This document shows positions 1 to 64,000 of a stretch of 64,000 nucleotides of DNA, in pieces. The position numbers were made by a program, and so were the translations under genes. Origin of the DNA: Halorubrum lacusprofundi ATCC 49239 (GTDB lineage: Archaea > Halobacteriota > Halobacteria > Halobacteriales > Haloferacaceae); assembly GCF_000022205.1 (NCBI RefSeq), contig NC_012028.1, positions 186,001 to 250,000 on the forward strand, given 5' to 3'. The notes under the pieces are model-generated. The model did not search any database, was not told where the DNA came from, and was given only the letters and a program-made list of their open reading frames with translations. Position 1 is the stretch's first letter. Every line of letters starts with the position of its first letter.

Positions 1-605
1 GCGAGGACGCCCGAGTCTGCCTGAATCATGAGCGGCACGACGAACACGGTCGTGAGCCCCGACACCAACGCGTACAGGACGCCGATGAGAAACACCATCG
101 GGATCCCGACGAGGAACGCCGTGGCGGGGAGCGTGGGATCGCGTCCGGTCAGGATCGGAACGATGAGTAGTGCGAGCCAGCCGGCGAACAGCGCGATCAT
201 CGGAAGCCCGATTGCGATCCGGAACCCGAACAGACGGAGCCCCTGCCGCCAGCGCCGCCGCCAGTGGCGCCGGAGCGTCACCTCTCCCGTGCGGAGCGAC
301 TCGATCAGCACGAACTCCATGATCGCTCCGATCAGCGCGAACAGCCCGCCGAAGAGGATTCCGGCGGCGACGAGTGCGACGATGAGCGTCATCACGTCGA
401 CCGGGAGGCTGAACGGGAGCTCACCGTTCGAAACGTCTCCCGGTGGCGTCGACGTGTTGAACTGTGCCGTCGGGAAGCTCACGCCGCTCCCGACGAAGAA
501 CACGACAAGCGCGAGCTTCAGCCAGCGGCGGATATTAATTGGCGTCAGAAACTCTCGGGTGACGCCGAACGCTTCCTCGACGTTTTCGACTGCGTGGAGG
601 GCCAT
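1..605 (-). CDS. DUF7544-like membrane protein (C-terminus off window)
   Basis: The minus strand reads from an ATG at 605 through the window edge without a stop. The protein starts MALHAVENVEEAF and has a hydrophobic segment near residues 28-40, a second near 70-95, an Arg-rich cytoplasmic stretch (HWRRRWRQG) and further membrane spans to the edge. This layout fits the haloarchaeal DUF7544 membrane family as I remember it. Function is unknown. The long plus-strand reading frames here lack such structure and are shadows. Confidence 0.75.
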   Translation of the reverse strand, partial: MALHAVENVEEAFGVTREFLTPINIRRWLKLALVVFFVGSGVSFPTAQFNTSTPPGDVSNGELPFSLPVDVMTLIVALVAAGILFGGLFALIGAIMEFVLIESLRTGEVTLRRHWRRRWRQGLRLFGFRIAIGLPMIALFAGWLALLIVPILTGRDPTLPATAFLVGIPMVFLIGVLYALVSGLTTVFVVPLMIQADSGVL

Positions 606-805
606 GAGTCGAAATACTCAAACCAGATAGTTATCCCTTCTGGTGGTTGCCCACAGGAGTTTCTTCGTCACTCCCAACAGGACTGTGGTGAACGCTTCAA
701 TCCAGCATGACGCATTGTATTGTGGTCCGATCTCTCTGTCGCAGAGGAGAGAAAAGATGTCCGAGTCACAAACTGTGTTGCTGTGTCCGTGATGCGCAGA
801 TACGT

Positions 806-2482
806 CTAGCTTCCTAGCGTTCTGGCGGTCGTGTTTTCTGTGCCAGCGGTGCCGTTTGTTGGTGTTCGGATCTCGACCGATTCGTCGTCGTACACAGTCA
901 TGGTCTCGATCACAGTGCCGTTCTCAGCAACCCGTTGGACGATGACTGTCGGCGTCTCTGCAGTCGTTTCACTCGGCTCCGTCTCAGTGGGTGTCTCAAC
1001 CGGAGTCTCACCTGCGAGGAACTGAGTGATTGTGTCTGTCTGTTCGAATGAATCAACATCACCGGACCGTGCGTCGACAAATGCGACATACGCAATCCCG
1101 CTGTTGTCCTCGGGGACGACGCGTACTTGCCAGTACTCTCGATCGTCGATGACTGTAAGGATCGGCTCGGCCGGCGAAAAGCGGTCCCAATCTGTCTGTG
1201 GCGCTGATTGCCTCACGAGGTCCGCTGCTCGCTGTGGGCCGAACAGCGAGTCGGCTGGCACGTACCGTTCGAAGGCGCCGCTTTGGCCGTCGATCGTCCA
1301 CAGCTCCTTGAGTCCCTGTGCGTCGCCGTACGGTTCGACGGCGACGACGTACTGCGGACCCGACTCAGAGAGGATAAAGAACGGCTGATCGTTTCTGTCT
1401 CCGGGAAGCGGTGCAATCTCGATCTCGTCTTCGTGGCTCGTGTATGTGTTGAGAATCCCGTTGCGATACTTTGTCGCTGCGACCGACTGGAGCGCCAGTT
1501 GCTCAGGATACAGCTGCTGATTGTCGAGAATCGGACTGGCAGCAGCCTCGGAAGGCGAGAGCGTTTCGATTGAACCACTTGGATCGATGACAGCGACGCC
1601 TCCCCACTGAGGCGTGGTGTGCGGAAGCGGTGTCAAATGGAACTGCGGCTCCGAGTACGGGACGGCGATATACTGGGTCTCGTTGTGAATGACCATCTTG
1701 GGATCGCCGTAGTCAACGAGATACGCCTGCGATTTGAGGAGTTCCCACCGGTAGTTCCGATGGAAAATCGTTCCAACCCCGATCTCAAGCTCGCCATCAA
1801 CGGACCGTATATTCGCCTGCTGAGTCGTCATATCGACGAGGACGGTTCCGGCCTGTCGTTTGGTGATCGTGTTGAACAGGCCGTCCGGAGCGAGCGGTGC
1901 CGCCCAGTAGGGAGTCCCGTTCACCACGCTAATGTCCGTGTCCCCGACGCGGTACTGCGGCCGGTTGAGCGTGTTCGATGCGTACCGATCGGCGACCGCT
2001 CGCGTGACGATACGCGGGTTGTCGGCATCAACATCGTCGAGTCGCTCAGCGGTGGCCGTCTGACTCATCGTTTGGTCGCTCAAGGTGACGCCAGCGACTG
2101 CGTTGGCGACGGGCATCAGCGCAACCGCAGCGATCACGAGTACAACCACCCCGACACGGAGTGGGGTAATCGTGTGGTCACTGCTGGAGAGCGTGTTGAC
2201 GACGATCTCAACGCGACCGCCCGACCGTGCGGTGACCCACGCGGCGACGCTGCCGGCAACGATACCAAGCAACAGTAGCGGCGTCGTGTACACCGTGTAG
2301 ATGAGTCCGTGGAGCCACGGCCGGAAGAACCACCCTATGGCGACAGCAACGAGTCCACCAACACCAAGCAGTATCCACGGTGGGTTTGAATCGGGCTGAC
2401 CCGAGTCGGTTGGTGGCCAGTCGGTGAGCTCGTCATCGGATGACTGTTCGTCTGAATCGTCGGATGGAGGGCGTGGTGGCAT
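806..2482 (-). CDS. haloarchaeal membrane protein with large soluble domain
   Basis: A 558-aa acidic protein. The N-terminal ~30 residues are Asp/Ser-rich. Three hydrophobic segments follow (about residues 35-57, 62-84 and 107-130), then a ~350-residue soluble domain with many Tyr/Trp and repeated strand-like stretches, and a Thr/Glu/Pro-rich tail after residue ~480. The topology suggests a membrane-anchored protein with an outside domain. No catalytic motif is visible and I do not recognise the family. It is separated from the gene at 605 by about 200 bp with no ORF I believe. Confidence 0.7.
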   Translation of the reverse strand: MPPRPPSDDSDEQSSDDELTDWPPTDSGQPDSNPPWILLGVGGLVAVAIGWFFRPWLHGLIYTVYTTPLLLLGIVAGSVAAWVTARSGGRVEIVVNTLSSSDHTITPLRVGVVVLVIAAVALMPVANAVAGVTLSDQTMSQTATAERLDDVDADNPRIVTRAVADRYASNTLNRPQYRVGDTDISVVNGTPYWAAPLAPDGLFNTITKRQAGTVLVDMTTQQANIRSVDGELEIGVGTIFHRNYRWELLKSQAYLVDYGDPKMVIHNETQYIAVPYSEPQFHLTPLPHTTPQWGGVAVIDPSGSIETLSPSEAAASPILDNQQLYPEQLALQSVAATKYRNGILNTYTSHEDEIEIAPLPGDRNDQPFFILSESGPQYVVAVEPYGDAQGLKELWTIDGQSGAFERYVPADSLFGPQRAADLVRQSAPQTDWDRFSPAEPILTVIDDREYWQVRVVPEDNSGIAYVAFVDARSGDVDSFEQTDTITQFLAGETPVETPTETEPSETTAETPTVIVQRVAENGTVIETMTVYDDESVEIRTPTNGTAGTENTTARTLGS

Positions 2483-2748
2483 TAGTCTGAATCGTGAGAT
2501 TATGATTTTGAAACTGGTACGTGCGGTGTTATGAGTTCATCAACTCGGATCGACGGAGCATCAAGACAACTCGCCGATTGGGAGGGGGAACCTGATCGAA
2601 CCACGAGATGGGGTGATTCCTACCAATAAATAAGTATTGGACAAATAGTCTCGTTGGATTTTATTCCTCAAACGGTAGGATAGATTAGCTCTGTTGAAAC
2701 CTCTGCAGTTGATCGGTTCCACACACTCAATCGTTCAGTACAGACCGC

Positions 2749-2877
2749 TCAGATACCGATCGCCATGAGCAGTATCGGGATGTTGCGGTCACCAGCAATG
2801 AGCGAACCTATCGCTGGCCCTCCCATAGAAGCTCCAATTACGGCGGATAAGCCAGTATAACTGTATAGATCCTCCAT
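2749..2877 (-). CDS. possible 42-aa small membrane protein
   Basis: A short reading frame from an ATG at 2877: a polar start (MEDLYSYTG), then a Gly/Ala/Ile/Leu-rich stretch (SAVIGASMGGPAIG), a short charged loop (GDRN) and a second hydrophobic stretch ending at TGA. It resembles the many two-helix micro membrane proteins of haloarchaea. It lies divergent to the small membrane gene at 2936 with 58 bp between the starts. Evidence is composition and layout only. The remaining 2483-2748 shows nothing I can call. Confidence 0.35.
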   Translation of the reverse strand: MEDLYSYTGLSAVIGASMGGPAIGSLIAGDRNIPILLMAIGI

Positions 2878-2935
2878 AGGTGAGGTAATAACTTTTCTCA
2901 CACACATTTATCCGCCAGTGAGTCGTCTCGGACGT

Positions 2936-3124
2936 ATGGAGACTCAATTGCGCATGTATCTGGCAGGAACTATCGCTGCAGTGGCTGCGTTTCTCTTCGT
3001 TTCTCTGGCCTTCTCAGGACAGTTCAACTTCATACACGGAGGGGTGTACATCGTGTTCTTCATTGTGGTGATGGTCGTCTTCGCCAACTTCGTCAAGTGG
3101 GCCGAGTCGCTCGAATTCAACTGA
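2936..3124 (+). CDS. small two-helix membrane protein
   Basis: A 62-aa protein starting METQLRMYL, with two hydrophobic helices (about residues 8-28 and 33-52) separated by a short polar loop. The ATG at 2936 is preferred over the GTG at 2918 because an ATTTA TATA-like box lies about 25-30 nt upstream, which would give a leaderless transcript. Hypothetical; function unknown. Confidence 0.6.
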   Translation: METQLRMYLAGTIAAVAAFLFVSLAFSGQFNFIHGGVYIVFFIVVMVVFANFVKWAESLEFN

Positions 3125-3244
3125 CGGAGCTACCCGAAGGATGCGTGGTCAAGTTTCTGTATTGACCGCAACCAGACCTGACTGTATCACCTACTGCGGA
3201 TTTCCACAGAACCGATTAGATCGGATCGTACCGCCGTTTTATAT

Positions 3245-3496
3245 ATGATTCTCGTGGTTACATTGGATATGGCCCTCCACAACCCCTTCCGAGAAGCCTC
3301 ACGACTCCTTCGTGAGCAACTGCTACTGTCCGTCCCGATGACGGTCACCGCCGTCCATCAGACCCCACAGCTGTTCTTCGAGATCCTTCCTCCGGTGATC
3401 TCTCTCGGTAGGGCAGACGAGACCTCATCGCGGTCAAACGCGACGACGGCCGACCGCTGCTCCAATGGGTTCGTCAACCCACACCTCTCCCAGTGA
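3245..3496 (+). CDS. hypothetical short ORF overlapping the next start
   Basis: An 83-aa ORF preceded by a TTTATATA box and overlapping the next gene's ATG in an ATGA-like arrangement (its TGA at 3494-3496). The first half looks protein-like (hydrophobic with regular charged residues). The second half is Ser/Arg/Thr-rich and looks like out-of-frame sequence. It may be the start of a gene that shifts frame further on, like the following one. Confidence 0.3.
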   Translation: MILVVTLDMALHNPFREASRLLREQLLLSVPMTVTAVHQTPQLFFEILPPVISLGRADETSSRSNATTADRCSNGFVNPHLSQ

Positions 3497-4210
3497 TGCT
3501 GTTCACGGTCGTCGGGAGCGGCTTCGTCGCGCTCGGTCTTGCGATCGGCTGGTATGGGATCCGACCGCTTGCGGTCGTCCCGAGTGTCCTCCGTGCCACC
3601 GTCAGAGACCCAAGTGACCAACACCGGCTCCTTCGTCGTATGCTGCGGGATTGCGAATGAATCAGCCGAGGCCCTTACGACTCCGTTCACGGGATCACGG
3701 TGCCTCGGTTTCGAGTTCGAGATTACCGAACGGCAACCGTTCGGGATCGGGATCCCGTGGTTTCAGGCCTATCTCGACGGCGGGGTGGCGACGCGTCCGT
3801 TCACCCTCAACGGTCCGGCCGGGACTCTCGATGTCGTCCCATCCGCCAAACGGTTCGCGCTCGATACGGAATCGACTGTCATCACCGTCGGTGGCAGTGA
3901 AACGCCGCCCGAGCGCATCCAACGGTTCGTCGACGTGCGAGACGAACTCGAACCCGTTGCGAGATGGGTACGGATTATCCCGGGACTCGGGACGCGGCGC
4001 TACGTCGAACGTCGGATCGCTCCCGGCGAGGAGTATCTTATCGCGGGACACACGGAACGGCAGCAGAACGAGATCCTCCTGGAGGGTGATCTCGTCATCA
4101 CCGATCGCTCCCCGAGACGGTTCGCGTTCGCACGGCTCTGGCGGGCAGTGTTCCCGACGGTGGTCGCGCTGGCTTTCGTCGCTGTCGGAGTCGGAGGCAT
4201 CGCCCTATGA
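3496..4210 (+). pseudogene. membrane protein with a frameshift (MULAN/GIDE-like core)
   Basis: The frame from ATG 3496 encodes an N-terminal membrane helix (GFVALGLAIGWYGIRPLAV) but stops at 3660. The next frame carries a well-conserved-looking core from about 3610 to 4210: TGSFVVCCGIA, then a stretch ending CLGFEFEITE, a strand-rich middle, and a C-terminal helix (FPTVVALAFVAVG). Membrane helix, strand-rich core and helix resemble haloarchaeal homologues of the GIDE/MULAN membrane domain. The two halves join if one base is lost or gained near 3600-3625, so this is a frameshifted gene or a sequencing error. It is upstream of the ABC genes and probably in their operon. Confidence 0.55.
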
Positions 4211-4247
4211 CCGACTGCGGTACGAACCTGACTATCCATCCGTTACA

Positions 4248-5087
4248 ATGACACGAGACACAGACGCCATCGAGACGCGTGAACTGACGAAACGGTTCGG
4301 GACAGAGATTGCCGTCGACGGGCTCAATCTCACCGTCGACCACGGCACAGTGTACGGCTTCCTCGGACCGAACGGGGCCGGAAAAACGACGACGATGCGG
4401 ATGTTGACGTCGCTGACGCGGCCCACCGACGGCGAGGCATGGATCAACGGGAATCCCGTATCTGATCGTGATGCGATCAGGGCATCGATCGGGTATCTTC
4501 CCGAGGAACCGCCGGTTTTTGACGAACTCACCGGCCGCGAACAGCTCGAGTACTTTGGTCGACTTCGTGATCTCCCTGCCGCCGAGATGGAGACCCGGAT
4601 TACAGACTGGTTGGATCGGTTCGATCTCAGCGACGACGCCGACAAGCGGATTGACGACTACTCGAAGGGCATGCGCCAAAAGGTTGGGCTGATTCAGGCG
4701 CTGTTACACGATCCCGACGTCGTGTTCCTTGACGAGCCGACCAGCGGACTGGACCCGCGGGCGGCTCGGACCGTCCTCGACGTCATCGCGGACCTGACCG
4801 ACGACGGCCACACGGTGTTCCTCTCGACGCACATCCTCTCGGTCGTCGAGGAACTCGCGGACGTCGTCGGCGTCCTCTATGAGGGTGACCTCGTTACCGA
4901 GGGATCACCCACAGAGCTGACGGCACGGATGGAAGCGGAGGAGGGAACGACCCTCGAAGACGTGTTCCTCTCGGTCACCGCCGAACCCGGACCGGCAGCT
5001 TCCGAATCGGCTCCCAGAAACACCGGAGACGCTGCGGCCCGACAAGACGGACGAGTCGATGACGACGGAAGGGTCGAGGACCGATGA
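4248..5087 (+). CDS. ABC transporter ATP-binding protein
   Basis: A 279-aa ABC-2 type ATPase. It has a Walker A (GPNGAGKTT, about residues 39-47), a Q-loop region, the signature region YSKGMRQKVGLIQAL (signature about residues 136-140), a Walker B (VVFLDEPTSGLD) and a switch His in LSTHIL. It ends in an Asp/Arg-rich tail. The start at 4248 is the first ATG giving a normal N-terminus. It overlaps the permease start by 4 nt (ATGA), so the two are translationally coupled. The substrate cannot be read from sequence; such pairs are usually exporters. Confidence 0.9.
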   Translation: MTRDTDAIETRELTKRFGTEIAVDGLNLTVDHGTVYGFLGPNGAGKTTTMRMLTSLTRPTDGEAWINGNPVSDRDAIRASIGYLPEEPPVFDELTGREQLEYFGRLRDLPAAEMETRITDWLDRFDLSDDADKRIDDYSKGMRQKVGLIQALLHDPDVVFLDEPTSGLDPRAARTVLDVIADLTDDGHTVFLSTHILSVVEELADVVGVLYEGDLVTEGSPTELTARMEAEEGTTLEDVFLSVTAEPGPAASESAPRNTGDAAARQDGRVDDDGRVEDR

Positions 5088-6697
5088 CGCGAGCGAAACG
5101 TCTGCGGCTCATTGCCCGGGCCGAACTCCGCCGTCGCTGGCGGACGATGAAGGGGAACACAACGCAGTTGTTGGCGCTTGCGTTCGCGGGCATCATGCTG
5201 CTTCCGTTCTCGATCGGCGGGGTGTTCGGGGCATATCTCGCCGGCGGGTTCGTTGCCGGAAGCGAGACCGAGCCACTCATCGAATGGGCCCGGGTGGCGT
5301 TCGTCTACGGGTGGATATTCGTGGTCGGATTCGGTGGATACCGCGCGTACGCCGTGGCGCTCCGTCCCGACAACCTCGACGGCCTGTTGACGGCGGTTTC
5401 ACACCGGGACCTGATCAGTGGCCTCCTCCTCACCGAACTCGCGCTCTGGTCCGCGTTCTTCCTCACAGTCGGCAGCGCCGCCTCGGTCGCGTTCGCCGTC
5501 GGTGCCGGCTCACTACTCACGATCCCCGCCCTGTTGCTCACATTGTGTCTCTTACTTGCGACCGGGATCCCAGCCGGCTTCATCATCGCACTCGGGGTGC
5601 GAAACGCCGGCGTTCGATCGCGGCTGCTCAGCCGCCTTCGAACGCTGTTTCTCGTCCTGCTCGGTATCGGGTACTTCGCGCTGATCTTCACGAACGCGTT
5701 TGCGTCAGCCCTGGAACCGATCTATCGAGTGCTCTCGCCGACGCCGATCGACTGGTTCGGGGATCTCGCCGCACTGGGGCTCGGTGTTGGGGCGTCACCG
5801 TTCAGAGCGATCGGCGCGGTGGGGTTCACAGGCGTGTTCGTCGTTGTAGCGGTCGTGTCCCTGTACCGACTTTCAGAGTGGCTCTGGTACGCTGATGGCG
5901 TTCACATCACTCACGAGGTCGAGCGATCGGACGATAGATCTTCGCGGTTCAACGGGCTCTCACGAATTCTTTCACAGCCAGTCTTCGGTGTCGTCGTAGC
6001 CGACTGGAAACGTGCCCGCCGGTCGCCGATCTCGTTGTCGTTCGCGTTGTATCCCCTGATCGTCCTCGCCGGCCCGATTGTCACGGCCGTCCAAACAGGG
6101 GAGATCGGAACTGGGCTGCCGTTGTGGGTTTTACTCACTGGAACGTGGGTTGCCGGGTCGTTGTTCGCGCTTAACGTGGTGGGCCAAGAGGGCGCAGCGC
6201 TCCCTGTCACATTGCTCTCAGAGGCCCCCGAGCGCTCACTGGTCACCGGACACGTCCTCTCTGGTGCCCTCCTGATAGCCCCGATAACCGTCGCAGCGAC
6301 CGTCACCGCGGGAATTCTGAGTCCGCATTCGGTACCAGTCGTTGCGAGCCTCGGCGTGTCAGCGCTCGTCTTGTCGGCCGTATCGGGAGCGATCGGGACC
6401 GGAATAGGTGTCGGCCTTCCGCGTTTTGAGGCTGTCAGCGTCTCTCGAAGTACCAAAGCAATCGTTCCTAGCGCCTTCGCGTTCGCAATCTACTCGGTCG
6501 CGGTACTCATCGTTGCGCTCCCAGCCGTTATCGCTCACTCTGGTATTGCTGGCCACGCGCTCGCTTCGGCCGTCGGCGTCAACCGGTTCGTGATCGGTCT
6601 CAGTGGGACACTTGTTTCGGCTGTATTCGCGTGTCTCGTCGGTATCGTCTCAATGTACGTCGCACGAGACCGTGTTCGCAACTATCGTCTCGGGTGA
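5084..6697 (+). CDS. ABC-2 type transporter permease
   Basis: A 537-aa polytopic protein with about 12 hydrophobic segments, in two blocks separated by a charged cytoplasmic stretch around residues 275-310 (VERSDDRSSRFNG). It has no ATP-binding motif, so it is the membrane partner of the overlapping ATPase gene. Its length fits haloarchaeal ABC-2 permeases made as a single long chain. Substrate unknown. Confidence 0.85.
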   Translation: MTRAKRLRLIARAELRRRWRTMKGNTTQLLALAFAGIMLLPFSIGGVFGAYLAGGFVAGSETEPLIEWARVAFVYGWIFVVGFGGYRAYAVALRPDNLDGLLTAVSHRDLISGLLLTELALWSAFFLTVGSAASVAFAVGAGSLLTIPALLLTLCLLLATGIPAGFIIALGVRNAGVRSRLLSRLRTLFLVLLGIGYFALIFTNAFASALEPIYRVLSPTPIDWFGDLAALGLGVGASPFRAIGAVGFTGVFVVVAVVSLYRLSEWLWYADGVHITHEVERSDDRSSRFNGLSRILSQPVFGVVVADWKRARRSPISLSFALYPLIVLAGPIVTAVQTGEIGTGLPLWVLLTGTWVAGSLFALNVVGQEGAALPVTLLSEAPERSLVTGHVLSGALLIAPITVAATVTAGILSPHSVPVVASLGVSALVLSAVSGAIGTGIGVGLPRFEAVSVSRSTKAIVPSAFAFAIYSVAVLIVALPAVIAHSGIAGHALASAVGVNRFVIGLSGTLVSAVFACLVGIVSMYVARDRVRNYRLG

Positions 6698-6733
6698 GCA
6701 ACCTGTCACTGGTCTCGGTGTCGTCGAGCTGAC

Positions 6734-7135
6734 TCACTCGACCCTAATTTGACCGACCACCCGCGGTAGACACCCCTCCTTCGGCTCGGCGTCTGAGTAG
6801 TGGTCCGCGACCAGGTCGATGACGTCGACATCTGTATAACTGGCCGGTGCGCTCGCAGATGCTTCGAGCCCCCCATGACCAACTGCGCGGGTCCGATCTG
6901 AGGCCCGATACACCCCTCCCAAGATCCGGTCGTTCCGGCTGTAAAAGTTGAAACAGGAGCGTCGATCGCCGCAATAGCCGACCCGTATCGCCCGTCGCCC
7001 CCGACACTGTCGTTCGGAATCGCCCCACCGAACAGCGATACCGAGGCGACGGCGTCTGTCCGACCACGGTCGGCGAATTCGCGGAGCGTTGCTCCTGTCA
7101 CGTGGACACCGAGTGAGTGAGCGAACAGATGGGTC
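6734..7135 (-). pseudogene. decayed alpha/beta hydrolase, C-terminal part
   Basis: One minus frame reads FAHSLGVHVTGATLREF, with the nucleophile-elbow pattern xHSLG, then DAVASVSLFGGAIPNDS and AAIDAPVS. Another frame then continues NFYSRNDRILG and VGHGGLEAS and ends LPRVVGQIRVE. These pieces follow one another in the order expected for a haloarchaeal alpha/beta hydrolase, so at least one frameshift is present near 6960. The N-terminal half is missing; the sequence runs into the next gene's upstream region near 7135-7200. Confidence 0.6.
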
Positions 7136-7210
7136 GTCGCCCGTCATCGTCCGCCCACGCCTGTGGCTGAGTAGGATAGGGTATTTCAGTAGAGCAACTA
7201 ACTGTGGGAT

Positions 7211-7592
7211 ATGAAGTGCCCTCCAAATGACAGCACTCGACGACAATCGCTTCAGGTGATCGGTGGTATCGGTATTACAGCCACCGCTGGGTGTCTCACG
7301 TCGTTTTCACGATTGGACTCCTGTTCAAACTCGAACGAGGGCGGTTTTTCATTAGACGAAGCAACGGTGACCGGTATCTCCAACGAGTTTAGCACACCTC
7401 TCGATGGGTTGCCTCACGCTACACAAGTCGCCGTTGCCGACGCACTCAATGCGGATTCTGGTGAATCTACTTCCCGGGGATACTACTCTCCGGATCCACG
7501 GACTGACTTCGTCGTCACGGGACCTGAAGCACACTACTCTCGTATCGAAACAACCGATCACGACGGAACACAGACGACCGGTTACGAATACT
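7211..7592 (+). pseudogene. lipoprotein gene truncated by ISH3
   Basis: Starts MKCPPNDSTRRQSLQ and has a hydrophobic segment ending in a lipobox (ATAGC) near residues 25-30. RR before the hydrophobic stretch suggests Tat export. The mature part has a pattern (YYSPDPRTDFVVTGPEAHY) common to haloarchaeal surface lipoproteins. The frame enters the ISH3 left tip at 7593 and ends eight codons later, so the C-terminal part is lost. The missing half is not elsewhere in this window. Confidence 0.6.
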
Positions 7593-8991
7593 CAGTACTT
7601 CACAAAGCCGCTTAGTTAGAACGTCTGCTTGCTGAAGGTGTGTCTAAAACCAAACAAGCAGACGGTGAGATCCACGAGGACCAGCTTCTTAACTTTCTCG
7701 TCAACCGCCTTGACGAGGAAGTTTCGCTCTCGTTAGCCAATAACGCTGAAATCACTGCTGAAGACATCTATGAGGTCCTCGTCGGCGCTTGCGCCGACGG
7801 GACCTCTGTCTCTACGCTCTGTGCGTCGAGCCAGAACTCACCCGCTGGGAACACGGTCCTCTACCATCTTCGGACGAAGTTCGAGCCGGAACGGCTCGAA
7901 CGAGTCGCTAACACGCTCCTGCGAAAGGATCTCGATGAATTGCTCCCCGAACAGGTGGAGGTCTGCGCAGACCTCCACCTGCGGCCCTACTACGGTGACG
8001 AAGACGACACAGACGGCCTCTATCACTCGGTAGCGAAGCGTGGAACCACTGCGTTCCACGCCTATGCCACACTCTACGCGCGTGTGAAGAACAAACGCTA
8101 CACGCTGGCGGTACGCCGTCTCAAAGACGGCGATACCGCAAGTAGTGTCCTCGCTGAGTTCTTCGGTGTCCTCGACGGCCTTGACGCCGGGGTCAAGGCC
8201 GTCTACCTTGATCGCGGATTCTACGACAGTAAGTGTCTCACGCTGCTTCAGGCGCACAATTACGCGTACGTGATCCCGATCATCCGGTGGGGTGAGGCGA
8301 TTCAGCAAGAGCTCTCGGAAGGATGGAGTCGCGTCATTCAGCATGATCTGACGGGGAAACTCGACGGTCACAGCTGGACCGTCGATTTTCCCGTCTACAT
8401 CGACTGTACGTACCTAAATGGGAAGTATGACGAGAACGGTGTGGCGCGTCACGGCTACGCCGCTGACGCGCCGTTCATCGACTCACCACGGGACGCTCGA
8501 TACCACTACTCGAAACGCTTCGGTATCGAGTCAAGCTATCGCTTGTTTGAGCAAGCGATAGCGACAACGACAACACGAGATCCAACGGTACGGCTGCTGT
8601 ACGTGGTGGTGAGTCTCCTCTTACAGAACGTCTGGCGGTACCTTCACTACGAGTATGTGGCGACGCCCCGCCGAGGCGGGCGTCGCCTCTGGTGGTGGCC
8701 GTACAAGGAGTTCGTCAATATGATTCGACGAGCTGCGTGGACGGCCCTCGCGGTGCGTCGGGCCGTCCCCGCGAATCGGCCACCTGACGACCGATTCCAC
8801 CGCTAACCACCGACCGAGCAAGCCAGCGGAGTGAGTGGCGACGCTGTCGCGTCGGCGGCTGACCGCCGCCGACAGCGACAGCTCTCCGTCGATCCGTCCG
8901 TAATTCTCTCGTCGAGACCGTCAGTACAACCGCTTCGACACAGAACTCAGGCCGCAGAAACAGCTAGCCGAGGATGCTTTGTGAGGTACTG
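7593..8991 (+). mobile_element. ISH3 copy 1
   Basis: 1399 bp bounded by near-perfect terminal inverted repeats: CAGTACTTCACAAAGC at the left and, reverse-complemented, CAGTACCTCACAAAGC at the right. It contains one transposase gene. The flanking five bases differ (ATACT left, AGAAC right), so there is no target duplication. Interestingly ATACT is also the right flank of copy 2. The 180 bp after the transposase gene contain a GC-rich inverted repeat around 8840-8880. Both neighbouring genes are cut exactly at its ends. Confidence 0.92.
7640..8806 (+). CDS. ISH3 family transposase (IS4 superfamily)
   Basis: A 388-aa DDE transposase starting at GTG. Candidate catalytic acids are in ADLHLRPYYG and VYLDRGFYD and in the C-terminal YSKRFGIESSYR, which fits the Y-(2)-R-(3)-E signature of IS4-type enzymes. 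The C-terminus is basic and Trp-rich. The protein is the same in all three copies of the window, so amplification is recent. I recognise the family from haloarchaeal ISH3 elements. Confidence 0.93.
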   Translation: MSKTKQADGEIHEDQLLNFLVNRLDEEVSLSLANNAEITAEDIYEVLVGACADGTSVSTLCASSQNSPAGNTVLYHLRTKFEPERLERVANTLLRKDLDELLPEQVEVCADLHLRPYYGDEDDTDGLYHSVAKRGTTAFHAYATLYARVKNKRYTLAVRRLKDGDTASSVLAEFFGVLDGLDAGVKAVYLDRGFYDSKCLTLLQAHNYAYVIPIIRWGEAIQQELSEGWSRVIQHDLTGKLDGHSWTVDFPVYIDCTYLNGKYDENGVARHGYAADAPFIDSPRDARYHYSKRFGIESSYRLFEQAIATTTTRDPTVRLLYVVVSLLLQNVWRYLHYEYVATPRRGGRRLWWWPYKEFVNMIRRAAWTALAVRRAVPANRPPDDRFHR

Positions 8992-8992
8992 A

Positions 8993-10072
8993 GAACGGAT
9001 CGAGCAGATTGGGAGTCGGTCAACGAAGCGTGTTGCTGGTGGTGTGAACGCGAGTATTTCTGGGGTGGGCGCAAAGGTAGAGGGCGAACAGGTTGAGATG
9101 GGGGAGAATTCATCCGAAGTGGTACACAACTACGCGATTCAGTCACTCTTCGACCAGTTAGATCAGCATCGACGGCACGACGAGGATGTTGGCCTCATCG
9201 ATTCGGACGAGGAAACCGAGATAGATGTGTCCGAAGTAATCCGAGGGAAGATCCTTCGGGTTGATGTTGAACTGGAGACGCACTATCTATACCGATTTTA
9301 TAAGGTGATGATGTATCTCCAAGAGAATATTCCTGAGGCAGTTGGTCCAGAGGACGAAGATGTCCTGGAGCTTATCGAATCAATGTTTGGGGCAGAGATC
9401 CCGGTGAGTGGACGCGTTCTCGATTACCAGGTGAAGAACGGGAGAATTCAGCCAGGTGACCCGGACGATTCTGACGGAGAGCCACTCCATATCGTGGGTC
9501 AACTGAACGCCCTGAAGCTCTGGCAAGACGTTCCTGATGCCCTGTTTGACGAGGAAGAATACACAGTGTTCTGTCGTGTCGAGGAGACGTATGACGAAGA
9601 GTCGTGGCACCCGCTAAGCCTCGCACAGAAAATCGAAACAGTCTCTCCGCCGCTGGCTCAGCTATTAACCCAATTTATGGAACGTGCGGCGGCCCTCGCC
9701 AAAGAGGAGGCGAGCGAACAGTTCAGTGACGATACAGACCTAGACGATTGGATAGATACGCTCGCTGAATTTGATGAACGAGCAGGGATTGACGAGGTCG
9801 GGGACGATCTTCATCGCGGGTTCATAACCGAGTATGTAGTTGAAGAAGGAGTCCCAACACTCTCCCCCTATGGCGGAACAGAACTGATTGACTTTTACAC
9901 TGATTATGCGACGTATCTTCGAGACCACGATGTCTCCCTCTCGAAGGATGACGAAGCAGAAGCTACTGACTACATGATATTCGAGGAACGCAGGTCTATG
10001 GGTAGTGAAGGAGAAGCTATCGATGTTGATGCCCTCCAAATCGAATCGCAAATAGTAGCCATCTATTGGTGA
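8993..10072 (+). pseudogene. DUF6414-like protein lacking its N-terminus
   Basis: The frame is open right from the ISH3 end (ERIEQIGSRSTKRVAGG) through 360 residues to IVAIYW and a stop. The first ATG-like start is internal, a GTG at 9044. The N-terminal ~30 residues expected for this family were evidently removed when the IS landed or recombined. The overall pattern (an RxSTKRVAGG motif, SxVVHNYAIQSLF, and an IYW end) matches my memory of haloarchaeal DUF6414 proteins. A 342-aa product from 9044 is possible. Confidence 0.5.
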
Positions 10073-10214
10073 CACTAGATCAGGCAGATTCCAACCGGAT
10101 CAGATGATATCTGCTCCGTCACCAGAGCTCCCCATTGAAATCGGAGAGGTACTACGCTGACCTCCAACAGTGCCTTTTTGCTATGATTGAGGGAGGGTCC
10201 ATAGCCTTCACTCT

Positions 10215-11438
10215 TCAATCGATCTGTTCTAGTGCTTCGGTTGCGACATCACCGAGTTCACCAGCTTCAATATGCGAGTAGCGCTCCCGAACCATCTCCT
10301 CGGAGTTATCCAAGTAACGAGCAGCGACTGTATACCCGAACGCGCGGACAAGCACCTCTCCCATTCCACGTCGGCCGCCGTGGGGAGCAAGATAGTCGTG
10401 TTTCGGATGGTCGATATCGACCTCTGCAGTTTCCGAGAGCCGCTGGAGGATCGACCGTGCGCCGTCTGTTGTGATCGACGGCGGCCGAATATCCTCGTCG
10501 AGCGCCAGCAAGAGGTCTCGGGCATACTCCTCGCGGCGCTCGGCAATTGCGTCCGGGCGTTCCCCTTGGTCGGCTAGCTCATCTTGGATGAGTCCTGCGA
10601 GCGTTCGTTGGTCGAACGTTGGAAACACCGGCCAGCGCTCCGTCGTCGGGTCCAACAGCTGGCGGTAGCTCCGCAGCGGCGAGATCACTGGGTCGGGGAG
10701 ACTGGCGGCGTCCCACTGCTGTTTCTTCCGGTAGACGTCCATACTCCCGTCCTCGAGGGAGAGGTCCTCCCAGCGGACGCCGCGTCGACGCGGGTCGTTC
10801 GGGTCCCGAAGGAGTTCACCGACACGAACGGCCGTGTACGCGAGGACGAACACCAGAGCCCGGTCACGAGCGGACTTGAGCGCCGCGTAGCGCGCTCGTT
10901 GCTTGTCGAGGGGGTCAGTATCCTCCGGGAGTGTCGTGTACGCCTCGACGGCGTCGCGGGCCCGTTCGTCGACGTGCCGAGTGAGGGCGTGGCGCTGCTC
11001 GGACGTCCAGGCCTGCTGGTCGCCGGGCTTGCGGCCGTCGTCTTCCGGCAGCGGCGCCATCGCACTCGCTCGCTGCGCGTAATGGGCCTCGAGATACCCC
11101 TCGTTGACACACCACCCGCACCACGCAGAGATATAGCGGTAATAGGTTTGTACCGTGTTCTGCTTAAGTCCCCGATCTCCACCAAGATGCCGGGCGTACT
11201 CTCGGAACACGCGTTCGTCGAGATCGTCGAAGGTTGGCTCCCGGTCGACGTCGTCGGGGACGATCCCGGTCCAGTGGTCGTCGCCGCGGTCGCCGGCGGC
11301 CCACTCGGCGAACCGCTCGAGCTCGCGGGCTGCGTTGCGTCGATAGTTCCCGCCATCGCCGCCGCGGCCTTTCCCCTTGTCCTGGAGATAGCGCTCGAAG
11401 CTGTCGTCGAGCGCCGTCGAAAGCGCTCGGTCAGGCAT
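10215..11438 (-). CDS. tyrosine recombinase / integrase
   Basis: A 407-aa site-specific recombinase. The N-terminal SAM-like DNA-binding domain (about residues 10-120) includes VQTYYRYISAWCGW. In the catalytic domain, Arg I is in AYTAVRVGELL, a Lys lies in the beta-turn (YRKKQQW), His-x-x-Arg is in PHGGRRG and the nucleophile Tyr is in RERYSHIE near the C-terminus. All catalytic residues are present. It lies just downstream of the palindrome at 11554 and probably serves integration or dimer resolution of the element between ISH3 copies 1 and 2. Confidence 0.88.
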   Translation of the reverse strand: MPDRALSTALDDSFERYLQDKGKGRGGDGGNYRRNAARELERFAEWAAGDRGDDHWTGIVPDDVDREPTFDDLDERVFREYARHLGGDRGLKQNTVQTYYRYISAWCGWCVNEGYLEAHYAQRASAMAPLPEDDGRKPGDQQAWTSEQRHALTRHVDERARDAVEAYTTLPEDTDPLDKQRARYAALKSARDRALVFVLAYTAVRVGELLRDPNDPRRRGVRWEDLSLEDGSMDVYRKKQQWDAASLPDPVISPLRSYRQLLDPTTERWPVFPTFDQRTLAGLIQDELADQGERPDAIAERREEYARDLLLALDEDIRPPSITTDGARSILQRLSETAEVDIDHPKHDYLAPHGGRRGMGEVLVRAFGYTVAARYLDNSEEMVRERYSHIEAGELGDVATEALEQID

Positions 11439-11553
11439 CTACCTGGCCTCCACCGTCCTGCGGACCCGCTCTCGGTGCCTCTACCCTGGGGGAAGCGCCG
11501 TCGTGAGGCGGTTGCAGCATTCGTGCTTCACCGACGGCGTCGGGGTACTTCAA

Positions 11554-11587
11554 AGTGGTCGTGATTACGAGCATAATCAGGACCACT
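11554..11587. repeat. dif-like 34-bp palindrome
   Basis: Two 14-nt arms, AGTGGTCGTGATTA and TAATCAGGACCACT, are inverted with 13 of 14 positions matching, and flank a 6-bp centre. This is the geometry of a tyrosine-recombinase core site (arms plus a 6-8 bp spacer). It lies 116 bp upstream of the recombinase start. It could instead be an operator of the integrase gene. No ORF in 11439-11720 looks real; an AT-rich stretch near 11655-11690 is the only other feature. Confidence 0.5.
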
Positions 11588-11727
11588 CGTTGAATTCGGA
11601 CGATACACCAGATTCGGTAGTTTGGAGACTCCTAACGCCGAATTCCAGCACTAAGAAAATTTATATATTGCATATCGCTATACAAAATCTTGGGTGTTGG
11701 AAGTTGAGACTACGGCGGGTTTAGCGG

Positions 11728-13626
11728 GGCTGTAATGCGTGGTTTCGGACGAATTTGTGAGTGGAGGACGCTTCGAATCCTCTCTCGAGGATCTTCTCGT
11801 GTCGTACTACCGACCAGATCGGTGAATTTCCGAAATTCCCGACAGCGTTGCCACTCAAGAATCCGCATTGCCCCAGACAGAGTATCGCTCTATCCGATTC
11901 CGGTCTCCTTCTTCAACAGCGTGAGCGTATTGTCGGCCGTCACAATGGGCGAGTGCTCGTATTCACCGGTCAACTCGACTTGGACGAGTAGATCGACAGC
12001 CCGCCAGATCGAGTAGAGCAGACACGCAAACGCGAAGTAGAAGAAGCGAAGCCCGAAATCCTTCGACGTCGTCGCAGCCATGAACCGCTTAATCGACCGG
12101 TATCCGCTCTCGATCTCCCAGCGATAGCCGTACTCCGTGAGGTGACCACTCCCGCAATTCGTCATGAACACTGAATACTGTCGATGGTCGTCGTGCTCAG
12201 CGTTCTCTTTGCGGTGGTAGATTAGCGTCGTCTGGTGCCACTCGTTCTTTCCGAGATGCAGCTTCCGGTCGGTCTCGTATCGGTCTCGGTCACGCCGGAG
12301 CAACCGCTTGGCCTGAGCTTTCTCGCTGGTCTGCATCCGTTTCGGAACGACGTAGGAAAGCCCGCGCTGGCTGAGCATCTCCAGAACGTGTTGGCTATCG
12401 AACTCCCGGTCCATCAGGACGTTATCGACATGAACGAGGTCCTCAGCCGAATTCAGCAGGTCCTCGACGATCTCCTTTCGTGACTCTCCTTTCCGTACCG
12501 GGCGCGCGTCCAGCACGATTGGGACGGCGTTCCCGACCAACTGGACCGTCGCCCACTGATAGGCGTACTCGTCGGTCTGCTCTTTCGTCCCGATGATCTC
12601 GTCTTCGTGGCCCGTTCGGTCGCCCGTGAACGGATCGGCTTCGGTGATGTCGATCGCGACGATTCCAGCTCGAAAGAACTCCTCAGTCCCTGCAACCTCT
12701 TCCAGCAGCCGATCGACGGCCTCTCGGTACATCTCCCGAACCGCTGGTATCGAAAGACCGCGAATGTGGTCACGGTGAGCGTGTCCGAGTGGTGTCCGCT
12801 CTCGCGTTGACTCGTAAATGAAGCTCCGAGCACCCTCGTTGGCAGCCAAGTTCTCACGGAGCCCGAGATAGGTCTGCAAGCCCCAGTAGGCGTTCTCGTG
12901 GATCTCACATCCCTCACCGCGATTCAGTGAGAATGCAGGGAAGACGATACGACTGAAGTGGTTGGTGATTTTCTTGGCCCGCTTCAGAACGGTCTGATCG
13001 TCCGGTGCTGAGTCATCTTGATCATCGTTTCGATAGCTGAGCTTTCGGTCTGGTTCTCGTGGAACTATGAGACCCGCATCCTGGGCCTTGATCAGGATCG
13101 TTCGAGCCGCCGTTTCGATTGTCTCGCGGAGTTCGGTCGTGAATCGCTGGTGCCAACTGCGCCATAGAGTCGATTGATCCGGCATACGCTCGAAACCGAG
13201 ATCGCAACGGAGTTCCGGTCGCTGTCGAAGGAACGTCAAGAGTGCCGTTTCGTGGTCCCAACCGTGGATCTCTTTGAGCAAGAACAACCGGACCAACTGC
13301 GGCATCTGATACCGCGTGGAGCCAGAATACTCGTCATGCGGCCCGAAATCGACGTATTTCAGTGGGTACTGCGAGACGAACTCCGCAATCGAGTCGTGGA
13401 CGTCGTGTTCGAACCAGACTCTGGCGACGGTTCGAATGTCCGATTGGAGAGCAGATACCGAACTGCGGTCGTACAGCGGTGTCGACCCGTATGTAGGCCA
13501 TTCGACGTGCTGTAACTGTGCGATAGTTCGAAAGACATCTCGTCGCGATTGCTCTGTTGATGGCATTAGTCGAGAATATTCCGTCCGAGAGACGCTGTAA
13601 GGTCTCCTCAGTCAGGAGATACAGCT
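11728..13626 (-). mobile_element. IS4-type insertion sequence (ends approximate)
   Basis: A single large transposase gene with short flanks on both sides. The only matching end motif I see is GCTGTA near 11729 and its inverse TACAGC near 13620. The exact tips and target duplication could not be fixed by eye. The right side abuts the decayed nrdB fragment. Confidence 0.4.
11890..13566 (-). CDS. IS4 family transposase, 558 aa
   Basis: DDE transposase. Asp is in VAIDITEADPF and in VLMDREFDSQ, followed by YGYRWEIESGYRSIK, which fits the IS4 signature Y-(2)-R-(3)-E-(6)-K exactly. The N-terminal half has a helix-rich DNA-binding region (MPQLVRLFLLKEIHGW). The gene looks complete and starts at ATG 13566. 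It is longer than ISH3 (388 aa) and belongs to a different group. Confidence 0.85.
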   Translation of the reverse strand: MPSTEQSRRDVFRTIAQLQHVEWPTYGSTPLYDRSSVSALQSDIRTVARVWFEHDVHDSIAEFVSQYPLKYVDFGPHDEYSGSTRYQMPQLVRLFLLKEIHGWDHETALLTFLRQRPELRCDLGFERMPDQSTLWRSWHQRFTTELRETIETAARTILIKAQDAGLIVPREPDRKLSYRNDDQDDSAPDDQTVLKRAKKITNHFSRIVFPAFSLNRGEGCEIHENAYWGLQTYLGLRENLAANEGARSFIYESTRERTPLGHAHRDHIRGLSIPAVREMYREAVDRLLEEVAGTEEFFRAGIVAIDITEADPFTGDRTGHEDEIIGTKEQTDEYAYQWATVQLVGNAVPIVLDARPVRKGESRKEIVEDLLNSAEDLVHVDNVLMDREFDSQHVLEMLSQRGLSYVVPKRMQTSEKAQAKRLLRRDRDRYETDRKLHLGKNEWHQTTLIYHRKENAEHDDHRQYSVFMTNCGSGHLTEYGYRWEIESGYRSIKRFMAATTSKDFGLRFFYFAFACLLYSIWRAVDLLVQVELTGEYEHSPIVTADNTLTLLKKETGIG

Positions 13627-13750
13627 ATGCTTCGGAGACAGCTAGGGGACCACGTTGCTATGCGGAACACGGTCGGATGCTACCAGTCGAGGCTACCCCC
13701 GATCTGGTATTCGGTCACCTGCGTCTCGAAGGGATTCTCTTGCTTGTTCA

Positions 13751-14040
13751 GGTTGACTTACTCGGACATCCACGGGAACGGATTGTCAGTCCCGTACTGT
13801 TCCGGTAAGTCTAGTCGTCCAAGGCGCCGGTCGGCAATGTGTTCGACGTACTCGGCGAACTGCTCGGTACCCATGCCAAGTATTTCGTCAGGACACGCCT
13901 CGTAGGTGTAATTTTCTCTAGCTCGACCGCTTCGGTGATCAGGTCGACTACCTCGTCGCCGAACTCGTCGGTCCACACCCTGGGATTCTCCGACAAATCT
14001 GTTTGATGAAATCCACGCCGAAGCCATCAAGGACCGAGGC
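13751..14040 (-). pseudogene. decayed nrdB fragment (class I RNR small subunit, C-terminus)
   Basis: Three minus frames hold successive pieces of an NrdB C-terminus: DFIKQIC, then ENPRVWTDEFGDEVVDL, then YEACPDEILGMG through QFAEYVEHIADRRLGRL and YGTDNPFPWMSE. At least two frameshifts separate them, and it ends at a TAA just after the expected PWMSE. This is a different NrdB from the intact one at 15800, so it marks loss of an older class I reductase gene next to the present operon. Confidence 0.7.
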
Positions 14041-14108
14041 ACGCACACGCCGAGGGGTAGAGTGGCGTAGTTTACATGGACCACTCAATCATACCGGCCG
14101 ATGGGAGA

Positions 14109-15797
14109 TCAGCTCTCACAGGCCTTGCATTCGAGGATGTCTCGGCTGAACTTCTGTGCAGCGTTCACGCTATGTTGGTAGTAGAGACTCTTCACCCCTT
14201 TCTTCCAAGCCTCGATGTAGAGTTGGTTGATCTCCTTGACGCTCACTTCGCTCGGATCAATCGAGACGTTCAGGCTCTGTGCCTGATCGATGTGTTTCTG
14301 CCGCTGCGCTGCCTGGTTGATGATCGCCATCTGTGGGATCTCGGCGAAGGTTTTGAACACCTCCTTCTCCTCGTCGGTCAGGCAGTCGAGGTGTTGCACG
14401 CTCCCGTCGTTCTGTGCGATGCTGTCCCAGACCTCGCGCCCGTCTCTGCCTCGCTCTTTCAGTATCGCCTCAAGGAACCGGTTCTTCTGCGTCGACTTCA
14501 GCTTCGCACCGTCGCGGACGAAGTAGTTCGACTTCAGTGGCTCGATGCTCGGACTGACTTGGCCCAGAATGACACTGCTTGATTTCGTCGGGGCTACACT
14601 CATCGTCGTCGTGTTACGCCGACCGTATCCTTCGAGCATCTCCGGTTCGCCGAACTCATCGGCTAGCTCTTCGCTCGCCTCGTAACTTTTCTCTCTAATC
14701 GTCCGGAATATCTGTTCGTTCTCCTGCATTGCCTCCATGCTGTCGAACGGGATCATATTGCTCTGGAGGTAACTGTGCCAACCGAGCACGCCGATTCCTA
14801 CTGCACGGTGACGCTTGGCGAATCGCACAGCGCGCTCCATGAACTGCGTCCCCTCTGCCTTCTGAATGAACTCCTCCATCACGGCGTCGAGGAAGCGCGT
14901 CAGAGTTTCAACTGCATCCGTGTCCTTCCACTCGTCGTAGTGGAGAGCATTCATACTTGAGAGACAGCAGACGAAACTCTCATCCGGTGTGGCTGGTAGT
15001 GCTATCTCGGTACACAGGTTGGATGCATTTATTTCGTAGTCCTTGTCCTTGTAGACCTGTGGCTTCCCCTCATTCATGTTGTCTCTGAAGATGATATAGG
15101 GGACGCCGATATTGATTCGTGTCTCGATGATCTTTGCCCACGTCTCTCTCTTTTCCTCATCACCATCGACCATTTCTTGGAACCACTCATCACCGATGAT
15201 GACACCGTAAAAAATATCCTGTACCGGATCACCCTCGGTCTTGATGTTGAGCCATTCTTCGAGGTCATCATGTTCAACATCGATATATCCTGCAAACTGA
15301 CCTCTTCGAGTTTCGCCCTGACTCACCACATTGATAGCAGTGTCGAACAGTTCTGTGAAACTGTAACTCCCATTACTCTTACCGTTGTTCGTTATTGGGC
15401 TGCCTCGTGGCCGGATGTCACCGAAGTATCCGCTTGTACCTCCGCCCAACTTAGTCATTTCACCCACTTCGGCGTGGGTGTAGAGAATACTCTCCATGTT
15501 GTCTTCCATGTAGCTGCCGAAGCAGCTGATAGGGAGGCCACTGTCCAGTCCAAAGTTCGCCCAGACTGGGCTTGCGAGACTGTAGAACCCTCTACTCATG
15601 TAGTCGTAAAACCTGTCTGCGAAGCCCTCTTCATCCAGGATCTCTTCAGCGTTCTCTGCTATCTGTCTGATCCTTTCCTTCGGTTCGACCCCTTCAATCA
15701 GGTATCCTTCTCTGAGGAACTCTTTGCTGTCCTCGTTCAACCAGTAGAAGGGTTCTTTGTGCTGTTCTCTGACTTGTGTGAGTTCTGCTTGTGCCAT
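14109..15797 (-). CDS. nrdA: ribonucleoside-diphosphate reductase large subunit
   Basis: A 562-aa class I NrdA that makes deoxyribonucleotides with NrdB. Active-site Cys is in PISCFGSYM; the radical-site motif is NLCTE, followed by the second redox Cys region FVCCLSSMN. The radical-transfer Tyr pair is in SLYYQHS. The C-terminal redox pair is CKAC at the very end. It lacks the N-terminal ATP-cone, as do short virus- and plasmid-type NrdA proteins. It starts 2 bp after the nrdB stop, so nrdR-orf-nrdB-nrdA form one operon. Confidence 0.92.
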   Translation of the reverse strand: MAQAELTQVREQHKEPFYWLNEDSKEFLREGYLIEGVEPKERIRQIAENAEEILDEEGFADRFYDYMSRGFYSLASPVWANFGLDSGLPISCFGSYMEDNMESILYTHAEVGEMTKLGGGTSGYFGDIRPRGSPITNNGKSNGSYSFTELFDTAINVVSQGETRRGQFAGYIDVEHDDLEEWLNIKTEGDPVQDIFYGVIIGDEWFQEMVDGDEEKRETWAKIIETRINIGVPYIIFRDNMNEGKPQVYKDKDYEINASNLCTEIALPATPDESFVCCLSSMNALHYDEWKDTDAVETLTRFLDAVMEEFIQKAEGTQFMERAVRFAKRHRAVGIGVLGWHSYLQSNMIPFDSMEAMQENEQIFRTIREKSYEASEELADEFGEPEMLEGYGRRNTTTMSVAPTKSSSVILGQVSPSIEPLKSNYFVRDGAKLKSTQKNRFLEAILKERGRDGREVWDSIAQNDGSVQHLDCLTDEEKEVFKTFAEIPQMAIINQAAQRQKHIDQAQSLNVSIDPSEVSVKEINQLYIEAWKKGVKSLYYQHSVNAAQKFSRDILECKACES

Positions 15798-15799
15798 TG

Positions 15800-16810
15800 T
15801 TAGAACATCTCCTTGGCTGTAACGCTCTGCGTGTGTTTGTTGTATGTGGTCGATCGCTTGCTGAAGAAATCATTGTCCTTCGTCATCATGATATCCTCAT
15901 CGAACCAGCGAGTCTCGTCAAGTAGGTCATCATCTGTTTCGAACATTGGATATACTCCGACATTCTCTAGACTCTGATTGAATCGGTCTTTTAAGAACTC
16001 ATTTACATACTCTCGCGGTAGAAATTGGAGTTCTCCCTCTCCAAAAATCCAGTCGAGCATACCCATCTCTGCCTCGTAAGCCCGCCGACATGCTTCTCGA
16101 ATCTCTGCTTCGAATTCATCATCGAACAGGCCTGGGTTCTCTTCTCTGATCGTGTCAACCAGTTCTACTCCGAACAGTCCGTGAATCTGTTCTTCCTTGC
16201 TGGTCGCCTCAACAGCGTTCGCAATTCCTTTGAATTTCTTCTCATACTTGTCGAAGCTTGTCATGATAAGGAATTGGCTGAACAGTGAGACGTGTTCAAC
16301 GAACATACTGAACAGAAGGATGCTCATCACATACCCTTTTGTATCATCACTTTGACCACGCTCAAGGCATTCGTCAAGATACTCGATTCTGTCTTTTACA
16401 GCCGGGACTTCAGTAACTTCTTCGAAATCTCCTGTAATCCCCAACACATCGAGTAGATGACTGTAGGCGTCCATGTGTCGCACTTCACTCTCTGCGAAGG
16501 TCATGCCGACACTGCCTATTTCTGCTTTGGGCATCTCTTCGTAGATATCTGACCAGAATGTCTTCACCTGCACCTCGATCTGTGCGATAGCCAACATCGT
16601 CCGTTTGATAACGGTCTTCTCGGCCGGAGTTGTGTTGACCTTGAAGTCTTGAACATCTCCCGAGAAGTTGAACTCCGTGTGAACCCAGTAGCTGTTCCGT
16701 ATCGCATCCTTGTAATCAAGGAAATCATTGTATTCATACGGTTTGAGCTGTGTTCGTTCCGAGAAGATGTCAGTCGCTGTATCACCACCTGTGGTTTTAT
16801 TTTCAGTCAT
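15800..16810 (-). CDS. nrdB: ribonucleoside-diphosphate reductase small subunit
   Basis: A 336-aa diiron radical subunit. The iron ligands and radical Tyr are in ESEVRHMDAYSHLL (ExxH, then Tyr four residues on). A second set is in VEHVSLF and EEQIHGLFG. The C-terminal tail ends TAKEMF. All key residues are there, so it should be active with NrdA. It starts at ATG 16810, overlapping the end of the small ORF upstream. Confidence 0.92.
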   Translation of the reverse strand: MTENKTTGGDTATDIFSERTQLKPYEYNDFLDYKDAIRNSYWVHTEFNFSGDVQDFKVNTTPAEKTVIKRTMLAIAQIEVQVKTFWSDIYEEMPKAEIGSVGMTFAESEVRHMDAYSHLLDVLGITGDFEEVTEVPAVKDRIEYLDECLERGQSDDTKGYVMSILLFSMFVEHVSLFSQFLIMTSFDKYEKKFKGIANAVEATSKEEQIHGLFGVELVDTIREENPGLFDDEFEAEIREACRRAYEAEMGMLDWIFGEGELQFLPREYVNEFLKDRFNQSLENVGVYPMFETDDDLLDETRWFDEDIMMTKDNDFFSKRSTTYNKHTQSVTAKEMF

Positions 16811-16976
16811 TGGGACGTACCCGGGAGGAAACGTCCGCTGTTGGTTGGCTTCTATTTCCGTCGTTCTTGGTTCGGTGCGCTCGAATGCACCCGTGTCGCT
16901 TTCTGTACGTCTGTTCGTGGTCTATGCTCATCCGGTCGAGGAGTGACCGAACATCCGTTTGATCTGTGTGTGTCAT
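16803..16976 (-). CDS. possible 57-aa protein between nrdR and nrdB
   Basis: The ATG at 16976 overlaps the nrdR stop (ATGA), and its TGA at 16803-16805 lies just inside the nrdB start. The product begins MTHTDQTDVRSLLDRM and is rich in Arg, His and Thr with one Cys. The double overlap leaves no free gap in the operon, which is why I keep it. It has no recognisable domain and is not a glutaredoxin (no CxxC). It may simply be a translated bridge that couples nrdB to nrdR. Confidence 0.4.
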   Translation of the reverse strand: MTHTDQTDVRSLLDRMSIDHEQTYRKRHGCIRAHRTKNDGNRSQPTADVSSRVRPND

Positions 16977-17461
16977 TGTGAGTCGTTCGGGGCTTCGAAG
17001 TCGTCTATTTCTGCGTTCAAGACTGCATCGAGTTCGCGGAGGAACTCCTGGGGTTCCGAGAACGCCTTGTACACGGAGACGAACCGAATGTACGCGACTT
17101 TGTCGAGGTCACGCAACCGATCAGAGACAAGTTCACCGATGAGACTCGAAGAGACGAGACGTGTCTCTCGGTCTTGAAGCGCGCTCTCAATGTCGTCGAC
17201 GAGAGTCGTCACCGTTGTCTCGGACACGTCACGCTTCTCTACGGCTCGTTCGATCCCTGCACGAAGCTTCGTACGGTTGAATGGCTCGATGGTTCCGTTG
17301 CGTTTCTTCACCTGGAGGGAGTCCCACTCCGGACGTTCGTAGGTCGTAAAGCGGAACGAACAGCGTTGACACTCACGGCGCCGCCGGACGGAGGTTCCGT
17401 CGGCGCTGGTCTCGGTATCGATGACGCGTGTTTGCTCGTCCCCGCAGTCCGGGCAGTTCAT
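16973..17461 (-). CDS. nrdR: transcriptional repressor NrdR
   Basis: 162 aa from the ATG at 17461; the longer upstream frame is not used because MNCPDCGDEQ is the standard start. It has an N-terminal zinc ribbon (CPDCG and CQRC) with the Arg-rich RRRRE, then an ATP-cone domain (KKRNGTIEPFNRTKL). NrdR senses nucleotides through the ATP-cone and represses ribonucleotide reductase genes. Here it heads the nrd operon and very likely controls itself through the boxes at 17493-17537. Confidence 0.92.
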   Translation of the reverse strand: MNCPDCGDEQTRVIDTETSADGTSVRRRRECQRCSFRFTTYERPEWDSLQVKKRNGTIEPFNRTKLRAGIERAVEKRDVSETTVTTLVDDIESALQDRETRLVSSSLIGELVSDRLRDLDKVAYIRFVSVYKAFSEPQEFLRELDAVLNAEIDDFEAPNDSQ

Positions 17462-17492
17462 CGTTGTCACTAGTTGTCCCTCCAGCTCCTTA

Positions 17493-17537
17493 ACCCCATA
17501 TGTGGGGGCTATCGCTTTCAGCCACAATATCTGGTGC
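17493..17537 (-). promoter_or_regulatory. tandem NrdR boxes in the nrd promoter
   Basis: Two 16-bp partial palindromes, ACCCCATATGTGGGGG (17493-17508) and CCACAATATCTGGTGC (17522-17537), start 29 bp apart, close to three helical turns. The second matches the bacterial NrdR-box consensus (ACAC-WATATATW-GTGT) at about 12 of 16 positions. A TATA-like AAAATTTTAT (17551-17560, read on the minus strand) lies just upstream, so the boxes sit at the likely transcription start, as expected for a repressor site. Confidence 0.6.
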
Positions 17538-17764
17538 CAGCGGCACCCACATAAAATTTTCCCAATCAGATTGACGTAACACAACTAAACTTGTATTAGT
17601 TGGTGGAGTAAAGTAGATGGGATTGCCTGCGAAGCAAGAACAGACAATCACCCATCTCTGGAAATGTGTATTACTCAGACATCTCCGCGAGTTTTTGTCG
17701 GCGCTCTTGGCGTTGCTCTACTGCGATATCGCGCAGTTCTTTCTGGGCTTCTGTTGGACATTGA

Positions 17765-18460
17765 AGCGTCGGGACAGTTGTCGGAGTTTCGCTCGCGTCA
17801 AGGGCGACGATCAGTGCATCGCCTGACTTCCAATTCCACAGTTCAGACGACGTCGACTCCCAACCCAAATCAAGCGCCAAGGAAGCAACTCACGATCCAT
17901 ATCACCCGGAGAATTTCGATCTCGTAGCATTCACTCCGTCTCCGAGGGATTACGATGCCTCTTCGAATTTCTTGGATCAGAACCGTGATCCACGGAAAGC
18001 GAAAGGTGTGTTCAAGAGTCGCGTTATCAAAGCTTGTTTCGATGGGAAGCCCAGATTAGTTGAGAATTATAATTTCGGGAAGCCGGAGTATGAACAGCCT
18101 CGAAGCGCGCCGGAGCAGCTCCCGTCGCATTTGGTGATGATGGTGAACGAGATCGCGGACGCAGACACGTTCTTTGGGTTGTTACTGGATCCCTTGAACA
18201 AGACGGTGGTGTCGGGGCATGTTCTCCAGGTATCTGTTGTACAGGCAACGCAAGTCACTGAGGAAGGCCGGTCGCTTCGTTTGTGGAATCAATCCGAGAT
18301 TGACCGCATGACCAGTATTGTGAAAGAACACGAAGGCCGGGTTCGGAATGCGTTCATCGATCCATATGAGGGGCAATCAGATCACTGGGTGGACGACCGT
18401 GACTACGATCATCCCTCGCTCCGATTCGATCTTCCGAAAAGTATTGAAAACCAATTGTGA
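17765..18460 (+). CDS. hypothetical protein, start unclear
   Basis: An open frame of about 230 codons after a stop at 17762. The part from 17840 looks like a real halophilic protein (DPYHPENFDLVAF, then NRDPRKAKGVFKSRVIKACF, with an acidic middle and SIENQL end). The only start codon in frame is a TTG at 17972, well inside the convincing region. So the 5' end is missing, shifted or uses an odd codon. A 69-aa minus-strand frame at 17671-17880 is also open. I do not recognise the family. 18461-18692 holds no gene. Confidence 0.4.
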   Translation, partial: SVGTVVGVSLASRATISASPDFQFHSSDDVDSQPKSSAKEATHDPYHPENFDLVAFTPSPRDYDASSNFLDQNRDPRKAKGVFKSRVIKACFDGKPRLVENYNFGKPEYEQPRSAPEQLPSHLVMMVNEIADADTFFGLLLDPLNKTVVSGHVLQVSVVQATQVTEEGRSLRLWNQSEIDRMTSIVKEHEGRVRNAFIDPYEGQSDHWVDDRDYDHPSLRFDLPKSIENQL

Positions 18461-18834
18461 AAATAGTTCTCTGTTTTCTAATCTACAGGGATTGAAGCGA
18501 GTACACAGATTATTTCTATTGAATATGTTCTGTGTGGTGTAGCTACTGATTCTACTTCGCCTATCCCGCATTTTTGTTCTTTTCTGACTTGCTCACCTAC
18601 TCCACCTATTTCACCTATTATGTCTATTGCGACTGTTTCAGTGACTTTGTCTATTGTTCTTCAGTTCACTGAATCCCTCCGCCCTACTTCTGCTATCTTT
18701 TCACAAGGAGAGAATCCCGCCGTTTACGGCGGGCGTGGATCCGACACTTGCTGACCAGTCCACCGATGACACTCTGGCCGGATATTCCACGGTAATCCAC
18801 AACTATTAAGTAACTGGTTCTACATAGGCTATGT

Positions 18835-20088
18835 ATGGCGAATCTCACCGTCACGCGCACCTACGTTGGTTCTATCCAGAACCACCAACAGATCTGTGAT
18901 GGTCTGGATTCGCTCGGGGATTCCGCCTCGAAAATCTGGAACGTCGCACGATGGACAGCCGACCGTATCTGGGACGCAACCGGTGAGATCCCGAACGGTA
19001 GTGTTCTGAAATCGTGTATGAAGAATCAGTCGTGCTGGAAAGATTTGAACGCGCAATCCAGTCAGAAAGTCATTGAAGAACTTTCTGACGCTTTCCAGTC
19101 GTGGTTCGACTTACGGCACAAGTCCAGTGAGGCGAATCCGCCCGGCTACCGCAAACACGGTGACACCCGACCGCGTTCCACGGTGACATTCAAAGAAGAC
19201 GGATTCAAACACGACCCCGAGAACAACCGCGTCCGGCTCTCGAAAGGCTCGAACCTGAAAGAATACTGGTCGGACTTCCTGCTCTGCGAGTACCAGACGC
19301 GCCCTGACATTGACCTCTCTGAAGTCAACCGAGTGCAGAACGTTCGCGCCGTCTGGAACGGCGACGAGTGGGAACTGCACTTCGTCTGCAAAGTCGAACT
19401 CGAAACGAACGACTCCGCAGGCGACGAAGTGGCGGGGATTGACCTTGGCATCAAGAACATCGCCACGGTCGCGTTCCCGGACGAATACGTTCTCTACCCC
19501 GGTAACTCGCTCAAAGAAGACAAGCACTACTTCAAACGAGCCGAGTACGACACCGAAGGTGAGAACGGCCCCTCGGAGAAGTCGATGTGGGCGCGTCGGA
19601 AACTCGCTGACCGCGAAACACACTTCTACCACGTCCTCTCAGACACCATAATTACGGAGTGTGTCGAACGCGGTGTTGGTACACTCGCGGTGAGTTGGCC
19701 TGAAGAGGTGCGAGAGTCCGACTGGGGCAAAACTGGGAACAAGAAGTTACACTCGTGGGCGTTCGACCGCATCTACCAGTACCTCGCGTACAAAGGCGAG
19801 ATTCGTGGTGTCGAGGTGTTGAAGGAGAACGAGTGGAACACCTCAAAGACCTGCTCGAACTGTGGTGACGACACGAAGGAGAACCGTGTCGAGCGTGGGT
19901 TGTACGTCTGCTCGTCGTGCGGTTTGGTTGGGAACGCGGATTGCAACGGGGCGGAGAACATGCGGCAGAAGATAACTCCGAGTCCTCACGGTGAGGATAG
20001 GAGTAACGGCTGTGTGGCACAGCCATCGACATACTTGTTCGACCGCGAGAGCGGGACGTTTCACACGAGAGAACAAGCCGTGTCGTAG
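18835..20088 (+). CDS. tnpB: TnpB RNA-guided nuclease (IS1341 type)
   Basis: 417 aa. RuvC-type core: first Asp in AGIDLGIKNIA, a conserved acidic region at LAVSWPEEVRE, and a last Asp in GNADCNGAENM. A zinc finger lies between (CSNCGDD ... YVCSSCG). It has the expected N-terminal helical/wedge part from MANLTVTRTYVG. TnpB proteins cut DNA guided by an omega-RNA made from the element's right end. Both acidic sites and all four Cys are intact, so this copy is probably active. Confidence 0.9.
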   Translation: MANLTVTRTYVGSIQNHQQICDGLDSLGDSASKIWNVARWTADRIWDATGEIPNGSVLKSCMKNQSCWKDLNAQSSQKVIEELSDAFQSWFDLRHKSSEANPPGYRKHGDTRPRSTVTFKEDGFKHDPENNRVRLSKGSNLKEYWSDFLLCEYQTRPDIDLSEVNRVQNVRAVWNGDEWELHFVCKVELETNDSAGDEVAGIDLGIKNIATVAFPDEYVLYPGNSLKEDKHYFKRAEYDTEGENGPSEKSMWARRKLADRETHFYHVLSDTIITECVERGVGTLAVSWPEEVRESDWGKTGNKKLHSWAFDRIYQYLAYKGEIRGVEVLKENEWNTSKTCSNCGDDTKENRVERGLYVCSSCGLVGNADCNGAENMRQKITPSPHGEDRSNGCVAQPSTYLFDRESGTFHTREQAVS

Positions 20089-20150
20089 ACCAGCAAATAT
20101 CCCACCTGCGGTACGGGAAGCCCCGGCGTTCACGCCGGGGAGGATGTCAC
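19983..20150 (+). ncRNA. candidate omega-RNA scaffold of tnpB copy A
   Basis: Overlaps the tnpB 3' end and right tip. Visible stems: TCCTCAC/GTGAGGA (19983-19997), GGCTGTG-TGG-CACAGCC (20008-20024) and the terminal CCCCGGCG/CGCCGGGG hairpin. The same stems are kept in the 330-bp derivatives that have lost tnpB, and a decayed relative at 38310 has changed both sides of the second stem. By analogy with studied TnpB systems, the guide would be the ~20 nt after 20150. Expression is not shown by sequence. Confidence 0.45.
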
Positions 20151-20337
20151 TCATACTGCGGCGTAGACGTGCTGACGCCGGCGACACCGTGCAGAGGCAC
20201 GCGATTGTGATCCCGCATTCCGACTTGGCATCGATGCGGTCATGGTTGGGTTGTCGCCGGCACGTTACTACCACAACCAGTTTGAGAGCCGCCGCTCGTG
20301 GAGATCGCGAATAACCCTGACCGGAAACAGTGAGACG

Positions 20338-20873
20338 CTACGCGTCGAGCAGCTGGTCGCGAGCTCGCTTCAACTCCGACACCTCGTGTGCAGGTGGCGT
20401 CTCGACACGTCCGCCGGCGACGACCACCGACTCGTCCTCATCTCCGGGCGGCAACCGGGCGGTCTCGAACTCCGAGTCTGCAGTCGTGACGCCATACCGC
20501 TCGGCGAGGCGTTTCCGCCACGCGTACAGACTGGTCCCCCGTGCGTTCTCCAACTGGGTCTCCCAACGGTCGCACGCGATCGCGTAGCCCTCGGTGGCGG
20601 GACGGTCCTCGCGTCGGAAGCGGACGGCGGCGCCGACGCCGGCGGGCTTGTCGTGTTGGTGCGGGATGTTCGGCGGTCCTTGTAGTGCGTGCTCGCGGTG
20701 GAGATCCGGACGTCGGTCGCACCCCAGCGTTCGAGCTCGTCGACGATCGACTCGAACGATTCCTTGCGCGTGAGCGAGATGTTGCCTGGGTAGGGCTCAC
20801 GCTCACCGGCGGGCGTGCGGGGATACCCGTCGGGCCACTGCAGTTGGGGCGCGCGCCGTTCAGCCGTGTTCAT
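20338..20873 (-). pseudogene. provirus-type protein with a frameshift
   Basis: From ATG 20873 one frame reads MNTAERRAPQLQWPDGYPR, then ERWGATDVRISTASTHYKDR. The continuation is in another frame: PPNIPHQHDKPAG, VRFRREDRPATEGYAIACD, RWETQLENARGTSLYAW and on to a stop at 20338. Joined, it is the N-terminal half of a protein I know from haloarchaeal proviruses, whose longer members carry a J-like domain. One base is missing near 20690. It overlaps the upstream gene. Confidence 0.6.
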
Positions 20874-21072
20874 CAACCTCCTCGCAGACAACCTCGCGGA
20901 GTTCGTCGAGCAGGTCTGGGTGGTACTTTTTGAGGATCTCCACGTCACTTTCGAGCTCTTCCTGAATCCGCCCTCGGACCCGGGAAGTTGCTTGATACTT
21001 TCGAGAGTCTCCATGCTCGCCTGCGATCTGCTCGCGCTCCGTCTCTGTGAGGAGCGCGCGAGTCTTCGCCAT
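20860..21072 (-). CDS. small conserved provirus-type protein, 70 aa
   Basis: Starts MAKTRALLTETEREQIAGEH, continues with a charged helix (YQATSRVRGRIQEELESDVE) and ends HPDLLDELREVVCEE. This is a recurring small haloarchaeal protein of integrated elements, of unknown function; it looks like an all-helical DNA-associated protein. The ATG at 21072 is chosen over an upstream start because the family begins MAKTR. The gene overlaps the next one (20873) by 14 bp. Transcription should start within the operator array at 21104-21191. Confidence 0.7.
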   Translation of the reverse strand: MAKTRALLTETEREQIAGEHGDSRKYQATSRVRGRIQEELESDVEILKKYHPDLLDELREVVCEEVDEHG

Positions 21073-21103
21073 ACCTCGTGTTCCAGGCCTTTCCATTGTA
21101 GTA

Positions 21104-21191
21104 TTTGCTAACCCCTACAGGACATTGCTTAGCGTATCTACTAATAGTTAGCGCAAATGCTAACCTATAAGTGGTTAGCAAATATACTAAC
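21104..21191. promoter_or_regulatory. operator array of GTTAGC/GCTAAC palindromes
   Basis: The 88 bp before the small gene hold GTTAGC-N6-GCTAAC (21147-21164), GCTAAC-N9-GTTAGC (21159-21179) and GTTAG-N8-CTAAC (21174-21191), plus a half site GCTAAC at 21107. The palindromes share arms, so successive sites overlap, and the region is AT-rich with a CTATAAG box inside. This is typical of a repressor-switch region between divergent phage or plasmid genes. The regulator is not identified. Confidence 0.6.
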
Positions 21192-21275
21192 TAGTAGGAA
21201 GCGCGGGACGCGGTCAGAAACGGTCTGGCCGCCGGCGCGACAACGCCGACGACCGCGCTGTCCACTAACGACAGC

Positions 21276-21665
21276 ATGAACGATCACCACTCACGCGCTG
21301 ATAAGCGCACCGACACGGAACAGATTACTGACCTACGTGACCTCCGGCGGGGCGACTGCGTCCTGTTCGGCGACCGCACTCGCCCGCTGACGGTCGTCGG
21401 CCTCGGGGAGCGTCACCAACAGCTGGGCGAGCAGGAACTCGTTACGCCGCTCGTCCGCGTCCGCGGCGAGTGGGACGGTGCCGTCGACGTCGTGCTCACA
21501 CCCGTTTGCAAGCGCCTCGGTGAGGACCACGCATCGGTCGTCCTCGAAGAGCGCGAGCAGATCATCGCGTGTGAGGGCGGCAACCTCTCGAAGGGCCGAG
21601 AGGTGGACGTCGAGCGCGTCGACGCGAGTGCGAATGAGTCCGCGGTCTGTGAGGCGAGCGCCTGA
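21276..21665 (+). CDS. hypothetical provirus-type protein, 129 aa
   Basis: Acidic protein with a small strand-rich domain: DLRDLRRGDCVLF, TVVGLG, TPLVRVRGEWDGAVDVVLTP. This resembles small SH3-like proteins common in haloarchaeal elements. It is the first gene rightward from the operator array. The tail after residue ~100 is variable. Function unknown. Confidence 0.55.
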   Translation: MNDHHSRADKRTDTEQITDLRDLRRGDCVLFGDRTRPLTVVGLGERHQQLGEQELVTPLVRVRGEWDGAVDVVLTPVCKRLGEDHASVVLEEREQIIACEGGNLSKGREVDVERVDASANESAVCEASA

Positions 21666-21785
21666 TGCCGCACCCAACCGACAAGCGCGCGTGTGAACGT
21701 GCCGACCGGCGTGTTCGCGAGCAGCGCGAGCGCCGTGACGACCTCGTCGACGGCGACCTTGCGAGTTCGTACGAGGTGGCTGCTG

Positions 21786-22187
21786 ATGAGTAGCGCCGGC
21801 GACGCGGCGACTGGTCCGGGCACGTTCGACGAGCGCGCCGCCCGCGCCCTCACGAAGCCAATGACGGTCGTCGATTGTGTCGAGGCGGACTACGTCGAAC
21901 TCACCGTGACGCGCGGGAGCAGCCACCCGCAGACGCCCGATTTCGGCGCCGAGATGGTGTCGACTATCGAGATGTTGACGAGTGGCAACCGATGGACACT
22001 TGAACCGGACGCGTCAATCGATCGACCAGTAGGCCATAGTGGCGACCCGATGACTGACGACGACAACGCGCACGCGAACGCCGTGGCCGCACAGCTGCGG
22101 CTCGCCGAGGAGAACGGTACGCTGCCCGAGGGTCTCGAAGTGGAGGACGTCGGCGACGGGGACGAGGAGGCAGTCGATGGGGAGTGA
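21786..22187 (+). CDS. hypothetical provirus-type protein, 133 aa
   Basis: Starts MSSAGDAATGPGTFDERAARALTK. The segment TFDERAARALT-PMTVV is a familiar N-terminus of haloarchaeal element proteins, some with SWIM-type fingers, but no Cys finger is present here. From residue ~90 (MTDDDNAHANAVAAQ) the sequence looks like a separate short acidic protein, so this may be a fusion or two adjoining genes. It overlaps the next start by 11 bp. Confidence 0.5.
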   Translation: MSSAGDAATGPGTFDERAARALTKPMTVVDCVEADYVELTVTRGSSHPQTPDFGAEMVSTIEMLTSGNRWTLEPDASIDRPVGHSGDPMTDDDNAHANAVAAQLRLAEENGTLPEGLEVEDVGDGDEEAVDGE

Positions 22188-22404
22188 CCTCCCGACGATC
22201 GAGTTCGTCGGCGCCGACGGCATCCGTCGTGAGCACGACTACCAGCGCGCCCCGCATGCGCCCTGGAACGCGCTCCTCGTCGAGCGCGAATCGGTGGACG
22301 GCGAGATGCGCTACGTCGGGACCGAGCGCCTACGCGAGCTCCGCGTCGACGGCGAGCCCGTCACGGCCGTGACGCTGGCCGACGCCGATCTGAATCACCT
22401 CTAA
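22177..22404 (+). CDS. small conserved haloarchaeal protein, 75 aa
   Basis: MGSDLPTIEFVGADGIRREH, then WNALLVERESVDGEMRYVG and ending ADADLNHL. It is a compact acidic beta-rich protein that usually lies at the end of such small-gene strings in haloarchaeal elements. Function unknown. It overlaps the preceding gene by 11 bp, so the three rightward genes form an operon from the operator array. Confidence 0.6.
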   Translation: MGSDLPTIEFVGADGIRREHDYQRAPHAPWNALLVERESVDGEMRYVGTERLRELRVDGEPVTAVTLADADLNHL

Positions 22405-22499
22405 CAGACCGAGAGAGCTAGGCGTCGAGGGCGAATTTTACCTCCGTCCAGACAGCTCAGCAACGTCTGCTGTGAGCCTCCAGCTCGATGCGACTGGGC

Positions 22500-22600
22500 G
22501 ATCGGTGTGTCTGCACCATCCAGCCACACCCCACCCACCGCTCCGTGCTTGCTCCCAACGGTCGCTGCGCGCACAGCCACAATCGAGATCACCACAGACA
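22500..22600. repeat. dispersed repeat, copy 1 (also at 45169)
   Basis: About 85 bp starting CCATCCAGCCACACCCCACC, followed by CTCCGTGC, TGCTCCC and ACGGTCGCTG, are shared with 45169-45262 at roughly 85% identity by eye, with a small length difference. Both lie just after the last gene of a rightward operon. 22405-22780 holds no gene I can support. The repeat could be a shared terminator region or a relic of an unseen element. Confidence 0.5.
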
Positions 22601-22780
22601 GATACGGTAGCAGATCCCATCTTTTCCTGTTTCCTAACGCCCTCCGCCAGATACTGCGGCTTGTCGATCGGCCGTCCCCTCTCAGTGGCGACATGAGAAC
22701 GCGAACAGCTGCAGGGACACGTCGCCACCAACGGCTTGTCGACCGGGCCGCATAGATCGCTTGTTCCGAACATGGGTGGC

Positions 22781-23122
22781 CATTCTTCTTGGGTGAACAG
22801 ACCGTTCAGGTCCGAGAGCCAACATGGTTTCTACGAGATGACGCGTTCTGCGGTCAAATCCCACTACACCGATTTCCGGGCGGACCCGATCGATCTCCTC
22901 ATCCAGCCCGGCTGTACCATCAACGCAATCCGGATCGCCGGCCGGCGGTCACGGTGAGCTTGTGAGTGGGATCTCGGGTGACCGCGTCACCCGGTGGATC
23001 GACGTGGGCTACCCCAAGGACCGCGATCGCGCCGAAGAGCAACTCAACGAACTACCGGCAAGCTCTGACGCCGATGAAGAAGAGAATTCCGTAGAAGCAG
23101 ACGAGGTGACTGTCGACTCGTA
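22781..23122 (+). pseudogene. degraded gene remnants
   Basis: One frame reads VNRPFRSESQHGFYEMTRS and DFRADPIDLLIQPGCTINAI and stops at 22957. The next frame then reads GGHGELVSGISGDRVTRW, YPKDRDRAEEQLNELP and an acidic tail to a stop at 23122. Both pieces have the composition of halophilic coding sequence and may be one gene with a frameshift near 22945. I do not recognise the product. Confidence 0.35.
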
Positions 23123-23156
23123 GCGACAATCTCGGTACCTCATCACTGGGACGGAG

Positions 23157-23178
23157 ACACACCACTTTTGCAAGTGAA
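23157..23178 (+). repeat. ORB-like origin repeat beyond the orc gene
   Basis: A 22-bp copy of the repeat found four times at 24531-24892: ACACACCAC, three bases, then TGCAAGTGAA. It is 41 bp past the orc stop. Its presence on the far side of orc suggests the initiator also binds here. Confidence 0.6.
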
Positions 23179-23218
23179 GCGCGGTCATGCGACGCCCCCA
23201 TCGGCGTGGCCTGTCGAA

Positions 23219-24445
23219 TCAAGTAATATCGTTCATCAACCCAATCTCGCGAATCGTTTCGATCTCGGGTGAAAGTCGAAGCACGTCAGACATCGCTTCG
23301 ATCGCGCTCGTGAACGGAACGTTCAGTTCGTAGCTGTAGTAGTTCCCGCGAGAGCCGCTCCGGTTCTCGGAAGCAGAGAGTATTCCCAACATCCGCAGGT
23401 CCGCGAGGTGGTTGTGTACCGATCGCTGTGCAAGTGTGTCTGTCCCGGCGGACTCACAGAGGGATGCGTATTCGTCGTATACGGCCCGAGTTCGACACGG
23501 CGTTTCTTGTTTGGCGGTTTTCGACACGACAGCAAGCAACGCCAGTCGTCCGTGTGTCGTCAGCTCTCGCATTCCCTCTTCGACTCGTTCGCGTTCAAGT
23601 CTCGATCGCGCCTGTTCCGCGTGTTCCAACTCGATGCACGTTGCGTCTTCGCTCTCAGCGACTTCTCCGGCCAGCCGAAGCAGATCGAGCGCCTGCCGCG
23701 CGCTTCCGCTATCGCGAGCGGCGAGCGCGGCACAGAATCCCAAGACACCGTCAGCAACTGACCCCTCACGGATCGCGACATCTGCCCGGCTCTGAAGAAT
23801 ATTTTCCAACTCAGGCGCATCGTACGGGGGGAACTGTAGCTCGCGTTCACACAGCGTGTCTTGGACGCGAGGATCTAACTCGTCGCGAAATTTGAAGTCG
23901 TTGCTGATTCCGAGAACACCGATCTTCGTCTCTTCGAGATTGTCGTGTGCTCGCGCTCGTGGGAGTTCATAGAGCAGCTCGTCCCGCTTACCGATGGAGT
24001 CGATCTCGTCTAACACGAGGAGGACCGTTCCGCCGATCGCCTCGAGTTCATCGAACAACTTGTTGAACACCGTTTGTTGCGGGTAACCGGTTGAACTGAT
24101 CTCGTTGCCTGGTTGTCTAAGTTTGTTCACGAGTTCGACAGCGACTTGATACGATGAATTGAGCGTCTTGCAATTGAGGAAAATGACCGAGAGCTCGATA
24201 TCGTCGTACGCTGTAACGTCTGATTGAAGCTGATCGAGGAGGAACTCCGTCACCGCCGTTTTTCCCACACCTGTGTTGCCGTATACGAACACGTTGTTCG
24301 GTTCCCAACCGTCGATGATCGGTTGAAGAGCATGCATGTACTCCTCAATCTCTTCATCCCGCTCTTCGATCTGATCGGGCTGGTAAGACTCGCCGAGGGC
24401 GTCTTTGTTGGCGAAAACGTTCTGTTTCCGCTCAAACCGTCGCAT
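23219..24445 (-). CDS. orc: Orc1/Cdc6-type replication initiator
   Basis: A 408-aa AAA+ initiator that binds origin repeats. Walker A is GNTGVGKTA (about residues 55-63), Walker B LLVLDEID, with a sensor-1 Asn in GISNDFKF and a sensor-2 Arg in SARQALDLL. A C-terminal winged helix (about residues 300-390) includes VHNHLADLRMLGIL. The divergent group and placement beside ORB-like repeats suggest a plasmid-type replicon initiator. A TATA-like TATATAAAA lies just upstream. Confidence 0.92.
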   Translation of the reverse strand: MRRFERKQNVFANKDALGESYQPDQIEERDEEIEEYMHALQPIIDGWEPNNVFVYGNTGVGKTAVTEFLLDQLQSDVTAYDDIELSVIFLNCKTLNSSYQVAVELVNKLRQPGNEISSTGYPQQTVFNKLFDELEAIGGTVLLVLDEIDSIGKRDELLYELPRARAHDNLEETKIGVLGISNDFKFRDELDPRVQDTLCERELQFPPYDAPELENILQSRADVAIREGSVADGVLGFCAALAARDSGSARQALDLLRLAGEVAESEDATCIELEHAEQARSRLERERVEEGMRELTTHGRLALLAVVSKTAKQETPCRTRAVYDEYASLCESAGTDTLAQRSVHNHLADLRMLGILSASENRSGSRGNYYSYELNVPFTSAIEAMSDVLRLSPEIETIREIGLMNDIT

Positions 24446-24892
24446 ACCTACACATCCTCACAGTAGTATATAAAACCACATATTCATGTGTTACAACTGA
24501 ACGTCATGACCCGTTATCTTCCTCATTCAGACACACCACCTTTGCAAGTGAAAGGGGTGACAGAAGTAACGCAAGTCTCTCGTCTGGTGGTGATTTTCTG
24601 TTCTGTACCATATCGTATACGACACCAGATCACGGCTAGTGAATGTGACACCCCACCGTTGCAAGTGAAGCATGAACGACACGGATAAGTAAAGCGGATC
24701 CAGTAATGTGGGTTAGTTACAATAGTTCAAACAGTGTCCCACACCACAGCTGCTGCTGTCTTCACTCGCAGGGGTGCTGTGTGACTAACACGAAAGAATC
24801 TGAACAGTGGAGAGGAGGAACATCAGATAGTGATAGGAACGACAATTCATCGGGGACCATTCATCCGGACTTCACTCGCAAGAGTGGTGTGT
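24446..24892. other. candidate replication origin
   Basis: Between the orc gene and a second orc remnant. Two forward ORB-like repeats (24531-24552, 24648-24669) face two inverted ones (24761-24782, 24871-24892); they match one another at 18-20 of 22 positions, with TGCRAGTGAA as the best-kept part. An AT-rich stretch (24455-24490) lies next to orc. Inverted repeats around a spacer beside orc is the standard haloarchaeal origin layout. No start-to-stop gene fits here. Confidence 0.75.
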
Positions 24893-25311
24893 GTCTGGTC
24901 CACTCCTTCGAGGGGTATCGCGCTAAAGAGGCACTTGAGCAGAGCCAGATCGAACACGGGATGCGCGGGCTCACGAAACACGGCCACCACCTCTCGCTGG
25001 TCGCATCACTCCAACTGGCCCTCGAAGACGAGACGCCCGCGAGAATCCGCGACGTATTCCCGCTGTATCGACGCATCGCGGAACACTCCGACGTGGATCC
25101 GCTCGTTCGCCGACGGATGCACGATCACCTTGCCGATCTCGCGATACTCGGAATTCTCGATAGACATGCGCGGAACGAGGGACGTGCCGGCGGCCAGTAC
25201 TACGAGTACGCGTTTAACGTCCCTCTCGAACTTGTTATTCGCGTGGTAATGGATTTTGAGGGCGTCGCGTTCCCACGAGAGGTACGCATGCTCAAGGAAC
25301 ACTCGACGTGA
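24893..25311 (+). pseudogene. orc C-terminal fragment (winged-helix part)
   Basis: From the last ORB repeat the frame reads [34 protein letters not shown], a linker, then [14 protein letters not shown] and [11 protein letters not shown]. This aligns by eye with the end of the intact Orc (EEGMRELTTHGRLALLAV ... VHNHLADLRMLGIL). The AAA+ domain is absent. The frame is open back to an ATG at 24706 but runs through the origin repeats. Its stop lies in the tip of the adjacent IS200/IS605 element. Confidence 0.7.
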
Positions 25312-26240
25312 CATCCTCGCCCGCCGTGAACGGCGGGGCTTCCACCGCAGGTGGAATACCAGCAAATGTACTGGATTGAGGTTTCAAGACGTGTGCGCGT
25401 CACCGGTCTCGGGCTTCGCCCCCGCTCCCACCGTTGGTGAGCTAGACGAAACCTTGTCATCGGAAGCCCGCTTCTCAGACGGGAGTCCCTCACTCGGTGA
25501 CGTGTCTTCGTGGGCCTGCCACTGGCCCCCGCTCCGAAGCGAGTCATCGCCTGCCGATTTCCAAGGCAGGCTCTCTCCCCACGGATTTAGCCGATTGGCT
25601 ATGTTCGCCGCTGCATTCAAATCTGCTTGGTACTCCGACACCCAGCACGCCTCATTCGTACACTTGAACGTCCCTTGATGCGGCCTGTATCCGAGGTGCT
25701 GACACGCGTGACACGTCTTCGACGTGTAATGCGGAGACACGTACTCCACAGGAATACCGCGCTCCGTTGCCTTCTCCTCAATACGCGACTGCAATCGAGA
25801 GAACAGCCATTTGCCGAGGCGTCGATTCCAATACTTTCCGATGTCCTCGTCAGTGATACCGTCGAGGTATTCAAGGACGATGACCGGGTTCTCGAACTGG
25901 GACGCGTACTCAACGGCCTGCGCAGAGGCTTTCTCGATTTCGTCTTCGATGGCGTCTTGCCACCGACCCCACACGAGGTTGTCTAAGAGGTTCGACGCGT
26001 AGCGTTGTTTCAAGCGGTCTTCGGCACTTTCTTGCCTCTGTCGGAGGTGTCGGACGCGACCACCATCCACGAACAACGGGTCAATGGGTGTGTTGTCTCG
26101 GAAGGCACAGCCCACCAAGAGTTTGGATTCACCAACGTCGAACCCTACCGGAGTCACCTCGTCACTCTCACACGAACACGAGTGGTCTGGCTCGACTTCG
26201 TAGTTCGCAGCGACGTGCAACACCCACCGGTCGCTATCTT
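25308..26240 (-). mobile_element. truncated IS200/IS605-type element with tnpB (copy C)
   Basis: The right tip is at 25308 (reading GGATGTCAC outward, with the hairpin CCCCGCCG/CGGCGGGG). The left end is missing: at about 26241 another element of the same superfamily begins in the opposite orientation. The tnpB type differs from copies A and B. Confidence 0.7.
25384..26240 (-). pseudogene. tnpB: tnpB, N-terminus lost
   Basis: About 285 codons of the TnpB catalytic half: RuvC Asp in VGFDVGESKLLVG, an acidic site in VIVLEYLDGI, a zinc finger CHACQHLG ... KCTNEACW, and a final Asp in QADLNAAANI, then a long C-terminal extension encoded in the right end. Upstream the frame enters the nested element at 26241, so the wedge/REC domains are gone. 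The cut copy could still supply its right-end RNA but not a whole nuclease. Confidence 0.75.
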
Positions 26241-26765
26241 GATTCAAGGAGAGAATCCCGCCGTTCACGGCGGGCGTGAATCCGACACGGTGCTGAGCAA
26301 CCGCCGACGATTGCTCACCGAAACCCAAATGCTTAGTACACGCCGTCTCGTACACGTTGGCAAGGGTTGCGTCGGCTCTCGGCACTTGCGCGGGAGTACG
26401 AGACGCGCTGAAACTAGCGTCCCGAGTATTTCCGGGCGTCGGTTCCCACGGGTCGGTTCTGCAACCGACTGCGGGGTTCGCGTCGTTCGTCAGCACGGGA
26501 ACCCGGCCTACGGGTCGGGGAAGTGTGACCGAACCGACCGTGCCGTGAGGCATGACCGCTTGAGAGAGAGACGCCCCGAGAAACCGGGCGTCGATGACTC
26601 GCTCGCGGGTGGGAGCGCCCGTGACAGCGCCACAGGACGCTCCCGAGCGAGGGACGAAACCCGTCCCACCGACCTCGGGAGAGAAGGTCCTGAAACCTGC
26701 TCGGTAACGGGCCGGGTTTCCTCGTGCGGGGGAAGCCTCGCCGTTTACGGCGAGGAGGATGTCAC
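26241..26765 (+). mobile_element. tnpB-less IS200/IS605-type derivative (525 bp)
   Basis: The left tip CAAGGAGAGAATCCCGCCG has the same hairpin as the tnpB elements. The right tip has the hairpin CCTCGCCG/CGGCGAGG and ends GGATGTCAC. Between them there is no tnpB frame. Instead there is a GC-rich, stem-rich stretch whose 3' part shares blocks (GATGACTCGCT, the tip region) with the right end of tnpB copy C. It is inserted in copy C and truncates its tnpB. The sequence just right of 26765 is the middle of another gene, so it cut that one too. Confidence 0.65.
26570..26765 (+). ncRNA. candidate structured RNA in the tnpB-less element
   Basis: Four consecutive stems are visible: GACGCCC/GGGCGTC (26570-26592); a long two-part stem CTCGCTCG...GGGAGCG with CGCTCCC-GAGCGAG (26598-26651); GGGACG/CGTCCC (26651-26667); and the terminal hairpin (26736-26755). 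Such density of stems with no reading frame fits an omega-RNA scaffold, and the position at the element's right end agrees. Inference from fold and position only. Confidence 0.45.
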
Positions 26766-27020
26766 GACCCTGGATCAGATTCGGAAGTTAAACAGGTCAC
26801 AATCTTCCCCGGAGAACGAGTTACGATATACAGTTCACGTTCACCCTTCGCATTCGTTCCGGGAGCGGGAACGTCCTGTTCGGAGGAGTCGAAGACTGGT
26901 GAGTACGACCTCATTCTCGAAACCCGAGTTGGAAGAGATCGAACCATCAAAACGTACGGTATCCAGTATTCAGCGTCTCAAGAATCCAATACCTGCGAAA
27001 TTTCCATCAACGAGGACTAA
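26766..27020 (+). pseudogene. conjugation-region hypothetical protein, N-terminus lost
   Basis: The frame is open from the element tip (DPGSDSEVKQVTIFPGERV) and ends EISINED 2 bp before the next ATG. It looks like a strand-rich secreted or surface domain with one Cys pair (TSCSEE ... NTCEIS). The real start was removed by the inserted element. It sits at the head of the TrbL/VirB4 gene string and may belong to the transfer apparatus. Confidence 0.45.
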
Positions 27021-27022
27021 TC

Positions 27023-28090
27023 ATGGTAAATCTAATCGACATCGTTCTGGAGGGGTTCAAAGAGGTCGTCGATTGGGTAATCAGCCTCTTCATGGACGGG
27101 CTGCGATCAGGCTACGAAATCCTCTCCGAGGAGATATTCGGGACACCTACACCAGAGACCGATGGTGCATTTGTCTTTGGCAATCCCAATAACGCTCCTT
27201 GGCCTGTGATTCAGGATACACTGGTCGGTGGTGAGATCATGTTGATCTCACTACTTCTCCTCGTGATGTGCGTCCAAGGCCGTCACACAGTCCGAATCTT
27301 CAATATCGGAAGCGCATACGAGGCCAGACGCACCAAGAAAACCGCCTGGGTCGGTGCATTCCTGATCATCACCTGGTACTGGGTGAGTATCCTTGGTCTC
27401 TACATCGTAGACGGATTCACCATCGCCCTGATGCCGAGTTTGGACTCTCTGAGTGATGCGATGCTCAACTTCTTAGAGGTCTCGCTCAGCAACCCCGGGC
27501 TTTCGCTCGTCTTTGCTCTCATTGGAGGACTCTCAATGTGGGCGTTGGAGGCACTCTACTACATTCGTGAGGTCCTGCTGTACGTCTTCGTATATGGGAT
27601 GCCGATTGGGTTCGCTCTCGCATATGGAAACATCCCCGTCCTCTCCGATATCGCAATGGGGTTCAGTAAGCGATTTGTTCCATTAGCCATCCTGCCTCTC
27701 CCGGCAGCGGTAGTGTTCAAGGGATACGACCTTCTGTATTCTCAGAACGCAATCTCCCCGAGTACCCCCTTTTTGCGGTATCTGGTCGCAGTCTCACTTC
27801 CGGTCATCGCGCTCTACATCTCGTGGAAGACGTTCAAATTCGCGACCCCACTGACGGCAAAAGTCCTCGGTGGCGCGACAAAGGGGGCGACGCTTGTCGG
27901 CGGCGTGGCTGCCGGTGCGTACGTCGGCGGCGTCGGCGTCGCGACGACGGCCGCCCGATGGGGGCCGAAAGCCGCCGCAGGACACGCGCTTGCACAGAAA
28001 GCGGCCGCGCGCGGTGGCCACCGCGACGACGGCGACACACCGTCGTATCGACGCACCGAAAACGACCCAGTGACATCCTCCCCGGCGTAA
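27023..28090 (+). CDS. TrbL/VirB6-like conjugation membrane protein
   Basis: 355 aa with about eight hydrophobic segments (residues ~73-93, 108-132, 155-185, 190-215, 228-245, 253-275, 280-305) and a Gly/Ala-rich C-terminal region. It lies directly upstream of VirB4-type genes, which is where a VirB6/TrbL channel protein is expected in archaeal transfer operons. The last residues (VTSSPA) are encoded by the tip of the inserted 331-bp element, so the natural C-terminus has been replaced. Confidence 0.6.
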   Translation: MVNLIDIVLEGFKEVVDWVISLFMDGLRSGYEILSEEIFGTPTPETDGAFVFGNPNNAPWPVIQDTLVGGEIMLISLLLLVMCVQGRHTVRIFNIGSAYEARRTKKTAWVGAFLIITWYWVSILGLYIVDGFTIALMPSLDSLSDAMLNFLEVSLSNPGLSLVFALIGGLSMWALEALYYIREVLLYVFVYGMPIGFALAYGNIPVLSDIAMGFSKRFVPLAILPLPAAVVFKGYDLLYSQNAISPSTPFLRYLVAVSLPVIALYISWKTFKFATPLTAKVLGGATKGATLVGGVAAGAYVGGVGVATTAARWGPKAAAGHALAQKAAARGGHRDDGDTPSYRRTENDPVTSSPA

Positions 28091-28400
28091 ACGCCGGGGC
28101 TTCCCGTACCGCAGGTGGGATATTTACTGGTTTACGATACAACCTGTTCTCTCGGGCGAACCGTCCCGCTCTCGCGGTCGAACAAGTGTACCGATGGCTG
28201 TGCCACACAGCCGTTACTCCTATCCTCTCCGTGAGGACTCGGAGTTATCTTCTGCCGCATATAGCCTATGTAGAACCAGTTACTTAATAGTTGTGGATTG
28301 CCGTGGAATATCCGGCCAGAGTGTCATCGGTGGACTGGTCAGCAAGTGTCGGATTCACGCCCGCCGTAAACGGCGGGATTCTCTCCTTGTGAAAAGATAG
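28070..28400 (-). mobile_element. tnpB-less IS derivative, type 1 (331 bp)
   Basis: Read on the minus strand it has the left end of tnpB copies A and B (CTATCTTTTCAC-AAGGAG, hairpin, then through GGTTCTACATAGGCTAT) joined to their right end (from ATGCGGCAGAAGATAACTC to GGATGTCAC). All of tnpB except the final ~30 codons is deleted. The right end keeps the stems GGCTGTG-TGG-CACAGCC and the tip hairpin. The element at 43436 has the same junction. It sits in the TrbL-like gene's 3' end. Confidence 0.8.
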
Positions 28401-28464
28401 ACACCACGGGAGCGTCACAGACCACGGCCCGCGGAATGGAGTTTGATCGAGGGATCCAGTAACA

Positions 28465-29586
28465 ATGTCACTAGACCCAGACGCAGCTGCACGGCGCATC
28501 ATGAATCAGTTCGGTGAGGAGAGCCACATTCCGTACCTTAACATCGAGGAGGGCGACGTGGGCGTCCTCATCGCCTTTCCGATCGTCGGGCTCTTCGTCG
28601 CCGGAATCGCCGGCGTCGAGTCGCTTGCGCTTCCGTTTGTTGCCGGCGGGCTCGGGCTCGGCGTCGCAATCGTCTACGTCTCGCCAACCCACGTGAACGC
28701 GTGGACGTGGACGAAAGACGTCTCGCGATACGCTATGCGACCACAGATCACGTTTAGTGCCCCCGAGCACGCTGACGAGAGTCCCACCGAAACAGACCGG
28801 AATGCAGGCGGCCTCGCAAACTACACGCCGTTTACACCTGACGAGCGGACCCAAGACCTCACGAATATCGAACGGGCGTGGCCAGGTGCTGGGGCGATCC
28901 AACGTGCCGACGGGGGGATGGAGGCGTTCATCGAGATCGACCCGGACAACATGGACTTCGCGATGTCCGATGACTGGGCCCAGCTCCAAGACGCCGGCGA
29001 AGCGTTTGCCAACACGGAACTGGACGCAAAGCTCAAACTCCACGCGACAACTCGTTCGTTCCCGGTCGAACAGATCACCGAAACTATCGAGGACCGGCTC
29101 CACGACGAAGACGTCACAGCGAACCCGGTTTTCAAAGAACTCCTTGAGGAGTACCGAGAGACGCGCCCCAAAGAGATGCGCGAGCGGGGGACCCAGCAGA
29201 TTCGCTACTACATCGGCGTCCAGGTCACCCCGCTGGAGGTGTATGACCGCTTCCGCGATGAGGAGACGCCCGCCGAGAAGCTTACCCAGTTCCCCGTGAT
29301 CGGCTTCCTGTTCACCCCGTTTGTCACCCGTCGCGAGAATCTCACCGCCGTTGAGCGCCGCGCCCAACTGTTCGAGAAACTCGACAGTCGTGTCACCGAC
29401 GTGCGCACCGAGTTCATCCAACAGGCCTCGGGGTGGTCTGCCCGCCGGCTCAGCACGGTCGAGCTGTTCGTCCTCAATATGGACTTCTGGAACGGCTGCG
29501 AGCACGACTATGACGACGCAGAGCGTATCGTGCGCGACCACGCAATTATGGGTCACTCGCGCCGGGAGGATGCGCACAATGGATAA
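28465..29586 (+). CDS. conjugation protein, membrane anchor plus soluble domain
   Basis: 373 aa. Two hydrophobic helices near residues 31-70 (VLIAFPIVGLFVAGIAG and FVAGGLGLGVAIVYVS) are followed by a ~280-residue soluble part that resembles the N-terminal region of VirB4-type proteins. It overlaps the VirB4 ATPase start by 8 bp, so the two are coupled and probably form a complex; in other archaea PrgI-like and VirB4 N-terminal parts are similarly placed. Role inferred from context. Confidence 0.6.
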   Translation: MSLDPDAAARRIMNQFGEESHIPYLNIEEGDVGVLIAFPIVGLFVAGIAGVESLALPFVAGGLGLGVAIVYVSPTHVNAWTWTKDVSRYAMRPQITFSAPEHADESPTETDRNAGGLANYTPFTPDERTQDLTNIERAWPGAGAIQRADGGMEAFIEIDPDNMDFAMSDDWAQLQDAGEAFANTELDAKLKLHATTRSFPVEQITETIEDRLHDEDVTANPVFKELLEEYRETRPKEMRERGTQQIRYYIGVQVTPLEVYDRFRDEETPAEKLTQFPVIGFLFTPFVTRRENLTAVERRAQLFEKLDSRVTDVRTEFIQQASGWSARRLSTVELFVLNMDFWNGCEHDYDDAERIVRDHAIMGHSRREDAHNG

Positions 29587-31714
29587 CCAAATCCTCCAGT
29601 CGGGTAGCGAGGCTGTCGGCCAGTTAGTGGAGTGGCTGTCGAATCCGATCGCAGCTGAAGGCGCCGCCCTCTACGTCGGCATCGCGGTTGTTCTCGGCGT
29701 CGGTGGGACACGGCTCTGGGACTGGTACTCCGAAGATGACGACGAGGAAGTCGCATTCTCAGATCTCCTCGACGAGGAGACACTCAAAGACGGCAAGGCC
29801 GAACGGCAACTGCTCGACGACATCGCCGAATCACACAAGACGATCACCGCACCGGCCGCCATCGAATGGGACACACGAGCCGCACGCGTCGGCGAGCAGT
29901 GGACGACGACGCTGTACATCACTGAGTACCCGGACTACCCGAACGACGGGTATCTGAGCGACCTTTTCGAGCTGACCGATATCCAGTTCGACCTGACGGC
30001 GCATCTCACCCCAAAAAATCAGGAGCGGGCGCGGAACGAACTGCAAGAGATCGCTGATGATCTCCAGGTGGATGCTGATCTCGAACAGAGCGTTCGGAGT
30101 ACCTACCTGCAAGAGCGCGCCAACGAAGCCGCCGCGACCTACAAAGCCGTCGAGAACGGCGCGCGTGTCTTCGATCAAGGGCTGTACGTGACGGTGCGGG
30201 CCGACGAGAAAGACGACCTCCGAGATGCCGTCCAGACAGTCACCAGTGCGCTCCGTGATGATCCAGCGAACCTCACGCCGAAGACGGCGATCTGCCGGCA
30301 AGACCTCGCCCTCCAGTCTGCCGCACCCATCGGCAAGAACGTGTTCGGACGCACATCGATCGCGCTCGGGGGCGCCGTCGGCGCGATGCTTTCCTCACCA
30401 CACAACGCGACGATTCTCGAAGAGGGTGGCGTCGAATTCGGAATTCACAAAGATACCCAGAGTCCGGTCGTCATCGATCCGTTCGCCCGGGAGAACGGCT
30501 ATGCGATGTTCACGGTCGGGGACACGGGCTCAGGGAAGTCGTTCAGCTCGAAGCAAAACTTCATCCGCTCGATCGAGCAGAGCAAGGACCGCATCGGAAT
30601 CATCCTCGAACCGCTGAACAACTGGGCCGGCGTCGCCGAAGCTCTCGGCGCCAAACGCATCACGGTCGGCGGAACGCTCGGGCTAAATCCCCTAGAAATT
30701 CGCGAAACCCCCGAACACGTCCAGCGGGCGATGGGTGAGGACGCGAGTCCCTTTAACGAAAAACTCGATGACGCGATGAGTTTCCTCACGAACTTCTTCG
30801 CACTGCGGGGGATTTCACTCGGGGATCGACGGACGACGCTCGAACTCGGGCTCAAGCGTGCCTACAAACGTCAGGGGATTACGGACGACATTGCCACGCA
30901 CAGCAACCCGAGCCCGACCATCCGCGACATGCTGGATGTCTTCGAGGACATGATCGACGACCCTGAGGCGTTCATCGTCCGATCTGACGAGGAGACAGAG
31001 AAGATCACAGAGGATGCAACGTGGCTACTCGATCAGCTTCGCCCCTTCGAAGGGGGCGGTCGCCACGCCAATCTCGGTCAAGCGTCGGACTTCGACATCC
31101 ACGACGAGAAGGTCATCTACCTCGATCTCGCCCAACAGGAGGGTAGCGTCGACAGCAGCACGGCGCTGACGATGCAGCTGCTCATCTCGCTGGTGTACGA
31201 GCGAGCGAAGATATCGGACACAGAGGTCGTGTTCTACATCGATGAGGCACGCTACATCATGCAGGATGCTGCGAGTCTGGCGTTTCTTGAAACCGTGTTC
31301 CGTCACCATCGGCATCACGATCTGTCTATCCGGCTGGTCACCCAAACCGTCGATGAGTTCTTCGAGCACGCCGAAAGCGAGGCCATCCTCGATCAGTGTG
31401 CCGTCAAGCAGTTCCATCGCCTCGACGGGATGGACGAGGCGTGGGCCGCCGAATTCGGGTTGAACTACGCACAGATGCGGTTCGTCCAGGATGCGGTGCC
31501 CGGCAACGAGGATGCCGGCTTCGCTGAGGCGCTCATCGGCGTCGACGGCGAGTGGCGCGGCATCCAGGTCACAGCGATGCCCAACGAGAAACGGGTCATC
31601 GACTTCGACCCAGCCACCCAAGAACTGGCGTCGCTTCCGGGCGCCGGCGACACCATCGAGAGCGAACGGGCAGCGTTCCACACCGCACCCACTCACCGAG
31701 CACCGAACAAGTGA
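29579..31714 (+). CDS. VirB4/TraC-type conjugation ATPase
   Basis: 711 aa from the ATG at 29579. An N-terminal membrane segment lies near residues 24-45. Walker A is GDTGSGKSFSSKQ (about residues 316-324), Walker B VVFYIDEARYI, with a downstream Gln/Arg motif in SIRLVTQTVDEF. It powers assembly of the type IV-like mating channel. The earlier in-frame start is not used because it would overlap the whole end of the preceding gene. Confidence 0.85.
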   Translation: MDNQILQSGSEAVGQLVEWLSNPIAAEGAALYVGIAVVLGVGGTRLWDWYSEDDDEEVAFSDLLDEETLKDGKAERQLLDDIAESHKTITAPAAIEWDTRAARVGEQWTTTLYITEYPDYPNDGYLSDLFELTDIQFDLTAHLTPKNQERARNELQEIADDLQVDADLEQSVRSTYLQERANEAAATYKAVENGARVFDQGLYVTVRADEKDDLRDAVQTVTSALRDDPANLTPKTAICRQDLALQSAAPIGKNVFGRTSIALGGAVGAMLSSPHNATILEEGGVEFGIHKDTQSPVVIDPFARENGYAMFTVGDTGSGKSFSSKQNFIRSIEQSKDRIGIILEPLNNWAGVAEALGAKRITVGGTLGLNPLEIRETPEHVQRAMGEDASPFNEKLDDAMSFLTNFFALRGISLGDRRTTLELGLKRAYKRQGITDDIATHSNPSPTIRDMLDVFEDMIDDPEAFIVRSDEETEKITEDATWLLDQLRPFEGGGRHANLGQASDFDIHDEKVIYLDLAQQEGSVDSSTALTMQLLISLVYERAKISDTEVVFYIDEARYIMQDAASLAFLETVFRHHRHHDLSIRLVTQTVDEFFEHAESEAILDQCAVKQFHRLDGMDEAWAAEFGLNYAQMRFVQDAVPGNEDAGFAEALIGVDGEWRGIQVTAMPNEKRVIDFDPATQELASLPGAGDTIESERAAFHTAPTHRAPNK

Positions 31715-32415
31715 CACGCGTCACCGATGTTTCAGCCGACACCCCGACCGCAATACATCACTCTTGAAGATGTGTAACAGCGGGGGTGGTACCCCCCACC
31801 GATCAATGTTGCGTCCACAGGCGACTCGGCAGGGCGGCAGCGATCTGCGTCTCACCCGATCGTACGCCGTGCTGTCCACCGTACGTGTCGTCGACGACGA
31901 TCCACTCGGGCACAACGCGGGGCCACGAGATACATCACGGCTGTGAGATGTCGATCGTAATTCTGTCGATCACCCTGGAAATAGTGGGGGTGATACCGGT
32001 GAATCTCGATGTCGGCCATCAGAGAGGTTACCGCCGTCGTCGACGACGACACGGATGCGCTGTCGGAAACAGCATCGATCGACTCTCGACGCCGTCGAGC
32101 GATTTTTAGAGCGTACCAGCCGATTGCGATCGGCCGTCCTGGCCGGTGTGTGTCGATCGCGTCTCTCCGGGGTGGTGACCCCAACAGTGTCACCCGTTGT
32201 CTGCAGTGTTATTGCGGACGGGAAGACCACCCAAAGACGGCAGGGAGACGGATCGAGATGCGATCGTACAGAGCGACCCGAAGATCTATACACGAGTACG
32301 ACCCGATAGACGTCCCGCAACAATACGTGGTCGACGCCGACGTCGAGATGCTCGGTGAGTGCGTCTCTGGCGATATTTATTTGCCTGATCCGTGTGATCA
32401 TGTCACGCGTACACT
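31715..32415. other. 700-bp non-coding region with paired inverted repeats
   Basis: No ORF here has a believable product. Two related inverted repeats, ACATC-N9-GATGT (31755-31773) and ACATC-N10-GATGT (31932-31951), each follow the bases AT. A G-run/C-run hairpin (GGGGG-TGGTA-CCCCC) lies near 31785. A TATA-like ATATTTATTT near 32373 would drive the PrimPol gene. Candidate roles are the PrimPol regulatory region or an origin of transfer, as the region divides transfer genes from replication genes. Confidence 0.4.
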
Positions 32416-33738
32416 ATGGGAATTCCCCCGACCGCCGACACCCTCCCGGACGCGCTCGTCGATCGTGACCAGTGGGTGTGCTGGCGAAGCCAACAGCGAG
32501 AGGACAAGCACACCAAAGTCCCGATTATTCCCGGCACAACGCAGTTTGCGTCGACGACGGATCCGGATACGTGGCGAGACTTCCAGACGGCCCGCAAGGC
32601 GGTGACATCAACCCCAGTCGATGGATTGGGGTTTGTGTTTACGACAGATGACCCGCTCATCGGGATCGATCTGGATGACTGCCGCGATCCTGACACCGGC
32701 GAGCCGACCGCGTGGGCCAGCCAGATCATCACCCAACTCGACTCGTACACGGAAGTGAGCCCCTCTGAAACCGGCTATCACATTCTCGTCACGGGGGCGC
32801 TCCCTGAGGGACGCAACCGCGCTGGCAACCTTGAGCTGTATGACCGATCGCGATTTTTCACTGTAACCGGCACACAACTTGCAGAAACACCCGCAACGGT
32901 AGCCGAGCGGACGGCAGCGGTGGCGTCGCTTCACGCTGAGAAAGTGGCTTCCGAGTCGTCCAGCGAGCCGCCCAGTACCACCACGGATCGATCCCCGAAC
33001 GATGACACCACCGCACCTGAGACAGCCACCGCCGGCGTCGGTGCGCTTTCAGACGAGGAGCTACTCAATCGGGCAACAGCCGCTGCCAACGGTGCAAAGT
33101 TTCGTCGGCTCTGGGGAGGTGACACCAGCGGCTACGAGAGCCACTCTGAGGCAGACATGGCACTGTGTCGGCTGCTTGCTTTCTGGACGGGCCGGGATCG
33201 CGGTCGAATGGATCGACTGTTTCGACAGTCGGGGCTGGCCCGTGACAAGTGGGACGAGGTCCACTACGCTGACGGCAGTACCTACGGTGAGAAGACGCTT
33301 GAGCGGGCGATCGCTCGTACAGACGACGTGTACACGCCACCGGGGACAGCCGACGCATCACCGTCGGCCGGTGACACTGACACCGCTCCCGATGACTCAG
33401 CGGCTCCCTCGACACCAACGGCGACCGATCCCGCACAGCACGCGTCGACGTCACCAGCCGAATCGACACCACCCAGCCGAACCGAGACATCATCAGCCGG
33501 TGACTCCACCGCAGGGTCTCCCGCGACGGCAGCAACGACACTCAACTCCGGGCCAGCAGCTCACCCACAGCATGCCCGCGCACGTCTCGAACGACTCGAA
33601 GAGCTGACAGCCCGAATTGAAACGCTCATCGAAGAAAACGAACAGCTTCGAGCGGATTTAGCGGCCGAACGGAACCGACGACAGGCGCTCGAACGCGCCA
33701 CAGATGAGGATGAAACAGCCAGTTGGTGGCCGCTGTAA
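32416..33738 (+). CDS. PrimPol-like replication protein (NrS-1 polymerase type)
   Basis: 440 aa. The N-terminal archaeo-eukaryotic primase fold (about residues 1-150) has GIDLDDCRD as the acidic catalytic motif, a conserved His in ETGYHILVTG and a basic/aromatic motif in LYDRSRFFTVTG. A helical domain (about 200-300; FRRLWGGD, ADMALCRLLAFWTGRD, YGEKTLERAI) resembles the part following PrimPol in phage NrS-1 polymerase. A Ser/Thr/Pro linker and a coiled coil (about 380-425) end the protein; no helicase domain is present. Confidence 0.75.
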   Translation: MGIPPTADTLPDALVDRDQWVCWRSQQREDKHTKVPIIPGTTQFASTTDPDTWRDFQTARKAVTSTPVDGLGFVFTTDDPLIGIDLDDCRDPDTGEPTAWASQIITQLDSYTEVSPSETGYHILVTGALPEGRNRAGNLELYDRSRFFTVTGTQLAETPATVAERTAAVASLHAEKVASESSSEPPSTTTDRSPNDDTTAPETATAGVGALSDEELLNRATAAANGAKFRRLWGGDTSGYESHSEADMALCRLLAFWTGRDRGRMDRLFRQSGLARDKWDEVHYADGSTYGEKTLERAIARTDDVYTPPGTADASPSAGDTDTAPDDSAAPSTPTATDPAQHASTSPAESTPPSRTETSSAGDSTAGSPATAATTLNSGPAAHPQHARARLERLEELTARIETLIEENEQLRADLAAERNRRQALERATDEDETASWWPL

Positions 33739-33839
33739 CGCGTACGCTTCGGTCTCCGCGGGACACGTCCCTGTACTTATCGACGATCGTGATCGACAGA
33801 CCGAGCAGATCGAGGCGATTCACCGCAATACTTCTCAAC

Positions 33840-36800
33840 TTACTCTGACGCGTCGAGGTGCGTATCACGAACCGACTGAAACGTGAACACGTCGGTGAGT
33901 CCCGGCTGGTCGATCGTGAACACCGCTGGGCGGGTTTGTTTCCCGTAGCTCTTTTCGACGCGGGGCTGTCCGTCTGGCGGCGTGTTGAGCGCCTCGATCA
34001 CGGCGTGGGCGGCTTCGCGGTTTTTGACGATCCAGATGGCCGCGTTCGGCTCTTCGGCCGCCAGTTTGTCGTAATCCTCAGGGATGGCCCGACTCGCATC
34101 GTTGTTGATGCGCTCGGCTTCGAGCGCGGCGACGACGGCACCGGTCTCGTCGACGGCCGCAGCATCAAGCCGCCCCTCGCGCACCTCGTAGTAGCGCTCG
34201 ACCGTTGTGGCCGGAGAGCTCGGATCGTCGACGTACTCCGCTTCGAGCAGTTGACTCCCCACCTCGACCATGGCCACGTGAAAGCTGGACTCGCTGAGAT
34301 CGCCTGCGCCAGCGCCGTGAGCGACGCCTTCGCGGTGGCGCACGCCGATGGCATCACGGCCGTCCGGTGTGACCGTATACAGCGTATGCGGATACCGACA
34401 ATCACAGCTCACCAGTCCAGCCTCGCGCAGCTCGTCGACCTCGGTCGCGTCGATGCCAACGTACTCTTCGAGCCGCCGCATGCTGTCGCGGGTGATATCG
34501 TATTCGATTGTGGGGTCGTACTGTTGTTGGTGGGCTGAATACACCGCTTGCAGAAACCGGAGTCCCGCATCACTAATGGCGCTCTCGTGGCGCTCTGTGT
34601 AGGTGAGCTTGAGCGGCAGATCACAGATGGGGCAGTCGGCCCGATCGACCGTCGTCGGGTCGTGACAACAGCCCATCGCCGCCCGAAGCCCAGCCGGGGT
34701 GGGGTCATACGGAGTCTCACACGCCACACAGACGAGCGCGTGGCGCTCATCATCGTAGATAACGGGCTCTGGCAGTCGTTCAGTGTACGGCAGCGCCGAA
34801 TCGATCCGAGAGACGGTCGTCTCCGAGTCGGCAGGTGCGGCCTCGTCGCCAGCAGCCGTCTCAGTCTCTGGTGACCCGGTCGTCGCTCGCGTCGCCGTCA
34901 CGTCGATTCCGTACTCAAGCCGTGTCCGGTCGATAAGCACGTCTCGCTGGGCGGCAAACGCGGTCTCGCGTGCCGGCCGAAACGACTCTCGATCCGGATG
35001 GCCGGCTGGACGGGGCGCGCTCGCGACCAGAAACGGCCGTGGTGGCTCCAGTCCGAACGGAGCGGGCAGCCGCACTAGCCACTGGCCACGCTGTAGCGAC
35101 CGCAGGCGATTGCCGACGGCTGCGGGCTCCAGATCGGCAGTCGCGAGTCGCGTGGTGAGTGCGGTGTCGACAGCGACGCTACCAGTCACAATTGTCGAAA
35201 CGTTGTTGAGCAGCTCGATGTACGCTGCCTCATCACGCACACGCAGCTGGCCCGGAAACTGCGTGGCAAGCGTGACACTACAGCCGAACGACCGCGACTG
35301 GGCGAGCAAGTCATCAACAATACCGGAGGAGACGAGCTGAGCGGCCTCCTCAAGATACAGATTCACCAGTGCCCGGTCGGCCGGCTCAGTCGTGTGTGCC
35401 CGCCGTTGAAGCGCGGTCCACAGCTGTGAGAGGACGGTCTGTGTGAGCACGCGCTGGCTTGCGGTGCGCAACCCGCCGGTGTCGAGAATGATGATGGCGT
35501 CTTCATCGATCACCGATCGCAAATCGAACTGCGAATCGCCAGGTTCGGGGACGTGGTTAAACAGCTGGCCCAGCCGTTCATCGAGCGGGATTTTCTCGAT
35601 GCGGTTGTGCACCCCTTGGAGCAACTCATCAAACGACTGCTGGCTGTTGGCGGCCACGTTGTACAGCATCGATTGGAGCTCGTCATTGACCACTGGCGGC
35701 GGCTCACCGGTTTCGTGAAACCGGGCTGTTGTGCGTTGGAGATCGCGATGAGGGAACGCATCACTCCCGTGGACGGGATCAAAGAGTGCTTTCACCAACT
35801 GACGAATGATATCGGGAGAGCGGACGGCCTGCCGGAAGCGATCACGGCCCATCACACCTTCAAGGATCTCGATGTAGTGATCCGTGAGATCTTCGACGGC
35901 GGTCGTGCGATCGATACCGGCCGCCAGCTGGTCGCGAATGTCGAAAAATGAGAGTGCGGGGAGCGTCTCTGCACAATCAAAGTAGTAGACGTTCGCAAGT
36001 GTGCCGTAGCGCGCGTAATGAGCCCGCAGATACGCGTCGGCCATCGCATCGCCTTTCGGCGTGATGAGAATGTCGGCACCGGCTGTGGCGTCGGCGTTTG
36101 CGAGCATTCCCGTCAGCAAACTCGTTGATTTCCCCGAGCCCGTCTTCCCGAACCACGCAACGTGGAGCGGCTGGAGCGCCGGCGGCACCGCGATCGGATC
36201 GGCGGTGGGCGTTCCGTCCTGATCGAGTGGCTGGCCGATGACAAGACCGGAGTCACGGTAGCGCGTGAGTTGGCTGGCAGGCGGAGGTGGAAGCGCCGTC
36301 CGATCGGCGGCAGTCGGATCCACGGCGCGTGCGCCGCTTGCAGTAAGTGCGGTGCCATCAACCAGACAGATCGCGGGGAGCGTCGCCGCGTCCATAATGA
36401 GTCCGCGGCTCCGGTTTGCCGTCCACGGCAGCTTCGTGCGCGCAGTGTCGTAGGTTGGCTCATGGACCGTCCGCTCACGAACCGCCTCGACGACCGGCTC
36501 GGCGTCGGCGCCGGTCGTGACCGTACCGTCGATCGTGTAATATGCGTTGCTCACCCCCTCGAGTATGGTCGCAAGCCGGCGTGCGAGCGGCTCTGCCTGT
36601 GGCCCGCGAATCACACAGCGGGCGCTCACGAGAAATGCGTATTGCGGGTCGGCCGCGGCGATCGCCTCTTGCCGGCCAGCCGTCGCCGGATCGCGCTGGC
36701 GGTCTTGGGTGGGCCGTTTTTTCGGAGCAGTGTCGGCCAGCACATCGCCAACCAGATCATCCACAACGCGACTGGCGGGCGTGTCGCGACCTGCCTCGAG

Positions 36801-37385
36801 CTGCTGTTGTCGAGCGCGGGCGTCACCGCGCCAGTCGCGATACCGGCGACACACCACTTGATAGGTGACCGCTGCGGTGGTGTCTGTCAGTGCCTCGGCG
36901 ATCACCGCCAGTGGCAGCCGAGTTTCGTCGGTGGCTTGAAACACGGCAAACGGTGTCAACTGCGTCTGCCAGTCATCGCGTCGCTCGGCGTCACCGACCC
37001 ACTCGACGGCTGCCAGCGAAGTACCTTCATCGTCGGGAGTCGGTGTCTCAACCGCTGCGGGCGACTCAGGTGTCGCCGGCGTGAGTTCGTACTCGTTCGG
37101 ACACGCGGTGCGTAACCCTTCGTGTAGCGTTGCTGTGGGCGCATCAGTACTTCCGGCATAGAGGGTGAGATCGGCGTCCGGGCCGGCCGGCCGCTGGAGC
37201 CGGAACTCAAAGGTTGGCGCCCGCGTCCCGAAGAGCCGGTCGGTCCACCCGTCGGTGTCTGCATCACTGCTGTGAAGCCGACAAAAGCCCTGCGTAACGG
37301 CTGCCGGTGACAGGGCGGCGTCCGTCGGCCGGAGGTGGAGGTGTGTGGCGTCTTGCTGCGGGGAGGGGTCGGGCTGCTGCCCCAT
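33840..37385 (-). CDS. HerA/TraD-like coupling ATPase with C-terminal domains
   Basis: 1181 aa from ATG 37385, preferred over 37403 because a TTAAAAT box lies ~30 nt upstream. Walker A is GKTGSGKSTSLL (about residues 411-422), Walker B-like segments are AIIILDTGG and LVNLYLEEAAQL, and an LATQFPGQL sensor region is present. After residue ~850 there are Cys pairs (CVACE, CPICD), a winged-helix-like part (MRRLEEYVGIDATEVDEL) and RLDAAAVDETGAVVAALEAE, which could be a degenerate nuclease fold. It faces the PrimPol gene and is probably the DNA pump for transfer. Confidence 0.75.
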   Translation of the reverse strand: MGQQPDPSPQQDATHLHLRPTDAALSPAAVTQGFCRLHSSDADTDGWTDRLFGTRAPTFEFRLQRPAGPDADLTLYAGSTDAPTATLHEGLRTACPNEYELTPATPESPAAVETPTPDDEGTSLAAVEWVGDAERRDDWQTQLTPFAVFQATDETRLPLAVIAEALTDTTAAVTYQVVCRRYRDWRGDARARQQQLEAGRDTPASRVVDDLVGDVLADTAPKKRPTQDRQRDPATAGRQEAIAAADPQYAFLVSARCVIRGPQAEPLARRLATILEGVSNAYYTIDGTVTTGADAEPVVEAVRERTVHEPTYDTARTKLPWTANRSRGLIMDAATLPAICLVDGTALTASGARAVDPTAADRTALPPPPASQLTRYRDSGLVIGQPLDQDGTPTADPIAVPPALQPLHVAWFGKTGSGKSTSLLTGMLANADATAGADILITPKGDAMADAYLRAHYARYGTLANVYYFDCAETLPALSFFDIRDQLAAGIDRTTAVEDLTDHYIEILEGVMGRDRFRQAVRSPDIIRQLVKALFDPVHGSDAFPHRDLQRTTARFHETGEPPPVVNDELQSMLYNVAANSQQSFDELLQGVHNRIEKIPLDERLGQLFNHVPEPGDSQFDLRSVIDEDAIIILDTGGLRTASQRVLTQTVLSQLWTALQRRAHTTEPADRALVNLYLEEAAQLVSSGIVDDLLAQSRSFGCSVTLATQFPGQLRVRDEAAYIELLNNVSTIVTGSVAVDTALTTRLATADLEPAAVGNRLRSLQRGQWLVRLPAPFGLEPPRPFLVASAPRPAGHPDRESFRPARETAFAAQRDVLIDRTRLEYGIDVTATRATTGSPETETAAGDEAAPADSETTVSRIDSALPYTERLPEPVIYDDERHALVCVACETPYDPTPAGLRAAMGCCHDPTTVDRADCPICDLPLKLTYTERHESAISDAGLRFLQAVYSAHQQQYDPTIEYDITRDSMRRLEEYVGIDATEVDELREAGLVSCDCRYPHTLYTVTPDGRDAIGVRHREGVAHGAGAGDLSESSFHVAMVEVGSQLLEAEYVDDPSSPATTVERYYEVREGRLDAAAVDETGAVVAALEAERINNDASRAIPEDYDKLAAEEPNAAIWIVKNREAAHAVIEALNTPPDGQPRVEKSYGKQTRPAVFTIDQPGLTDVFTFQSVRDTHLDASE

Positions 37386-37595
37386 GGCCTGTAAAATGTA
37401 CATCCATTTGATTTTAATCTTATGGCGAGAAAGGTAGAGACGGCTGTTCAGGATACAAATATCCGGCTTTGTTGAAATCCTTAGCAGGTGATAGTTTTTA
37501 CCCGCAATCGCTCAGTACAGAGACTGGATATGATACGGCGGGTTTATCGACTATCTCAGTCGAGACATATCGCTCATTCTCCGGATGACGGGTAG

Positions 37596-37853
37596 GTGAG
37601 TGACGAAGAGTCAAGCATCCAGTCCTCCACATCTCACGTAATGAGCGGATGGCTCGACCCGATTCCGACCACCGTCCTGTACGACCTCGGTGGAAAAGCC
37701 GCGATATTCATCTCTCTCGGCATCTCGTTGGCTCTGTTCAGCTATGTTGGTATTACCGGCGGGGGTTATCTCGTTGGGATCCCAGTCTTCGTTACGGGAT
37801 TTGCCGTGTTCGCGTACGGTGTCTGGATCGCGGTAGAACCCGACAGTGTCTGA
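37596..37853 (+). CDS. small membrane protein, 85 aa
   Basis: GTG start. A polar N-terminus is followed by two hydrophobic helices (about residues 33-52 and 57-78) separated by Gly residues, ending EPDSV. It lies alone between the HerA-like gene and an IS relic. It resembles many haloarchaeal two-helix proteins. Function unknown. Confidence 0.5.
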   Translation: MSDEESSIQSSTSHVMSGWLDPIPTTVLYDLGGKAAIFISLGISLALFSYVGITGGGYLVGIPVFVTGFAVFAYGVWIAVEPDSV

Positions 37854-37965
37854 GAATTGCCGTCATGCGAAGTGTTCGCGTCGTCGAGAGTCACCATCCC
37901 GGTAACGGAACCGGTGACGAGCGGTCCACGGTTCTCATCAATCGGTTATAAAGAGCAAGGAGAAT

Positions 37966-38448
37966 ACCTGCGGCTTTAGCCGCAGGATGAATCCGACAAT
38001 ACACTACACGAATCCTCGTTCAATGGCAGTTTTGAGTTTCTAATCCGGAGTTTCAAATAATACCATCTCGTAGCAGGAGTAAGGTCAGGTCGGAACGGAG
38101 CGATTTCGAACGGCCTTTGGAGGCGGTTTACCCGCCACTAATGAGACAATATCCGGAACACCGACACGGTGAACACGAACGCAGAGACGTTCGCCTTGTG
38201 CCTGTTGGTTGAGCAAGCCAAAGGTAACTCCGAGTCCGTCGAAGTGTCAACGACTCCCTGCTGGCAAAAACAACAGATGGGAGTCACTGACACCAAGGAT
38301 AGGAGTAACGGCGGTTTGGCACCGCCAGTCAGCCGCTGACCACGATGGCTGGGTTAAACGGACTCCCGTGAAGTGGCAGAAGCATGGTTGCAAACCTGAA
38401 ACTCCCAACGCTCGGGATTCCTGCGTCTTCAGGCGCAAGAGGATGTCA
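37966..38448 (+). mobile_element. decayed tnpB-less IS200/IS605-type element
   Basis: The left tip is CAAGGAGAATACCTGCGG with a hairpin and GAATCCGACA. The right tip ends with a hairpin and AGGATGTCA. Near the right end GGATAGGAGTAACGGC matches the tnpB copies A and B scaffold. The adjoining stem is GGCGGT/ACCGCC (38310-38326) instead of GGCTGTG/CACAGCC. A frame near 38180-38340 ends like a TnpB C-terminus (DRSNGGLAPP), so it derives from a tnpB element. Confidence 0.6.
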
Positions 38449-38549
38449 ATCCAGTTGAGAATATATTCGAAGAAGAGGATTTCAACAGAGCCAAAAATGC
38501 ATGTATTAGTCCCCGGGATCGACGTCGCCGCCCATCTTCTCTCGCTACC

Positions 38550-38945
38550 TCAGGCGTTCGCCTTGCGGTCCTGCCCCGACGGCGGGGTGAGCGGGATGTC
38601 GGCATCGATCTCGTCGTACCACACGACCGGCCGCTTCGCCCGGCCGTCCTCTTCGAGTTCGATGAGGCCGTAGTCGGCAAGTTCGTTCACGTTCTCGAGG
38701 ACCTCTGGCGGGTTCCGATCGACGAGGCGCGCCAGCTCGCGGATGCTCTCCGGCTCGTGTTCGACGATCGCTTCCAGGAGCTCGAGGTTGGTCGAGCGGA
38801 AGACGCGACCGAACGTTTCGAGGTCCTCGATAGAGAGCGTCGGCTCGCTCGGTTCGACGTCCTCGCCGGCGTCGATCGCTTCGAGACGCTCTTCGAGGTC
38901 ACTACGATCGGTGGGCTTGATCTGGACGTGGAGTGTTCGGGTCAT
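38550..38945 (-). CDS. HVO_A0114-type winged-helix protein (antitoxin)
   Basis: 131 aa. It starts MTRTLHVQIKPT; a winged helix in the middle (NLELLEAIVEHEPESIRELARLVDR) continues to LADYGLIELEEDG, ending with an acidic/basic tail. It matches the HVO_A0114 group of haloarchaeal DNA-binding proteins that accompany TumE-like toxins. It is the second gene of the pair, 72 bp after the toxin, and probably represses the pair and neutralises the toxin. Confidence 0.7.
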   Translation of the reverse strand: MTRTLHVQIKPTDRSDLEERLEAIDAGEDVEPSEPTLSIEDLETFGRVFRSTNLELLEAIVEHEPESIRELARLVDRNPPEVLENVNELADYGLIELEEDGRAKRPVVWYDEIDADIPLTPPSGQDRKANA

Positions 38946-39017
38946 GAGGTGTGGGGCGTGGGATGGTTGGTCGGGGTTGGTCGGGAGTCTGTACGTCGGT
39001 TACCGTACTCGGATGGG

Positions 39018-39314
39018 CTACCAGTCGTCGCGCTTCTCCGGAGGGAGCGCTGCCCGCCAGGCGCGGAAGATCTCCGCGAGGCCGGGGTAGTCGATCTCGA
39101 AGGTCTCGCCCCCGAGGTGGAGCTCGTGGACGCCGTGGTGGTTGTCGAACCGGATGATCGGGTCATCCGTGCCGGCTTCGCCGTAGTGGTAAGCGTACTT
39201 GATCCCTTCCTCGAATCGCTCCGACGTCGGGACCGAGAGCACGCGCACCCGCGCCACGGTGCCGTCGGCGTAGGCTTCAATCTCGTCTTCGAGTACGGTG
39301 ACATCATCGCTCAT
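39018..39314 (-). CDS. TumE-like toxin
   Basis: 98 aa from ATG 39314 (a GTG six bases upstream is possible). Key features are VARVRVLSVPTSERFEEG, YAYHYGEAGTDDPIIRFDN and HELHLGGETFEIDYPG. The pattern fits the TumE family of small RNase-type toxins as known from haloarchaeal plasmids. It is transcribed leftward into the winged-helix antitoxin gene. The toxin-first order is common for this type. Confidence 0.65.
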   Translation of the reverse strand: MSDDVTVLEDEIEAYADGTVARVRVLSVPTSERFEEGIKYAYHYGEAGTDDPIIRFDNHHGVHELHLGGETFEIDYPGLAEIFRAWRAALPPEKRDDW

Positions 39315-39391
39315 CCACACGTTTACTGACGCAACCGGTTCCGATAAGTGTTAGGGAAAATCCTAACAATAGCGGTAGAATTACAGGGCAT

Positions 39392-39431
39392 CAAGGAGAA
39401 AGCCTCGCGCTTCAGCGCGGGGAGGATGTCA
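39392..39431 (+). repeat. minimal IS200/IS605 tip relic
   Basis: 40 bp combine a left-tip-like CAAGGAGAAA with a right-tip-like hairpin (GCCTCGCGC/GCGCGGGG) and AGGATGTCA. It looks like an element reduced to its two ends. The short frame after it (SLERENDRLQFE, then stop) may be the end of a lost gene. From 39432 to 39756 I see no gene. Confidence 0.45.
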
Positions 39432-39756
39432 AGCCTGGAGCGCGAAAACGACCGTCTTCAGTTCGAATAGACGGAGAGCAGCGGACACTTCTCCAGCGAT
39501 GCGGAGGCGCTCTGTGAAGCCTGGTCGCAAAGAGATACTCTATGCCATGGTTCGTGAATCGCCGCTCGGTGATGTCGTCTGGAGCATCTTGAGTGTCTCC
39601 ACGGACCGACGTACGCCGTGACCGGATTGTGATGCCGAGACGTGCACTCGCGGACAACAAACGCCGCTGTGTCGATGAGTCCGATGAGACCGATGCGGTG
39701 ATCCCGATCACGATGACGCCAGCGTCTGCTCGGTGTGTGGCTCAGCCGGATTATTA

Positions 39757-39777
39757 TGCTCCCAATGGGTGGGAGCA
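39757..39777. promoter_or_regulatory. palindrome on the ArdC-like start codon
   Basis: TGCTCCCA-N5-TGGGAGCA is a perfect inverted repeat whose last base is the A of the ATG at 39777. A TTATTAT TATA-like box ends where it begins, so the palindrome fills the interval between box and transcription start of a leaderless mRNA. It is a likely repressor site. Confidence 0.55.
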
Positions 39778-40697
39778 TGGCTAAATCCCTGTCCACGAGC
39801 GGGTCAGTCACCTTCGGTGACGGTGACGCCCGCGCCGACCAGATGCATCAAGCGATCGACCAGTGGCTCGCCGAACTCGTTGACGGCGTCGACGAAGCGC
39901 GTGCCAGCGCACAGTTCCAGCGGTGGCTTGACGTGCAGAGTCACTTTCGCGACTACTCACACCGAAACACGCTGCTCATCACCCTGCAGTATCCCGACGC
40001 GACACGGGTTGCGGGGTATCGGACGTGGCAAGAAGAGTTCGACCGACACGTGACAGAAGGCGAGTCAGCGATCTGGATTTGGGCGCCGATCATCACGAAT
40101 CAGTGTCCCGAGTGCGGAGATGGACCTACCTACCACGAAACCAACGATTGTGCGTATGACGACACGCCACCCAACGAGTGGGAGACGGATGTTGTCGGAT
40201 TCAAGCCCGTTCCGGTGTTCGACGTCTCTCAAACTGACGGTGAGTCACTTCCCGAGTTGAAGACGGCAGCTCAGGGCGACGCGGACGGGCTGGTGACGGC
40301 GCTCCTCGAGGCGGTCACCGATCTCGAGATCGCAGTCGAGATACTCGAGAGTGAGGCATGGCCCCACGGCGACGCGGACGGCGTGTGTCGCCATGTCGAC
40401 GGTGACCCTCACGTGCAGGTGCGCGACGACGACACTGCGGCCGTCGCGGGGACGCTGCTTCATGAGTACGCGCACGCACTGCAGCATGATTCAACTGACG
40501 CGGCCGGGCGGGAGGCACGTGAACGGGAAGCTGAGGCGGTCGCATACGTTGTTGGGCGCCACTTTGATCTCGAGATGGACGGATCCGCGCGGTATCTCGC
40601 GGCATGGAGCGATGATGAGAGTGAGCAGCTCCTCACTCGGTGTGAGCGAATCCGCGACGTGAGTACCACGCTAATCGACGCGATCGACACGCAGTGA
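39777..40697 (+). CDS. ArdC-like antirestriction protein with HExxH domain
   Basis: 306 aa. The N-terminal ArdC-type ssDNA-binding region includes FQRWLDVQSHFRDYSHRN, QYPDATRVAGYRTW and WIWAPI. Two Cys pairs follow (NQCPECGD ... NDCAYDD). The C-terminal zinc-peptidase-like domain has LLHEYAHAL (HExxH) with a downstream Glu in EREAEAVAYVV. ArdC proteins of conjugative plasmids protect incoming DNA. It lies 44 bp before the GHKL/HExxH gene, in the same direction. Confidence 0.8.
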   Translation: MAKSLSTSGSVTFGDGDARADQMHQAIDQWLAELVDGVDEARASAQFQRWLDVQSHFRDYSHRNTLLITLQYPDATRVAGYRTWQEEFDRHVTEGESAIWIWAPIITNQCPECGDGPTYHETNDCAYDDTPPNEWETDVVGFKPVPVFDVSQTDGESLPELKTAAQGDADGLVTALLEAVTDLEIAVEILESEAWPHGDADGVCRHVDGDPHVQVRDDDTAAVAGTLLHEYAHALQHDSTDAAGREAREREAEAVAYVVGRHFDLEMDGSARYLAAWSDDESEQLLTRCERIRDVSTTLIDAIDTQ

Positions 40698-40741
40698 GGA
40701 CGCCCTTGCTGGGTTTCTGTGGTGCCCGAGGGGTGGACACC

Positions 40742-42412
40742 ATGTCCAAACAGTCGACACCCCCAGAATCGAGGGGGACCGAGCCGAGTCGTACCGCTTC
40801 TGTCGAGATGACCACCACCGATCAGGTCGCCCAGTACCTGATCGAAGACCAGATGGCGGATCTCACCGATGCCATTCGTGAAGCCGTCCAGAACGGCGTC
40901 GACAGTCCGGGTTCCGAGCGCGTGTTGGTGAGCGTCACGCCAGACCGGACAGTTGTCTGTGATGACGGCGCCGGCGTCGATCTCGCCGAGAAAGCGGGTC
41001 GTCGCGATCTCTCCGTGCTTGGGGCGGGAACCAAAGCGCGCGATGACGACGCGACACTCGGCGAGTGGGGAATCGGCACGGGCGCGATCATCGCAAAAGG
41101 CGCCGTCCGCATCTGGAGCGGCCACCAGGCGTTGTGTTTTGATTATCAGGACGCCAGAGACACAGCACCATTCGCGCAGGCGGCCGGCCGGAACGGGGTC
41201 GTCGTCGACACCGAGCATGCGTTCGACGGTGTCTGCGTAACCATTGATCACTACGCGAATGAGGTACCCGCCCCCGACAGCTACCGATGGCCACGCATCT
41301 ACGATCGGCTCTGCGAGCGATTCGGCTACCTCACCTTCCGGACGGGCGTCGAGATTGTGGTGAACGGGACGCCCGTCGATCGCGGGCATCCCTTTGATAC
41401 CGTCGACGACGCGCGTGTCGCCGTCACTCGTGAGACCACCGACGCCTACCTAGCGCTCACCCACACGCCCGATCAGGGGCTTGCCATCTACAGCAACGGG
41501 TTGTACGTCACCACCGATCACGATGCGGGCGTCGGGGGCGTCGTGGTCTCGAACGGTAATCTCACGCTGAACTTCGGGCGGACGGACATCCAATCGGGGT
41601 GTGATCGGTGGGGACGCATCCAAGAGACACTCGAAGACGCACGAATCGCGCTGTACGACCAGCTCAGCGATAACGCCCTTGCCGCCCAGACGCGATCGAT
41701 GATGGCCGAGTTGATCGCAACCGATGAGGGCCTTCGTGAGCGGTGGCGCGGGCGGCAGGTGTTCCAGCTCGTCACCGAGACGCCGGTGAGTCTCGCTCAG
41801 ATACAGGCGGCCCCGCAGATCGCCTTGCAGGAGGGTGTGGGACACGGCGCGGACGCACTCGTCGAGCGCGGATCCATTATCCTCGATACGACCGATCAGG
41901 CAACCGATCAACTGGCACGCGCGGCTCGCGATGACGACGCCGCGATCACGCTGCCAGACACCTTTGTGGTCCACGAACGCGCGGAAGCGCTCGGCATCTG
42001 GGAGGGATACACCCGGCTCGCCGATATCGAACTAACAACCCGACAAGGTCGCTATCTCCTGTTTGCGCGGGCGCTTGCCGATGCGATGGGGATCGATCGC
42101 ACCATCTCGTGGGGTGAGGCGACCGCCGACGCCTGGACGGATGGCTACACCCGGATCGTGATTACTGATTCGGCGGTGACGAGCCCGAAACGCGCGGTGT
42201 GGACTCACGATCTCTTTTTGGTGCTGTGTCACGAGGCGGCCCACGACCGCTCAGATAAGCGGCGGACGGCTCACGGGCGACGCTTTGAGAGTCGGTTTCG
42301 CGAACTCCTCGAGGACCCGAGCGCGCGACAGGCGTACACCGATCTGGTGGGTGCGATTCAGGAACAAGGATTCAAGCGCGTGTTTCGTGATCGTGGTGTG
42401 ACGCTCGGCTAG
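40742..42412 (+). CDS. GHKL ATPase fused to a HExxH zinc-peptidase-like domain
   Basis: 556 aa from ATG 40742. GHKL ATPase motifs: N-box LTDAIREAVQNGVDS, G1 CDDGAGVDL and G2 LGEWGIGTGA, all within the first ~125 residues. A transducer-like region follows. The C-terminus has LVLCHEAAHDRSDKRRTAHG: HExxH and a further His about ten residues on, as in SprT-like metalloproteins. The combination is unusual and the role unknown. Its ArdC-like neighbour suggests handling of incoming or damaged DNA, or counter-defence. Confidence 0.75.
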   Translation: MSKQSTPPESRGTEPSRTASVEMTTTDQVAQYLIEDQMADLTDAIREAVQNGVDSPGSERVLVSVTPDRTVVCDDGAGVDLAEKAGRRDLSVLGAGTKARDDDATLGEWGIGTGAIIAKGAVRIWSGHQALCFDYQDARDTAPFAQAAGRNGVVVDTEHAFDGVCVTIDHYANEVPAPDSYRWPRIYDRLCERFGYLTFRTGVEIVVNGTPVDRGHPFDTVDDARVAVTRETTDAYLALTHTPDQGLAIYSNGLYVTTDHDAGVGGVVVSNGNLTLNFGRTDIQSGCDRWGRIQETLEDARIALYDQLSDNALAAQTRSMMAELIATDEGLRERWRGRQVFQLVTETPVSLAQIQAAPQIALQEGVGHGADALVERGSIILDTTDQATDQLARAARDDDAAITLPDTFVVHERAEALGIWEGYTRLADIELTTRQGRYLLFARALADAMGIDRTISWGEATADAWTDGYTRIVITDSAVTSPKRAVWTHDLFLVLCHEAAHDRSDKRRTAHGRRFESRFRELLEDPSARQAYTDLVGAIQEQGFKRVFRDRGVTLG

Positions 42413-42446
42413 TGGGAGTATCTGCGGCGCCTGAGGGGCGGCCGCC

Positions 42447-42611
42447 ATGACCAATCCACTGGCAACGTTGAGCGATCGAATCGACACACAACTCACCCAC
42501 ACGGCGTGGGGACAGTGTTCACACCCTCCTGCTGCTCGTAGGTGCTACGACACCCCGGACGGGTCGCTCATGGCGTGTGAGCGCTGTGGCCGGATTGAGC
42601 GTAGCAGTTGA
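42447..42611 (+). CDS. zinc-ribbon microprotein, 54 aa
   Basis: The ATG at 42447 is 34 bp after the GHKL gene. Cys residues are in GQCSHP, ARRCYD and ACERCGR, so it may bind one zinc. It is too short for most gene finders. A stop and a second microprotein follow at once, so both belong to the ArdC-GHKL string. Confidence 0.5.
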   Translation: MTNPLATLSDRIDTQLTHTAWGQCSHPPAARRCYDTPDGSLMACERCGRIERSS

Positions 42612-42613
42612 GA

Positions 42614-42733
42614 ATGGGGTCGTACGAGACGTGTCCACAGTGTGAGACGACAGTCACCATCGTCATCGCCCACGGTCCGGAGATGGCGAGCTATCGTCCT
42701 TGCGGCCATCGTGTGCTGCCACCGATCGGCTGA
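42614..42733 (+). CDS. zinc-finger microprotein, 39 aa
   Basis: The ATG at 42614 lies 2 bp after the previous stop. ETCPQCETTV and RPCGHRV give a CxxC plus CxxH pattern, typical of haloarchaeal zinc-finger microproteins. Tight spacing to the preceding small gene supports co-transcription. Function unknown. Confidence 0.5.
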   Translation: MGSYETCPQCETTVTIVIAHGPEMASYRPCGHRVLPPIG

Positions 42734-42802
42734 GACGGAGCGATAATAGGGTTTTTCGCTCGCCGCGATGGACGCCGGCGAGCTAACTGCCGGCGTGACA
42801 CA

Positions 42803-43381
42803 ATGTCAACCCGATGTCAACTCCGGTTCGTCCGAACCCTCGAAGCGGGTCAGACGGCCGATCCGGCCGATCCAGTCGCACAGGTGTACACGCACTCAGA
42901 CGGGTATCCGAGTGGCGTGCTCAAGCGCTTGCAAGAACTCAAACAGCTGTTGGAGGCGACAACCAGTGTCCGGGGGCCCTCGTATGCGGCCGCTCAGTAC
43001 GTCTTCCTCGAAAAACTGGCGTCGTTGACACTGTATCTTGATCCCGATCGGGAAGCACGGCGCCGAGTTGACGCGCACTCGCCGGCCGACGTCTGTCAAC
43101 CCAGTCGGATGCAACACCTCTCACAGCCACTGTTTCTGCTTGGCCACGGGATCGAGGATCCTCGCGCGGGCATTCACGGCGATGAGGAGTATCTGTACAT
43201 CGTCGCGATTCCTCCATACGAACTCGGACAGATCGAGCCCCCCACGTGGCAGGTGGCCGTCAGCGAGCAGTGTGGATTCCCGCGATGGGACGATCAAACA
43301 GAGGGGGCGTTCAGCGAGGCGACGTGGCAGTTCGAAGGGTCGCTCACGGCTGCGCTGGAGACAGTCTGCGATGGGTTGTGA
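42803..43381 (+). CDS. plasmid-type hypothetical protein, 192 aa
   Basis: It starts MSTRCQLRFV and has TADPADPVAQVYTHSDGYP and LLGHGIEDPRAGIHGDEEY, ending ALETVCDGL. It is an acidic globular protein with no membrane segment and no catalytic motif that I recognise. The sequence style is that of haloarchaeal plasmid genes often found after ArdC-like genes. It is the last gene of the string before the inserted element at 43436. Confidence 0.6.
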   Translation: MSTRCQLRFVRTLEAGQTADPADPVAQVYTHSDGYPSGVLKRLQELKQLLEATTSVRGPSYAAAQYVFLEKLASLTLYLDPDREARRRVDAHSPADVCQPSRMQHLSQPLFLLGHGIEDPRAGIHGDEEYLYIVAIPPYELGQIEPPTWQVAVSEQCGFPRWDDQTEGAFSEATWQFEGSLTAALETVCDGL

Positions 43382-43435
43382 AGGCCCCGTGTCGGTGGAG
43401 ATATAACTCCGGGCATGTGGGCACTCCTCGATCAG

Positions 43436-43765
43436 GTGACATCCTCCCCGGCGTGAACGCCGGGGCTTCCCGTACCGCAGGTGGGATATTTGCCGGTCTA
43501 CGACACGACCTGTTCTCGCGGGGCGAACGCTCCACTTTCTGAATCGAACAAGTGTGTCGATGGCTGTGCCACACAGCCGTTACTCCTATCCTCACCGTGA
43601 GGATAGGAGTTATCTTCTGACGCATATAGCCTATGTAGAACCAGTTACTTAATAGTTGTGGATTACCGTGGAATATCCGGCCAGAGTGTCATCGGTGGAC
43701 TGGTCAACAAGTGTCGGATTCACGCCCGCCGTAAACGGCGGGATTCTCTCCTTGTGAAAAGATAG
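43436..43765 (-). mobile_element. tnpB-less IS derivative, type 1, second copy (330 bp)
   Basis: Same structure and same deletion junction as the element at 28070 (left part through ACATAGGCTAT, joined to ATGCGTCAGAAG of the right end), with a few base differences. Stems GGCTGTG/CACAGCC (43562-43578) and the tip hairpin are intact. The flanks differ from the other copy, so it moved as a 330-bp unit. Confidence 0.8.
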
Positions 43766-43769
43766 AGTT

Positions 43770-44245
43770 CGAACGGCACGCACCGCTCGCCGCATTCCGC
43801 CCTCCGCTTGCTCGCGGGTCGCTTCGCTCCCCGGCTCACTAGCGAGGTGCTCCCTGCGGTCACGCCTCGCTTCGCTCGCGACCGACCATTCCGGGCGGGC
43901 TTCCGCTCCAGTCGGTGCGGTTCCTGCCGGGCTAAATTGCATGTGCCCTCGACGCCAGCGCTTCACCCGTTCGGGTCCTACGGACCTCAACACAGCCGAC
44001 CGCGACGGACGTGGTTGCGTCGCGGCGAACGGGGAATGCGCTGGCCGCTCGCTCCGGGCGGGTCGGCGCGCGGTGCTGGTTGCGATCATCTCATGCAGGC
44101 GCGCTCTCGCTCGCGCCCGAGGGCGCTCGCGAAGGCGCGAGCGAGAGCGCGTAGGCGGTACTATCGAACGTCGACGTCGTCGGAACCCCGCGATAACGCA
44201 GGTTGCGGGGGCAGCGCGTGAGCGTCTTCGGAGGATGTAACTCCA
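43770..44245. other. GC-rich non-coding spacer with a strong hairpin
   Basis: 476 bp without a believable gene; the reading frames are Arg/Ser/Ala-rich shadows. It is rich in GCTCGC-type words. At 44101-44150 two 17-nt arms, GCGCTCTCGCTCGCGCC and GGCGCGAGCGAGAGCGC, are perfect inverted repeats around 16 bp. A terminator, a transcription barrier or a replication-related structure are possible. Confidence 0.45.
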
Positions 44246-45094
44246 ATGCAGAATACCAACGTTTCGACAACGGAGGTGTCGGTGGATGAACAAGGACTCG
44301 AACCAGTAGATGCAGAGCCGGTCGATGCGCCGTTGTGGCCCCGAGTCGAGCTCCAAACACAGGCGAAGGTGGACGCAAATCACCCCGATGCAGGGCTGAG
44401 CGGACTCACCCTGGCTGCCGAGGAAAAAGCGCTAGCGCGCGAAGCTGAAAAGGCACGCACTCGCGAGCGATGGGATCGTCGGCAGACCTCCGATCGAGAA
44501 GCTCGGACACGACAGGTCGCCATCGAGGAGAGCAAAAAGCGCCGAGATGTGTTTGCTGAGCGGCGTGCAAGCGTGGATCCGTGGGCTGATCCCGACCGAG
44601 ACGATCCCAGAGCGGGACTGTCTCGTGATACGTTGGCGACGGTGAATCAGGAGGCACGCCGGATCGCAAAGGGCACCCATGGGTGGACGGCCGCGGCGGT
44701 GAGCAGACAACTGGCGCGGCGCGTCGCCGACGGTGCAGAAATGACGACGGCGGTCATCCACGTGACAGAGCAGGTCCAGCAGGCGCTGGGGACAATCATG
44801 CCGATCGACACAATTAGCGAGATCGCTCGCGGGACGGTGAGCATTTCGGGGCGGTGGACTGATGATTGGGAGCCGTCTCACCCAGCCATCCAGCAAGTTG
44901 GTCTCCTCGAAGACGATACCGGGCAGATCAAGGTGACGGTGTGGCACAAATCAGCCCAACCACTCATCGACGAAGGCGAGCGGGTGCGACTGATTGATGT
45001 CGCGACGAGCTGGTACGACGGCCGCGTGTCAGTGGCGCTGACCGGGTGGTCACGAGTCGATTTCCCCGAGCGCGATCGGTGGTGGGACGCGTAG
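44246..45094 (+). CDS. OB-fold DNA-binding protein
   Basis: 282 aa. A charged helical region (about residues 55-105, many Arg/Glu) is followed by a helix-rich part, then an OB-fold at the C-terminus: GTVSISGRWTDDWEP, QVGLLEDDTGQIKVTVWHK, GERVRLIDVATSWYDGR. This is the signature of haloarchaeal RPA/SSB-like proteins encoded on plasmids. It probably coats single-stranded DNA during replication or transfer. Confidence 0.65.
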   Translation: MQNTNVSTTEVSVDEQGLEPVDAEPVDAPLWPRVELQTQAKVDANHPDAGLSGLTLAAEEKALAREAEKARTRERWDRRQTSDREARTRQVAIEESKKRRDVFAERRASVDPWADPDRDDPRAGLSRDTLATVNQEARRIAKGTHGWTAAAVSRQLARRVADGAEMTTAVIHVTEQVQQALGTIMPIDTISEIARGTVSISGRWTDDWEPSHPAIQQVGLLEDDTGQIKVTVWHKSAQPLIDEGERVRLIDVATSWYDGRVSVALTGWSRVDFPERDRWWDA

Positions 45095-45168
45095 GGCAAC
45101 GTATACCCCCTTTTTGCTGTGTGGGCATGCCGTGGCTGGTTGCGTAGTCGGCGCTTGGCTGGATGATC

Positions 45169-45262
45169 GGCATTGGTGTACCATCCAGCCACACCCCACC
45201 ACCCCACCCTCCGCTCCGTGCTCGCTCCCTACGGTCGCTGTGCGCGCAGCCACAACCGACCG
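45169..45262. repeat. dispersed repeat, copy 2 (also at 22500)
   Basis: Matches 22500-22600 (CCATCCAGCCACACCCCACC, CTCCGTGC, then GCAGCCACAA). In this copy an upstream TGGCTGGATG (45150-45159) pairs with CATCCAGCCA (45182-45191) to form a stem. Like copy 1 it follows the last gene of a rightward string. Confidence 0.5.
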
Positions 45263-45334
45263 CACAGGTAGATCCATGAGGAGGGCCTACAACCAGATCA
45301 CGCGTCGACCACCTTCGTTCGGGCGCAGTGACGA

Positions 45335-45660
45335 TCACCACAGCGTCGCTTTCACGTCGACGGCGACCTTCCAGAGCTGTCGCATGACGATCTTCACGTC
45401 GTAGGTGAATGACTGCTCGCGTACGTACTGGAGGTCATAGTGGAGTTTGGCTTCGGGTTCGACGCTGCTAGCGTCGTTAATCTGTGCGAGTCCCGTCAAG
45501 CCGGGTTTGACGAACCATCGCTTGCGCCACGTCTCAGTTTCAGCTTCCAAGAGGTGTTCTTCTTCGGTCCACACTACTCGTGGCTCGACAACGCTCATAT
45601 CGCCGCGAAGAATCGACCACAACTGCGGGATCTCATCGGAATGGGTAGGTTTTGCCTTTG
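45335..45660 (-). pseudogene. sugar transferase remnant (C-terminal part)
   Basis: Reads THSDEIPQLWSILRGDMSVV, then WTEEEHLLEAE, WFVKPGLTGLAQINDASSVE, LHYDLQYVREQSFTYDVKI and a stop. This is the end of the bacterial-type sugar-1-phosphate transferase family (initiating enzymes for polysaccharide or glycan assembly). The N-terminal membrane helices and first catalytic half are absent, and VVEPR replaces the usual VVGPR. Sequence beyond 45660 does not continue the family. Confidence 0.7.
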
Positions 45661-45870
45661 CAACTTCCAAAAGACGAGCAGGTGACGGCAACCACCTCGG
45701 TGCTTATCGGATACGACAACCAGAGGTACACACGAACTGCACCGGTCCCGGACGGAATGGTGACGATCTGTGTCACACATCCCGATGAGTATACCGTCGG
45801 GGATCAGACGGTTGCTGTGAGTTCTGAGGACGTTCTTAAGGGAAACCAGACAGCGATATCTGTCGGGTAA
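45660..45870 (+). pseudogene. C-terminal fragment of an unknown surface/glycosylation protein
   Basis: The frame ends with TTSVLIGYDNQRYTRTAPV, then VTHPDEYTVGDQTVAVSSED and a stop. This looks like a beta-sandwich end of an exported protein. It has no start of its own and abuts the sugar transferase remnant head-to-head near 45660, so two broken genes have been joined there. No family recognised; 45871-45993 is non-coding. Confidence 0.35.
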
Positions 45871-45993
45871 CGCGTGCAGTCGCGCGTATGCTGGTTGGCA
45901 ATCACCTGAGCGTTGCTCAACTGTCGTTCTGGTGTTAAAATTGCCGTGTTCGATCCCCGAACACTCATACCGACTGGCGTTTGTTTCACGGAT

Positions 45994-47931
45994 ATGCCGT
46001 CGTACAGCGATGAGGAACTCCTTGCAGAGATTCGTCGCGTCGCAGAAAAGACCGACGCCGATGGCGCGCCAAGTCTCCAGGAGTTCAGAGACCGCGGCGA
46101 GATCGGGGCGCGAACAGTCACGAAGCGATTCGGATCGTGGAACGACGCCGTTGACGCCGCCGGATTCGAGCCACGTGCACCGAATCAAAAGCTTCCGCGT
46201 GAGGATCTCGTCGACGAACTTGAGCGGCTTCGTGACGACCGCGGCCAGATTCCTACTGCCGACCAGATGGACGAGCAGGGCGCGTACGCGTACATCACCT
46301 ACTACGAGCGGTTCGGTTCGTGGGCGAACGCCCTTGAGGAAGTCTTTGGCGAGGTTCCTGCCCGCGAGTGGGAGCACGTCTCGGATGCCGAGCTCATCGC
46401 CGAGCTGCAGCGGCTCGCTGGCGACGACGGAGACCGACCGACGACGACGGCTGTCCACGAGCGCGGTGCCCACGCGGTGACGACGTACAACGACCGATTC
46501 GGGTCGTGGCGAGACGCGCTCACGGCGGCCGGCTTCGACCCGCCGCCGCCCCAGGGCGTGACGACCGAGGAGTTACTTGCCGAGGTGCGCCGGCTTCACG
46601 ACGAGCTCGGCGGGAAACCAACGACGACGGTCGTTCGCGACCACGGCGCATACTCGCTTCCGACGTACTACAGCCGGTTTGATTCGTGGGGTGACGTCCT
46701 CGACGCCGCATTCGACACCATCCCTGATGACGATCCGCAGAGCCACACCACTGACCAGTCCACTAGCGTAACACACACCGACGAGGATCTCCTCGCAGAG
46801 ATCCGCCGCGTCGCCGACGTTGTCGATGCTGATGGCGCACCATCAATCCCGGAGTTCAACGAGCACAGCGACATCGCTGACAGTACAATCCACCGCCGGT
46901 TCGGATCGTGGAACGAGGGCGTTGCGGCCGCCGGCTTCGAGCCGAATCCGTATGGGCCCGCTATCTCGGACGACGAACTGGCTGCTGAGCTCCAGCGCCT
47001 CCGTGAGGAGGTCGGACACCCACCAACTGTCGCAGACATGGAGGAACAGGGCGCGTACTCATCGGCGACGTACAAGAACCGCTTTGACTCGTGGACCGCT
47101 GCGCTCGTCGAGACCTTTGAGGATGTCTCCGAGTCCACCCTCAACTCTCGCCGGGGCGACAGCGGTACGGGCAGTGACCGGAGTAACTGGAGCAAGGGTC
47201 CGCACGTCTCGGACGAGGAACTGCTGGATGATCTCCGGGCGCTTGCTGATGAGCTCGGTCGGTCGCCTACCTCACGGGACATGCGCGAACACGGCTCGCA
47301 TAGCGCCCGGACATACACGAGGCGGTTCGGCTCGTGGGCGGACGCCGTCGACGAAGCGGGAATCGACCTGCCTACCGAGACGACAACAGACGCCTCGAAC
47401 CAGATCCCAACCGCCGACCTAATCGCCGATCTCCAGCGACTCGGCGAGGAACTCGATCGGCGCCCCAAAACGACGGACGTGAGCGAACACGGGGCGCACG
47501 GGCTCGCCACGTACCAGCGCCGATTCGGGTCGTGGCGCGAGGCGCTAGAGGCGGCCGGGTTCGATCCGTACGCAGATCGGCCGAGTGATGACGACCTCCT
47601 TGCGGATCTACACCGGCTGCACGAAGAGCGTGAGAAGGTGCCCTCGCTGTTGGACGTCGAAGACGACGGCGCGTACAGCGGCACGGCCTACCAGGGCCGA
47701 TTCGGATCGTGGTCTGCAGCGCTCGACGCGGCGGGGTTCGATCCGGATCGCGGGCCGACTGACGACGAGCTGCTCGCAGAACTGCGGCGGCTTCGCGATG
47801 AGCTGGATAAGCGCCCCTCGATGCGCGACATGACCGAGCACGGCGCGTACGGGTGTACGACGTATCAGCGCCGGTTCGGCTCGTGGAGTGAAGCGACTGC
47901 AGCGGCATTCGACGACGATACGAGAACGTAG
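45994..47931 (+). CDS. ten-repeat homing-endonuclease-associated repeat protein
   Basis: 645 aa from ATG 45994, made almost only of ten tandem ~55-75 aa repeats. Each has an acidic helix (SDEELLAEIRR-type), a proline-containing segment (PT-x-D/V-E-x-G) and TYxxRFGSWxxALxAAGF. This is the homing endonuclease associated repeat (HNH_repeat type), thought to bind DNA. There is no HNH, LAGLIDADG or other nuclease motif. Modular repeats suggest recognition of a long DNA target. The gene lies just before the S-layer gene. Confidence 0.8.
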   Translation: MPSYSDEELLAEIRRVAEKTDADGAPSLQEFRDRGEIGARTVTKRFGSWNDAVDAAGFEPRAPNQKLPREDLVDELERLRDDRGQIPTADQMDEQGAYAYITYYERFGSWANALEEVFGEVPAREWEHVSDAELIAELQRLAGDDGDRPTTTAVHERGAHAVTTYNDRFGSWRDALTAAGFDPPPPQGVTTEELLAEVRRLHDELGGKPTTTVVRDHGAYSLPTYYSRFDSWGDVLDAAFDTIPDDDPQSHTTDQSTSVTHTDEDLLAEIRRVADVVDADGAPSIPEFNEHSDIADSTIHRRFGSWNEGVAAAGFEPNPYGPAISDDELAAELQRLREEVGHPPTVADMEEQGAYSSATYKNRFDSWTAALVETFEDVSESTLNSRRGDSGTGSDRSNWSKGPHVSDEELLDDLRALADELGRSPTSRDMREHGSHSARTYTRRFGSWADAVDEAGIDLPTETTTDASNQIPTADLIADLQRLGEELDRRPKTTDVSEHGAHGLATYQRRFGSWREALEAAGFDPYADRPSDDDLLADLHRLHEEREKVPSLLDVEDDGAYSGTAYQGRFGSWSAALDAAGFDPDRGPTDDELLAELRRLRDELDKRPSMRDMTEHGAYGCTTYQRRFGSWSEATAAAFDDDTRT

Positions 47932-48202
47932 CCATCGTGAAAGTCAATCGCAGTGGGGACGCAGACGATCGGGCAGGTCCCTACCCTGAAAATCAGCACC
48001 CGATCGCCTGAGAGGGTCCGAACCCATTCTGTAGAAGGCGTGGGGCACAGGTATGTGTTCCGGTCGACGTACACGAAAACGACCCGTATCTCTCGCGTCA
48101 CGAGAGCGTGTGGCTGTCACACCCGATCTTTGAAAACGGGCGTCTGACGCTCGCTCCCGGGCGTGCGGGGCGTTCACACACCGTGGATAGCCACACAAAG
48201 CA

Positions 48203-48379
48203 TTTATACCCGACGACAGTTGGTACAGGTGCAGCCCTACCCGGTACAATGCGACGCCGATTGCGAGTAATTCGATCCAAGTCCGGTCGCGCCCTCGACG
48301 CAGTGTCGGTCGATAACGAACGGGCGAGTAAGGAGAGGGCAAAGCACGGGTGTCGCGACGCAGAACGAAACAACATACA
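48203..48379 (+). promoter_or_regulatory. promoter and long leader of the S-layer gene
   Basis: TTTATA at 48203-48208 is the best TATA-like box; transcription would then start near 48232, giving a leader of ~148 nt. Long structured leaders are known for haloarchaeal S-layer mRNAs. The 47932-48202 stretch has no gene. The long frames on the minus strand through 50005 are shadows of the S-layer gene. Confidence 0.45.
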
Positions 48380-51022
48380 ATGACAAACGATACAAACTAT
48401 CGCACGAAGGCCAACGCGGTCTTCTTCGCGGCTATCATGGTCGTCTCCATGGTCGCTCTTGGCTTTGCTGCTGCTCCCGCGGCAGCGGTCGGTGGCGGTG
48501 AGGATATTACATTTAGTGACCAAGAGCTCGGAGATGATGGTAACGTAACAGCAACTATTACACATGACGGGACAACAGGAGTTGATGGTTCTGTCATCAT
48601 TACCTACAATGACTCCTCCGGCAACACGACTGTTGCTGGCGTTGAAAATGTAGACTCTGCTGGCAGCATTGACGTTGAAGTTGAGGACGACGGCGGGTTC
48701 CCGGGTGCTCACACAGCACATCTCACCAACGATAGCGCTTCTACGCAGACCGTTGGTAACTCCGTTGTCAACGCCAGTAATATCGTAAACTCCTCCAGTG
48801 CGGTCGTTTACTCGGATGCACTGGTTACTGGCACAACCCAGTTCCAGGGTCAGGAACTGACACAGAACGTGACGGGGCAGTTCGCTGACACCAGCGATCT
48901 GGAACTCCGTTCGATCGACACGAGTGAGACAGCGAGCGAAATCGGTGGTCTCGAACAGGCTCTTACGACTCAGGACTCCTACGGTGTCGAGACTGTGTCC
49001 TTCGACACGGATGACCTCGAACCGGGTGTCTACGCGGTCACCAATCAGACGCGTGGTAACGACGTCAGCGCTGAAACGACCTTCGAGGTCGTCACTCAGG
49101 GCCTTTCGACGGAGTTCGACGAGGACTCTGTCGGCAACGTTGATGGTGAAGACGAAGTTGACTTCGATATCAGCTCCAGCCAGCGGAACACCTACGATGT
49201 TGAAGTCAGCGCCGACGGCCTCGACGCCGAAGAACTCGCCAACATCTTCACGAACTCCGGTGCGTTCGATGAGGAAGACGTGACCGAAGACGACGAGGAC
49301 GACCTCATCGTGCTCTCGGACGCTGAAGGCGACCACACGCTGAACTTCACGGATGTTGACGCAGGCGAATACGAGTTCGAAACCTCCGTCACTGACACGA
49401 CCGCGGAAGACACGTCGAGTGTCACCGTGGAAGATGTGGCTGACGGTGAAGTCAACATTGAACAGTCCAGCCTCACCCAGCAGCAGGGCGACATTGTTGA
49501 ATTCAATGTGACGGCTGACGGAGCAACGAACTCCGGTACTGTGGTCGTTGGTGGCCAGGACGACTTCGGCTACCAGGCAAACGTCTCCATCACCGACTTC
49601 GGTGACGATGATCAGATCACCCTGGCATTCAACACCTACGCAGCTGGCGACGGTGTTGCTGCCACGGACGCCGTGACTATCGTTGATGCCGACGACGACG
49701 ACAACATCAACGTCGAAGAAGCAGAACAGCTGAGCGGAATTCTCGCAACGGGCGACTACGACATCTCCTCGTCGAGCGCATCCAACGACCCGGCCGAGAC
49801 CCTCGACAACTCGGACGACGTTGCGACGCTCTTCATCGAAGAGCGCTCCACGGATGGCATTCAGATCTGGACTGCCTCCGACAGCAACGCGAACGATGTC
49901 CTCGACGCCGATGAGGACGAGCAGCTTGAGACGCTCACGGGCGCCGTTGAAAGCGACCTGATCACGCAGACTGGCACGGTCGCGCACAACGACGTGAGCA
50001 TCCACCAGATCAGCGCAAGCGGCCTGTCCGGTGCGCTCGCAGCAGCGGGCGACCTCACGGGTAGTGATGACGAGAGCGTGCAGTTCGCCAACCTCACTAC
50101 TCTGGACAACGAGAACCTCGGCGGTCAGGCGCTCGACCTGCGCATCCGCGAGACGCGCGCAAGTGCCGGCCCGAACGCGCAGCGCGATACCGTTGACATC
50201 GACTCGGATAACTTCGACATCCTTGTCGATGAGGAGAACGACGAGTACTACCTCGTCCTTGACACCAGCGACATCACTGTGGACGGCGATTCGCTGGACA
50301 ACAGCGAGGACTACGAGTTCGACGTCGAATTCACGGTGACGAGTGAACGGTTACTCAACCCTGAAGACGATACCGACAAGAGCGAGTTCGAAGATCTCCA
50401 CCAGGAGGTTACGACTCCGTTCTCGATCGAAGAGCGCACGGCTGAATTCGATGAGGACCCGTACAACGTCTCGAACACTGACAGCGAAGAAGTGACGGGT
50501 ACGACGAACGTGGCCCCGGGTACGGACTTCACTGTTCGCTCCCGCTCCGCCAGTGGAACGCAGCCCTCGTTCGTCAAGACAAACAGCGACGTTAACGTGT
50601 CCGCTGACGGCAGCTGGTCCACTGAGTTCGACTTCAGCGGCCAGTCCGTTGGTGACGAGTACACGTTCCGTGTCCAGCAGCTGGGCCTGAACGACGCTGT
50701 CGAAGTTGACGGCACGGTCGTCGAAGCGGTCGACGACGGTACCGACGACGACTCCACCGAGGACGACTCCACCACGGACGACGACTCCGCAACGGATGAC
50801 GACTCGTCCACCGAGGACGACTCCACCACGGATGATGACTCCACGGACGACGACTCGTCCAGCGAGGACGACTCCTCCAGCGAGGACGACTCTTCCAGTG
50901 AGGACGACTCCTCCAGCGGAGATGACAGCACGACTGAGGACGACACGCCTGGCTTCGGCGCCATCGTCGCTCTCGTCGCGCTCATCGCCGCCGCGCTCCT
51001 CGCGACCCGCCGTAACGAGTAA
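48380..51022 (+). CDS. csg: S-layer glycoprotein
   Basis: 880 aa from ATG 48380. The signal peptide (NAVFFAAIMVVSMVALGF) ends in APAAA near residue 36. The mature protein is extremely acidic with many N-glycosylation sequons (NVT, NDS, NTT, NSS). Residues ~785-853 are an Asp/Ser/Thr linker, the site of O-glycans in known S-layers. The end is TPGFGAIVALVALIAAALLA-TRRNE, i.e. a PGF motif plus helix plus basic tail, the signal for archaeosortase and lipid attachment. It would form the cell's outer lattice. Confidence 0.85.
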   Translation: MTNDTNYRTKANAVFFAAIMVVSMVALGFAAAPAAAVGGGEDITFSDQELGDDGNVTATITHDGTTGVDGSVIITYNDSSGNTTVAGVENVDSAGSIDVEVEDDGGFPGAHTAHLTNDSASTQTVGNSVVNASNIVNSSSAVVYSDALVTGTTQFQGQELTQNVTGQFADTSDLELRSIDTSETASEIGGLEQALTTQDSYGVETVSFDTDDLEPGVYAVTNQTRGNDVSAETTFEVVTQGLSTEFDEDSVGNVDGEDEVDFDISSSQRNTYDVEVSADGLDAEELANIFTNSGAFDEEDVTEDDEDDLIVLSDAEGDHTLNFTDVDAGEYEFETSVTDTTAEDTSSVTVEDVADGEVNIEQSSLTQQQGDIVEFNVTADGATNSGTVVVGGQDDFGYQANVSITDFGDDDQITLAFNTYAAGDGVAATDAVTIVDADDDDNINVEEAEQLSGILATGDYDISSSSASNDPAETLDNSDDVATLFIEERSTDGIQIWTASDSNANDVLDADEDEQLETLTGAVESDLITQTGTVAHNDVSIHQISASGLSGALAAAGDLTGSDDESVQFANLTTLDNENLGGQALDLRIRETRASAGPNAQRDTVDIDSDNFDILVDEENDEYYLVLDTSDITVDGDSLDNSEDYEFDVEFTVTSERLLNPEDDTDKSEFEDLHQEVTTPFSIEERTAEFDEDPYNVSNTDSEEVTGTTNVAPGTDFTVRSRSASGTQPSFVKTNSDVNVSADGSWSTEFDFSGQSVGDEYTFRVQQLGLNDAVEVDGTVVEAVDDGTDDDSTEDDSTTDDDSATDDDSSTEDDSTTDDDSTDDDSSSEDDSSSEDDSSSEDDSSSGDDSTTEDDTPGFGAIVALVALIAAALLATRRNE

Positions 51023-51154
51023 CATCGCTACGCGGACCGCGACTTCGCGCTAACCAACTATCGGCCCACGCGGGCCGACTCCTTGCGGTTTTCTTTATCG
51101 CACTCACGTGCCGAGCGACGGTACTCACTCGCGCCGTGATGCAGATACCCACAG

Positions 51155-52611
51155 CTATCTTTTCACAAGGAGAGAATCCCGCCGTTTACGGCGGGCGTGA
51201 ATCCGACACTTGCTGACCAGTCCACCGATGACACTCTGGCCGGATATTCCACGGTAATCGACACTATTAAGTAACTGGTTCTACATAGGCTATGTATGGC
51301 GAATCTCACCGTCACGCGCACCTACGTTGGTTCTATCCAGAACCATCGGCAGGTGTCTGATGGTCTGGATTCGCTCGGGGATTCCGCCTCGAAAATCTGG
51401 AACGTCGCACGATGGACAGTTGACCGAATCTGGGATGTAACCGGAGAAATCCCAGACGAGGGCGTTCTGAAATCGTGTATGAAGAACCGGTCGTGCTGGA
51501 AAGACTTGAACGCGCAATCCAGTCAGAAAGTCATCGAAGAACTTTCTGACGCTTTCCAGTCGTGGTTCGACCTGCGACACAAGTTTGACGAGGCGAATCC
51601 ACCCGGCTACCGCAAACACGGCGACACCCGACCGCGTTCCACGGTGACATTCAAAGAAGACGGATTCAAACACGACCCCGAGAACAACCGCGTCCGGCTC
51701 TCGAAAGGCTCGAACCTGAAAGAATACTGGTCGGACTTCATTCTCTGCGAGTACCAGACGCGCCCTGACATTGACCTCTCTGAAGTCAACCGAGTGCAGA
51801 ACGTTCGCGCCGTCTGGAACGGCGACGAGTGGGAACTGCACTTCGTCTGCAAAGTCGAACTCGAATCTGCCGACCCAGCAGGCGACGAAGTGGCGGGGAT
51901 TGACCTTGGCATCAAGAACATCGCCACGATCGCCTTCCCGGACGAATACGTTCTCTACCCCGGTAACTCGCTCAAAGAAGACAAGCACTACTTCAAACGA
52001 GCCGAGTACGACACCGAAGGTGAGAACGGCCCCTCGGAGAAGTCGATGTGGGCGCGTCGGAAACTCGCTGACCGCGAAACACACTTCTACCACGTCCTCT
52101 CAGACACCATCATCACAGAGTGTGTCGAACGCGGTGTTGGTACACTCGCGGTGAGTTGGCCCGAAGACGTGCGAGATTCAGACTGGGGCAAAACTGGGAA
52201 CAAGAAGTTACACTCGTGGGCGTTCGACCGCATCTACCAGTACCTCGCGTACAAAGGCGAGATTCACGGTGTCGAGGTGTTGAAGGAGAACGAGTGGAAC
52301 ACCTCAAAGACCTGCTCGAACTGTGGTGACGACACGAAGGAGAACCGTGTCGAGCGTGGGTTGTACGTCTGCTCGTCGTGCGGTTTGGTTGGGAACGCGG
52401 ATTGCAACGGGGCGGAGAACATGCGTCAGAAGATAACTCCGAGTCCTCACGGAGAGGATAGGAGTAACGGCTGTGTGGCACAGCCATCGACATACTTGTT
52501 CGACCGCGAGATCGGGACGTTTCACACGAGAGAACAAGCCGTGTCGTAGACCAGCAAATATCCCACCTGCGGTACGGGAAGCCCCGGCGTTTACGCCGGG
52601 GAGGATGTCAC
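51155..52611 (+). mobile_element. IS200/IS605-type element with tnpB only (copy B)
   Basis: Same tips as copy A: CTATCTTTTCAC-AAGGAG with its hairpin at the left, and a CCCCGGCG/CGCCGGGG hairpin with GGATGTCAC at the right. 1457 bp. It lies directly after the S-layer gene. The sequence outside the tips is unrelated to that of copy A. Confidence 0.85.
51296..52549 (+). CDS. tnpB: TnpB RNA-guided nuclease, copy B
   Basis: 417 aa, over 90% identical to copy A by eye, with differences clustered near residues 20-60 and 85-100. RuvC Asp in AGIDLGIKNIA, the zinc finger CSNCG/CSSCG and the last Asp in GNADCNGAENM are intact. Its right end (52469-52485) keeps the GGCTGTG/CACAGCC stem, so it carries its own omega-RNA scaffold. 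The guide would begin after 52611. Confidence 0.9.
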   Translation: MANLTVTRTYVGSIQNHRQVSDGLDSLGDSASKIWNVARWTVDRIWDVTGEIPDEGVLKSCMKNRSCWKDLNAQSSQKVIEELSDAFQSWFDLRHKFDEANPPGYRKHGDTRPRSTVTFKEDGFKHDPENNRVRLSKGSNLKEYWSDFILCEYQTRPDIDLSEVNRVQNVRAVWNGDEWELHFVCKVELESADPAGDEVAGIDLGIKNIATIAFPDEYVLYPGNSLKEDKHYFKRAEYDTEGENGPSEKSMWARRKLADRETHFYHVLSDTIITECVERGVGTLAVSWPEDVRDSDWGKTGNKKLHSWAFDRIYQYLAYKGEIHGVEVLKENEWNTSKTCSNCGDDTKENRVERGLYVCSSCGLVGNADCNGAENMRQKITPSPHGEDRSNGCVAQPSTYLFDREIGTFHTREQAVS

Positions 52612-53071
52612 GTGCTGTAAGTCTCTTATGCCGAATCTGGGTATCTCACCCGGTTTGCCTATTTTATCTATTACGCCTATTATGCCTATCGCCGAAATTT
52701 CTTCTATTTCACATATCACACCAATTCTTTCTATTTCACCTACTCACACTATTCCACCGAAAAACAGGGTTAGGCCATCTCTATCCGGTGATTGGGACAG
52801 AGTTTTATGTTCCTCATTCGTATGAAGGATTGCACCTCGCGAAGGTGAAGTCTGGATTCGAGTGTTTGGTGGATCCCTCACGGAAGTATCAGGGTTGCTG
52901 GCCGCTCAGTGAACAACTGGCCACGTGATCTGAGGCCTTCGATACTCCCCCGGATTCATAATTTTGAATCCACCCGTTCACTACGTGTCGTTTTCCTCGA
53001 TGAGTGCGTCTTGTAGAAGAGATAGGATTTCCCAAACAAGACGAGTCGGATTGTGTGTTGGGAACGAATAT
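52612..53071 (+). other. non-coding region with ATAGGY-type repeats and a gene end
   Basis: 52650-52750 is a degenerate short-period tract, CCTATT-like on this strand, similar to the one before tnpB copy A (18590-18660). 52780-52928 is open and reads YPVIGTEFYVPHSYEGLHL, then KVKSGFECLVDPSRKYQGCW and a stop, probably the end of a lost gene. 52929-53071 has nothing I can name; its last bases flank ISH3 copy 2. Confidence 0.4.
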
Positions 53072-54470
53072 CAGTACTTCACAAAGCCGCTTAGTTAGAA
53101 CGTCTGCTTGCTGAAGGTGTGTCTAAAACCAAACAAGCAGACGGTGAGATCCACGAGGACCAGCTTCTTAACTTTCTCGTCAACCGCCTTGACGAGGAAG
53201 TTTCGCTCTCGTTAGCCAATAACGCTGAAATCACTGCTGAAGACATCTATGAGGTCCTCGTCGGCGCTTGCGCCGACGGGACCTCTGTCTCTACGCTCTG
53301 TGCGTCGAGCCAGAACTCACCCGCTGGGAACACGGTCCTCTACCATCTTCGGACGAAGTTCGAGCCGGAACGGCTCGAACGAGTCGCTAACACGCTCCTG
53401 CGAAAGGATCTCGATGAATTGCTCCCCGAACAGGTGGAGGTCTGCGCAGACCTCCACCTGCGGCCCTACTACGGTGACGAAGACGACACAGACGGCCTCT
53501 ATCACTCGGTAGCGAAGCGTGGAACCACTGCGTTCCACGCCTATGCCACACTCTACGCGCGTGTGAAGAACAAACGCTACACGCTGGCGGTACGCCGTCT
53601 CAAAGACGGCGATACCGCAAGTAGTGTCCTCGCTGAGTTCTTCGGTGTCCTCGACGGCCTTGACGCCGGGGTCAAGGCCGTCTACCTTGATCGCGGATTC
53701 TACGACAGTAAGTGTCTCACGCTGCTTCAGGCGCACAATTACGCGTACGTGATCCCGATCATCCGGTGGGGTGAGGCGATTCAGCAAGAGCTCTCGGAAG
53801 GATGGAGTCGCGTCATTCAGCATGATCTGACGGGGAAACTCGACGGTCACAGCTGGACCGTCGATTTTCCCGTCTACATCGACTGTACGTACCTAAATGG
53901 GAAGTATGACGAGAACGGTGTGGCGCGTCACGGCTACGCCGCTGACGCGCCGTTCATCGACTCACCACGGGACGCTCGATACCACTACTCGAAACGCTTC
54001 GGTATCGAGTCAAGCTATCGCTTGTTTGAGCAAGCGATAGCGACAACGACAACACGAGATCCAACGGTACGGCTGCTGTACGTGGTGGTGAGTCTCCTCT
54101 TACAGAACGTCTGGCGGTACCTTCACTACGAGTATGTGGCGACGCCCCGCCGAGGCGGGCGTCGCCTCTGGTGGTGGCCGTACAAGGAGTTCGTCAATAT
54201 GATTCGACGAGCTGCGTGGACGGCCCTCGCGGTGCGTCGGGCCGTCCCCGCGAATCGGCCACCTGACGACCGATTCCACCGCTAACCACCGACCGAGCAA
54301 GCCAGCGGAGTGAGTGGCGACGCTGTCGCGTCGGCGGCTGACCGCCGCCGACAGCGACAGCTCTCCGTCGATCCGTCCGTAATTCTCTCGTCGAGACCGT
54401 CAGTACAACCGCTTCGACACAGAACTCAGGCCGCAGAAACAGCTAGCCGAGGATGCTTTGTGAGGTACTG
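53072..54470 (+). mobile_element. ISH3 copy 2
   Basis: 1399 bp with the same tips as copy 1. Flanks are AATAT (left) and ATACT (right), not a duplication; ATACT is instead the left flank of copy 1. It cuts the glutathione transferase-like gene. Same orientation as the other two copies. Confidence 0.92.
53119..54285 (+). CDS. ISH3 family transposase, copy 2
   Basis: 388 aa, identical to the protein at 7640, GTG start. All candidate catalytic acids are present. Confidence 0.93.
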   Translation: MSKTKQADGEIHEDQLLNFLVNRLDEEVSLSLANNAEITAEDIYEVLVGACADGTSVSTLCASSQNSPAGNTVLYHLRTKFEPERLERVANTLLRKDLDELLPEQVEVCADLHLRPYYGDEDDTDGLYHSVAKRGTTAFHAYATLYARVKNKRYTLAVRRLKDGDTASSVLAEFFGVLDGLDAGVKAVYLDRGFYDSKCLTLLQAHNYAYVIPIIRWGEAIQQELSEGWSRVIQHDLTGKLDGHSWTVDFPVYIDCTYLNGKYDENGVARHGYAADAPFIDSPRDARYHYSKRFGIESSYRLFEQAIATTTTRDPTVRLLYVVVSLLLQNVWRYLHYEYVATPRRGGRRLWWWPYKEFVNMIRRAAWTALAVRRAVPANRPPDDRFHR

Positions 54471-55280
54471 ATACTGGTGGATGTACTGCACGTTACACAT
54501 GAAGTGTGTATGGTAGACGTGATCGAACCGAATGAGGGTCGTAAACATGCAGATGTCGGCCTCGGTCAACTGGTCGCCAGCGAGGAACCGTTGGTCTTCG
54601 AGGACCGAATCCCAGTGGTCGAGGGCGTCGAACAGTTCGTCGACGGCCTCGTCGTAGGGGCCCTGTTTGGTCGCGAATCCGGCCCGGTAGACCCCGTTGT
54701 TGATCGGCTCGTAGATATCGGTGATGATCTCGTCGACCTCCTCGCGGATCGCTTCGGGCGCGAGGTCGACGTCCCGCTCGGCCACGTCGCCGAACCCAGT
54801 CGAGAGCATCCGAATGATTTCGCGTGACTCGTTGTTGACGATGGTCTCTTCTTTCGTGTCCCACAGCACCGGGACGGTCACCCGGCAGGTGGCGTCGGGG
54901 TCGGCCTCGACGTACAGTTCACGGAGATAGTCGCTCCTGTAGAGTTTGTCCTCGGTACACCCCTCCTTCTCGGGGGTGAACTGCCAGCCGTCATCGTCGC
55001 GATAGGGGTCGACTACCGAGATGTCGATGGCGTCTTCAAGTCCCATCAGCGCCCGAATGAGCAGGGTGCGGTGGGCCCACGGACAGGCATAACTCACGTA
55101 GAGGTGGTAGCGACCGGCCTCAGCCTCGAAGCGGTCGTCCGGTTCGGCCTCAATGTGCTCCGGCACGTCGGAGCCAGCAATCCAGTTCCTGAACGGGGTC
55201 GTCTGCCGCTCGAAAGCCCCCTCCTCGTTGGTCGCCTGAAACATGTCGGTTCGCCACTCGCCGTCGACGAGCATATTCAT
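54471..55280 (-). pseudogene. glutathionyl-hydroquinone reductase-like gene, 3' end lost
   Basis: Starts [12 protein letters not shown] at 55280. The catalytic Cys is in YVSYACPWAHRTLL, the standard CPWAHR motif of the YqjG/Xi-class glutathione transferase family, followed by VPVLWDTKEETIVNNES and the helical C-domain up to FDHVYHTHFMCNVQYIHQY. There the ISH3 tip begins, removing the last ~50 residues. Haloarchaea lack glutathione, so the natural thiol is probably gamma-glutamylcysteine. A truncated product would lack part of the helical domain. Confidence 0.8.
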
Positions 55281-55366
55281 TAGTACCGATAGTAGGAGAG
55301 CAGCGCTCAAAAGGGTTGTTCGCGGTTGTGTCAGTGTTACCACTCCGAGAAACCGACCGACCACAA

Positions 55367-55401
55367 ACCACTTGTACCACCGGGAGATATCACTAAGTGG
55401 T
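55367..55401. promoter_or_regulatory. inverted repeat at the thi4 start
   Basis: ACCACTT (55367-55373) and AAGTGGT (55395-55401) are inverted; the second arm ends at the base before the thi4 ATG. If the transcript is leaderless, this is at the transcription start. It could be a regulator site for thiamin control, but the arms are short. Confidence 0.35.
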
Positions 55402-56331
55402 ATGACACAGTTCAACGGATTCAGCAGAGCAGGCGAGGCGGAAGTCACGCGAGCGATCACCGAAGAGTTCGCCGACGAGTTCATGGATTACACCGAAAGC
55501 GACGTCATCATCGTCGGTGGCGGTCCCTCGGGGCTGATGGCCGCCAAGGAGCTCGCCGAACAGGGTGTGAAGGTCATGGTCGTCGAGAAAAACAACTATC
55601 TCGGCGGCGGCTTCTGGCTCGGTGGCTTCCTGATGAACACGCTCACCGTCCGCGAACCGGCCGACGAAGTGCTCGACGAACTCGACGTGCCGCATCAGGA
55701 AAGCGAGGAGGTAGAGGGGCTCCACACCGCCAAAGGCCCCCACGCCTGTTCGGCGCTTATCAACGCGGCCTGCGATGCCGGTGCCAAAATCCAGAACATG
55801 ACCGAGTTCACCGACATCGTCGTTCGAGAGAACCACCGCGTCGCTGGCATTGTCATGAACTGGACGCCAGTCCACGCCCTCCCACGTGAGCTCACGTGTG
55901 TCGACCCAATCGCCGTCGAATCCGAACTCGTTATCGACGCCACCGGCCACGAGGCCGTCGTCGTCTCGAAACTCCAGGAACGTGGCGTCCTCGACGCGAA
56001 AGGAATCAGCCACGCTGAGGAGCACAACACCGGGATGGACCAGAGCGAGGACGGCGAATACGGTGCGCCCGGTCACGACTCGCCGGGCCACGACTCGATG
56101 TGGATCACCGAGAGCGAAGACGTCGTCGTCGAGGAGACTGGCAAAGTCCACGACGGCGTGATCGCCACCGGTCTTGCCACGGCGACCACCCATGGCCTGC
56201 CGCGGATGGGCCCAACGTTCGGTGCCATGCTGCTGTCCGGCAAGCGCGCTGCCTCCATCGCGCTTGACGAACTCGGCGAAGACGGCTCGGCGGTCGACTT
56301 CTCGGTCGCCCCGTCGCCTGCTGACGACTAA
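55402..56331 (+). CDS. thi4: thiazole synthase Thi4
   Basis: 309 aa. NAD/FAD-binding motif [17 protein letters not shown] (about residues 33-49) and the glycine-rich [10 protein letters not shown]. The active-site region is PRELTCVDP: a Cys lies where yeast Thi4 has its sulfur-donor Cys and many archaea have His. [16 protein letters not shown] is the second dinucleotide motif. It makes the thiazole part of thiamin from NAD and glycine. Start at ATG 55402 gives the usual N-terminus. Confidence 0.92.
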
Positions 56332-56413
56332 CTCCCTTCTGCTCCCCCCACGCACTCTCCCTCCCACCTCCCGTTGCCGAACCGCTCTTGTCGACTGCGA
56401 GCCAACGGGCCGT

Positions 56414-56968
56414 ATGTACGTGCTGGGCCACGTCGGCATCTCGCTGCTGTTGTACGCGCCGCTTGCGTGGCTGTTGCTGTCGACTGGCCAGCCAGCGGTG
56501 GCAGCGCTTACCGGACTGCTGATGATCGTGCTCGCGCCACTACCGGATCTCGACACCTACACCGACCGACTCGACCATCGCGGCCCGACCCACACCGTCT
56601 GGTTCGCTCTCGGTGTCGGTCTCGTAACTGCTCTCGTCGCCGGTGTTAGCGCGGTCGCTGGCGGTGCTATCGTCGGGAGTAGCCACTCACTACCACCGGT
56701 TTGGGTGGCTGGTTGGTTCGGCACGGTGTCGACGCTCACGGTGCTGGGCCATCTGGCCGGAGATATGCTCACGCCGATGGGTGTCTGGCCGTTTCGCCCG
56801 CTCTCAGCGTGGCACTATACAGCAGAGTTGACACCGTCGAAAAATCCGCGGGCGAACCGACTCTGTTTCGCGGCTGGCGTCGTGATCCTAACACTGACGC
56901 TACTTGCGACAGGCAGTCATGAAAGTATACAGCGGGTAGTTGTCGGCTGTTTGGGATGTGGATCGTAA
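56414..56968 (+). CDS. membrane-bound metal-dependent hydrolase (DUF457/YdjM)
   Basis: 184 aa. It has four to five membrane segments, with conserved metal-type motifs LPDLDTYTDRLDHRGPTHT and LGHLAGDMLTPMG, the hallmark of the YdjM/DUF457 family. Substrate is unknown. It follows thi4 by 82 bp in the same direction; cotranscription is possible. Confidence 0.8.
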   Translation: MYVLGHVGISLLLYAPLAWLLLSTGQPAVAALTGLLMIVLAPLPDLDTYTDRLDHRGPTHTVWFALGVGLVTALVAGVSAVAGGAIVGSSHSLPPVWVAGWFGTVSTLTVLGHLAGDMLTPMGVWPFRPLSAWHYTAELTPSKNPRANRLCFAAGVVILTLTLLATGSHESIQRVVVGCLGCGS

Positions 56969-57264
56969 CCCCGAGTAGTAACTGAACCCTACTGAAACCT
57001 CTGTCGACGATTCAGTGACGGTGTCGCCAGCAACGGGGCCCCTCTATACTTACGCAGAATGATGATCGGAAACAATCAAAATGAGATAGATGCGAGGTCG
57101 TATGATCGATACCAGTTACGGTAGATAATACACTAAATGCCGCTAAAAAGGACTTATAGCGGCTATAAACGTCATTTTGCGATTATTCAAGATCACAGAC
57201 GATGATTGTATACGAAAAACAATCCACAGGATTTATTATGTATGGGTTTAGCATGATTATTTGC
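56969..57264. other. upstream region of the solute-binding gene
   Basis: No gene. It contains the inverted repeat GCCGCTA-N11-TAGCGGC (57139-57163), followed at once by a TATAAA box, and further on a TTTATTATG near 57232, about 30 bp before the ATG at 57265. The start of the stretch (TGAAACCTCTG) resembles short sequences at 2695 and 37473 that may be IS ends. Confidence 0.45.
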
Positions 57265-58040
57265 ATGAAAGATACACACTACAAAACTCGTCGTCGGTTC
57301 ATCACCGGCGTGGGAGCGACCGGTGCAGTTGCGCTTGCAGGGTGTACTGATTCCAACGACAGCGGCTCGTCCGGCGCGACAGCGGGCTCCGGATCCGAAT
57401 CGATGGCCGATGAGATCGTGTTCTACAACTCCGGGTCACTGGAGTTCGACCCCGGAACGGAAACGAACATCGAACGGTTCGAAGAAGAGACCGGAATCAG
57501 CGTGGAGGTCAACGAGGTTCCGTGGAGCAATCTAAAAACCAGCCTCACCACGATCTGGCGGAACGAGGACAACAAGGTCGACGCGTTCAACGGTCCGACG
57601 TGGTGGCTCGCCGACTTCGTCAGCTCCGGATGGCTCGAACCGCTCGGACTCGGCGATGACCACATGTCTAAGTTCCCGGATTCGCTCACGAATCTGGTTC
57701 AGTTCGACGGTCAGACGTATATGGCCCCGGAGTTCGGCAAATGGGGCAGCTACCTCTACGACCAGCAGTATCTCGAACAACAGGGATTCGAATCACCACC
57801 GGACACGTGGGACGAGGTGCTTGAACAGGGTGAACAGCTCGCGAGCGACGACAAGGCGGGCTTCGCGTTCACGTGGTCCGATAAGTCAGTGTTCACGTTC
57901 AAGCAGTTCCTGTATCAGGCGGGCGGGCAGCTGTTCAACGACAGCAACGAACCAACGTTCGTCGAGGAGGGCGTCGAAGTGTTGGAGTTCTTCGACCAAC
58001 TCCGCGAGCGGAACATCATCCCCGACGGCATGTCCAGTCT
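57265..58040 (+). pseudogene. Tat lipoprotein solute-binding protein, 5' part
   Basis: It starts MKDTHYKTRRRFITGVGATG. The twin-arginine signal RRRFITG and the lipobox LAGC show export and lipid anchoring. The mature part (IVFYNSGSLEF, RFEEETGISVEVNEVPW, GKWGSYLYDQQYLEQQGF) is of the sugar-type extracellular solute-binding fold. It is cut by ISH3 copy 3 after DGMSSL. The frame continues exactly at 59445 once the IS and one AGTCT are removed. The thiamin neighbourhood suggests a thiamin or pyrimidine ligand, but the fold does not prove it. Confidence 0.85.
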
Positions 58041-59439
58041 CAGTACTTCACAAAGCCGCTTAGTTAGAACGTCTGCTTGCTGAAGGTGTGTCTAAAACCA
58101 AACAAGCAGACGGTGAGATCCACGAGGACCAGCTTCTTAACTTTCTCGTCAACCGCCTTGACGAGGAAGTTTCGCTCTCGTTAGCCAATAACGCTGAAAT
58201 CACTGCTGAAGACATCTATGAGGTCCTCGTCGGCGCTTGCGCCGACGGGACCTCTGTCTCTACGCTCTGTGCGTCGAGCCAGAACTCACCCGCTGGGAAC
58301 ACGGTCCTCTACCATCTTCGGACGAAGTTCGAGCCGGAACGGCTCGAACGAGTCGCTAACACGCTCCTGCGAAAGGATCTCGATGAATTGCTCCCCGAAC
58401 AGGTGGAGGTCTGCGCAGACCTCCACCTGCGGCCCTACTACGGTGACGAAGACGACACAGACGGCCTCTATCACTCGGTAGCGAAGCGTGGAACCACTGC
58501 GTTCCACGCCTATGCCACACTCTACGCGCGTGTGAAGAACAAACGCTACACGCTGGCGGTACGCCGTCTCAAAGACGGCGATACCGCAAGTAGTGTCCTC
58601 GCTGAGTTCTTCGGTGTCCTCGACGGCCTTGACGCCGGGGTCAAGGCCGTCTACCTTGATCGCGGATTCTACGACAGTAAGTGTCTCACGCTGCTTCAGG
58701 CGCACAATTACGCGTACGTGATCCCGATCATCCGGTGGGGTGAGGCGATTCAGCAAGAGCTCTCGGAAGGATGGAGTCGCGTCATTCAGCATGATCTGAC
58801 GGGGAAACTCGACGGTCACAGCTGGACCGTCGATTTTCCCGTCTACATCGACTGTACGTACCTAAATGGGAAGTATGACGAGAACGGTGTGGCGCGTCAC
58901 GGCTACGCCGCTGACGCGCCGTTCATCGACTCACCACGGGACGCTCGATACCACTACTCGAAACGCTTCGGTATCGAGTCAAGCTATCGCTTGTTTGAGC
59001 AAGCGATAGCGACAACGACAACACGAGATCCAACGGTACGGCTGCTGTACGTGGTGGTGAGTCTCCTCTTACAGAACGTCTGGCGGTACCTTCACTACGA
59101 GTATGTGGCGACGCCCCGCCGAGGCGGGCGTCGCCTCTGGTGGTGGCCGTACAAGGAGTTCGTCAATATGATTCGACGAGCTGCGTGGACGGCCCTCGCG
59201 GTGCGTCGGGCCGTCCCCGCGAATCGGCCACCTGACGACCGATTCCACCGCTAACCACCGACCGAGCAAGCCAGCGGAGTGAGTGGCGACGCTGTCGCGT
59301 CGGCGGCTGACCGCCGCCGACAGCGACAGCTCTCCGTCGATCCGTCCGTAATTCTCTCGTCGAGACCGTCAGTACAACCGCTTCGACACAGAACTCAGGC
59401 CGCAGAAACAGCTAGCCGAGGATGCTTTGTGAGGTACTG
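58041..59439 (+). mobile_element. ISH3 copy 3 with intact target duplication
   Basis: 1399 bp, same tips as the other copies. Flanked on both sides by AGTCT (58036-58040 and 59440-59444), the expected 5-bp duplication. This is therefore a simple insertion that has not recombined since, into the solute-binding protein gene. Confidence 0.95.
58088..59254 (+). CDS. ISH3 family transposase, copy 3
   Basis: 388 aa, identical to the protein at 7640. It is probably the source or a product of very recent transposition. Confidence 0.93.
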   Translation: MSKTKQADGEIHEDQLLNFLVNRLDEEVSLSLANNAEITAEDIYEVLVGACADGTSVSTLCASSQNSPAGNTVLYHLRTKFEPERLERVANTLLRKDLDELLPEQVEVCADLHLRPYYGDEDDTDGLYHSVAKRGTTAFHAYATLYARVKNKRYTLAVRRLKDGDTASSVLAEFFGVLDGLDAGVKAVYLDRGFYDSKCLTLLQAHNYAYVIPIIRWGEAIQQELSEGWSRVIQHDLTGKLDGHSWTVDFPVYIDCTYLNGKYDENGVARHGYAADAPFIDSPRDARYHYSKRFGIESSYRLFEQAIATTTTRDPTVRLLYVVVSLLLQNVWRYLHYEYVATPRRGGRRLWWWPYKEFVNMIRRAAWTALAVRRAVPANRPPDDRFHR

Positions 59440-59967
59440 AGTCTGGGCGAGGGTGGGATCGGTGACAACTTCGTCGCCGGTCAGTACGCGACGGTCGAAT
59501 CGTGGACGCCGCTCGGCTCCCGCGCGATCAGCGAATGGGAAGACGGTCGACTCGGGAGCGCACGACCGCCGAAAGGGCCCGAGTCGCGCGCCACGTTCCA
59601 AGACACGAACGGGATCAGCGTCTCGGCGTTCTCCGAGCGAAAGGACGCTGCCAAGGAGTTCGCGCGGTTCATGACCACCCGCAGTTCGTCGAAAAACAAC
59701 ATGCTCGTCGAAGGGAACCCCAGCGTCGTCCCGGACGTCTACGAGGACGACGAGATTCAGGCAGAGTACCCCTCCGAACTGCTCGATGACATGCGGTTCA
59801 ATCTCGAAAACGCGCAGGGCGAGAACTACATGGCTCAGCCACAGGTCGACGATTACCTCAACGAACAGATCACTCAGGCGTTGCTGGGTAATAAAGAACC
59901 CCGAGCCGCACTCGAAGATGCCTACGCCAACATCGAACGCCTCTACCAAGACATCGGCCTGATCTAA
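59440..59967 (+). pseudogene. solute-binding protein, 3' part
   Basis: Continues the gene from 58040: LGEGGIGDNFVAGQYATVES, WTPLGSRAISEW, VSAFSERKDAAKEFARFM and on to IERLYQDIGLI and a stop at 59967. The joined gene would encode about 430 aa, normal for the family. No start of its own is likely. Confidence 0.85.
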
Positions 59968-59990
59968 GGGCAAATACTTTTATATTTATT

Positions 59991-60255
59991 ATGTCGGTAG
60001 AAAAAAATGACCTGCGTCGGAAACTCGACAGGCTGTTCGTACCGCTGACCGTTGGGCCGACGCTCATCTGGATAGCGGCGATCATCGTCTACCCGACGGT
60101 TAAGCTGCTTCTCAGTAGCCTGCAGTTCCGGAACCCCGTCACCAGCGAGATGGAGTTCGTCGGGCTCCGGAACTTCCGGCGGCTCCTGTTCGCCCGGGAG
60201 GGAGGCGATGCCGTGTTAGGAGTGTTCAGCCCCAACTTCGTTTCGTTCACGACGA
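59991..60255 (+). pseudogene. ABC permease N-terminal fragment
   Basis: MSVEKNDLRRKLDRLFVPL, then a first membrane helix (PTLIWIAAIIVYPTVKLLL) and the usual MalF-type loop (FVGLRNFRRLLF), up to NFVSFTTNT. The family would continue with several more helices, but the sequence turns into an IS200/IS605 right end at about 60256. This was the permease of the solute-binding protein upstream (23 bp apart); the rest of the operon is gone. Confidence 0.75.
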
Positions 60256-60425
60256 ACACAATGGGGTGACAGACGTGAACGTCCCACTGGATAGCGAGGA
60301 CCCTACGGGCACGAGATGTCAGAGCGGACCAAAGCGCAGGAATCGGTGGTGGTCGGGACGCGACTGCGGTTACTGAAGATGCAAGGCTAAAGCCTCGCCC
60401 TTGATTCAGCGCGGGGAGGATATCA
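60256..60425 (+). mobile_element. IS200/IS605-type right-end relic
   Basis: About 170 bp ending with a hairpin-like GCCTCGCCC/GCGCGGGG and GGATATCA, close to the usual GGATGTCA tip. There is no left end and no tnpB. Its last three bases provide the stop codon of the tenA gene on the other strand. Confidence 0.5.
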
Positions 60426-61106
60426 AGCGTAGGCCATCTCGAAGAACGCGATTTCGAGAGCCACGGTTCGGCAGAAGAGTCTCTGGACGCGATGCTGTCG
60501 GCGCTCGCCGAGCTTCGGTCCGTACTCGTCGAGTTCGCTTCGCAGCCACGCGACGAACGCCTCGAATTCGGACGTGTCGTGAAGCTCGATCCACTCGCGC
60601 AGATAGAACTCCTCGGGGACTCCTGAGGCCGCTGTTGCCCATGTCAGGTAGATCCATTCCGCTGGCACCAACACCGCGAGCGTCTCCTCGTACTCCCCTT
60701 CGAGCGCGGCTCGGGTCAGCAGGTCTTCGAACGCCTCGGTAGCGTCGGCTGGCACAGGATCTGTTCGCTCGTCAGGGGACACTCCCAGTGCGTCAAACGA
60801 ACGCTCGAAGTAGTCGTTCTCCTCGTCGGTCAACGTCCCGAGGAAGCCGGTCAACGAGGCCTTGGCGTCCATAGTCGGCGCTTGACCGACCGCGTAGCCG
60901 AACACGCCGGTGAGCGTCCACACAAACGCGTAATCTTGGACGAGGTAGCGCCGGAAGACGGCGTCATCGACCGTCCCGTCGGCGAGTTCATGCACGAAGC
61001 GGTGTTCGACGGCGTCGGTCCAGTCCGGTTCCGATCGCGCTCGCAGCCAGTCTGTGAATCGCGCGTCTGTCCGATCGGTCGCGTACGCATCGAACGTGGC
61101 GGTCAC
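60423..61106 (-). CDS. tenA: TenA family protein, TenA_E type
   Basis: About 227 aa from GTG 61106 (GTGA overlap with the upstream tenA stop); an ATG at 61130 is the alternative. Family features: HRFVHELADGTVDD, RRYLVQDYAFVWTL, AEWIYLTWA and a C-terminal FFEMAYA. At the usual catalytic Cys position it has VPAEW, with Glu, which marks the TenA_E subgroup. TenA enzymes salvage thiamin pyrimidine. The stop codon lies in an IS tip, so the last residues may be altered. Confidence 0.85.
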   Translation of the reverse strand: MTATFDAYATDRTDARFTDWLRARSEPDWTDAVEHRFVHELADGTVDDAVFRRYLVQDYAFVWTLTGVFGYAVGQAPTMDAKASLTGFLGTLTDEENDYFERSFDALGVSPDERTDPVPADATEAFEDLLTRAALEGEYEETLAVLVPAEWIYLTWATAASGVPEEFYLREWIELHDTSEFEAFVAWLRSELDEYGPKLGERRQHRVQRLFCRTVALEIAFFEMAYA

Positions 61107-61768
61107 ACCTCCCACGCCTCCTGGCGCCATGCGGCGTCCCAGAACCGGTACTCGTAGCGCGCCGACGTGACGAACAACTCGCGGTAACGCTCACGGTCGC
61201 TCTCGGTCGCATTAGTGGCTACGTCGTTCATCAGTCCCTTGCACCAGTCCGTGAGTTCCGTGAACTCCTCGCCCGAGTACATGTCGATCCACGTGGCGTA
61301 CCGCTCGTCGTCCGACTCGCCGCTCGCAGCGAGGCGCGTGCCCGTTTCGTTAAATCCCCACATGCACGGCAGGAGGGCGGCCACAGTATCACCGAACGTT
61401 CCGAGCGCCGCGGTGCGCACGAGGAAGTCGGTGTATGCACGCGTCGTCGGCGACGGAGTCGTGGCTTCCAGCTCGGCTTCGCCGATGCCGAACTCTTCAG
61501 CGTACGAGCGATGGAGGTCCATCTCGACGGTGACGGTCGATTCGAGGAGGTCGGCGAACGTTCCCATGTGGTCGAGCGTGGACGCCTTCGAGGCGCCGAG
61601 TGCGAATAGCCGGCTGTACTCGATCAGGTAAACGTAGTCCTGCCGGACCCAGTACCGAAACGGCGCTTCGTCGAGCGTCCCCTGGCCGAGCTCGCGGACC
61701 ATCGGATGGTCGAGGATGGCCTCCCACATTCGATCGGCTTCCTCGCGGATTTCGTCCGTGAACGTCAT
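61103..61768 (-). CDS. tenA: aminopyrimidine aminohydrolase, TenA_C type
   Basis: 221 aa from ATG 61768. HPMVRELGQGTLDEAPFRYW, VRQDYVYLIEYSRLFALG and LLPCMWGFNETG carry the active-site Cys. The C-terminal YEYRFWDAAW is typical. TenA_C hydrolyses aminomethyl-pyrimidine from broken thiamin to HMP, which ThiD then phosphorylates. First gene of the leftward pair, divergent from thiD-thiN with 61 bp between. Confidence 0.9.
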   Translation of the reverse strand: MTFTDEIREEADRMWEAILDHPMVRELGQGTLDEAPFRYWVRQDYVYLIEYSRLFALGASKASTLDHMGTFADLLESTVTVEMDLHRSYAEEFGIGEAELEATTPSPTTRAYTDFLVRTAALGTFGDTVAALLPCMWGFNETGTRLAASGESDDERYATWIDMYSGEEFTELTDWCKGLMNDVATNATESDRERYRELFVTSARYEYRFWDAAWRQEAWEV

Positions 61769-61814
61769 GGCAGTGGAATAGGTGACGGATCCGAAAAGAG
61801 TTATGATGGAGTTG

Positions 61815-61829
61815 TATAATACTATTATA
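61815..61829. promoter_or_regulatory. perfect palindrome in the tenA/thiD-thiN intergenic region
   Basis: TATAATA-C-TATTATA, a 15-bp perfect inverted repeat, ends at the base before the thiD-thiN ATG and lies 47 bp from the tenA start. It may combine a TATA box with an operator for a thiamin regulator such as ThiR. AT-rich palindromes can arise by chance, so the call is tentative. Confidence 0.45.
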
Positions 61830-63191
61830 ATGACGCGCAAGCCAGCTCCCGACTCACGTCCCGTCGTGCTCACGATCGCAGGCAGTGACTCCGGTGGCGG
61901 CGCCGGGATTCAGGCTGATCTCAAGACGATAGAGGCGGGCGGAGCATTCGGGACAAGTGCCATCACGGCCGTCACAGCACAGAACACGCTGGGCGTCGTG
62001 TCGTCGCACGTCCTCCCCATCGAGGAGATCGACGCGCAGATCGACGCTGTCCTATCCGACTTTGACGTCCGTGCGGTAAAGACTGGGATGCTCGCAACTG
62101 CGCCCGTTATCGCGGTCGTCACGGAGTACGTCGACGACCTCGACGTGCCGGTGGTCGTCGATCCCGTGATGGTCGCCGCCACAGGCGACCGTCTGCTCGC
62201 TCCCGACGCCGAGAACGTCTACGAAGACCTGCTCGCACACGCGGCACTTACGACGCCCAATGCTGATGAAGCCGAGGTGCTCACAGGGATTGAACTCACG
62301 GATCACGAGGGGACAATCCAGGCCGGGAAAGCACTGCTTGAAACCGGCGTCGATGCCGCGCTCGTCAAGGGTGGGCACGTCCCTACTGACCGAGTCCGAG
62401 ATGTACTCGTTACGGCAGACGATGTCAAAACATACGAACACCCGCGAGTCGATACTGACGCGACCCATGGCTCGGGGTGTACGCTCGCGAGCGCAATCAC
62501 GACCCGCCTCGCGCACGACGAACCGCTCGCCGACGCTGTCGATGCCGGCGTCTCGTTCATCGAACGGGCCGTTCGCTACCACCTCGATGTGGGCGAAGGG
62601 CCTGGGTCGGTCCATCATATGGTGGCACTACGCGAGCGTGCAGCCCGCCAGCGCACCCAAGAAGACGTTGAAGGCATCGTCCGGCAGTTCGTCGAGGGCG
62701 ACGTGTCACGGCTTGTACCCGAGGTGGGGATGAACGTCGTCGGGGCGACGCCCTACGCCGAGGAACCAGGGGAGACGGCCGCCGTGGAGGGGCGAATTAC
62801 CCGAACCCTGTCGGGGATCAATCCTAATCGAGGGGTGCGATTCGGCGCATCGAGCCACGTCGCTCGCTTTTTGTTGTCGGCCCGCGAGTTCGACCCATCG
62901 GTTCGGTTCGCTGTCAACTGTCGGTTCGACGACGAGATTGAGGACGCGCTCGGCATACTTGACGGACCGGCCGTTGAACTCGACCGGACCACCGAGCCCG
63001 AACCGGATGTAGAAGGAAGCACCATGGGGTGGGTCGCGCACCGAGCATTCGAACGTGCTGACGGAACGCCCGCTGCCGTCTACGACCGAGGTGACCTCGG
63101 CAAGGAAGCCATCACGCGGCTCCTCGCACCCGACCCGGAGACGGCTATCGACCAGGCACTCGCGCTTGCCGAGGTAATCGGGGGCGGCTGA
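61830..63191 (+). CDS. thiDN: bifunctional HMP-P kinase / thiamin-phosphate synthase (ThiD-ThiN)
   Basis: 453 aa from ATG 61830. ThiD part (about 1-265): TIAGSDSGGGAGIQADLKT, VVDPVMVAATGDRL and ATHGSGCTLASAI (anion hole and catalytic Cys). ThiN part (about 285-450): VPEVGMNVVGATPYAEEP, GASSHVARFLLSARE and GKEAITRLL. It phosphorylates HMP twice and joins it to thiazole phosphate; ThiN replaces ThiE in archaea. With thi4 and tenA it covers both halves of thiamin. Confidence 0.93.
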   Translation: MTRKPAPDSRPVVLTIAGSDSGGGAGIQADLKTIEAGGAFGTSAITAVTAQNTLGVVSSHVLPIEEIDAQIDAVLSDFDVRAVKTGMLATAPVIAVVTEYVDDLDVPVVVDPVMVAATGDRLLAPDAENVYEDLLAHAALTTPNADEAEVLTGIELTDHEGTIQAGKALLETGVDAALVKGGHVPTDRVRDVLVTADDVKTYEHPRVDTDATHGSGCTLASAITTRLAHDEPLADAVDAGVSFIERAVRYHLDVGEGPGSVHHMVALRERAARQRTQEDVEGIVRQFVEGDVSRLVPEVGMNVVGATPYAEEPGETAAVEGRITRTLSGINPNRGVRFGASSHVARFLLSAREFDPSVRFAVNCRFDDEIEDALGILDGPAVELDRTTEPEPDVEGSTMGWVAHRAFERADGTPAAVYDRGDLGKEAITRLLAPDPETAIDQALALAEVIGGG

Positions 63192-63334
63192 AGAGTCTGT
63201 CCAAAAAACATTCTTCTTACCGGTATACAGGGCTACTGAACGATATAACCGACTCTAAGGCCGTGATATTTGACTCGAAAATGTTTGATTGGACAGGCTC
63301 AATAGTCATGCCCTTTGAGCCTATATGCCCACGT

Positions 63335-63541
63335 ATGCAGCGAAAGACGATCTCTGTTACCGGGATGTCGTGCAACGGCTGCGAACAGACCGTCGGAAAC
63401 GCCCTCAAAACCATTGACGGTGTGACCCGCGTCGACGCCGACCACGAGGGCGACACCGTCGAAATCGTCGTCGAAGAGACCGTGACCGACGACGACCTCC
63501 ACGCCGCCATCGAGCAGGCCGGCTACGACGTAGCGGCCTAA
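63335..63541 (+). CDS. copZ: copper chaperone / HMA-domain protein
   Basis: 68 aa from ATG 63335. The metal-binding motif MSCNGCEQTV (CxxC) is near residues 11-15; the rest is the ferredoxin-like HMA fold ending AGYDVAA. A longer start at 63263 is unlikely because the family begins just before the motif. It converges with the copper ATPase gene and their stops overlap by 4 bp. It should pass Cu(I) to that pump. Confidence 0.88.
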   Translation: MQRKTISVTGMSCNGCEQTVGNALKTIDGVTRVDADHEGDTVEIVVEETVTDDDLHAAIEQAGYDVAA

Positions 63542-64000
63542 TCGGCCGTCGTTGGATCTTTCCCGCTCGTATCGCTCCCTTGGACGGCGAAGTCGGTATT
63601 GACGCCCTCGCCCGAGAGGAGTTGCCCGCCAAAGCTGTTTGCGAGCACAGCCGAGACTGAGAGTACCATCGCGATCATCGCGAACACGGGGTGGACGAGG
63701 CCGGTCGTTGCGGCCGCCACACCGATGCCGTTGAACGAGAAGGCGACGATGAGGTTCTGTCGCGTCTTGCGGTAGCTCTCTTTGCCGATCTCATAGGCAT
63801 CCATCACACCACCGAGTCGGTCTCCCATCAGCACGATGTCGGCCGATTCGATGGCGATGTCCGTGCCTGCGCCGATGGCGATGCCGATGTCGGCCTGCGT
63901 GAGGGCGGGTGCGTCATTGATGCCGTCCCCGACCATCGCCACGCGGTGACCGTCATCCTGGAGACGCCCAATCTCCTCGCGCTTTTCGTCGGGTAGGACA
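63538..64000 (-). CDS. copA: copper-translocating P-type ATPase (C-terminal part; 5' end off window)
   Basis: Open at the window edge. It shows the hinge motif MVGDGINDAPAL, then IAIGAGTDIAIESADIVLM and two C-terminal membrane helices (NLIVAFSFNGIGVAAATTG and VFAMIAMVLSVSAVLANS). The SxxSVxxNS end region is typical of P1B copper pumps. The tail after residue ~115 of this part is acidic. Its partner chaperone lies next to it. Confidence 0.9.
   Translation of the reverse strand, partial: VLPDEKREEIGRLQDDGHRVAMVGDGINDAPALTQADIGIAIGAGTDIAIESADIVLMGDRLGGVMDAYEIGKESYRKTRQNLIVAFSFNGIGVAAATTGLVHPVFAMIAMVLSVSAVLANSFGGQLLSGEGVNTDFAVQGSDTSGKDPTTAD

Follow-up and report, generated by a model that had tools for sequence, protein, structure and literature searches.

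A putative hairpin promoter shared by ArdC, a GHKL-peptidase fusion gene and other genes of haloarchaeal conjugative elements

Single-stranded promoters of the Frpo/ssi type reportedly go back to work by Masai and Arai in 1997. How archaeal conjugative elements survive on entering a new cell is, to our knowledge, almost unexplored. Frpo sequences are hairpin promoters that lie on one strand before anti-restriction and anti-defence genes of conjugative elements (Samuel et al. 2024, PMC11541004); the word "archaea" does not occur in the text of that paper. Plasmids of the pLS20 family have common regulatory sequences upstream of ardC and other establishment genes, namely EGeRS1 of the pLS20/p576 family, which is 400-600 bp long and contains inverted repeats, and EGeRS2, which uses Reg operators (PMC8708921). 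In these Bacillus regulons ardC and unrelated genes, in separate operons and mosaic sets, follow one upstream sequence (PMC8708921). Likewise, in the haloarchaeal conjugative element described here a single regulatory sequence precedes ardC as well as several genes unrelated to it. It consists of a 36-nt T-box plus hairpin and is unrelated in sequence to that of pLS20/p576. It resembles Frpo/ssi in that it can form a hairpin, is repeated, lies on one strand and precedes anti-restriction genes, whereas the bacterial -35 and -10 boxes are found inside the stem and the haloarchaeal T-box is outside it.

The window is a stretch of 64,000 nt from Halorubrum lacusprofundi ATCC 49239 (NC_012028.1:186001-250000), and coordinates are counted from its start. 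It is part of replicon C1 (525,943 bp) in a genome of 3,692,576 bp and three replicons. A first-pass annotation had placed a string of four genes at 39777-42733 (+), coding for an ArdC-like protein, a GHKL ATPase and two Cys-rich microproteins, and the reading frames are found where it put them. The conjugative setting that it proposed is also borne out. A TrbL/VirB6-like conjugal transfer protein is encoded at 27023..28090 (+; PF19590, E 2.8e-137), a VirB4/TraG-like ATPase at 29321..31714 (+; weak Pfam matches, with a second copy at C1:409274-411208) and a VirD4/TrwB-like coupling protein at 33840..37403 (-; PF10412, 21.6 vs 20.5 bits). The last is divergent from ArdC, a layout also seen in Halorubrum relatives, and because VirD4 adjoins ArdC in this way the segment is taken to be a leading region. 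Neither a relaxase nor an oriT was located. The intergenic interval from VirD4 to ArdC, roughly 170-250 bp, was considered as the site of a conserved oriT, but its alignments gave one clear common block, which is the ArdC promoter, and the idea was rejected. In the window, an HVO_A0114-type HTH and TumE-like toxin pair (38550-38945 and 39018-39320, -) is inserted between VirD4 and ArdC; five relative loci (L032, L033, L034, L051 and L059) lack the pair in their 170-250 bp interval.

The ArdC gene runs from the ATG at 39777 to a stop at 40697 (+) and encodes 306 aa. Judged by its sequence, the protein is a member of the ArdC family, with an N-terminal domain of the ssDNA-binding type, on the basis of ArdcN (PF08401, 24.2 bits against a Pfam cut-off of 22.6) and of HExxH with a downstream Glu. 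It had been described as ending in HExxH; the motif is present, as HEYAH at residues 229-233, but it lies in the C-terminal half and not at the very end. HEYAH and the downstream EAEAV are invariant across 13 aligned members, which also have a conserved extra CPxC...H...C insert. Domain layout (PF08401 plus a metallopeptidase domain), HExxH and conjugative setting are those of the ArdC family, and many bacterial relatives annotated as ArdC are found on conjugative plasmids. The window protein differs from these in the insert and in sequence, with about 27-37% identity. PADLOC gave only a weak peptidase_U41 match for ArdC. The gene is present in 232 of 391 Halobacteria genomes, far more than the GHKL fusion (25 of 391).

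The second gene (40742..42412, +; 556 aa) encodes a putative GHKL (Hsp90/GyrB-like) ATPase with a transducer-like domain and a fused Wss1/minigluzincin-like HExxH domain. Its frame is open from a GTG at 40694, and homology and the hairpin promoter put the start at the ATG at 40742, which leaves 44 bp between the two genes and no overlap with ArdC. The protein does end in HExxH with a distal His as first described (HEAAH-x9-HG): HEAAH occupies residues 497-501, and the third His, H511, is followed by G512. No loss of catalytic residues, which had been named as a result that would count against the proposal, was seen among the homologues; the N-box, DDGxG, GIGxG, HExxH and HGxxF are kept in 28 of 28 intact copies. 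In an alignment of 16 proteins E47, N51, D74-G78 and G107-G112 are invariant, as are the peptidase residues H497, E498, H501 and H511. Identity is 74-76% in Halorubrum and 55-59% in Natrialbaceae. The fusion is indeed rare, and its 34 named loci are all haloarchaeal, with 17 haloarchaeal plasmid records among its hosts. Neither phage records nor IMG/VR contained a relative, and a viral origin was rejected.

Structure prediction, a check that the first-pass annotation had proposed, points to an Hsp90/GyrB-like half and a zinc-peptidase-like half. The AlphaFold2 model has a mean pLDDT of 80, and its N-terminal half matches Hsp90/TRAP1 and GyrB-type ATPase-transducer structures with Z of about 19. 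Modelled alone, the C-terminal half reaches pLDDT 87, and every top-ranking structure that it matches is that of a zinc peptidase: Wss1 (Z 7.3 over 101 residues, a suggestive level in a range where common arrangements also score), then ERAP1, abylysin (Foldseek E 0.01), selecase and HtpX. We predict an Hsp90-like ATPase that carries a peptidase domain of the Wss1 kind. Predicted fold and active-site motifs agree with Hsp90/GyrB GHKL ATPases in the first half; in the second, HExxH plus third His agree with Wss1/SPRTN and abylysin/selecase metallopeptidases, and the predicted fold suggests the same families. It differs from both parent families in that sequence similarity falls under curated cut-offs; for PF13589 the score is 17.9 bits against a Pfam cut-off of 25, which is a convenience criterion and does not define the superfamily. 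In the literature searched, no report was found of an Hsp90/GyrB-type ATPase and a Wss1-type peptidase in one protein. We infer its function from this fold and from its gene company.

The two Cys-rich microproteins have the reported sizes. The 54-aa protein (42447..42611, +) is of a C-x-H...C-x2-C zinc type, and its homologues in L033, L034 and L060 keep all four ligands. The 39-aa protein (42614..42733, +) is zinc-ribbon-like and reads CPxC...PCGH; six Halorubrum homologues have CPxC...CxPCGH, and measured against them the window copy is one Cys short, having lost the third. Further downstream is a gene for a 192-aa protein, p192 (42803..43381, +), with no fold assigned, which the gene neighbourhoods of relatives link to ArdC and GHKL. 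It is found downstream of both in Halorubrum, and upstream of ArdC in Natrialbaceae.

The first description had the two metallopeptidase-like domains side by side. The linkage is conserved on other haloarchaeal replicons, but direct adjacency is special to the window because cargo separates the genes in relatives. The 20-kb surroundings of the 28 GHKL copies that form the main clade show a same-strand ArdC gene no more than about 9 kb upstream in 24 cases; another two copies have it about 11 kb off on the same contig and strand. The gap in relatives is usually 0.4-6 kb, and the genes are back to back only in the window. The gap contains PIN/TA genes, IS elements, TnpB-like genes and HalOD1 genes (names taken partly from plasmid annotation and partly from sequence reading). 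This cargo, together with the start at 40742, rules out a single overlapping ArdC-GHKL operon. Four divergent GHKL relatives (29-36% identity) have neither ArdC nor the promoter motif.

The factor common to the genes of the string is a putative promoter hairpin, which the first-pass annotation overlooked. Scanning only the window with a loose motif gave no overall significance, and for this reason a covariance model (R1, whose E-values are rough) and genome-wide controls were used. The motif of 36 nt comprises a T-box, a covarying stem of 5-9 bp and a constant loop, RAKGGGYG, with the ATG after it. The model finds four copies in the window, all on the plus strand. The ArdC copy (39746..39781; 32.0 bits, E 5.7e-7) has a T-box, a stem ATGCTCCC/GGGAGCAT and a loop AATGGGTG and adjoins the ATG. 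The GHKL copy (40710..40745; 36.3 bits, E 3.3e-8) reads GTTTCTGT-GGTGCC-CGAGGGGT-GG-A-CACC-ATG, and the copy of the 54-aa gene (42415..42450; 29.8 bits, E 2.6e-6) reads GGCGCC-TGAGGGGC-GG-C-CGCC-ATG; these two sites are the only matches to GGYGNNNNRRGGGYGGNCRCCATG in the genome. Before the 192-aa gene (42749..42784; 22.0 bits, E 5e-4) the stem is GCTCGCCG/CGGCGAGC and the loop CGATGGACGC, and this hairpin is retained in both Halorubrum and Natrialbaceae.

A dyad with the loop GAKGGGYG adjoins the GHKL ATG in all 26 main-clade loci examined, and such a dyad also adjoins the ATG of ArdC in Halorubrum and that of the 54-aa gene. The loop recurs, in different stems, before the ArdC gene of Natrialbaceae, before the 192-aa gene of both families and before other genes. 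Altogether 25 instances align nearly gap-free from the T-box through the right arm. In upstream alignments conservation sets in sharply at the T-rich box, and the sequence beyond it is unrelated cargo. In four relatives the GHKL promoter hairpin and about 25 codons are present a second time, as a stretch of 92-103 bp on the far side of the cargo, 0.9-2.5 kb upstream (L032 8085-8187 on its reverse strand, L042 7099-7190, L057 7117-7208 and L051 6734-6834). These copies begin exactly at the T-box, and recombination at the hairpin is possible.

The stem is conserved as pairing rather than as sequence. In the alignment of 25 instances, 84.8% of the cells are paired against 56.4% after shuffling, with 39 double-change cells against 13.8 and a covariation score of 0.745 against 0.242. 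For 53 distinct sites outside the training set, in an alignment fitted to the model, the double-change cells number 50 against 18 and the score is 0.480 against 0.136. In both sets pairing collapses when the partner columns are slid by 1-3. To avoid circularity, sites were also sought with a weight matrix built from T-box and loop, with the stem ignored; the 57 strong non-training sites that it returned have 3.14 of 5 Watson-Crick pairs against 1.28 in the background and about 2 when slid by one. Folded as ssDNA, most sites are more stable than shuffles (z about -1 to -5; -4.15 for the ArdC site and -2.98 for that of the 192-aa gene), while the GHKL hairpin of the window is no more stable than shuffled DNA (z -0.14). 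The T-box is unpaired in nearly all folded sites. Stems that vary yet remain paired, around a loop that is fixed, favour a single-stranded or cruciform form.

The motif sits in same-strand clusters on mobile replicons. H. lacusprofundi has about 35 sites in six clusters, each on one strand, on the secondary replicons C1 and C3, and the 2.7 Mb main chromosome has no site at E 0.1 or better with R1. Recognisable T4SS genes are near two of the six clusters, and nearly all sites have an ORF start within about 55 nt. Among listed sites, neighbours less than 15 kb apart agree in strand in 31 of 31 cases in this genome and in 40 of 41 in other genomes. It is worth noting that two near-identical hairpin/ArdC clusters are found on one replicon, at C1:100.7-103.6 kb and C1:260.8-263.7 kb. 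R1 detects the motif in 67 of 116 Halobacteria genomes; in a draw of genomes from the whole phylum it occurred in 13 of 24 Halobacteria against 2 of 124 others, both of the latter being marginal single matches. Counted genome by genome with three weak ArdC matches set aside, motif and ArdC co-occur in 57 genomes and are both missing in 39; ten genomes have ArdC but no detected hairpin, and another ten have a hairpin but no ArdC (odds ratio 22, p 1.4e-12, shared ancestry ignored). The genes under the motif in H. lacusprofundi include five ArdC copies, 192-aa homologues, DUF6610, DUF6166, DUF6735, SWIM-zinc, HNH and TFB genes. Largely the same families follow 40 sites from other genomes, with TFB in three. 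These TFB (TFIIB) genes, at C1:380708 (-) in H. lacusprofundi and in L140, L141 and L154, hint at an element-encoded initiation factor.

By analogy with the bacterial plasmids, this suggests that ArdC, GHKL and the other genes behind the hairpin are an archaeal version of their establishment genes. We consider it probable, and the best reading, that the string belongs to a haloarchaeal conjugation-establishment regulon, a leading-region-like module, under a shared hairpin promoter; establishment is the best common purpose because of the setting of VirD4, VirB4-like and TrbL genes and because ArdC is under the motif. The genes would be separate units united by one promoter. In that promoter a T-rich, TATA-like box would lie about 28 nt upstream of the presumed transcription start, with the hairpin between the two; for ArdC, GHKL and the 54-aa gene the start would be at or a few nt from the start codon, presumably giving a leaderless transcript. 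A T-box near -28 and a hairpin that ends at or just before the ATG fit an archaeal promoter with a hairpin-forming spacer. If the bacterial analogy holds for the timing, the promoter would activate these genes together, most likely on entry of the element into a new cell. ArdC would then block restriction, and the GHKL protein may work like Hsp90 as a clamp gated by ATP, offering a host or DNA-bound protein to the Wss1-like zinc peptidase domain that it carries, with proteolysis and targets equally conjectural.

The nature of the promoter can be read in several ways. An ordinary double-stranded promoter with an operator is a real possibility, if short of probable. A repressor or activator would read RAKGGGYG, the dyad or both, and a recipient free of repressor would give transient expression, like Reg on p576. 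The spacing from T-box to loop, fixed at 14 nt, the ATG at the position of a leaderless start and the end of GHKL promoter conservation just upstream of the T-box all agree with this, and there is the precedent of PMC8708921; yet one dsDNA-binding protein would not accept free variation of the stem and at the same time require pairing.

That requirement, with the constant loop, is what a promoter on single-stranded DNA would explain. Within the establishment-regulon reading, of which this is a sub-reading, the hairpin would fold in the incoming strand and recruit transcription, perhaps via the element's TFB, before second-strand synthesis, much as Frpo does; we regard this as a tentative possibility. 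The one-strand clusters, the anti-restriction gene under the hairpin and the TFB genes under it in several genomes speak for it, although same-strand operons by themselves also yield strand bias and the T-box, unlike the Frpo boxes, is unpaired. We also know of no archaeal transcription from ssDNA, which counts against it. The fuller version seems unlikely: a dedicated hairpin promoter that evolved apart from Frpo, works on the single strand as it enters, with the element's own TFB, and expresses anti-restriction and other establishment proteins, the Hsp90-peptidase fusion among them, before second-strand synthesis.

An RNA element, in which a hairpin in the 5' leader controls translation or stability, is distinctly improbable. 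Covariation is classic for RNA, and in ArdC, GHKL and the 54-aa gene a Shine-Dalgarno-like loop lies close to the ATG, but the distance from hairpin to ATG ranges from 0 to over 50 nt across sites, so that the loop does not generally serve as a ribosome site. Since the sequence upstream is unrelated cargo at each locus, there is also no room for a conserved promoter before the hairpin, and Rfam has no family at the four window hairpins up to E 5. The only known RNA family in the area is sot0042, with matches away from the hairpins at 43445-43615 (-) and 38222-38440 (+), one above and one below the gathering score, which are probably IS200/605-type remnants.

GHKL ATPases and metallopeptidases are both known from conflict systems and TA modules lie beside the GHKL gene, but the combined anti-restriction or defence function first proposed was not borne out. 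PADLOC assigned neither GHKL nor the microproteins to a known defence system, the GHKL gene has its promoter in common with the anti-restriction factor ArdC, and we find a defence effector very improbable.

In the literature searched, which included few subscription papers, no description of the motif in haloarchaea was found. The 36-nt signature allows candidate genes for establishment and anti-defence to be listed directly across hundreds of haloarchaeal genomes, and it also helps to recognise conjugative elements. DUF6610, DUF6166, DUF6735, p192 and the GHKL-peptidase gain a first functional hypothesis, and archaeal transcription from incoming single-stranded DNA becomes a question that can be put to the test.

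Two further loci may be mentioned. A divergent GHKL-peptidase on the Halobaculum halophilum plasmid NZ_CP058532.1 (L066) is part of a long one-strand array of tiny genes that looks plasmid-virus-like and has no ArdC and no hairpin. In the window itself, 45913-47931 (+) encodes a 672-aa protein with ten homing-endonuclease-associated HNH repeats.

Follow-up and report, generated by a model that had tools for sequence, protein, structure and literature searches.

Gene Content of the Locus

The segment described here is located on the secondary chromosome (CHR2) of Halorubrum lacusprofundi ATCC 49239, an archaeon from a cold lake, within a window of 64,000 nucleotides (the whole stretch of DNA analysed, whose numbering is used throughout), and contains the following features:

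43433-43765, minus strand: TnpB element copy, inverted and internally deleted (inverted repeats I1-I4)
44246-45094, plus strand: RPA-like OB-fold protein (NF005553, 58 bits)
45335-45691, minus strand: polyprenyl-phosphate sugar transferase remnant, C-terminal Bac_transf piece (PF02397, 91 bits; 118 of ~480 aa)
45643-45858, plus strand: STT3/AglB-like oligosaccharyltransferase remnant, C-terminal tail (47% identity with cluster c2, residues 756-831; a single internal TAG)
45994-47931, plus strand: HNH_repeat protein gene, intact, 645 aa, ten four-helix repeats (PF18780)
47773-48390, plus strand: putative left recombination arm, with the last HNH_repeat unit and the S-layer promoter, leader, and first codons (matches to plasmid pR1SE2)
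48380-51022, plus strand: S-layer glycoprotein gene Hlac_2976, 880 aa (TIGR04207, NF045517, DUF7827, PGF-CTERM)
50692-51158, plus strand: putative right recombination arm, with acidic linker, PGF-CTERM, and 3' flank (85.4% to pR1SE2 over 472 columns)
51155-52614, plus strand: full TnpB (IS200/IS605-type) element (NF040570, 176 bits; RF02656 at 52431-52602)
53071-54471, plus strand: ISHla1 copy, ISH3 family (NF033541, 378 bits)

The name Hlac_2976 was taken from PMC10544981 and assigned through the replicon and the identity to the paralogue; that the protein forms an S-layer also rests on the accessible text of that paper. Its sequence showed a surface-glycoprotein signal peptide (TIGR04207, 24.7 bits against a cut-off of 24.6), a BGTF surface domain (NF045517, 81.2 bits, cut-off 40), and a PGF-CTERM anchor (TIGR04126, 49.8 bits, cut-off 24.5; PF18204, 32.9 bits), and it was not filed under NF041335, the ArtA-dependent S-layer glycoprotein equivalog, where it reached 194.3 bits against a curated cut-off of 1100. 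These domain matches, with IS elements around the gene, confirmed the claim of an earlier note on this DNA that an S-layer gene lies in a mobile block. It is not, however, the sole S-layer gene of the genome, as the second copy that the note had proposed to look for was found on CHR1 (G000:C2:429354-432542), 43% identical to that of the window; the published identity between Hlac_0412 and Hlac_2976 is 41% (PMC10544981).

The sugar transferase remnant that the earlier note had recognised before the S-layer gene belongs to a cluster (c8) whose full-length members, of 471-490 aa, adjoin S-layer loci in five relatives, and what it had taken for a fragment of another exported protein turned out to be the oligosaccharyltransferase tail. 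Cluster c2, to which this tail aligns, scored 81 bits against archaeo_STT3, under the cut-off of 450, and differs from the aglB gene of CHR1, so its identification as canonical AglB was rejected in favour of an STT3-like protein. In relatives, both the sugar transferase and the STT3-like oligosaccharyltransferase are intact and adjoin S-layer genes; that the broken glycosylation genes are tails of such genes was not found in print. The RPA-like neighbour is shared with a cassette of another genus (L107), with 65% identity and conserved gene order.

IS elements flank the segment and one follows the S-layer gene directly, as previously claimed. The full TnpB element, with its omega-RNA-type end, starts 132 bp past the S-layer stop and was assigned to the IS200/IS605 type on these two features; no tnpA was seen in it. 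The deleted copy on the other side retains the sot0042 RNA, of omega RNA type (RF02656, 114 bits, gathering 88), and the ISHla1 copy is identical over 1401 bp to two others at 7592-8992 and 58040-59440.

The HNH_repeat Gene

The earlier inventory held for the remnants and the S-layer gene but had missed the intact 2-kb HNH_repeat gene, whose start was set from aligned relatives. PF18780 matched its product in 10 stretches (613 bits, cut-off 26) and was the one family to pass its cut-off; an HNH nuclease domain was not found in this protein, which was therefore not filed as a nuclease, nor in the HNH_repeat proteins of L051 and L105. Ten pairwise comparisons among five sequences gave dN/dS values of 0.11-0.28, at dS of 0.8-2.6, near saturation, suggesting purifying selection on the intact copies. 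Searches of solved structures by sequence gave no match at E <= 1, and AlphaFold2 was used to model both the full protein and a single repeat. Foldseek returned no match at E <= 0.001 for either. When the predicted repeat was compared with known helix-turn-helix DNA-binding domains, Z-scores were 3.0-6.5 for TetR-family chains and 7.6 for SauUSI; a strong PDB match to the repeat fold was not found.

Among 51 S-layer genes, from loci picked because they contain such genes and with duplicates kept (L049 is the same as L020; L014 and L015 come from G044 and G046), HNH_repeat units were found upstream of 13, and the remaining 38, including the CHR1 copy, had none. In 12 of these 13 linked loci, duplicates likewise kept, the nearest unit, whether gene or remnant, lies 467-522 bp upstream of the S-layer gene; the exception, L061, with a single short hit at 141 bp, falls outside this spacing class. 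All 58 repeat hits share the strand of the S-layer gene. Conversely, of 29 loci picked by HNH_repeat similarity, 25 lacked an adjoining S-layer gene, and several precede other exported proteins or bear a true HNH nuclease. The presence of an HNH_repeat gene at S-layer loci was not found in print.

Comparison with Plasmid pR1SE2

Comparison of alleles and flanks among strains, also proposed in the earlier note, was informative for pR1SE2, a plasmid of a sister strain of the same species. The left arms share 526 bp with one mismatch, and matches are exact at 47773-48151, 48153-48298, and 48316-48390, a region containing a TATA-like TTTATA of the S-layer promoter at 48203; over a wider left arm (47423-48486), identity is 91.3%. 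The spacer between the HNH_repeat and S-layer genes is 448 bp in both replicons. At the right arm, identity ranges from 85 to 93%, with exact matches at 50960-51027 and 51084-51158. Between these arms, the S-layer body of pR1SE2 is unrelated to that of the window, with about 34-36% amino acid identity over the alignable parts. Matching arms around different bodies, which we have not found in print, appear to be direct sequence evidence of ectodomain replacement, in a single comparison of two strains; an old divergence followed by gene conversion of the arms would give the same picture. The plasmid itself holds ~31 kb of the backbone of the vesicle plasmid pR1SE, most of that plasmid, at 93-100%, and the S8 peptidase and the AAA ATPase of the two plasmids have identical protein accessions.

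The same gene with the same flanks in all relatives, named in the earlier note as the outcome against its idea, was not seen. In a comparison with 51 other Halorubrum genomes, the nearest homologue had 66% identity and shared none of the genes that flank the S-layer gene in the window; S-layer genes also occur in several unrelated genomic contexts. In a tree of 31 S-layer proteins (from a motif-based list, L020 and L021 omitted and genes missed by the motif not added), the body in the window and that of pR1SE2 belong to separate supported clades. On this tree, HNH linkage required eight changes, forced by supported branches, and random labels did as well, with counts as low in 91 of 500 shuffles; arm and body are thus uncoupled. 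An upstream alignment, with L020, L021, and L017 omitted as duplicate or distant, revealed that promoter and leader are conserved in HNH-unlinked S-layer loci as well; conservation of the arm thus need not involve the HNH_repeat gene. A structured leader RNA was considered and set aside; folding gave eight predicted pairs, three of them changed on both sides, with a covariation term of -0.64 kcal/mol.

S-Layer Genes in Proviruses of Relatives

In three other Halorubrum species, the HNH_repeat and S-layer pair appears to lie inside BJ1-like tailed proviruses, two of them with viral flanks on both sides. These proviruses are in contig_64 of Hrr. tebenquichense and at the G002 and Atlit-26R loci. 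In L131 and L019, the pair has tail-fibre-side genes on one side and J-domain genes on the other; in L048, the pair follows the same fibre module. Contig G046:C64 was identified as a BJ1-like tailed provirus by its terminase, portal, major head protein, tape measure, and fibre genes; a major head protein is also present in G002:C15, and BJ1 homologues at the proviral loci range from 50 to 87%. IMG/VR lists two of the three loci as viral. The signal-peptide pattern recovered four IMG/VR contigs, including L159, which is the G002:C15 locus again, and L157 and L158, in which an S-layer gene was not seen and which were discarded as chance matches. Carriage of the window gene by a known virus was rejected, as phage records contained no DNA match, and isolated virus records no S-layer relative, the proviral S-layer protein having no match there. 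Proviral pairs of this kind were not found in print.

Discussion

The segment is probably one copy of a recombining, horizontally moving surface-antigen cassette, whose replaceable part would be the S-layer ectodomain. Its conserved left end would comprise the HNH_repeat gene and the promoter, leader, and signal peptide of the S-layer gene, and its right end the linker, the PGF-CTERM anchor, and the 3' flank. From this sequence pattern, we infer that homologous recombination between the ends exchanges the ectodomain and leaves promoter and anchor in place. Carriers would be secondary replicons and, in relatives, proviruses, and the surrounding IS elements may permit loss of whole stretches. 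The window copy may have descended from, or been patched into, an island of S-layer and N-glycosylation genes of which two tails are left. The HNH_repeat protein is probably a DNA-binding factor of the cassette; it would either regulate the adjacent promoter or take part in recombination, the former seeming roughly twice as likely.

Some of these observations would also fit an ordinary paralogue, a second S-layer gene moved to the secondary chromosome by IS rearrangement, whose diversity would reflect only how rapidly surface proteins diverge and whose flanks would have no function. The gene is indeed surrounded by IS elements, the remnants indicate decay, S-layer diversity within the species is documented (PMC6011602, in its accessible part), and several relatives (L058, L060, L072) have tandem S-layer genes without HNH_repeat units. 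We nevertheless consider this quite unlikely, since a near-perfect 526-bp arm beside an unrelated body within one species is a sharp breakpoint rather than gradual divergence, and HNH_repeat units keep the same distance and orientation even where the S-layer genes have diverged. It is more improbable still that the HNH_repeat gene is a selfish, homing-type passenger whose homing, and not viral selection, drives the exchange: the lack of a detectable nuclease domain and the purifying selection on intact copies argue against it, even if relatives of the protein on plasmids end in an HNH nuclease (such as L094 of the same genome, and others annotated as endonucleases), decay has affected many of the S-layer-linked copies (L050 and L052 contain stops, and L056 and L064 are down to single units), and, for Haloferax, homing by a LAGLIDADG enzyme has been put forward as the driver of glycosylation-island exchange (PMC5867893, as far as its accessible text goes).

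An origin by lysogenic conversion, in which viruses spread the pair and the plasmid and chromosomal copies are relics, would explain its position beside fibre genes and the viral calls of IMG/VR. It is unlikely too, although less so than the former two, given that isolated virus records hold no S-layer relative, most cassettes, including that of the window, have no viral neighbours, and the proviral loci found are three.

Beyond the recombining cassette itself, a broader reading is possible, and we put it forward tentatively, as something rather short of probable: S-layer alleles of Halorubrum might circulate as portable HNH_repeat and S-layer cassettes on plasmids and temperate tailed viruses, with BJ1-like proviruses, whose fibre gene is related to that of HRTV-DL1, a virus that binds the S-layer, carrying a whole S-layer gene beside the fibre module. 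As the provirus carries the whole gene, a lysogen would make its coat anew from the viral S-layer, shutting out competitors that use the old receptor. In bacterial lysogenic conversion of surface antigens, a gene of a temperate virus alters the surface that its relatives use as receptor; the cargo there is usually an antigen-modifying enzyme, whereas here it would be the coat protein itself.

The core of the exchangeable-cassette idea is already published. Mercier et al. (2023, PMC10544981) described the same gene as the preferred receptor of HRTV-DL1, with escape mutants that had lost Hlac_2976 or gained a 12-aa insertion in it, reported IS-bounded loss of CHR2, and proposed that having a pair of S-layer proteins is an advantage in the arms race. 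The exchangeable surface cassette of the earlier note is thus supported, largely by that paper and here by the pR1SE2 allele, and its suggestion of viral selection by the published mutants and not by our computation. The HNH_repeat gene, the glycosylation remnants, the same-arm allele of pR1SE2, and the proviral S-layer genes are not described in the accessible text of that paper. Strain-level S-layer replacement within conserved surroundings was also reported for the CHR1 island of Hrr. lacusprofundi (Tschitschko et al., 2018, PMC6011602), with 54% identity between ACAM34 and R1S1; in contrast to that CHR1 locus, the present case involves secondary replicons and defined arms. Similarly, haloarchaeal homeocassettes or divergent segments (PMC11078007, accessible portion) have divergent alleles, including the S-layer gene, at one site between conserved neighbours, but their flanks are chromosomal core genes, whereas here a small portable pair of arms is found on CHR2 and a plasmid.

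The present data bear on how an archaeal cell replaces its coat protein and retains the new version when viruses attack. They delimit a putative exchange unit, with a near-identical arm between strains, a swapped ectodomain, and a conserved anchor, alongside an unstudied HNH_repeat gene family, and indicate carriers that move between cells, namely tailed proviruses and a plasmid that includes the greater part of the vesicle plasmid pR1SE. Because a genetic system, a virus, and escape mutants have been published for Hrr. lacusprofundi (PMC10544981), the idea is directly testable in this organism. As the ends of the package match a plasmid of a sister strain while the coat protein differs, and similar packages are found in integrated viruses of related species, mobile DNA appears to carry the very coat to which viruses attach.

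Two S-layer genes and their published variation

The S-layer gene of the window (G000:C1:186001-250000), being that of CHR2, is Hlac_2976 of PMC10544981. Its 880-aa product matched profiles for a signal peptide, a BGTF surface domain, DUF7827, and PGF-CTERM. The second S-layer gene that the earlier note proposed to look for is present on CHR1 (G000:C2:429354-432542), adjoining the ribosomal protein L15e gene and 43% identical to the window copy. Tandem S-layer-type genes, two or three in number, were found in four Halorubrum loci (L058, L059, L060, L072), two of them at the L15e site.

According to PMC10544981, part of CHR2 was lost via ISHla1 copies in the laboratory strain ACAM34_UNSW; of the virus escape mutants, some no longer had Hlac_2976, which a large deletion had removed, and others had 12 aa inserted in its product. 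The receptor role of Hlac_2976 and its loss under virus attack are already published. As described in PMC6011602, the CHR1 S-layer gene is 54% identical between ACAM34 and R1S1 and forms a low-coverage island in lake metagenomes. Given these escape mutants and this strain variation, the proposal of an exchangeable surface cassette, perhaps under viral selection, is correct in outline, and in outline not new.

The insertion sits after residue 209. Since seven of its residues match the +1 reading frame of neighbouring DNA (codons 196-210, about 48965-49009), it appears to have arisen by local duplication out of frame.

Replacement of the S-layer body between sister strains

The cassette comprises two genes:

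45994-47931, + strand, HNH_repeat gene with ten PF18780 units
48380-51022, + strand, S-layer gene

Plasmid pR1SE2 (NZ_KX906370.1), from the Antarctic Hrr. lacusprofundi strain HLS1, carries a seven-unit HNH_repeat gene followed by a 960-aa S-layer-type gene, with the same 448 bp spacer as in CHR2. On the left side, the DNA of both is identical over 47773-48151, 48153-48298, and 48316-48390. Across the S-layer body, identity drops to about 40-60%; on the right it climbs back to 89-93% (50891-51090), and the segments 50960-51027 and 51084-51158 match exactly. The end of this right arm coincides with the start of the TnpB element (51155). The encoded bodies can be aligned only in part, at 34-36% aa identity, and they sit in different supported clades in a tree of 31 S-layer proteins. 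Because the arms are equal and the bodies differ within one species, this comparison of DNA and protein sequences identifies a replacement of the ectodomain between two strains, with the same ends and a different coat. Some 31 kb of pR1SE2 is shared, at 93-100% identity, with the vesicle plasmid pR1SE.

Among 391 Halobacteria genomes, DNA searches found the left arm in 16, each of them a Halorubrum, and a near search of PLSDB plasmids returned none besides pR1SE2. On the 31-protein tree, HNH_repeat linkage required eight changes, near the level of shuffled labels (mean 9.6; 91 of 500 shuffles as low); genus-wide too, the left arm therefore has a history apart from that of the body.

A TATA-like element about 177 bp 5' of the start codon, an upstream element with GAAAACGG, and a conserved leader of about 150 nt with slight covariation are common to the window S-layer gene (region 48203-48382) and 30 other Halorubrum S-layer genes. 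A second TnpB element copy, shortened by an internal deletion, lies at 43433-43765, inverted relative to the full one (51155-52614); tnpB is gone, and as the omega-RNA-type sot0042 RNA is retained (114 bits versus 97 in the full copy), it could be the source of a second guide. A 53-kb Halolamina plasmid (NZ_CP054590.1) has two adjoining surface-glycoprotein genes between TnpB elements.

The HNH_repeat gene

The intact gene at 45994-47931 had been overlooked by the earlier note. Profile searches found no nuclease domain in its product. An in-house profile of its units was run on 48 loci, 45 of which contained 51 S-layer-type genes: all 58 matches lay upstream of, and on the same strand as, an S-layer gene. 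Such units precede 13 of these S-layer-type genes; for all but one of the 13, the gap between the last unit and the start codon is 467-522 bp (mean 490, s.d. 19). As these loci were picked for their S-layer genes, the fair control is loci picked by HNH_repeat similarity; there, an S-layer gene adjoined the HNH_repeat gene in 4 of 29, downstream on the same strand in L093, L105, and L107 and divergently in L108. Among the 25 loci where it was absent, some HNH_repeat genes lay upstream of other exported proteins, and several carried an HNH nuclease and had RPA-like genes alongside. The closest relatives (at least 60% identity; 170 genomes of the family searched) were at S-layer genes in seven of seven matches, from five genomes. 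L107, from another genus, reproduces the window order of RPA-like (65% identity), HNH_repeat, and S-layer genes and shares one more upstream gene with it (62% identity).

The dN/dS of five HNH_repeat sequences was 0.11-0.28 (dS 0.8-2.6). AlphaFold2 predicted ten four-helix repeats (mean pLDDT 71; 85 for a single unit), and the top structural neighbours of one unit were SauUSI, with Z 7.6, and N-terminal domains of TetR-family proteins, with Z of at most 6.5; this is suggestive, although not proof, of a helix-turn-helix.

In locus L095 (G051:C69), HNH_repeat genes flank the S-layer gene: eight units lie on the upstream side, and four, oppositely oriented, on the downstream side. In L106, L110, and L112, other HNH_repeat genes stand some 280-300 bp ahead of genes for small exported proteins; this distance, again constant, hints that the association with surface genes is broader.

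Remnants of glycosylation genes

Neighbourhood clustering of relatives' S-layer loci revealed a recurrent order: a polyprenyl-phosphate sugar transferase gene on the opposite strand (Bac_transf, 471-490 aa at full length), an oligosaccharyltransferase-type gene (about 834 aa), and the S-layer gene. This order was found in L055, L067, L078, and L084, and further loci had the second gene near the S-layer gene without the first. We term the second STT3-like because its archaeo_STT3 match (81 bits) is under the cut-off of 450; the canonical aglB lies elsewhere (G000:C2:1058896-1061754). The broken glycosylation-type genes noted before the window S-layer gene proved to be the tails of these two, intact beside relatives' S-layer genes and here in the same order and orientation:

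45335-45691, - strand, tail of the sugar transferase gene
45643-45858, + strand, tail of the STT3-like gene, with one TAG inside

No other copies of either were found in this genome. The simplest reading would be that an S-layer/glycosylation island once occupied this site and has since lost its middle.

Proviral S-layer loci

The HNH_repeat and S-layer pair also lies 3' of tail genes in three loci outside the window genome, which IMG/VR classes as viral in two of three cases.

HNH_repeat and S-layer pairs in proviral loci
Hrr. tebenquichense contig_64 (G046:C64; L018/L053/L131): both viral flanks present
Halorubrum sp. Atlit-26R (L019): both viral flanks present
G002:C15 (L048): contig stops within the S-layer gene

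In G046:C64, helicase, terminase, portal, head, tape measure, fibre, and 227-aa protein genes precede the cassette, and genes for a J-domain protein and a clamp-loader-like protein follow it. The fibre, 227-aa, and J-domain proteins are 50%, 56%, and 82% identical to those of virus BJ1, and the fibre is 52% identical to HRTV-DL1 ORF24. The corresponding stretch of BJ1 runs from 1805, where the homologue of the 227-aa gene stops, to 2541, the start of the J-domain gene, and contains two tiny reading frames; the pair therefore fills a slot that BJ1 leaves nearly empty. Near this slot, BJ1 130-990 is annotated as a putative glycosyl transferase. G002:C15 is probably the Hrr. aidingense contig_15 in which PMC7911831 draws a provirus at nt 8804-39413, and its S-layer gene would then be within the published bounds. 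The hosts G046 and G002 each carry a further S-layer gene at a different location.

Proposed mechanism

In the open-licence literature we found no earlier report of an HNH_repeat/S-layer link or of a provirus-borne S-layer gene, which is weak evidence of absence because only open-licence papers were covered. As read from the compared loci, the cassette shows conserved ends, a swapped body, carriage by plasmid and provirus, and several genomic contexts. We propose that the cassette passes between cells and that homologous recombination at its conserved ends would swap the S-layer body; the HNH_repeat protein probably binds DNA. In lysogens, the receptor might be replaced by the provirus-borne S-layer.
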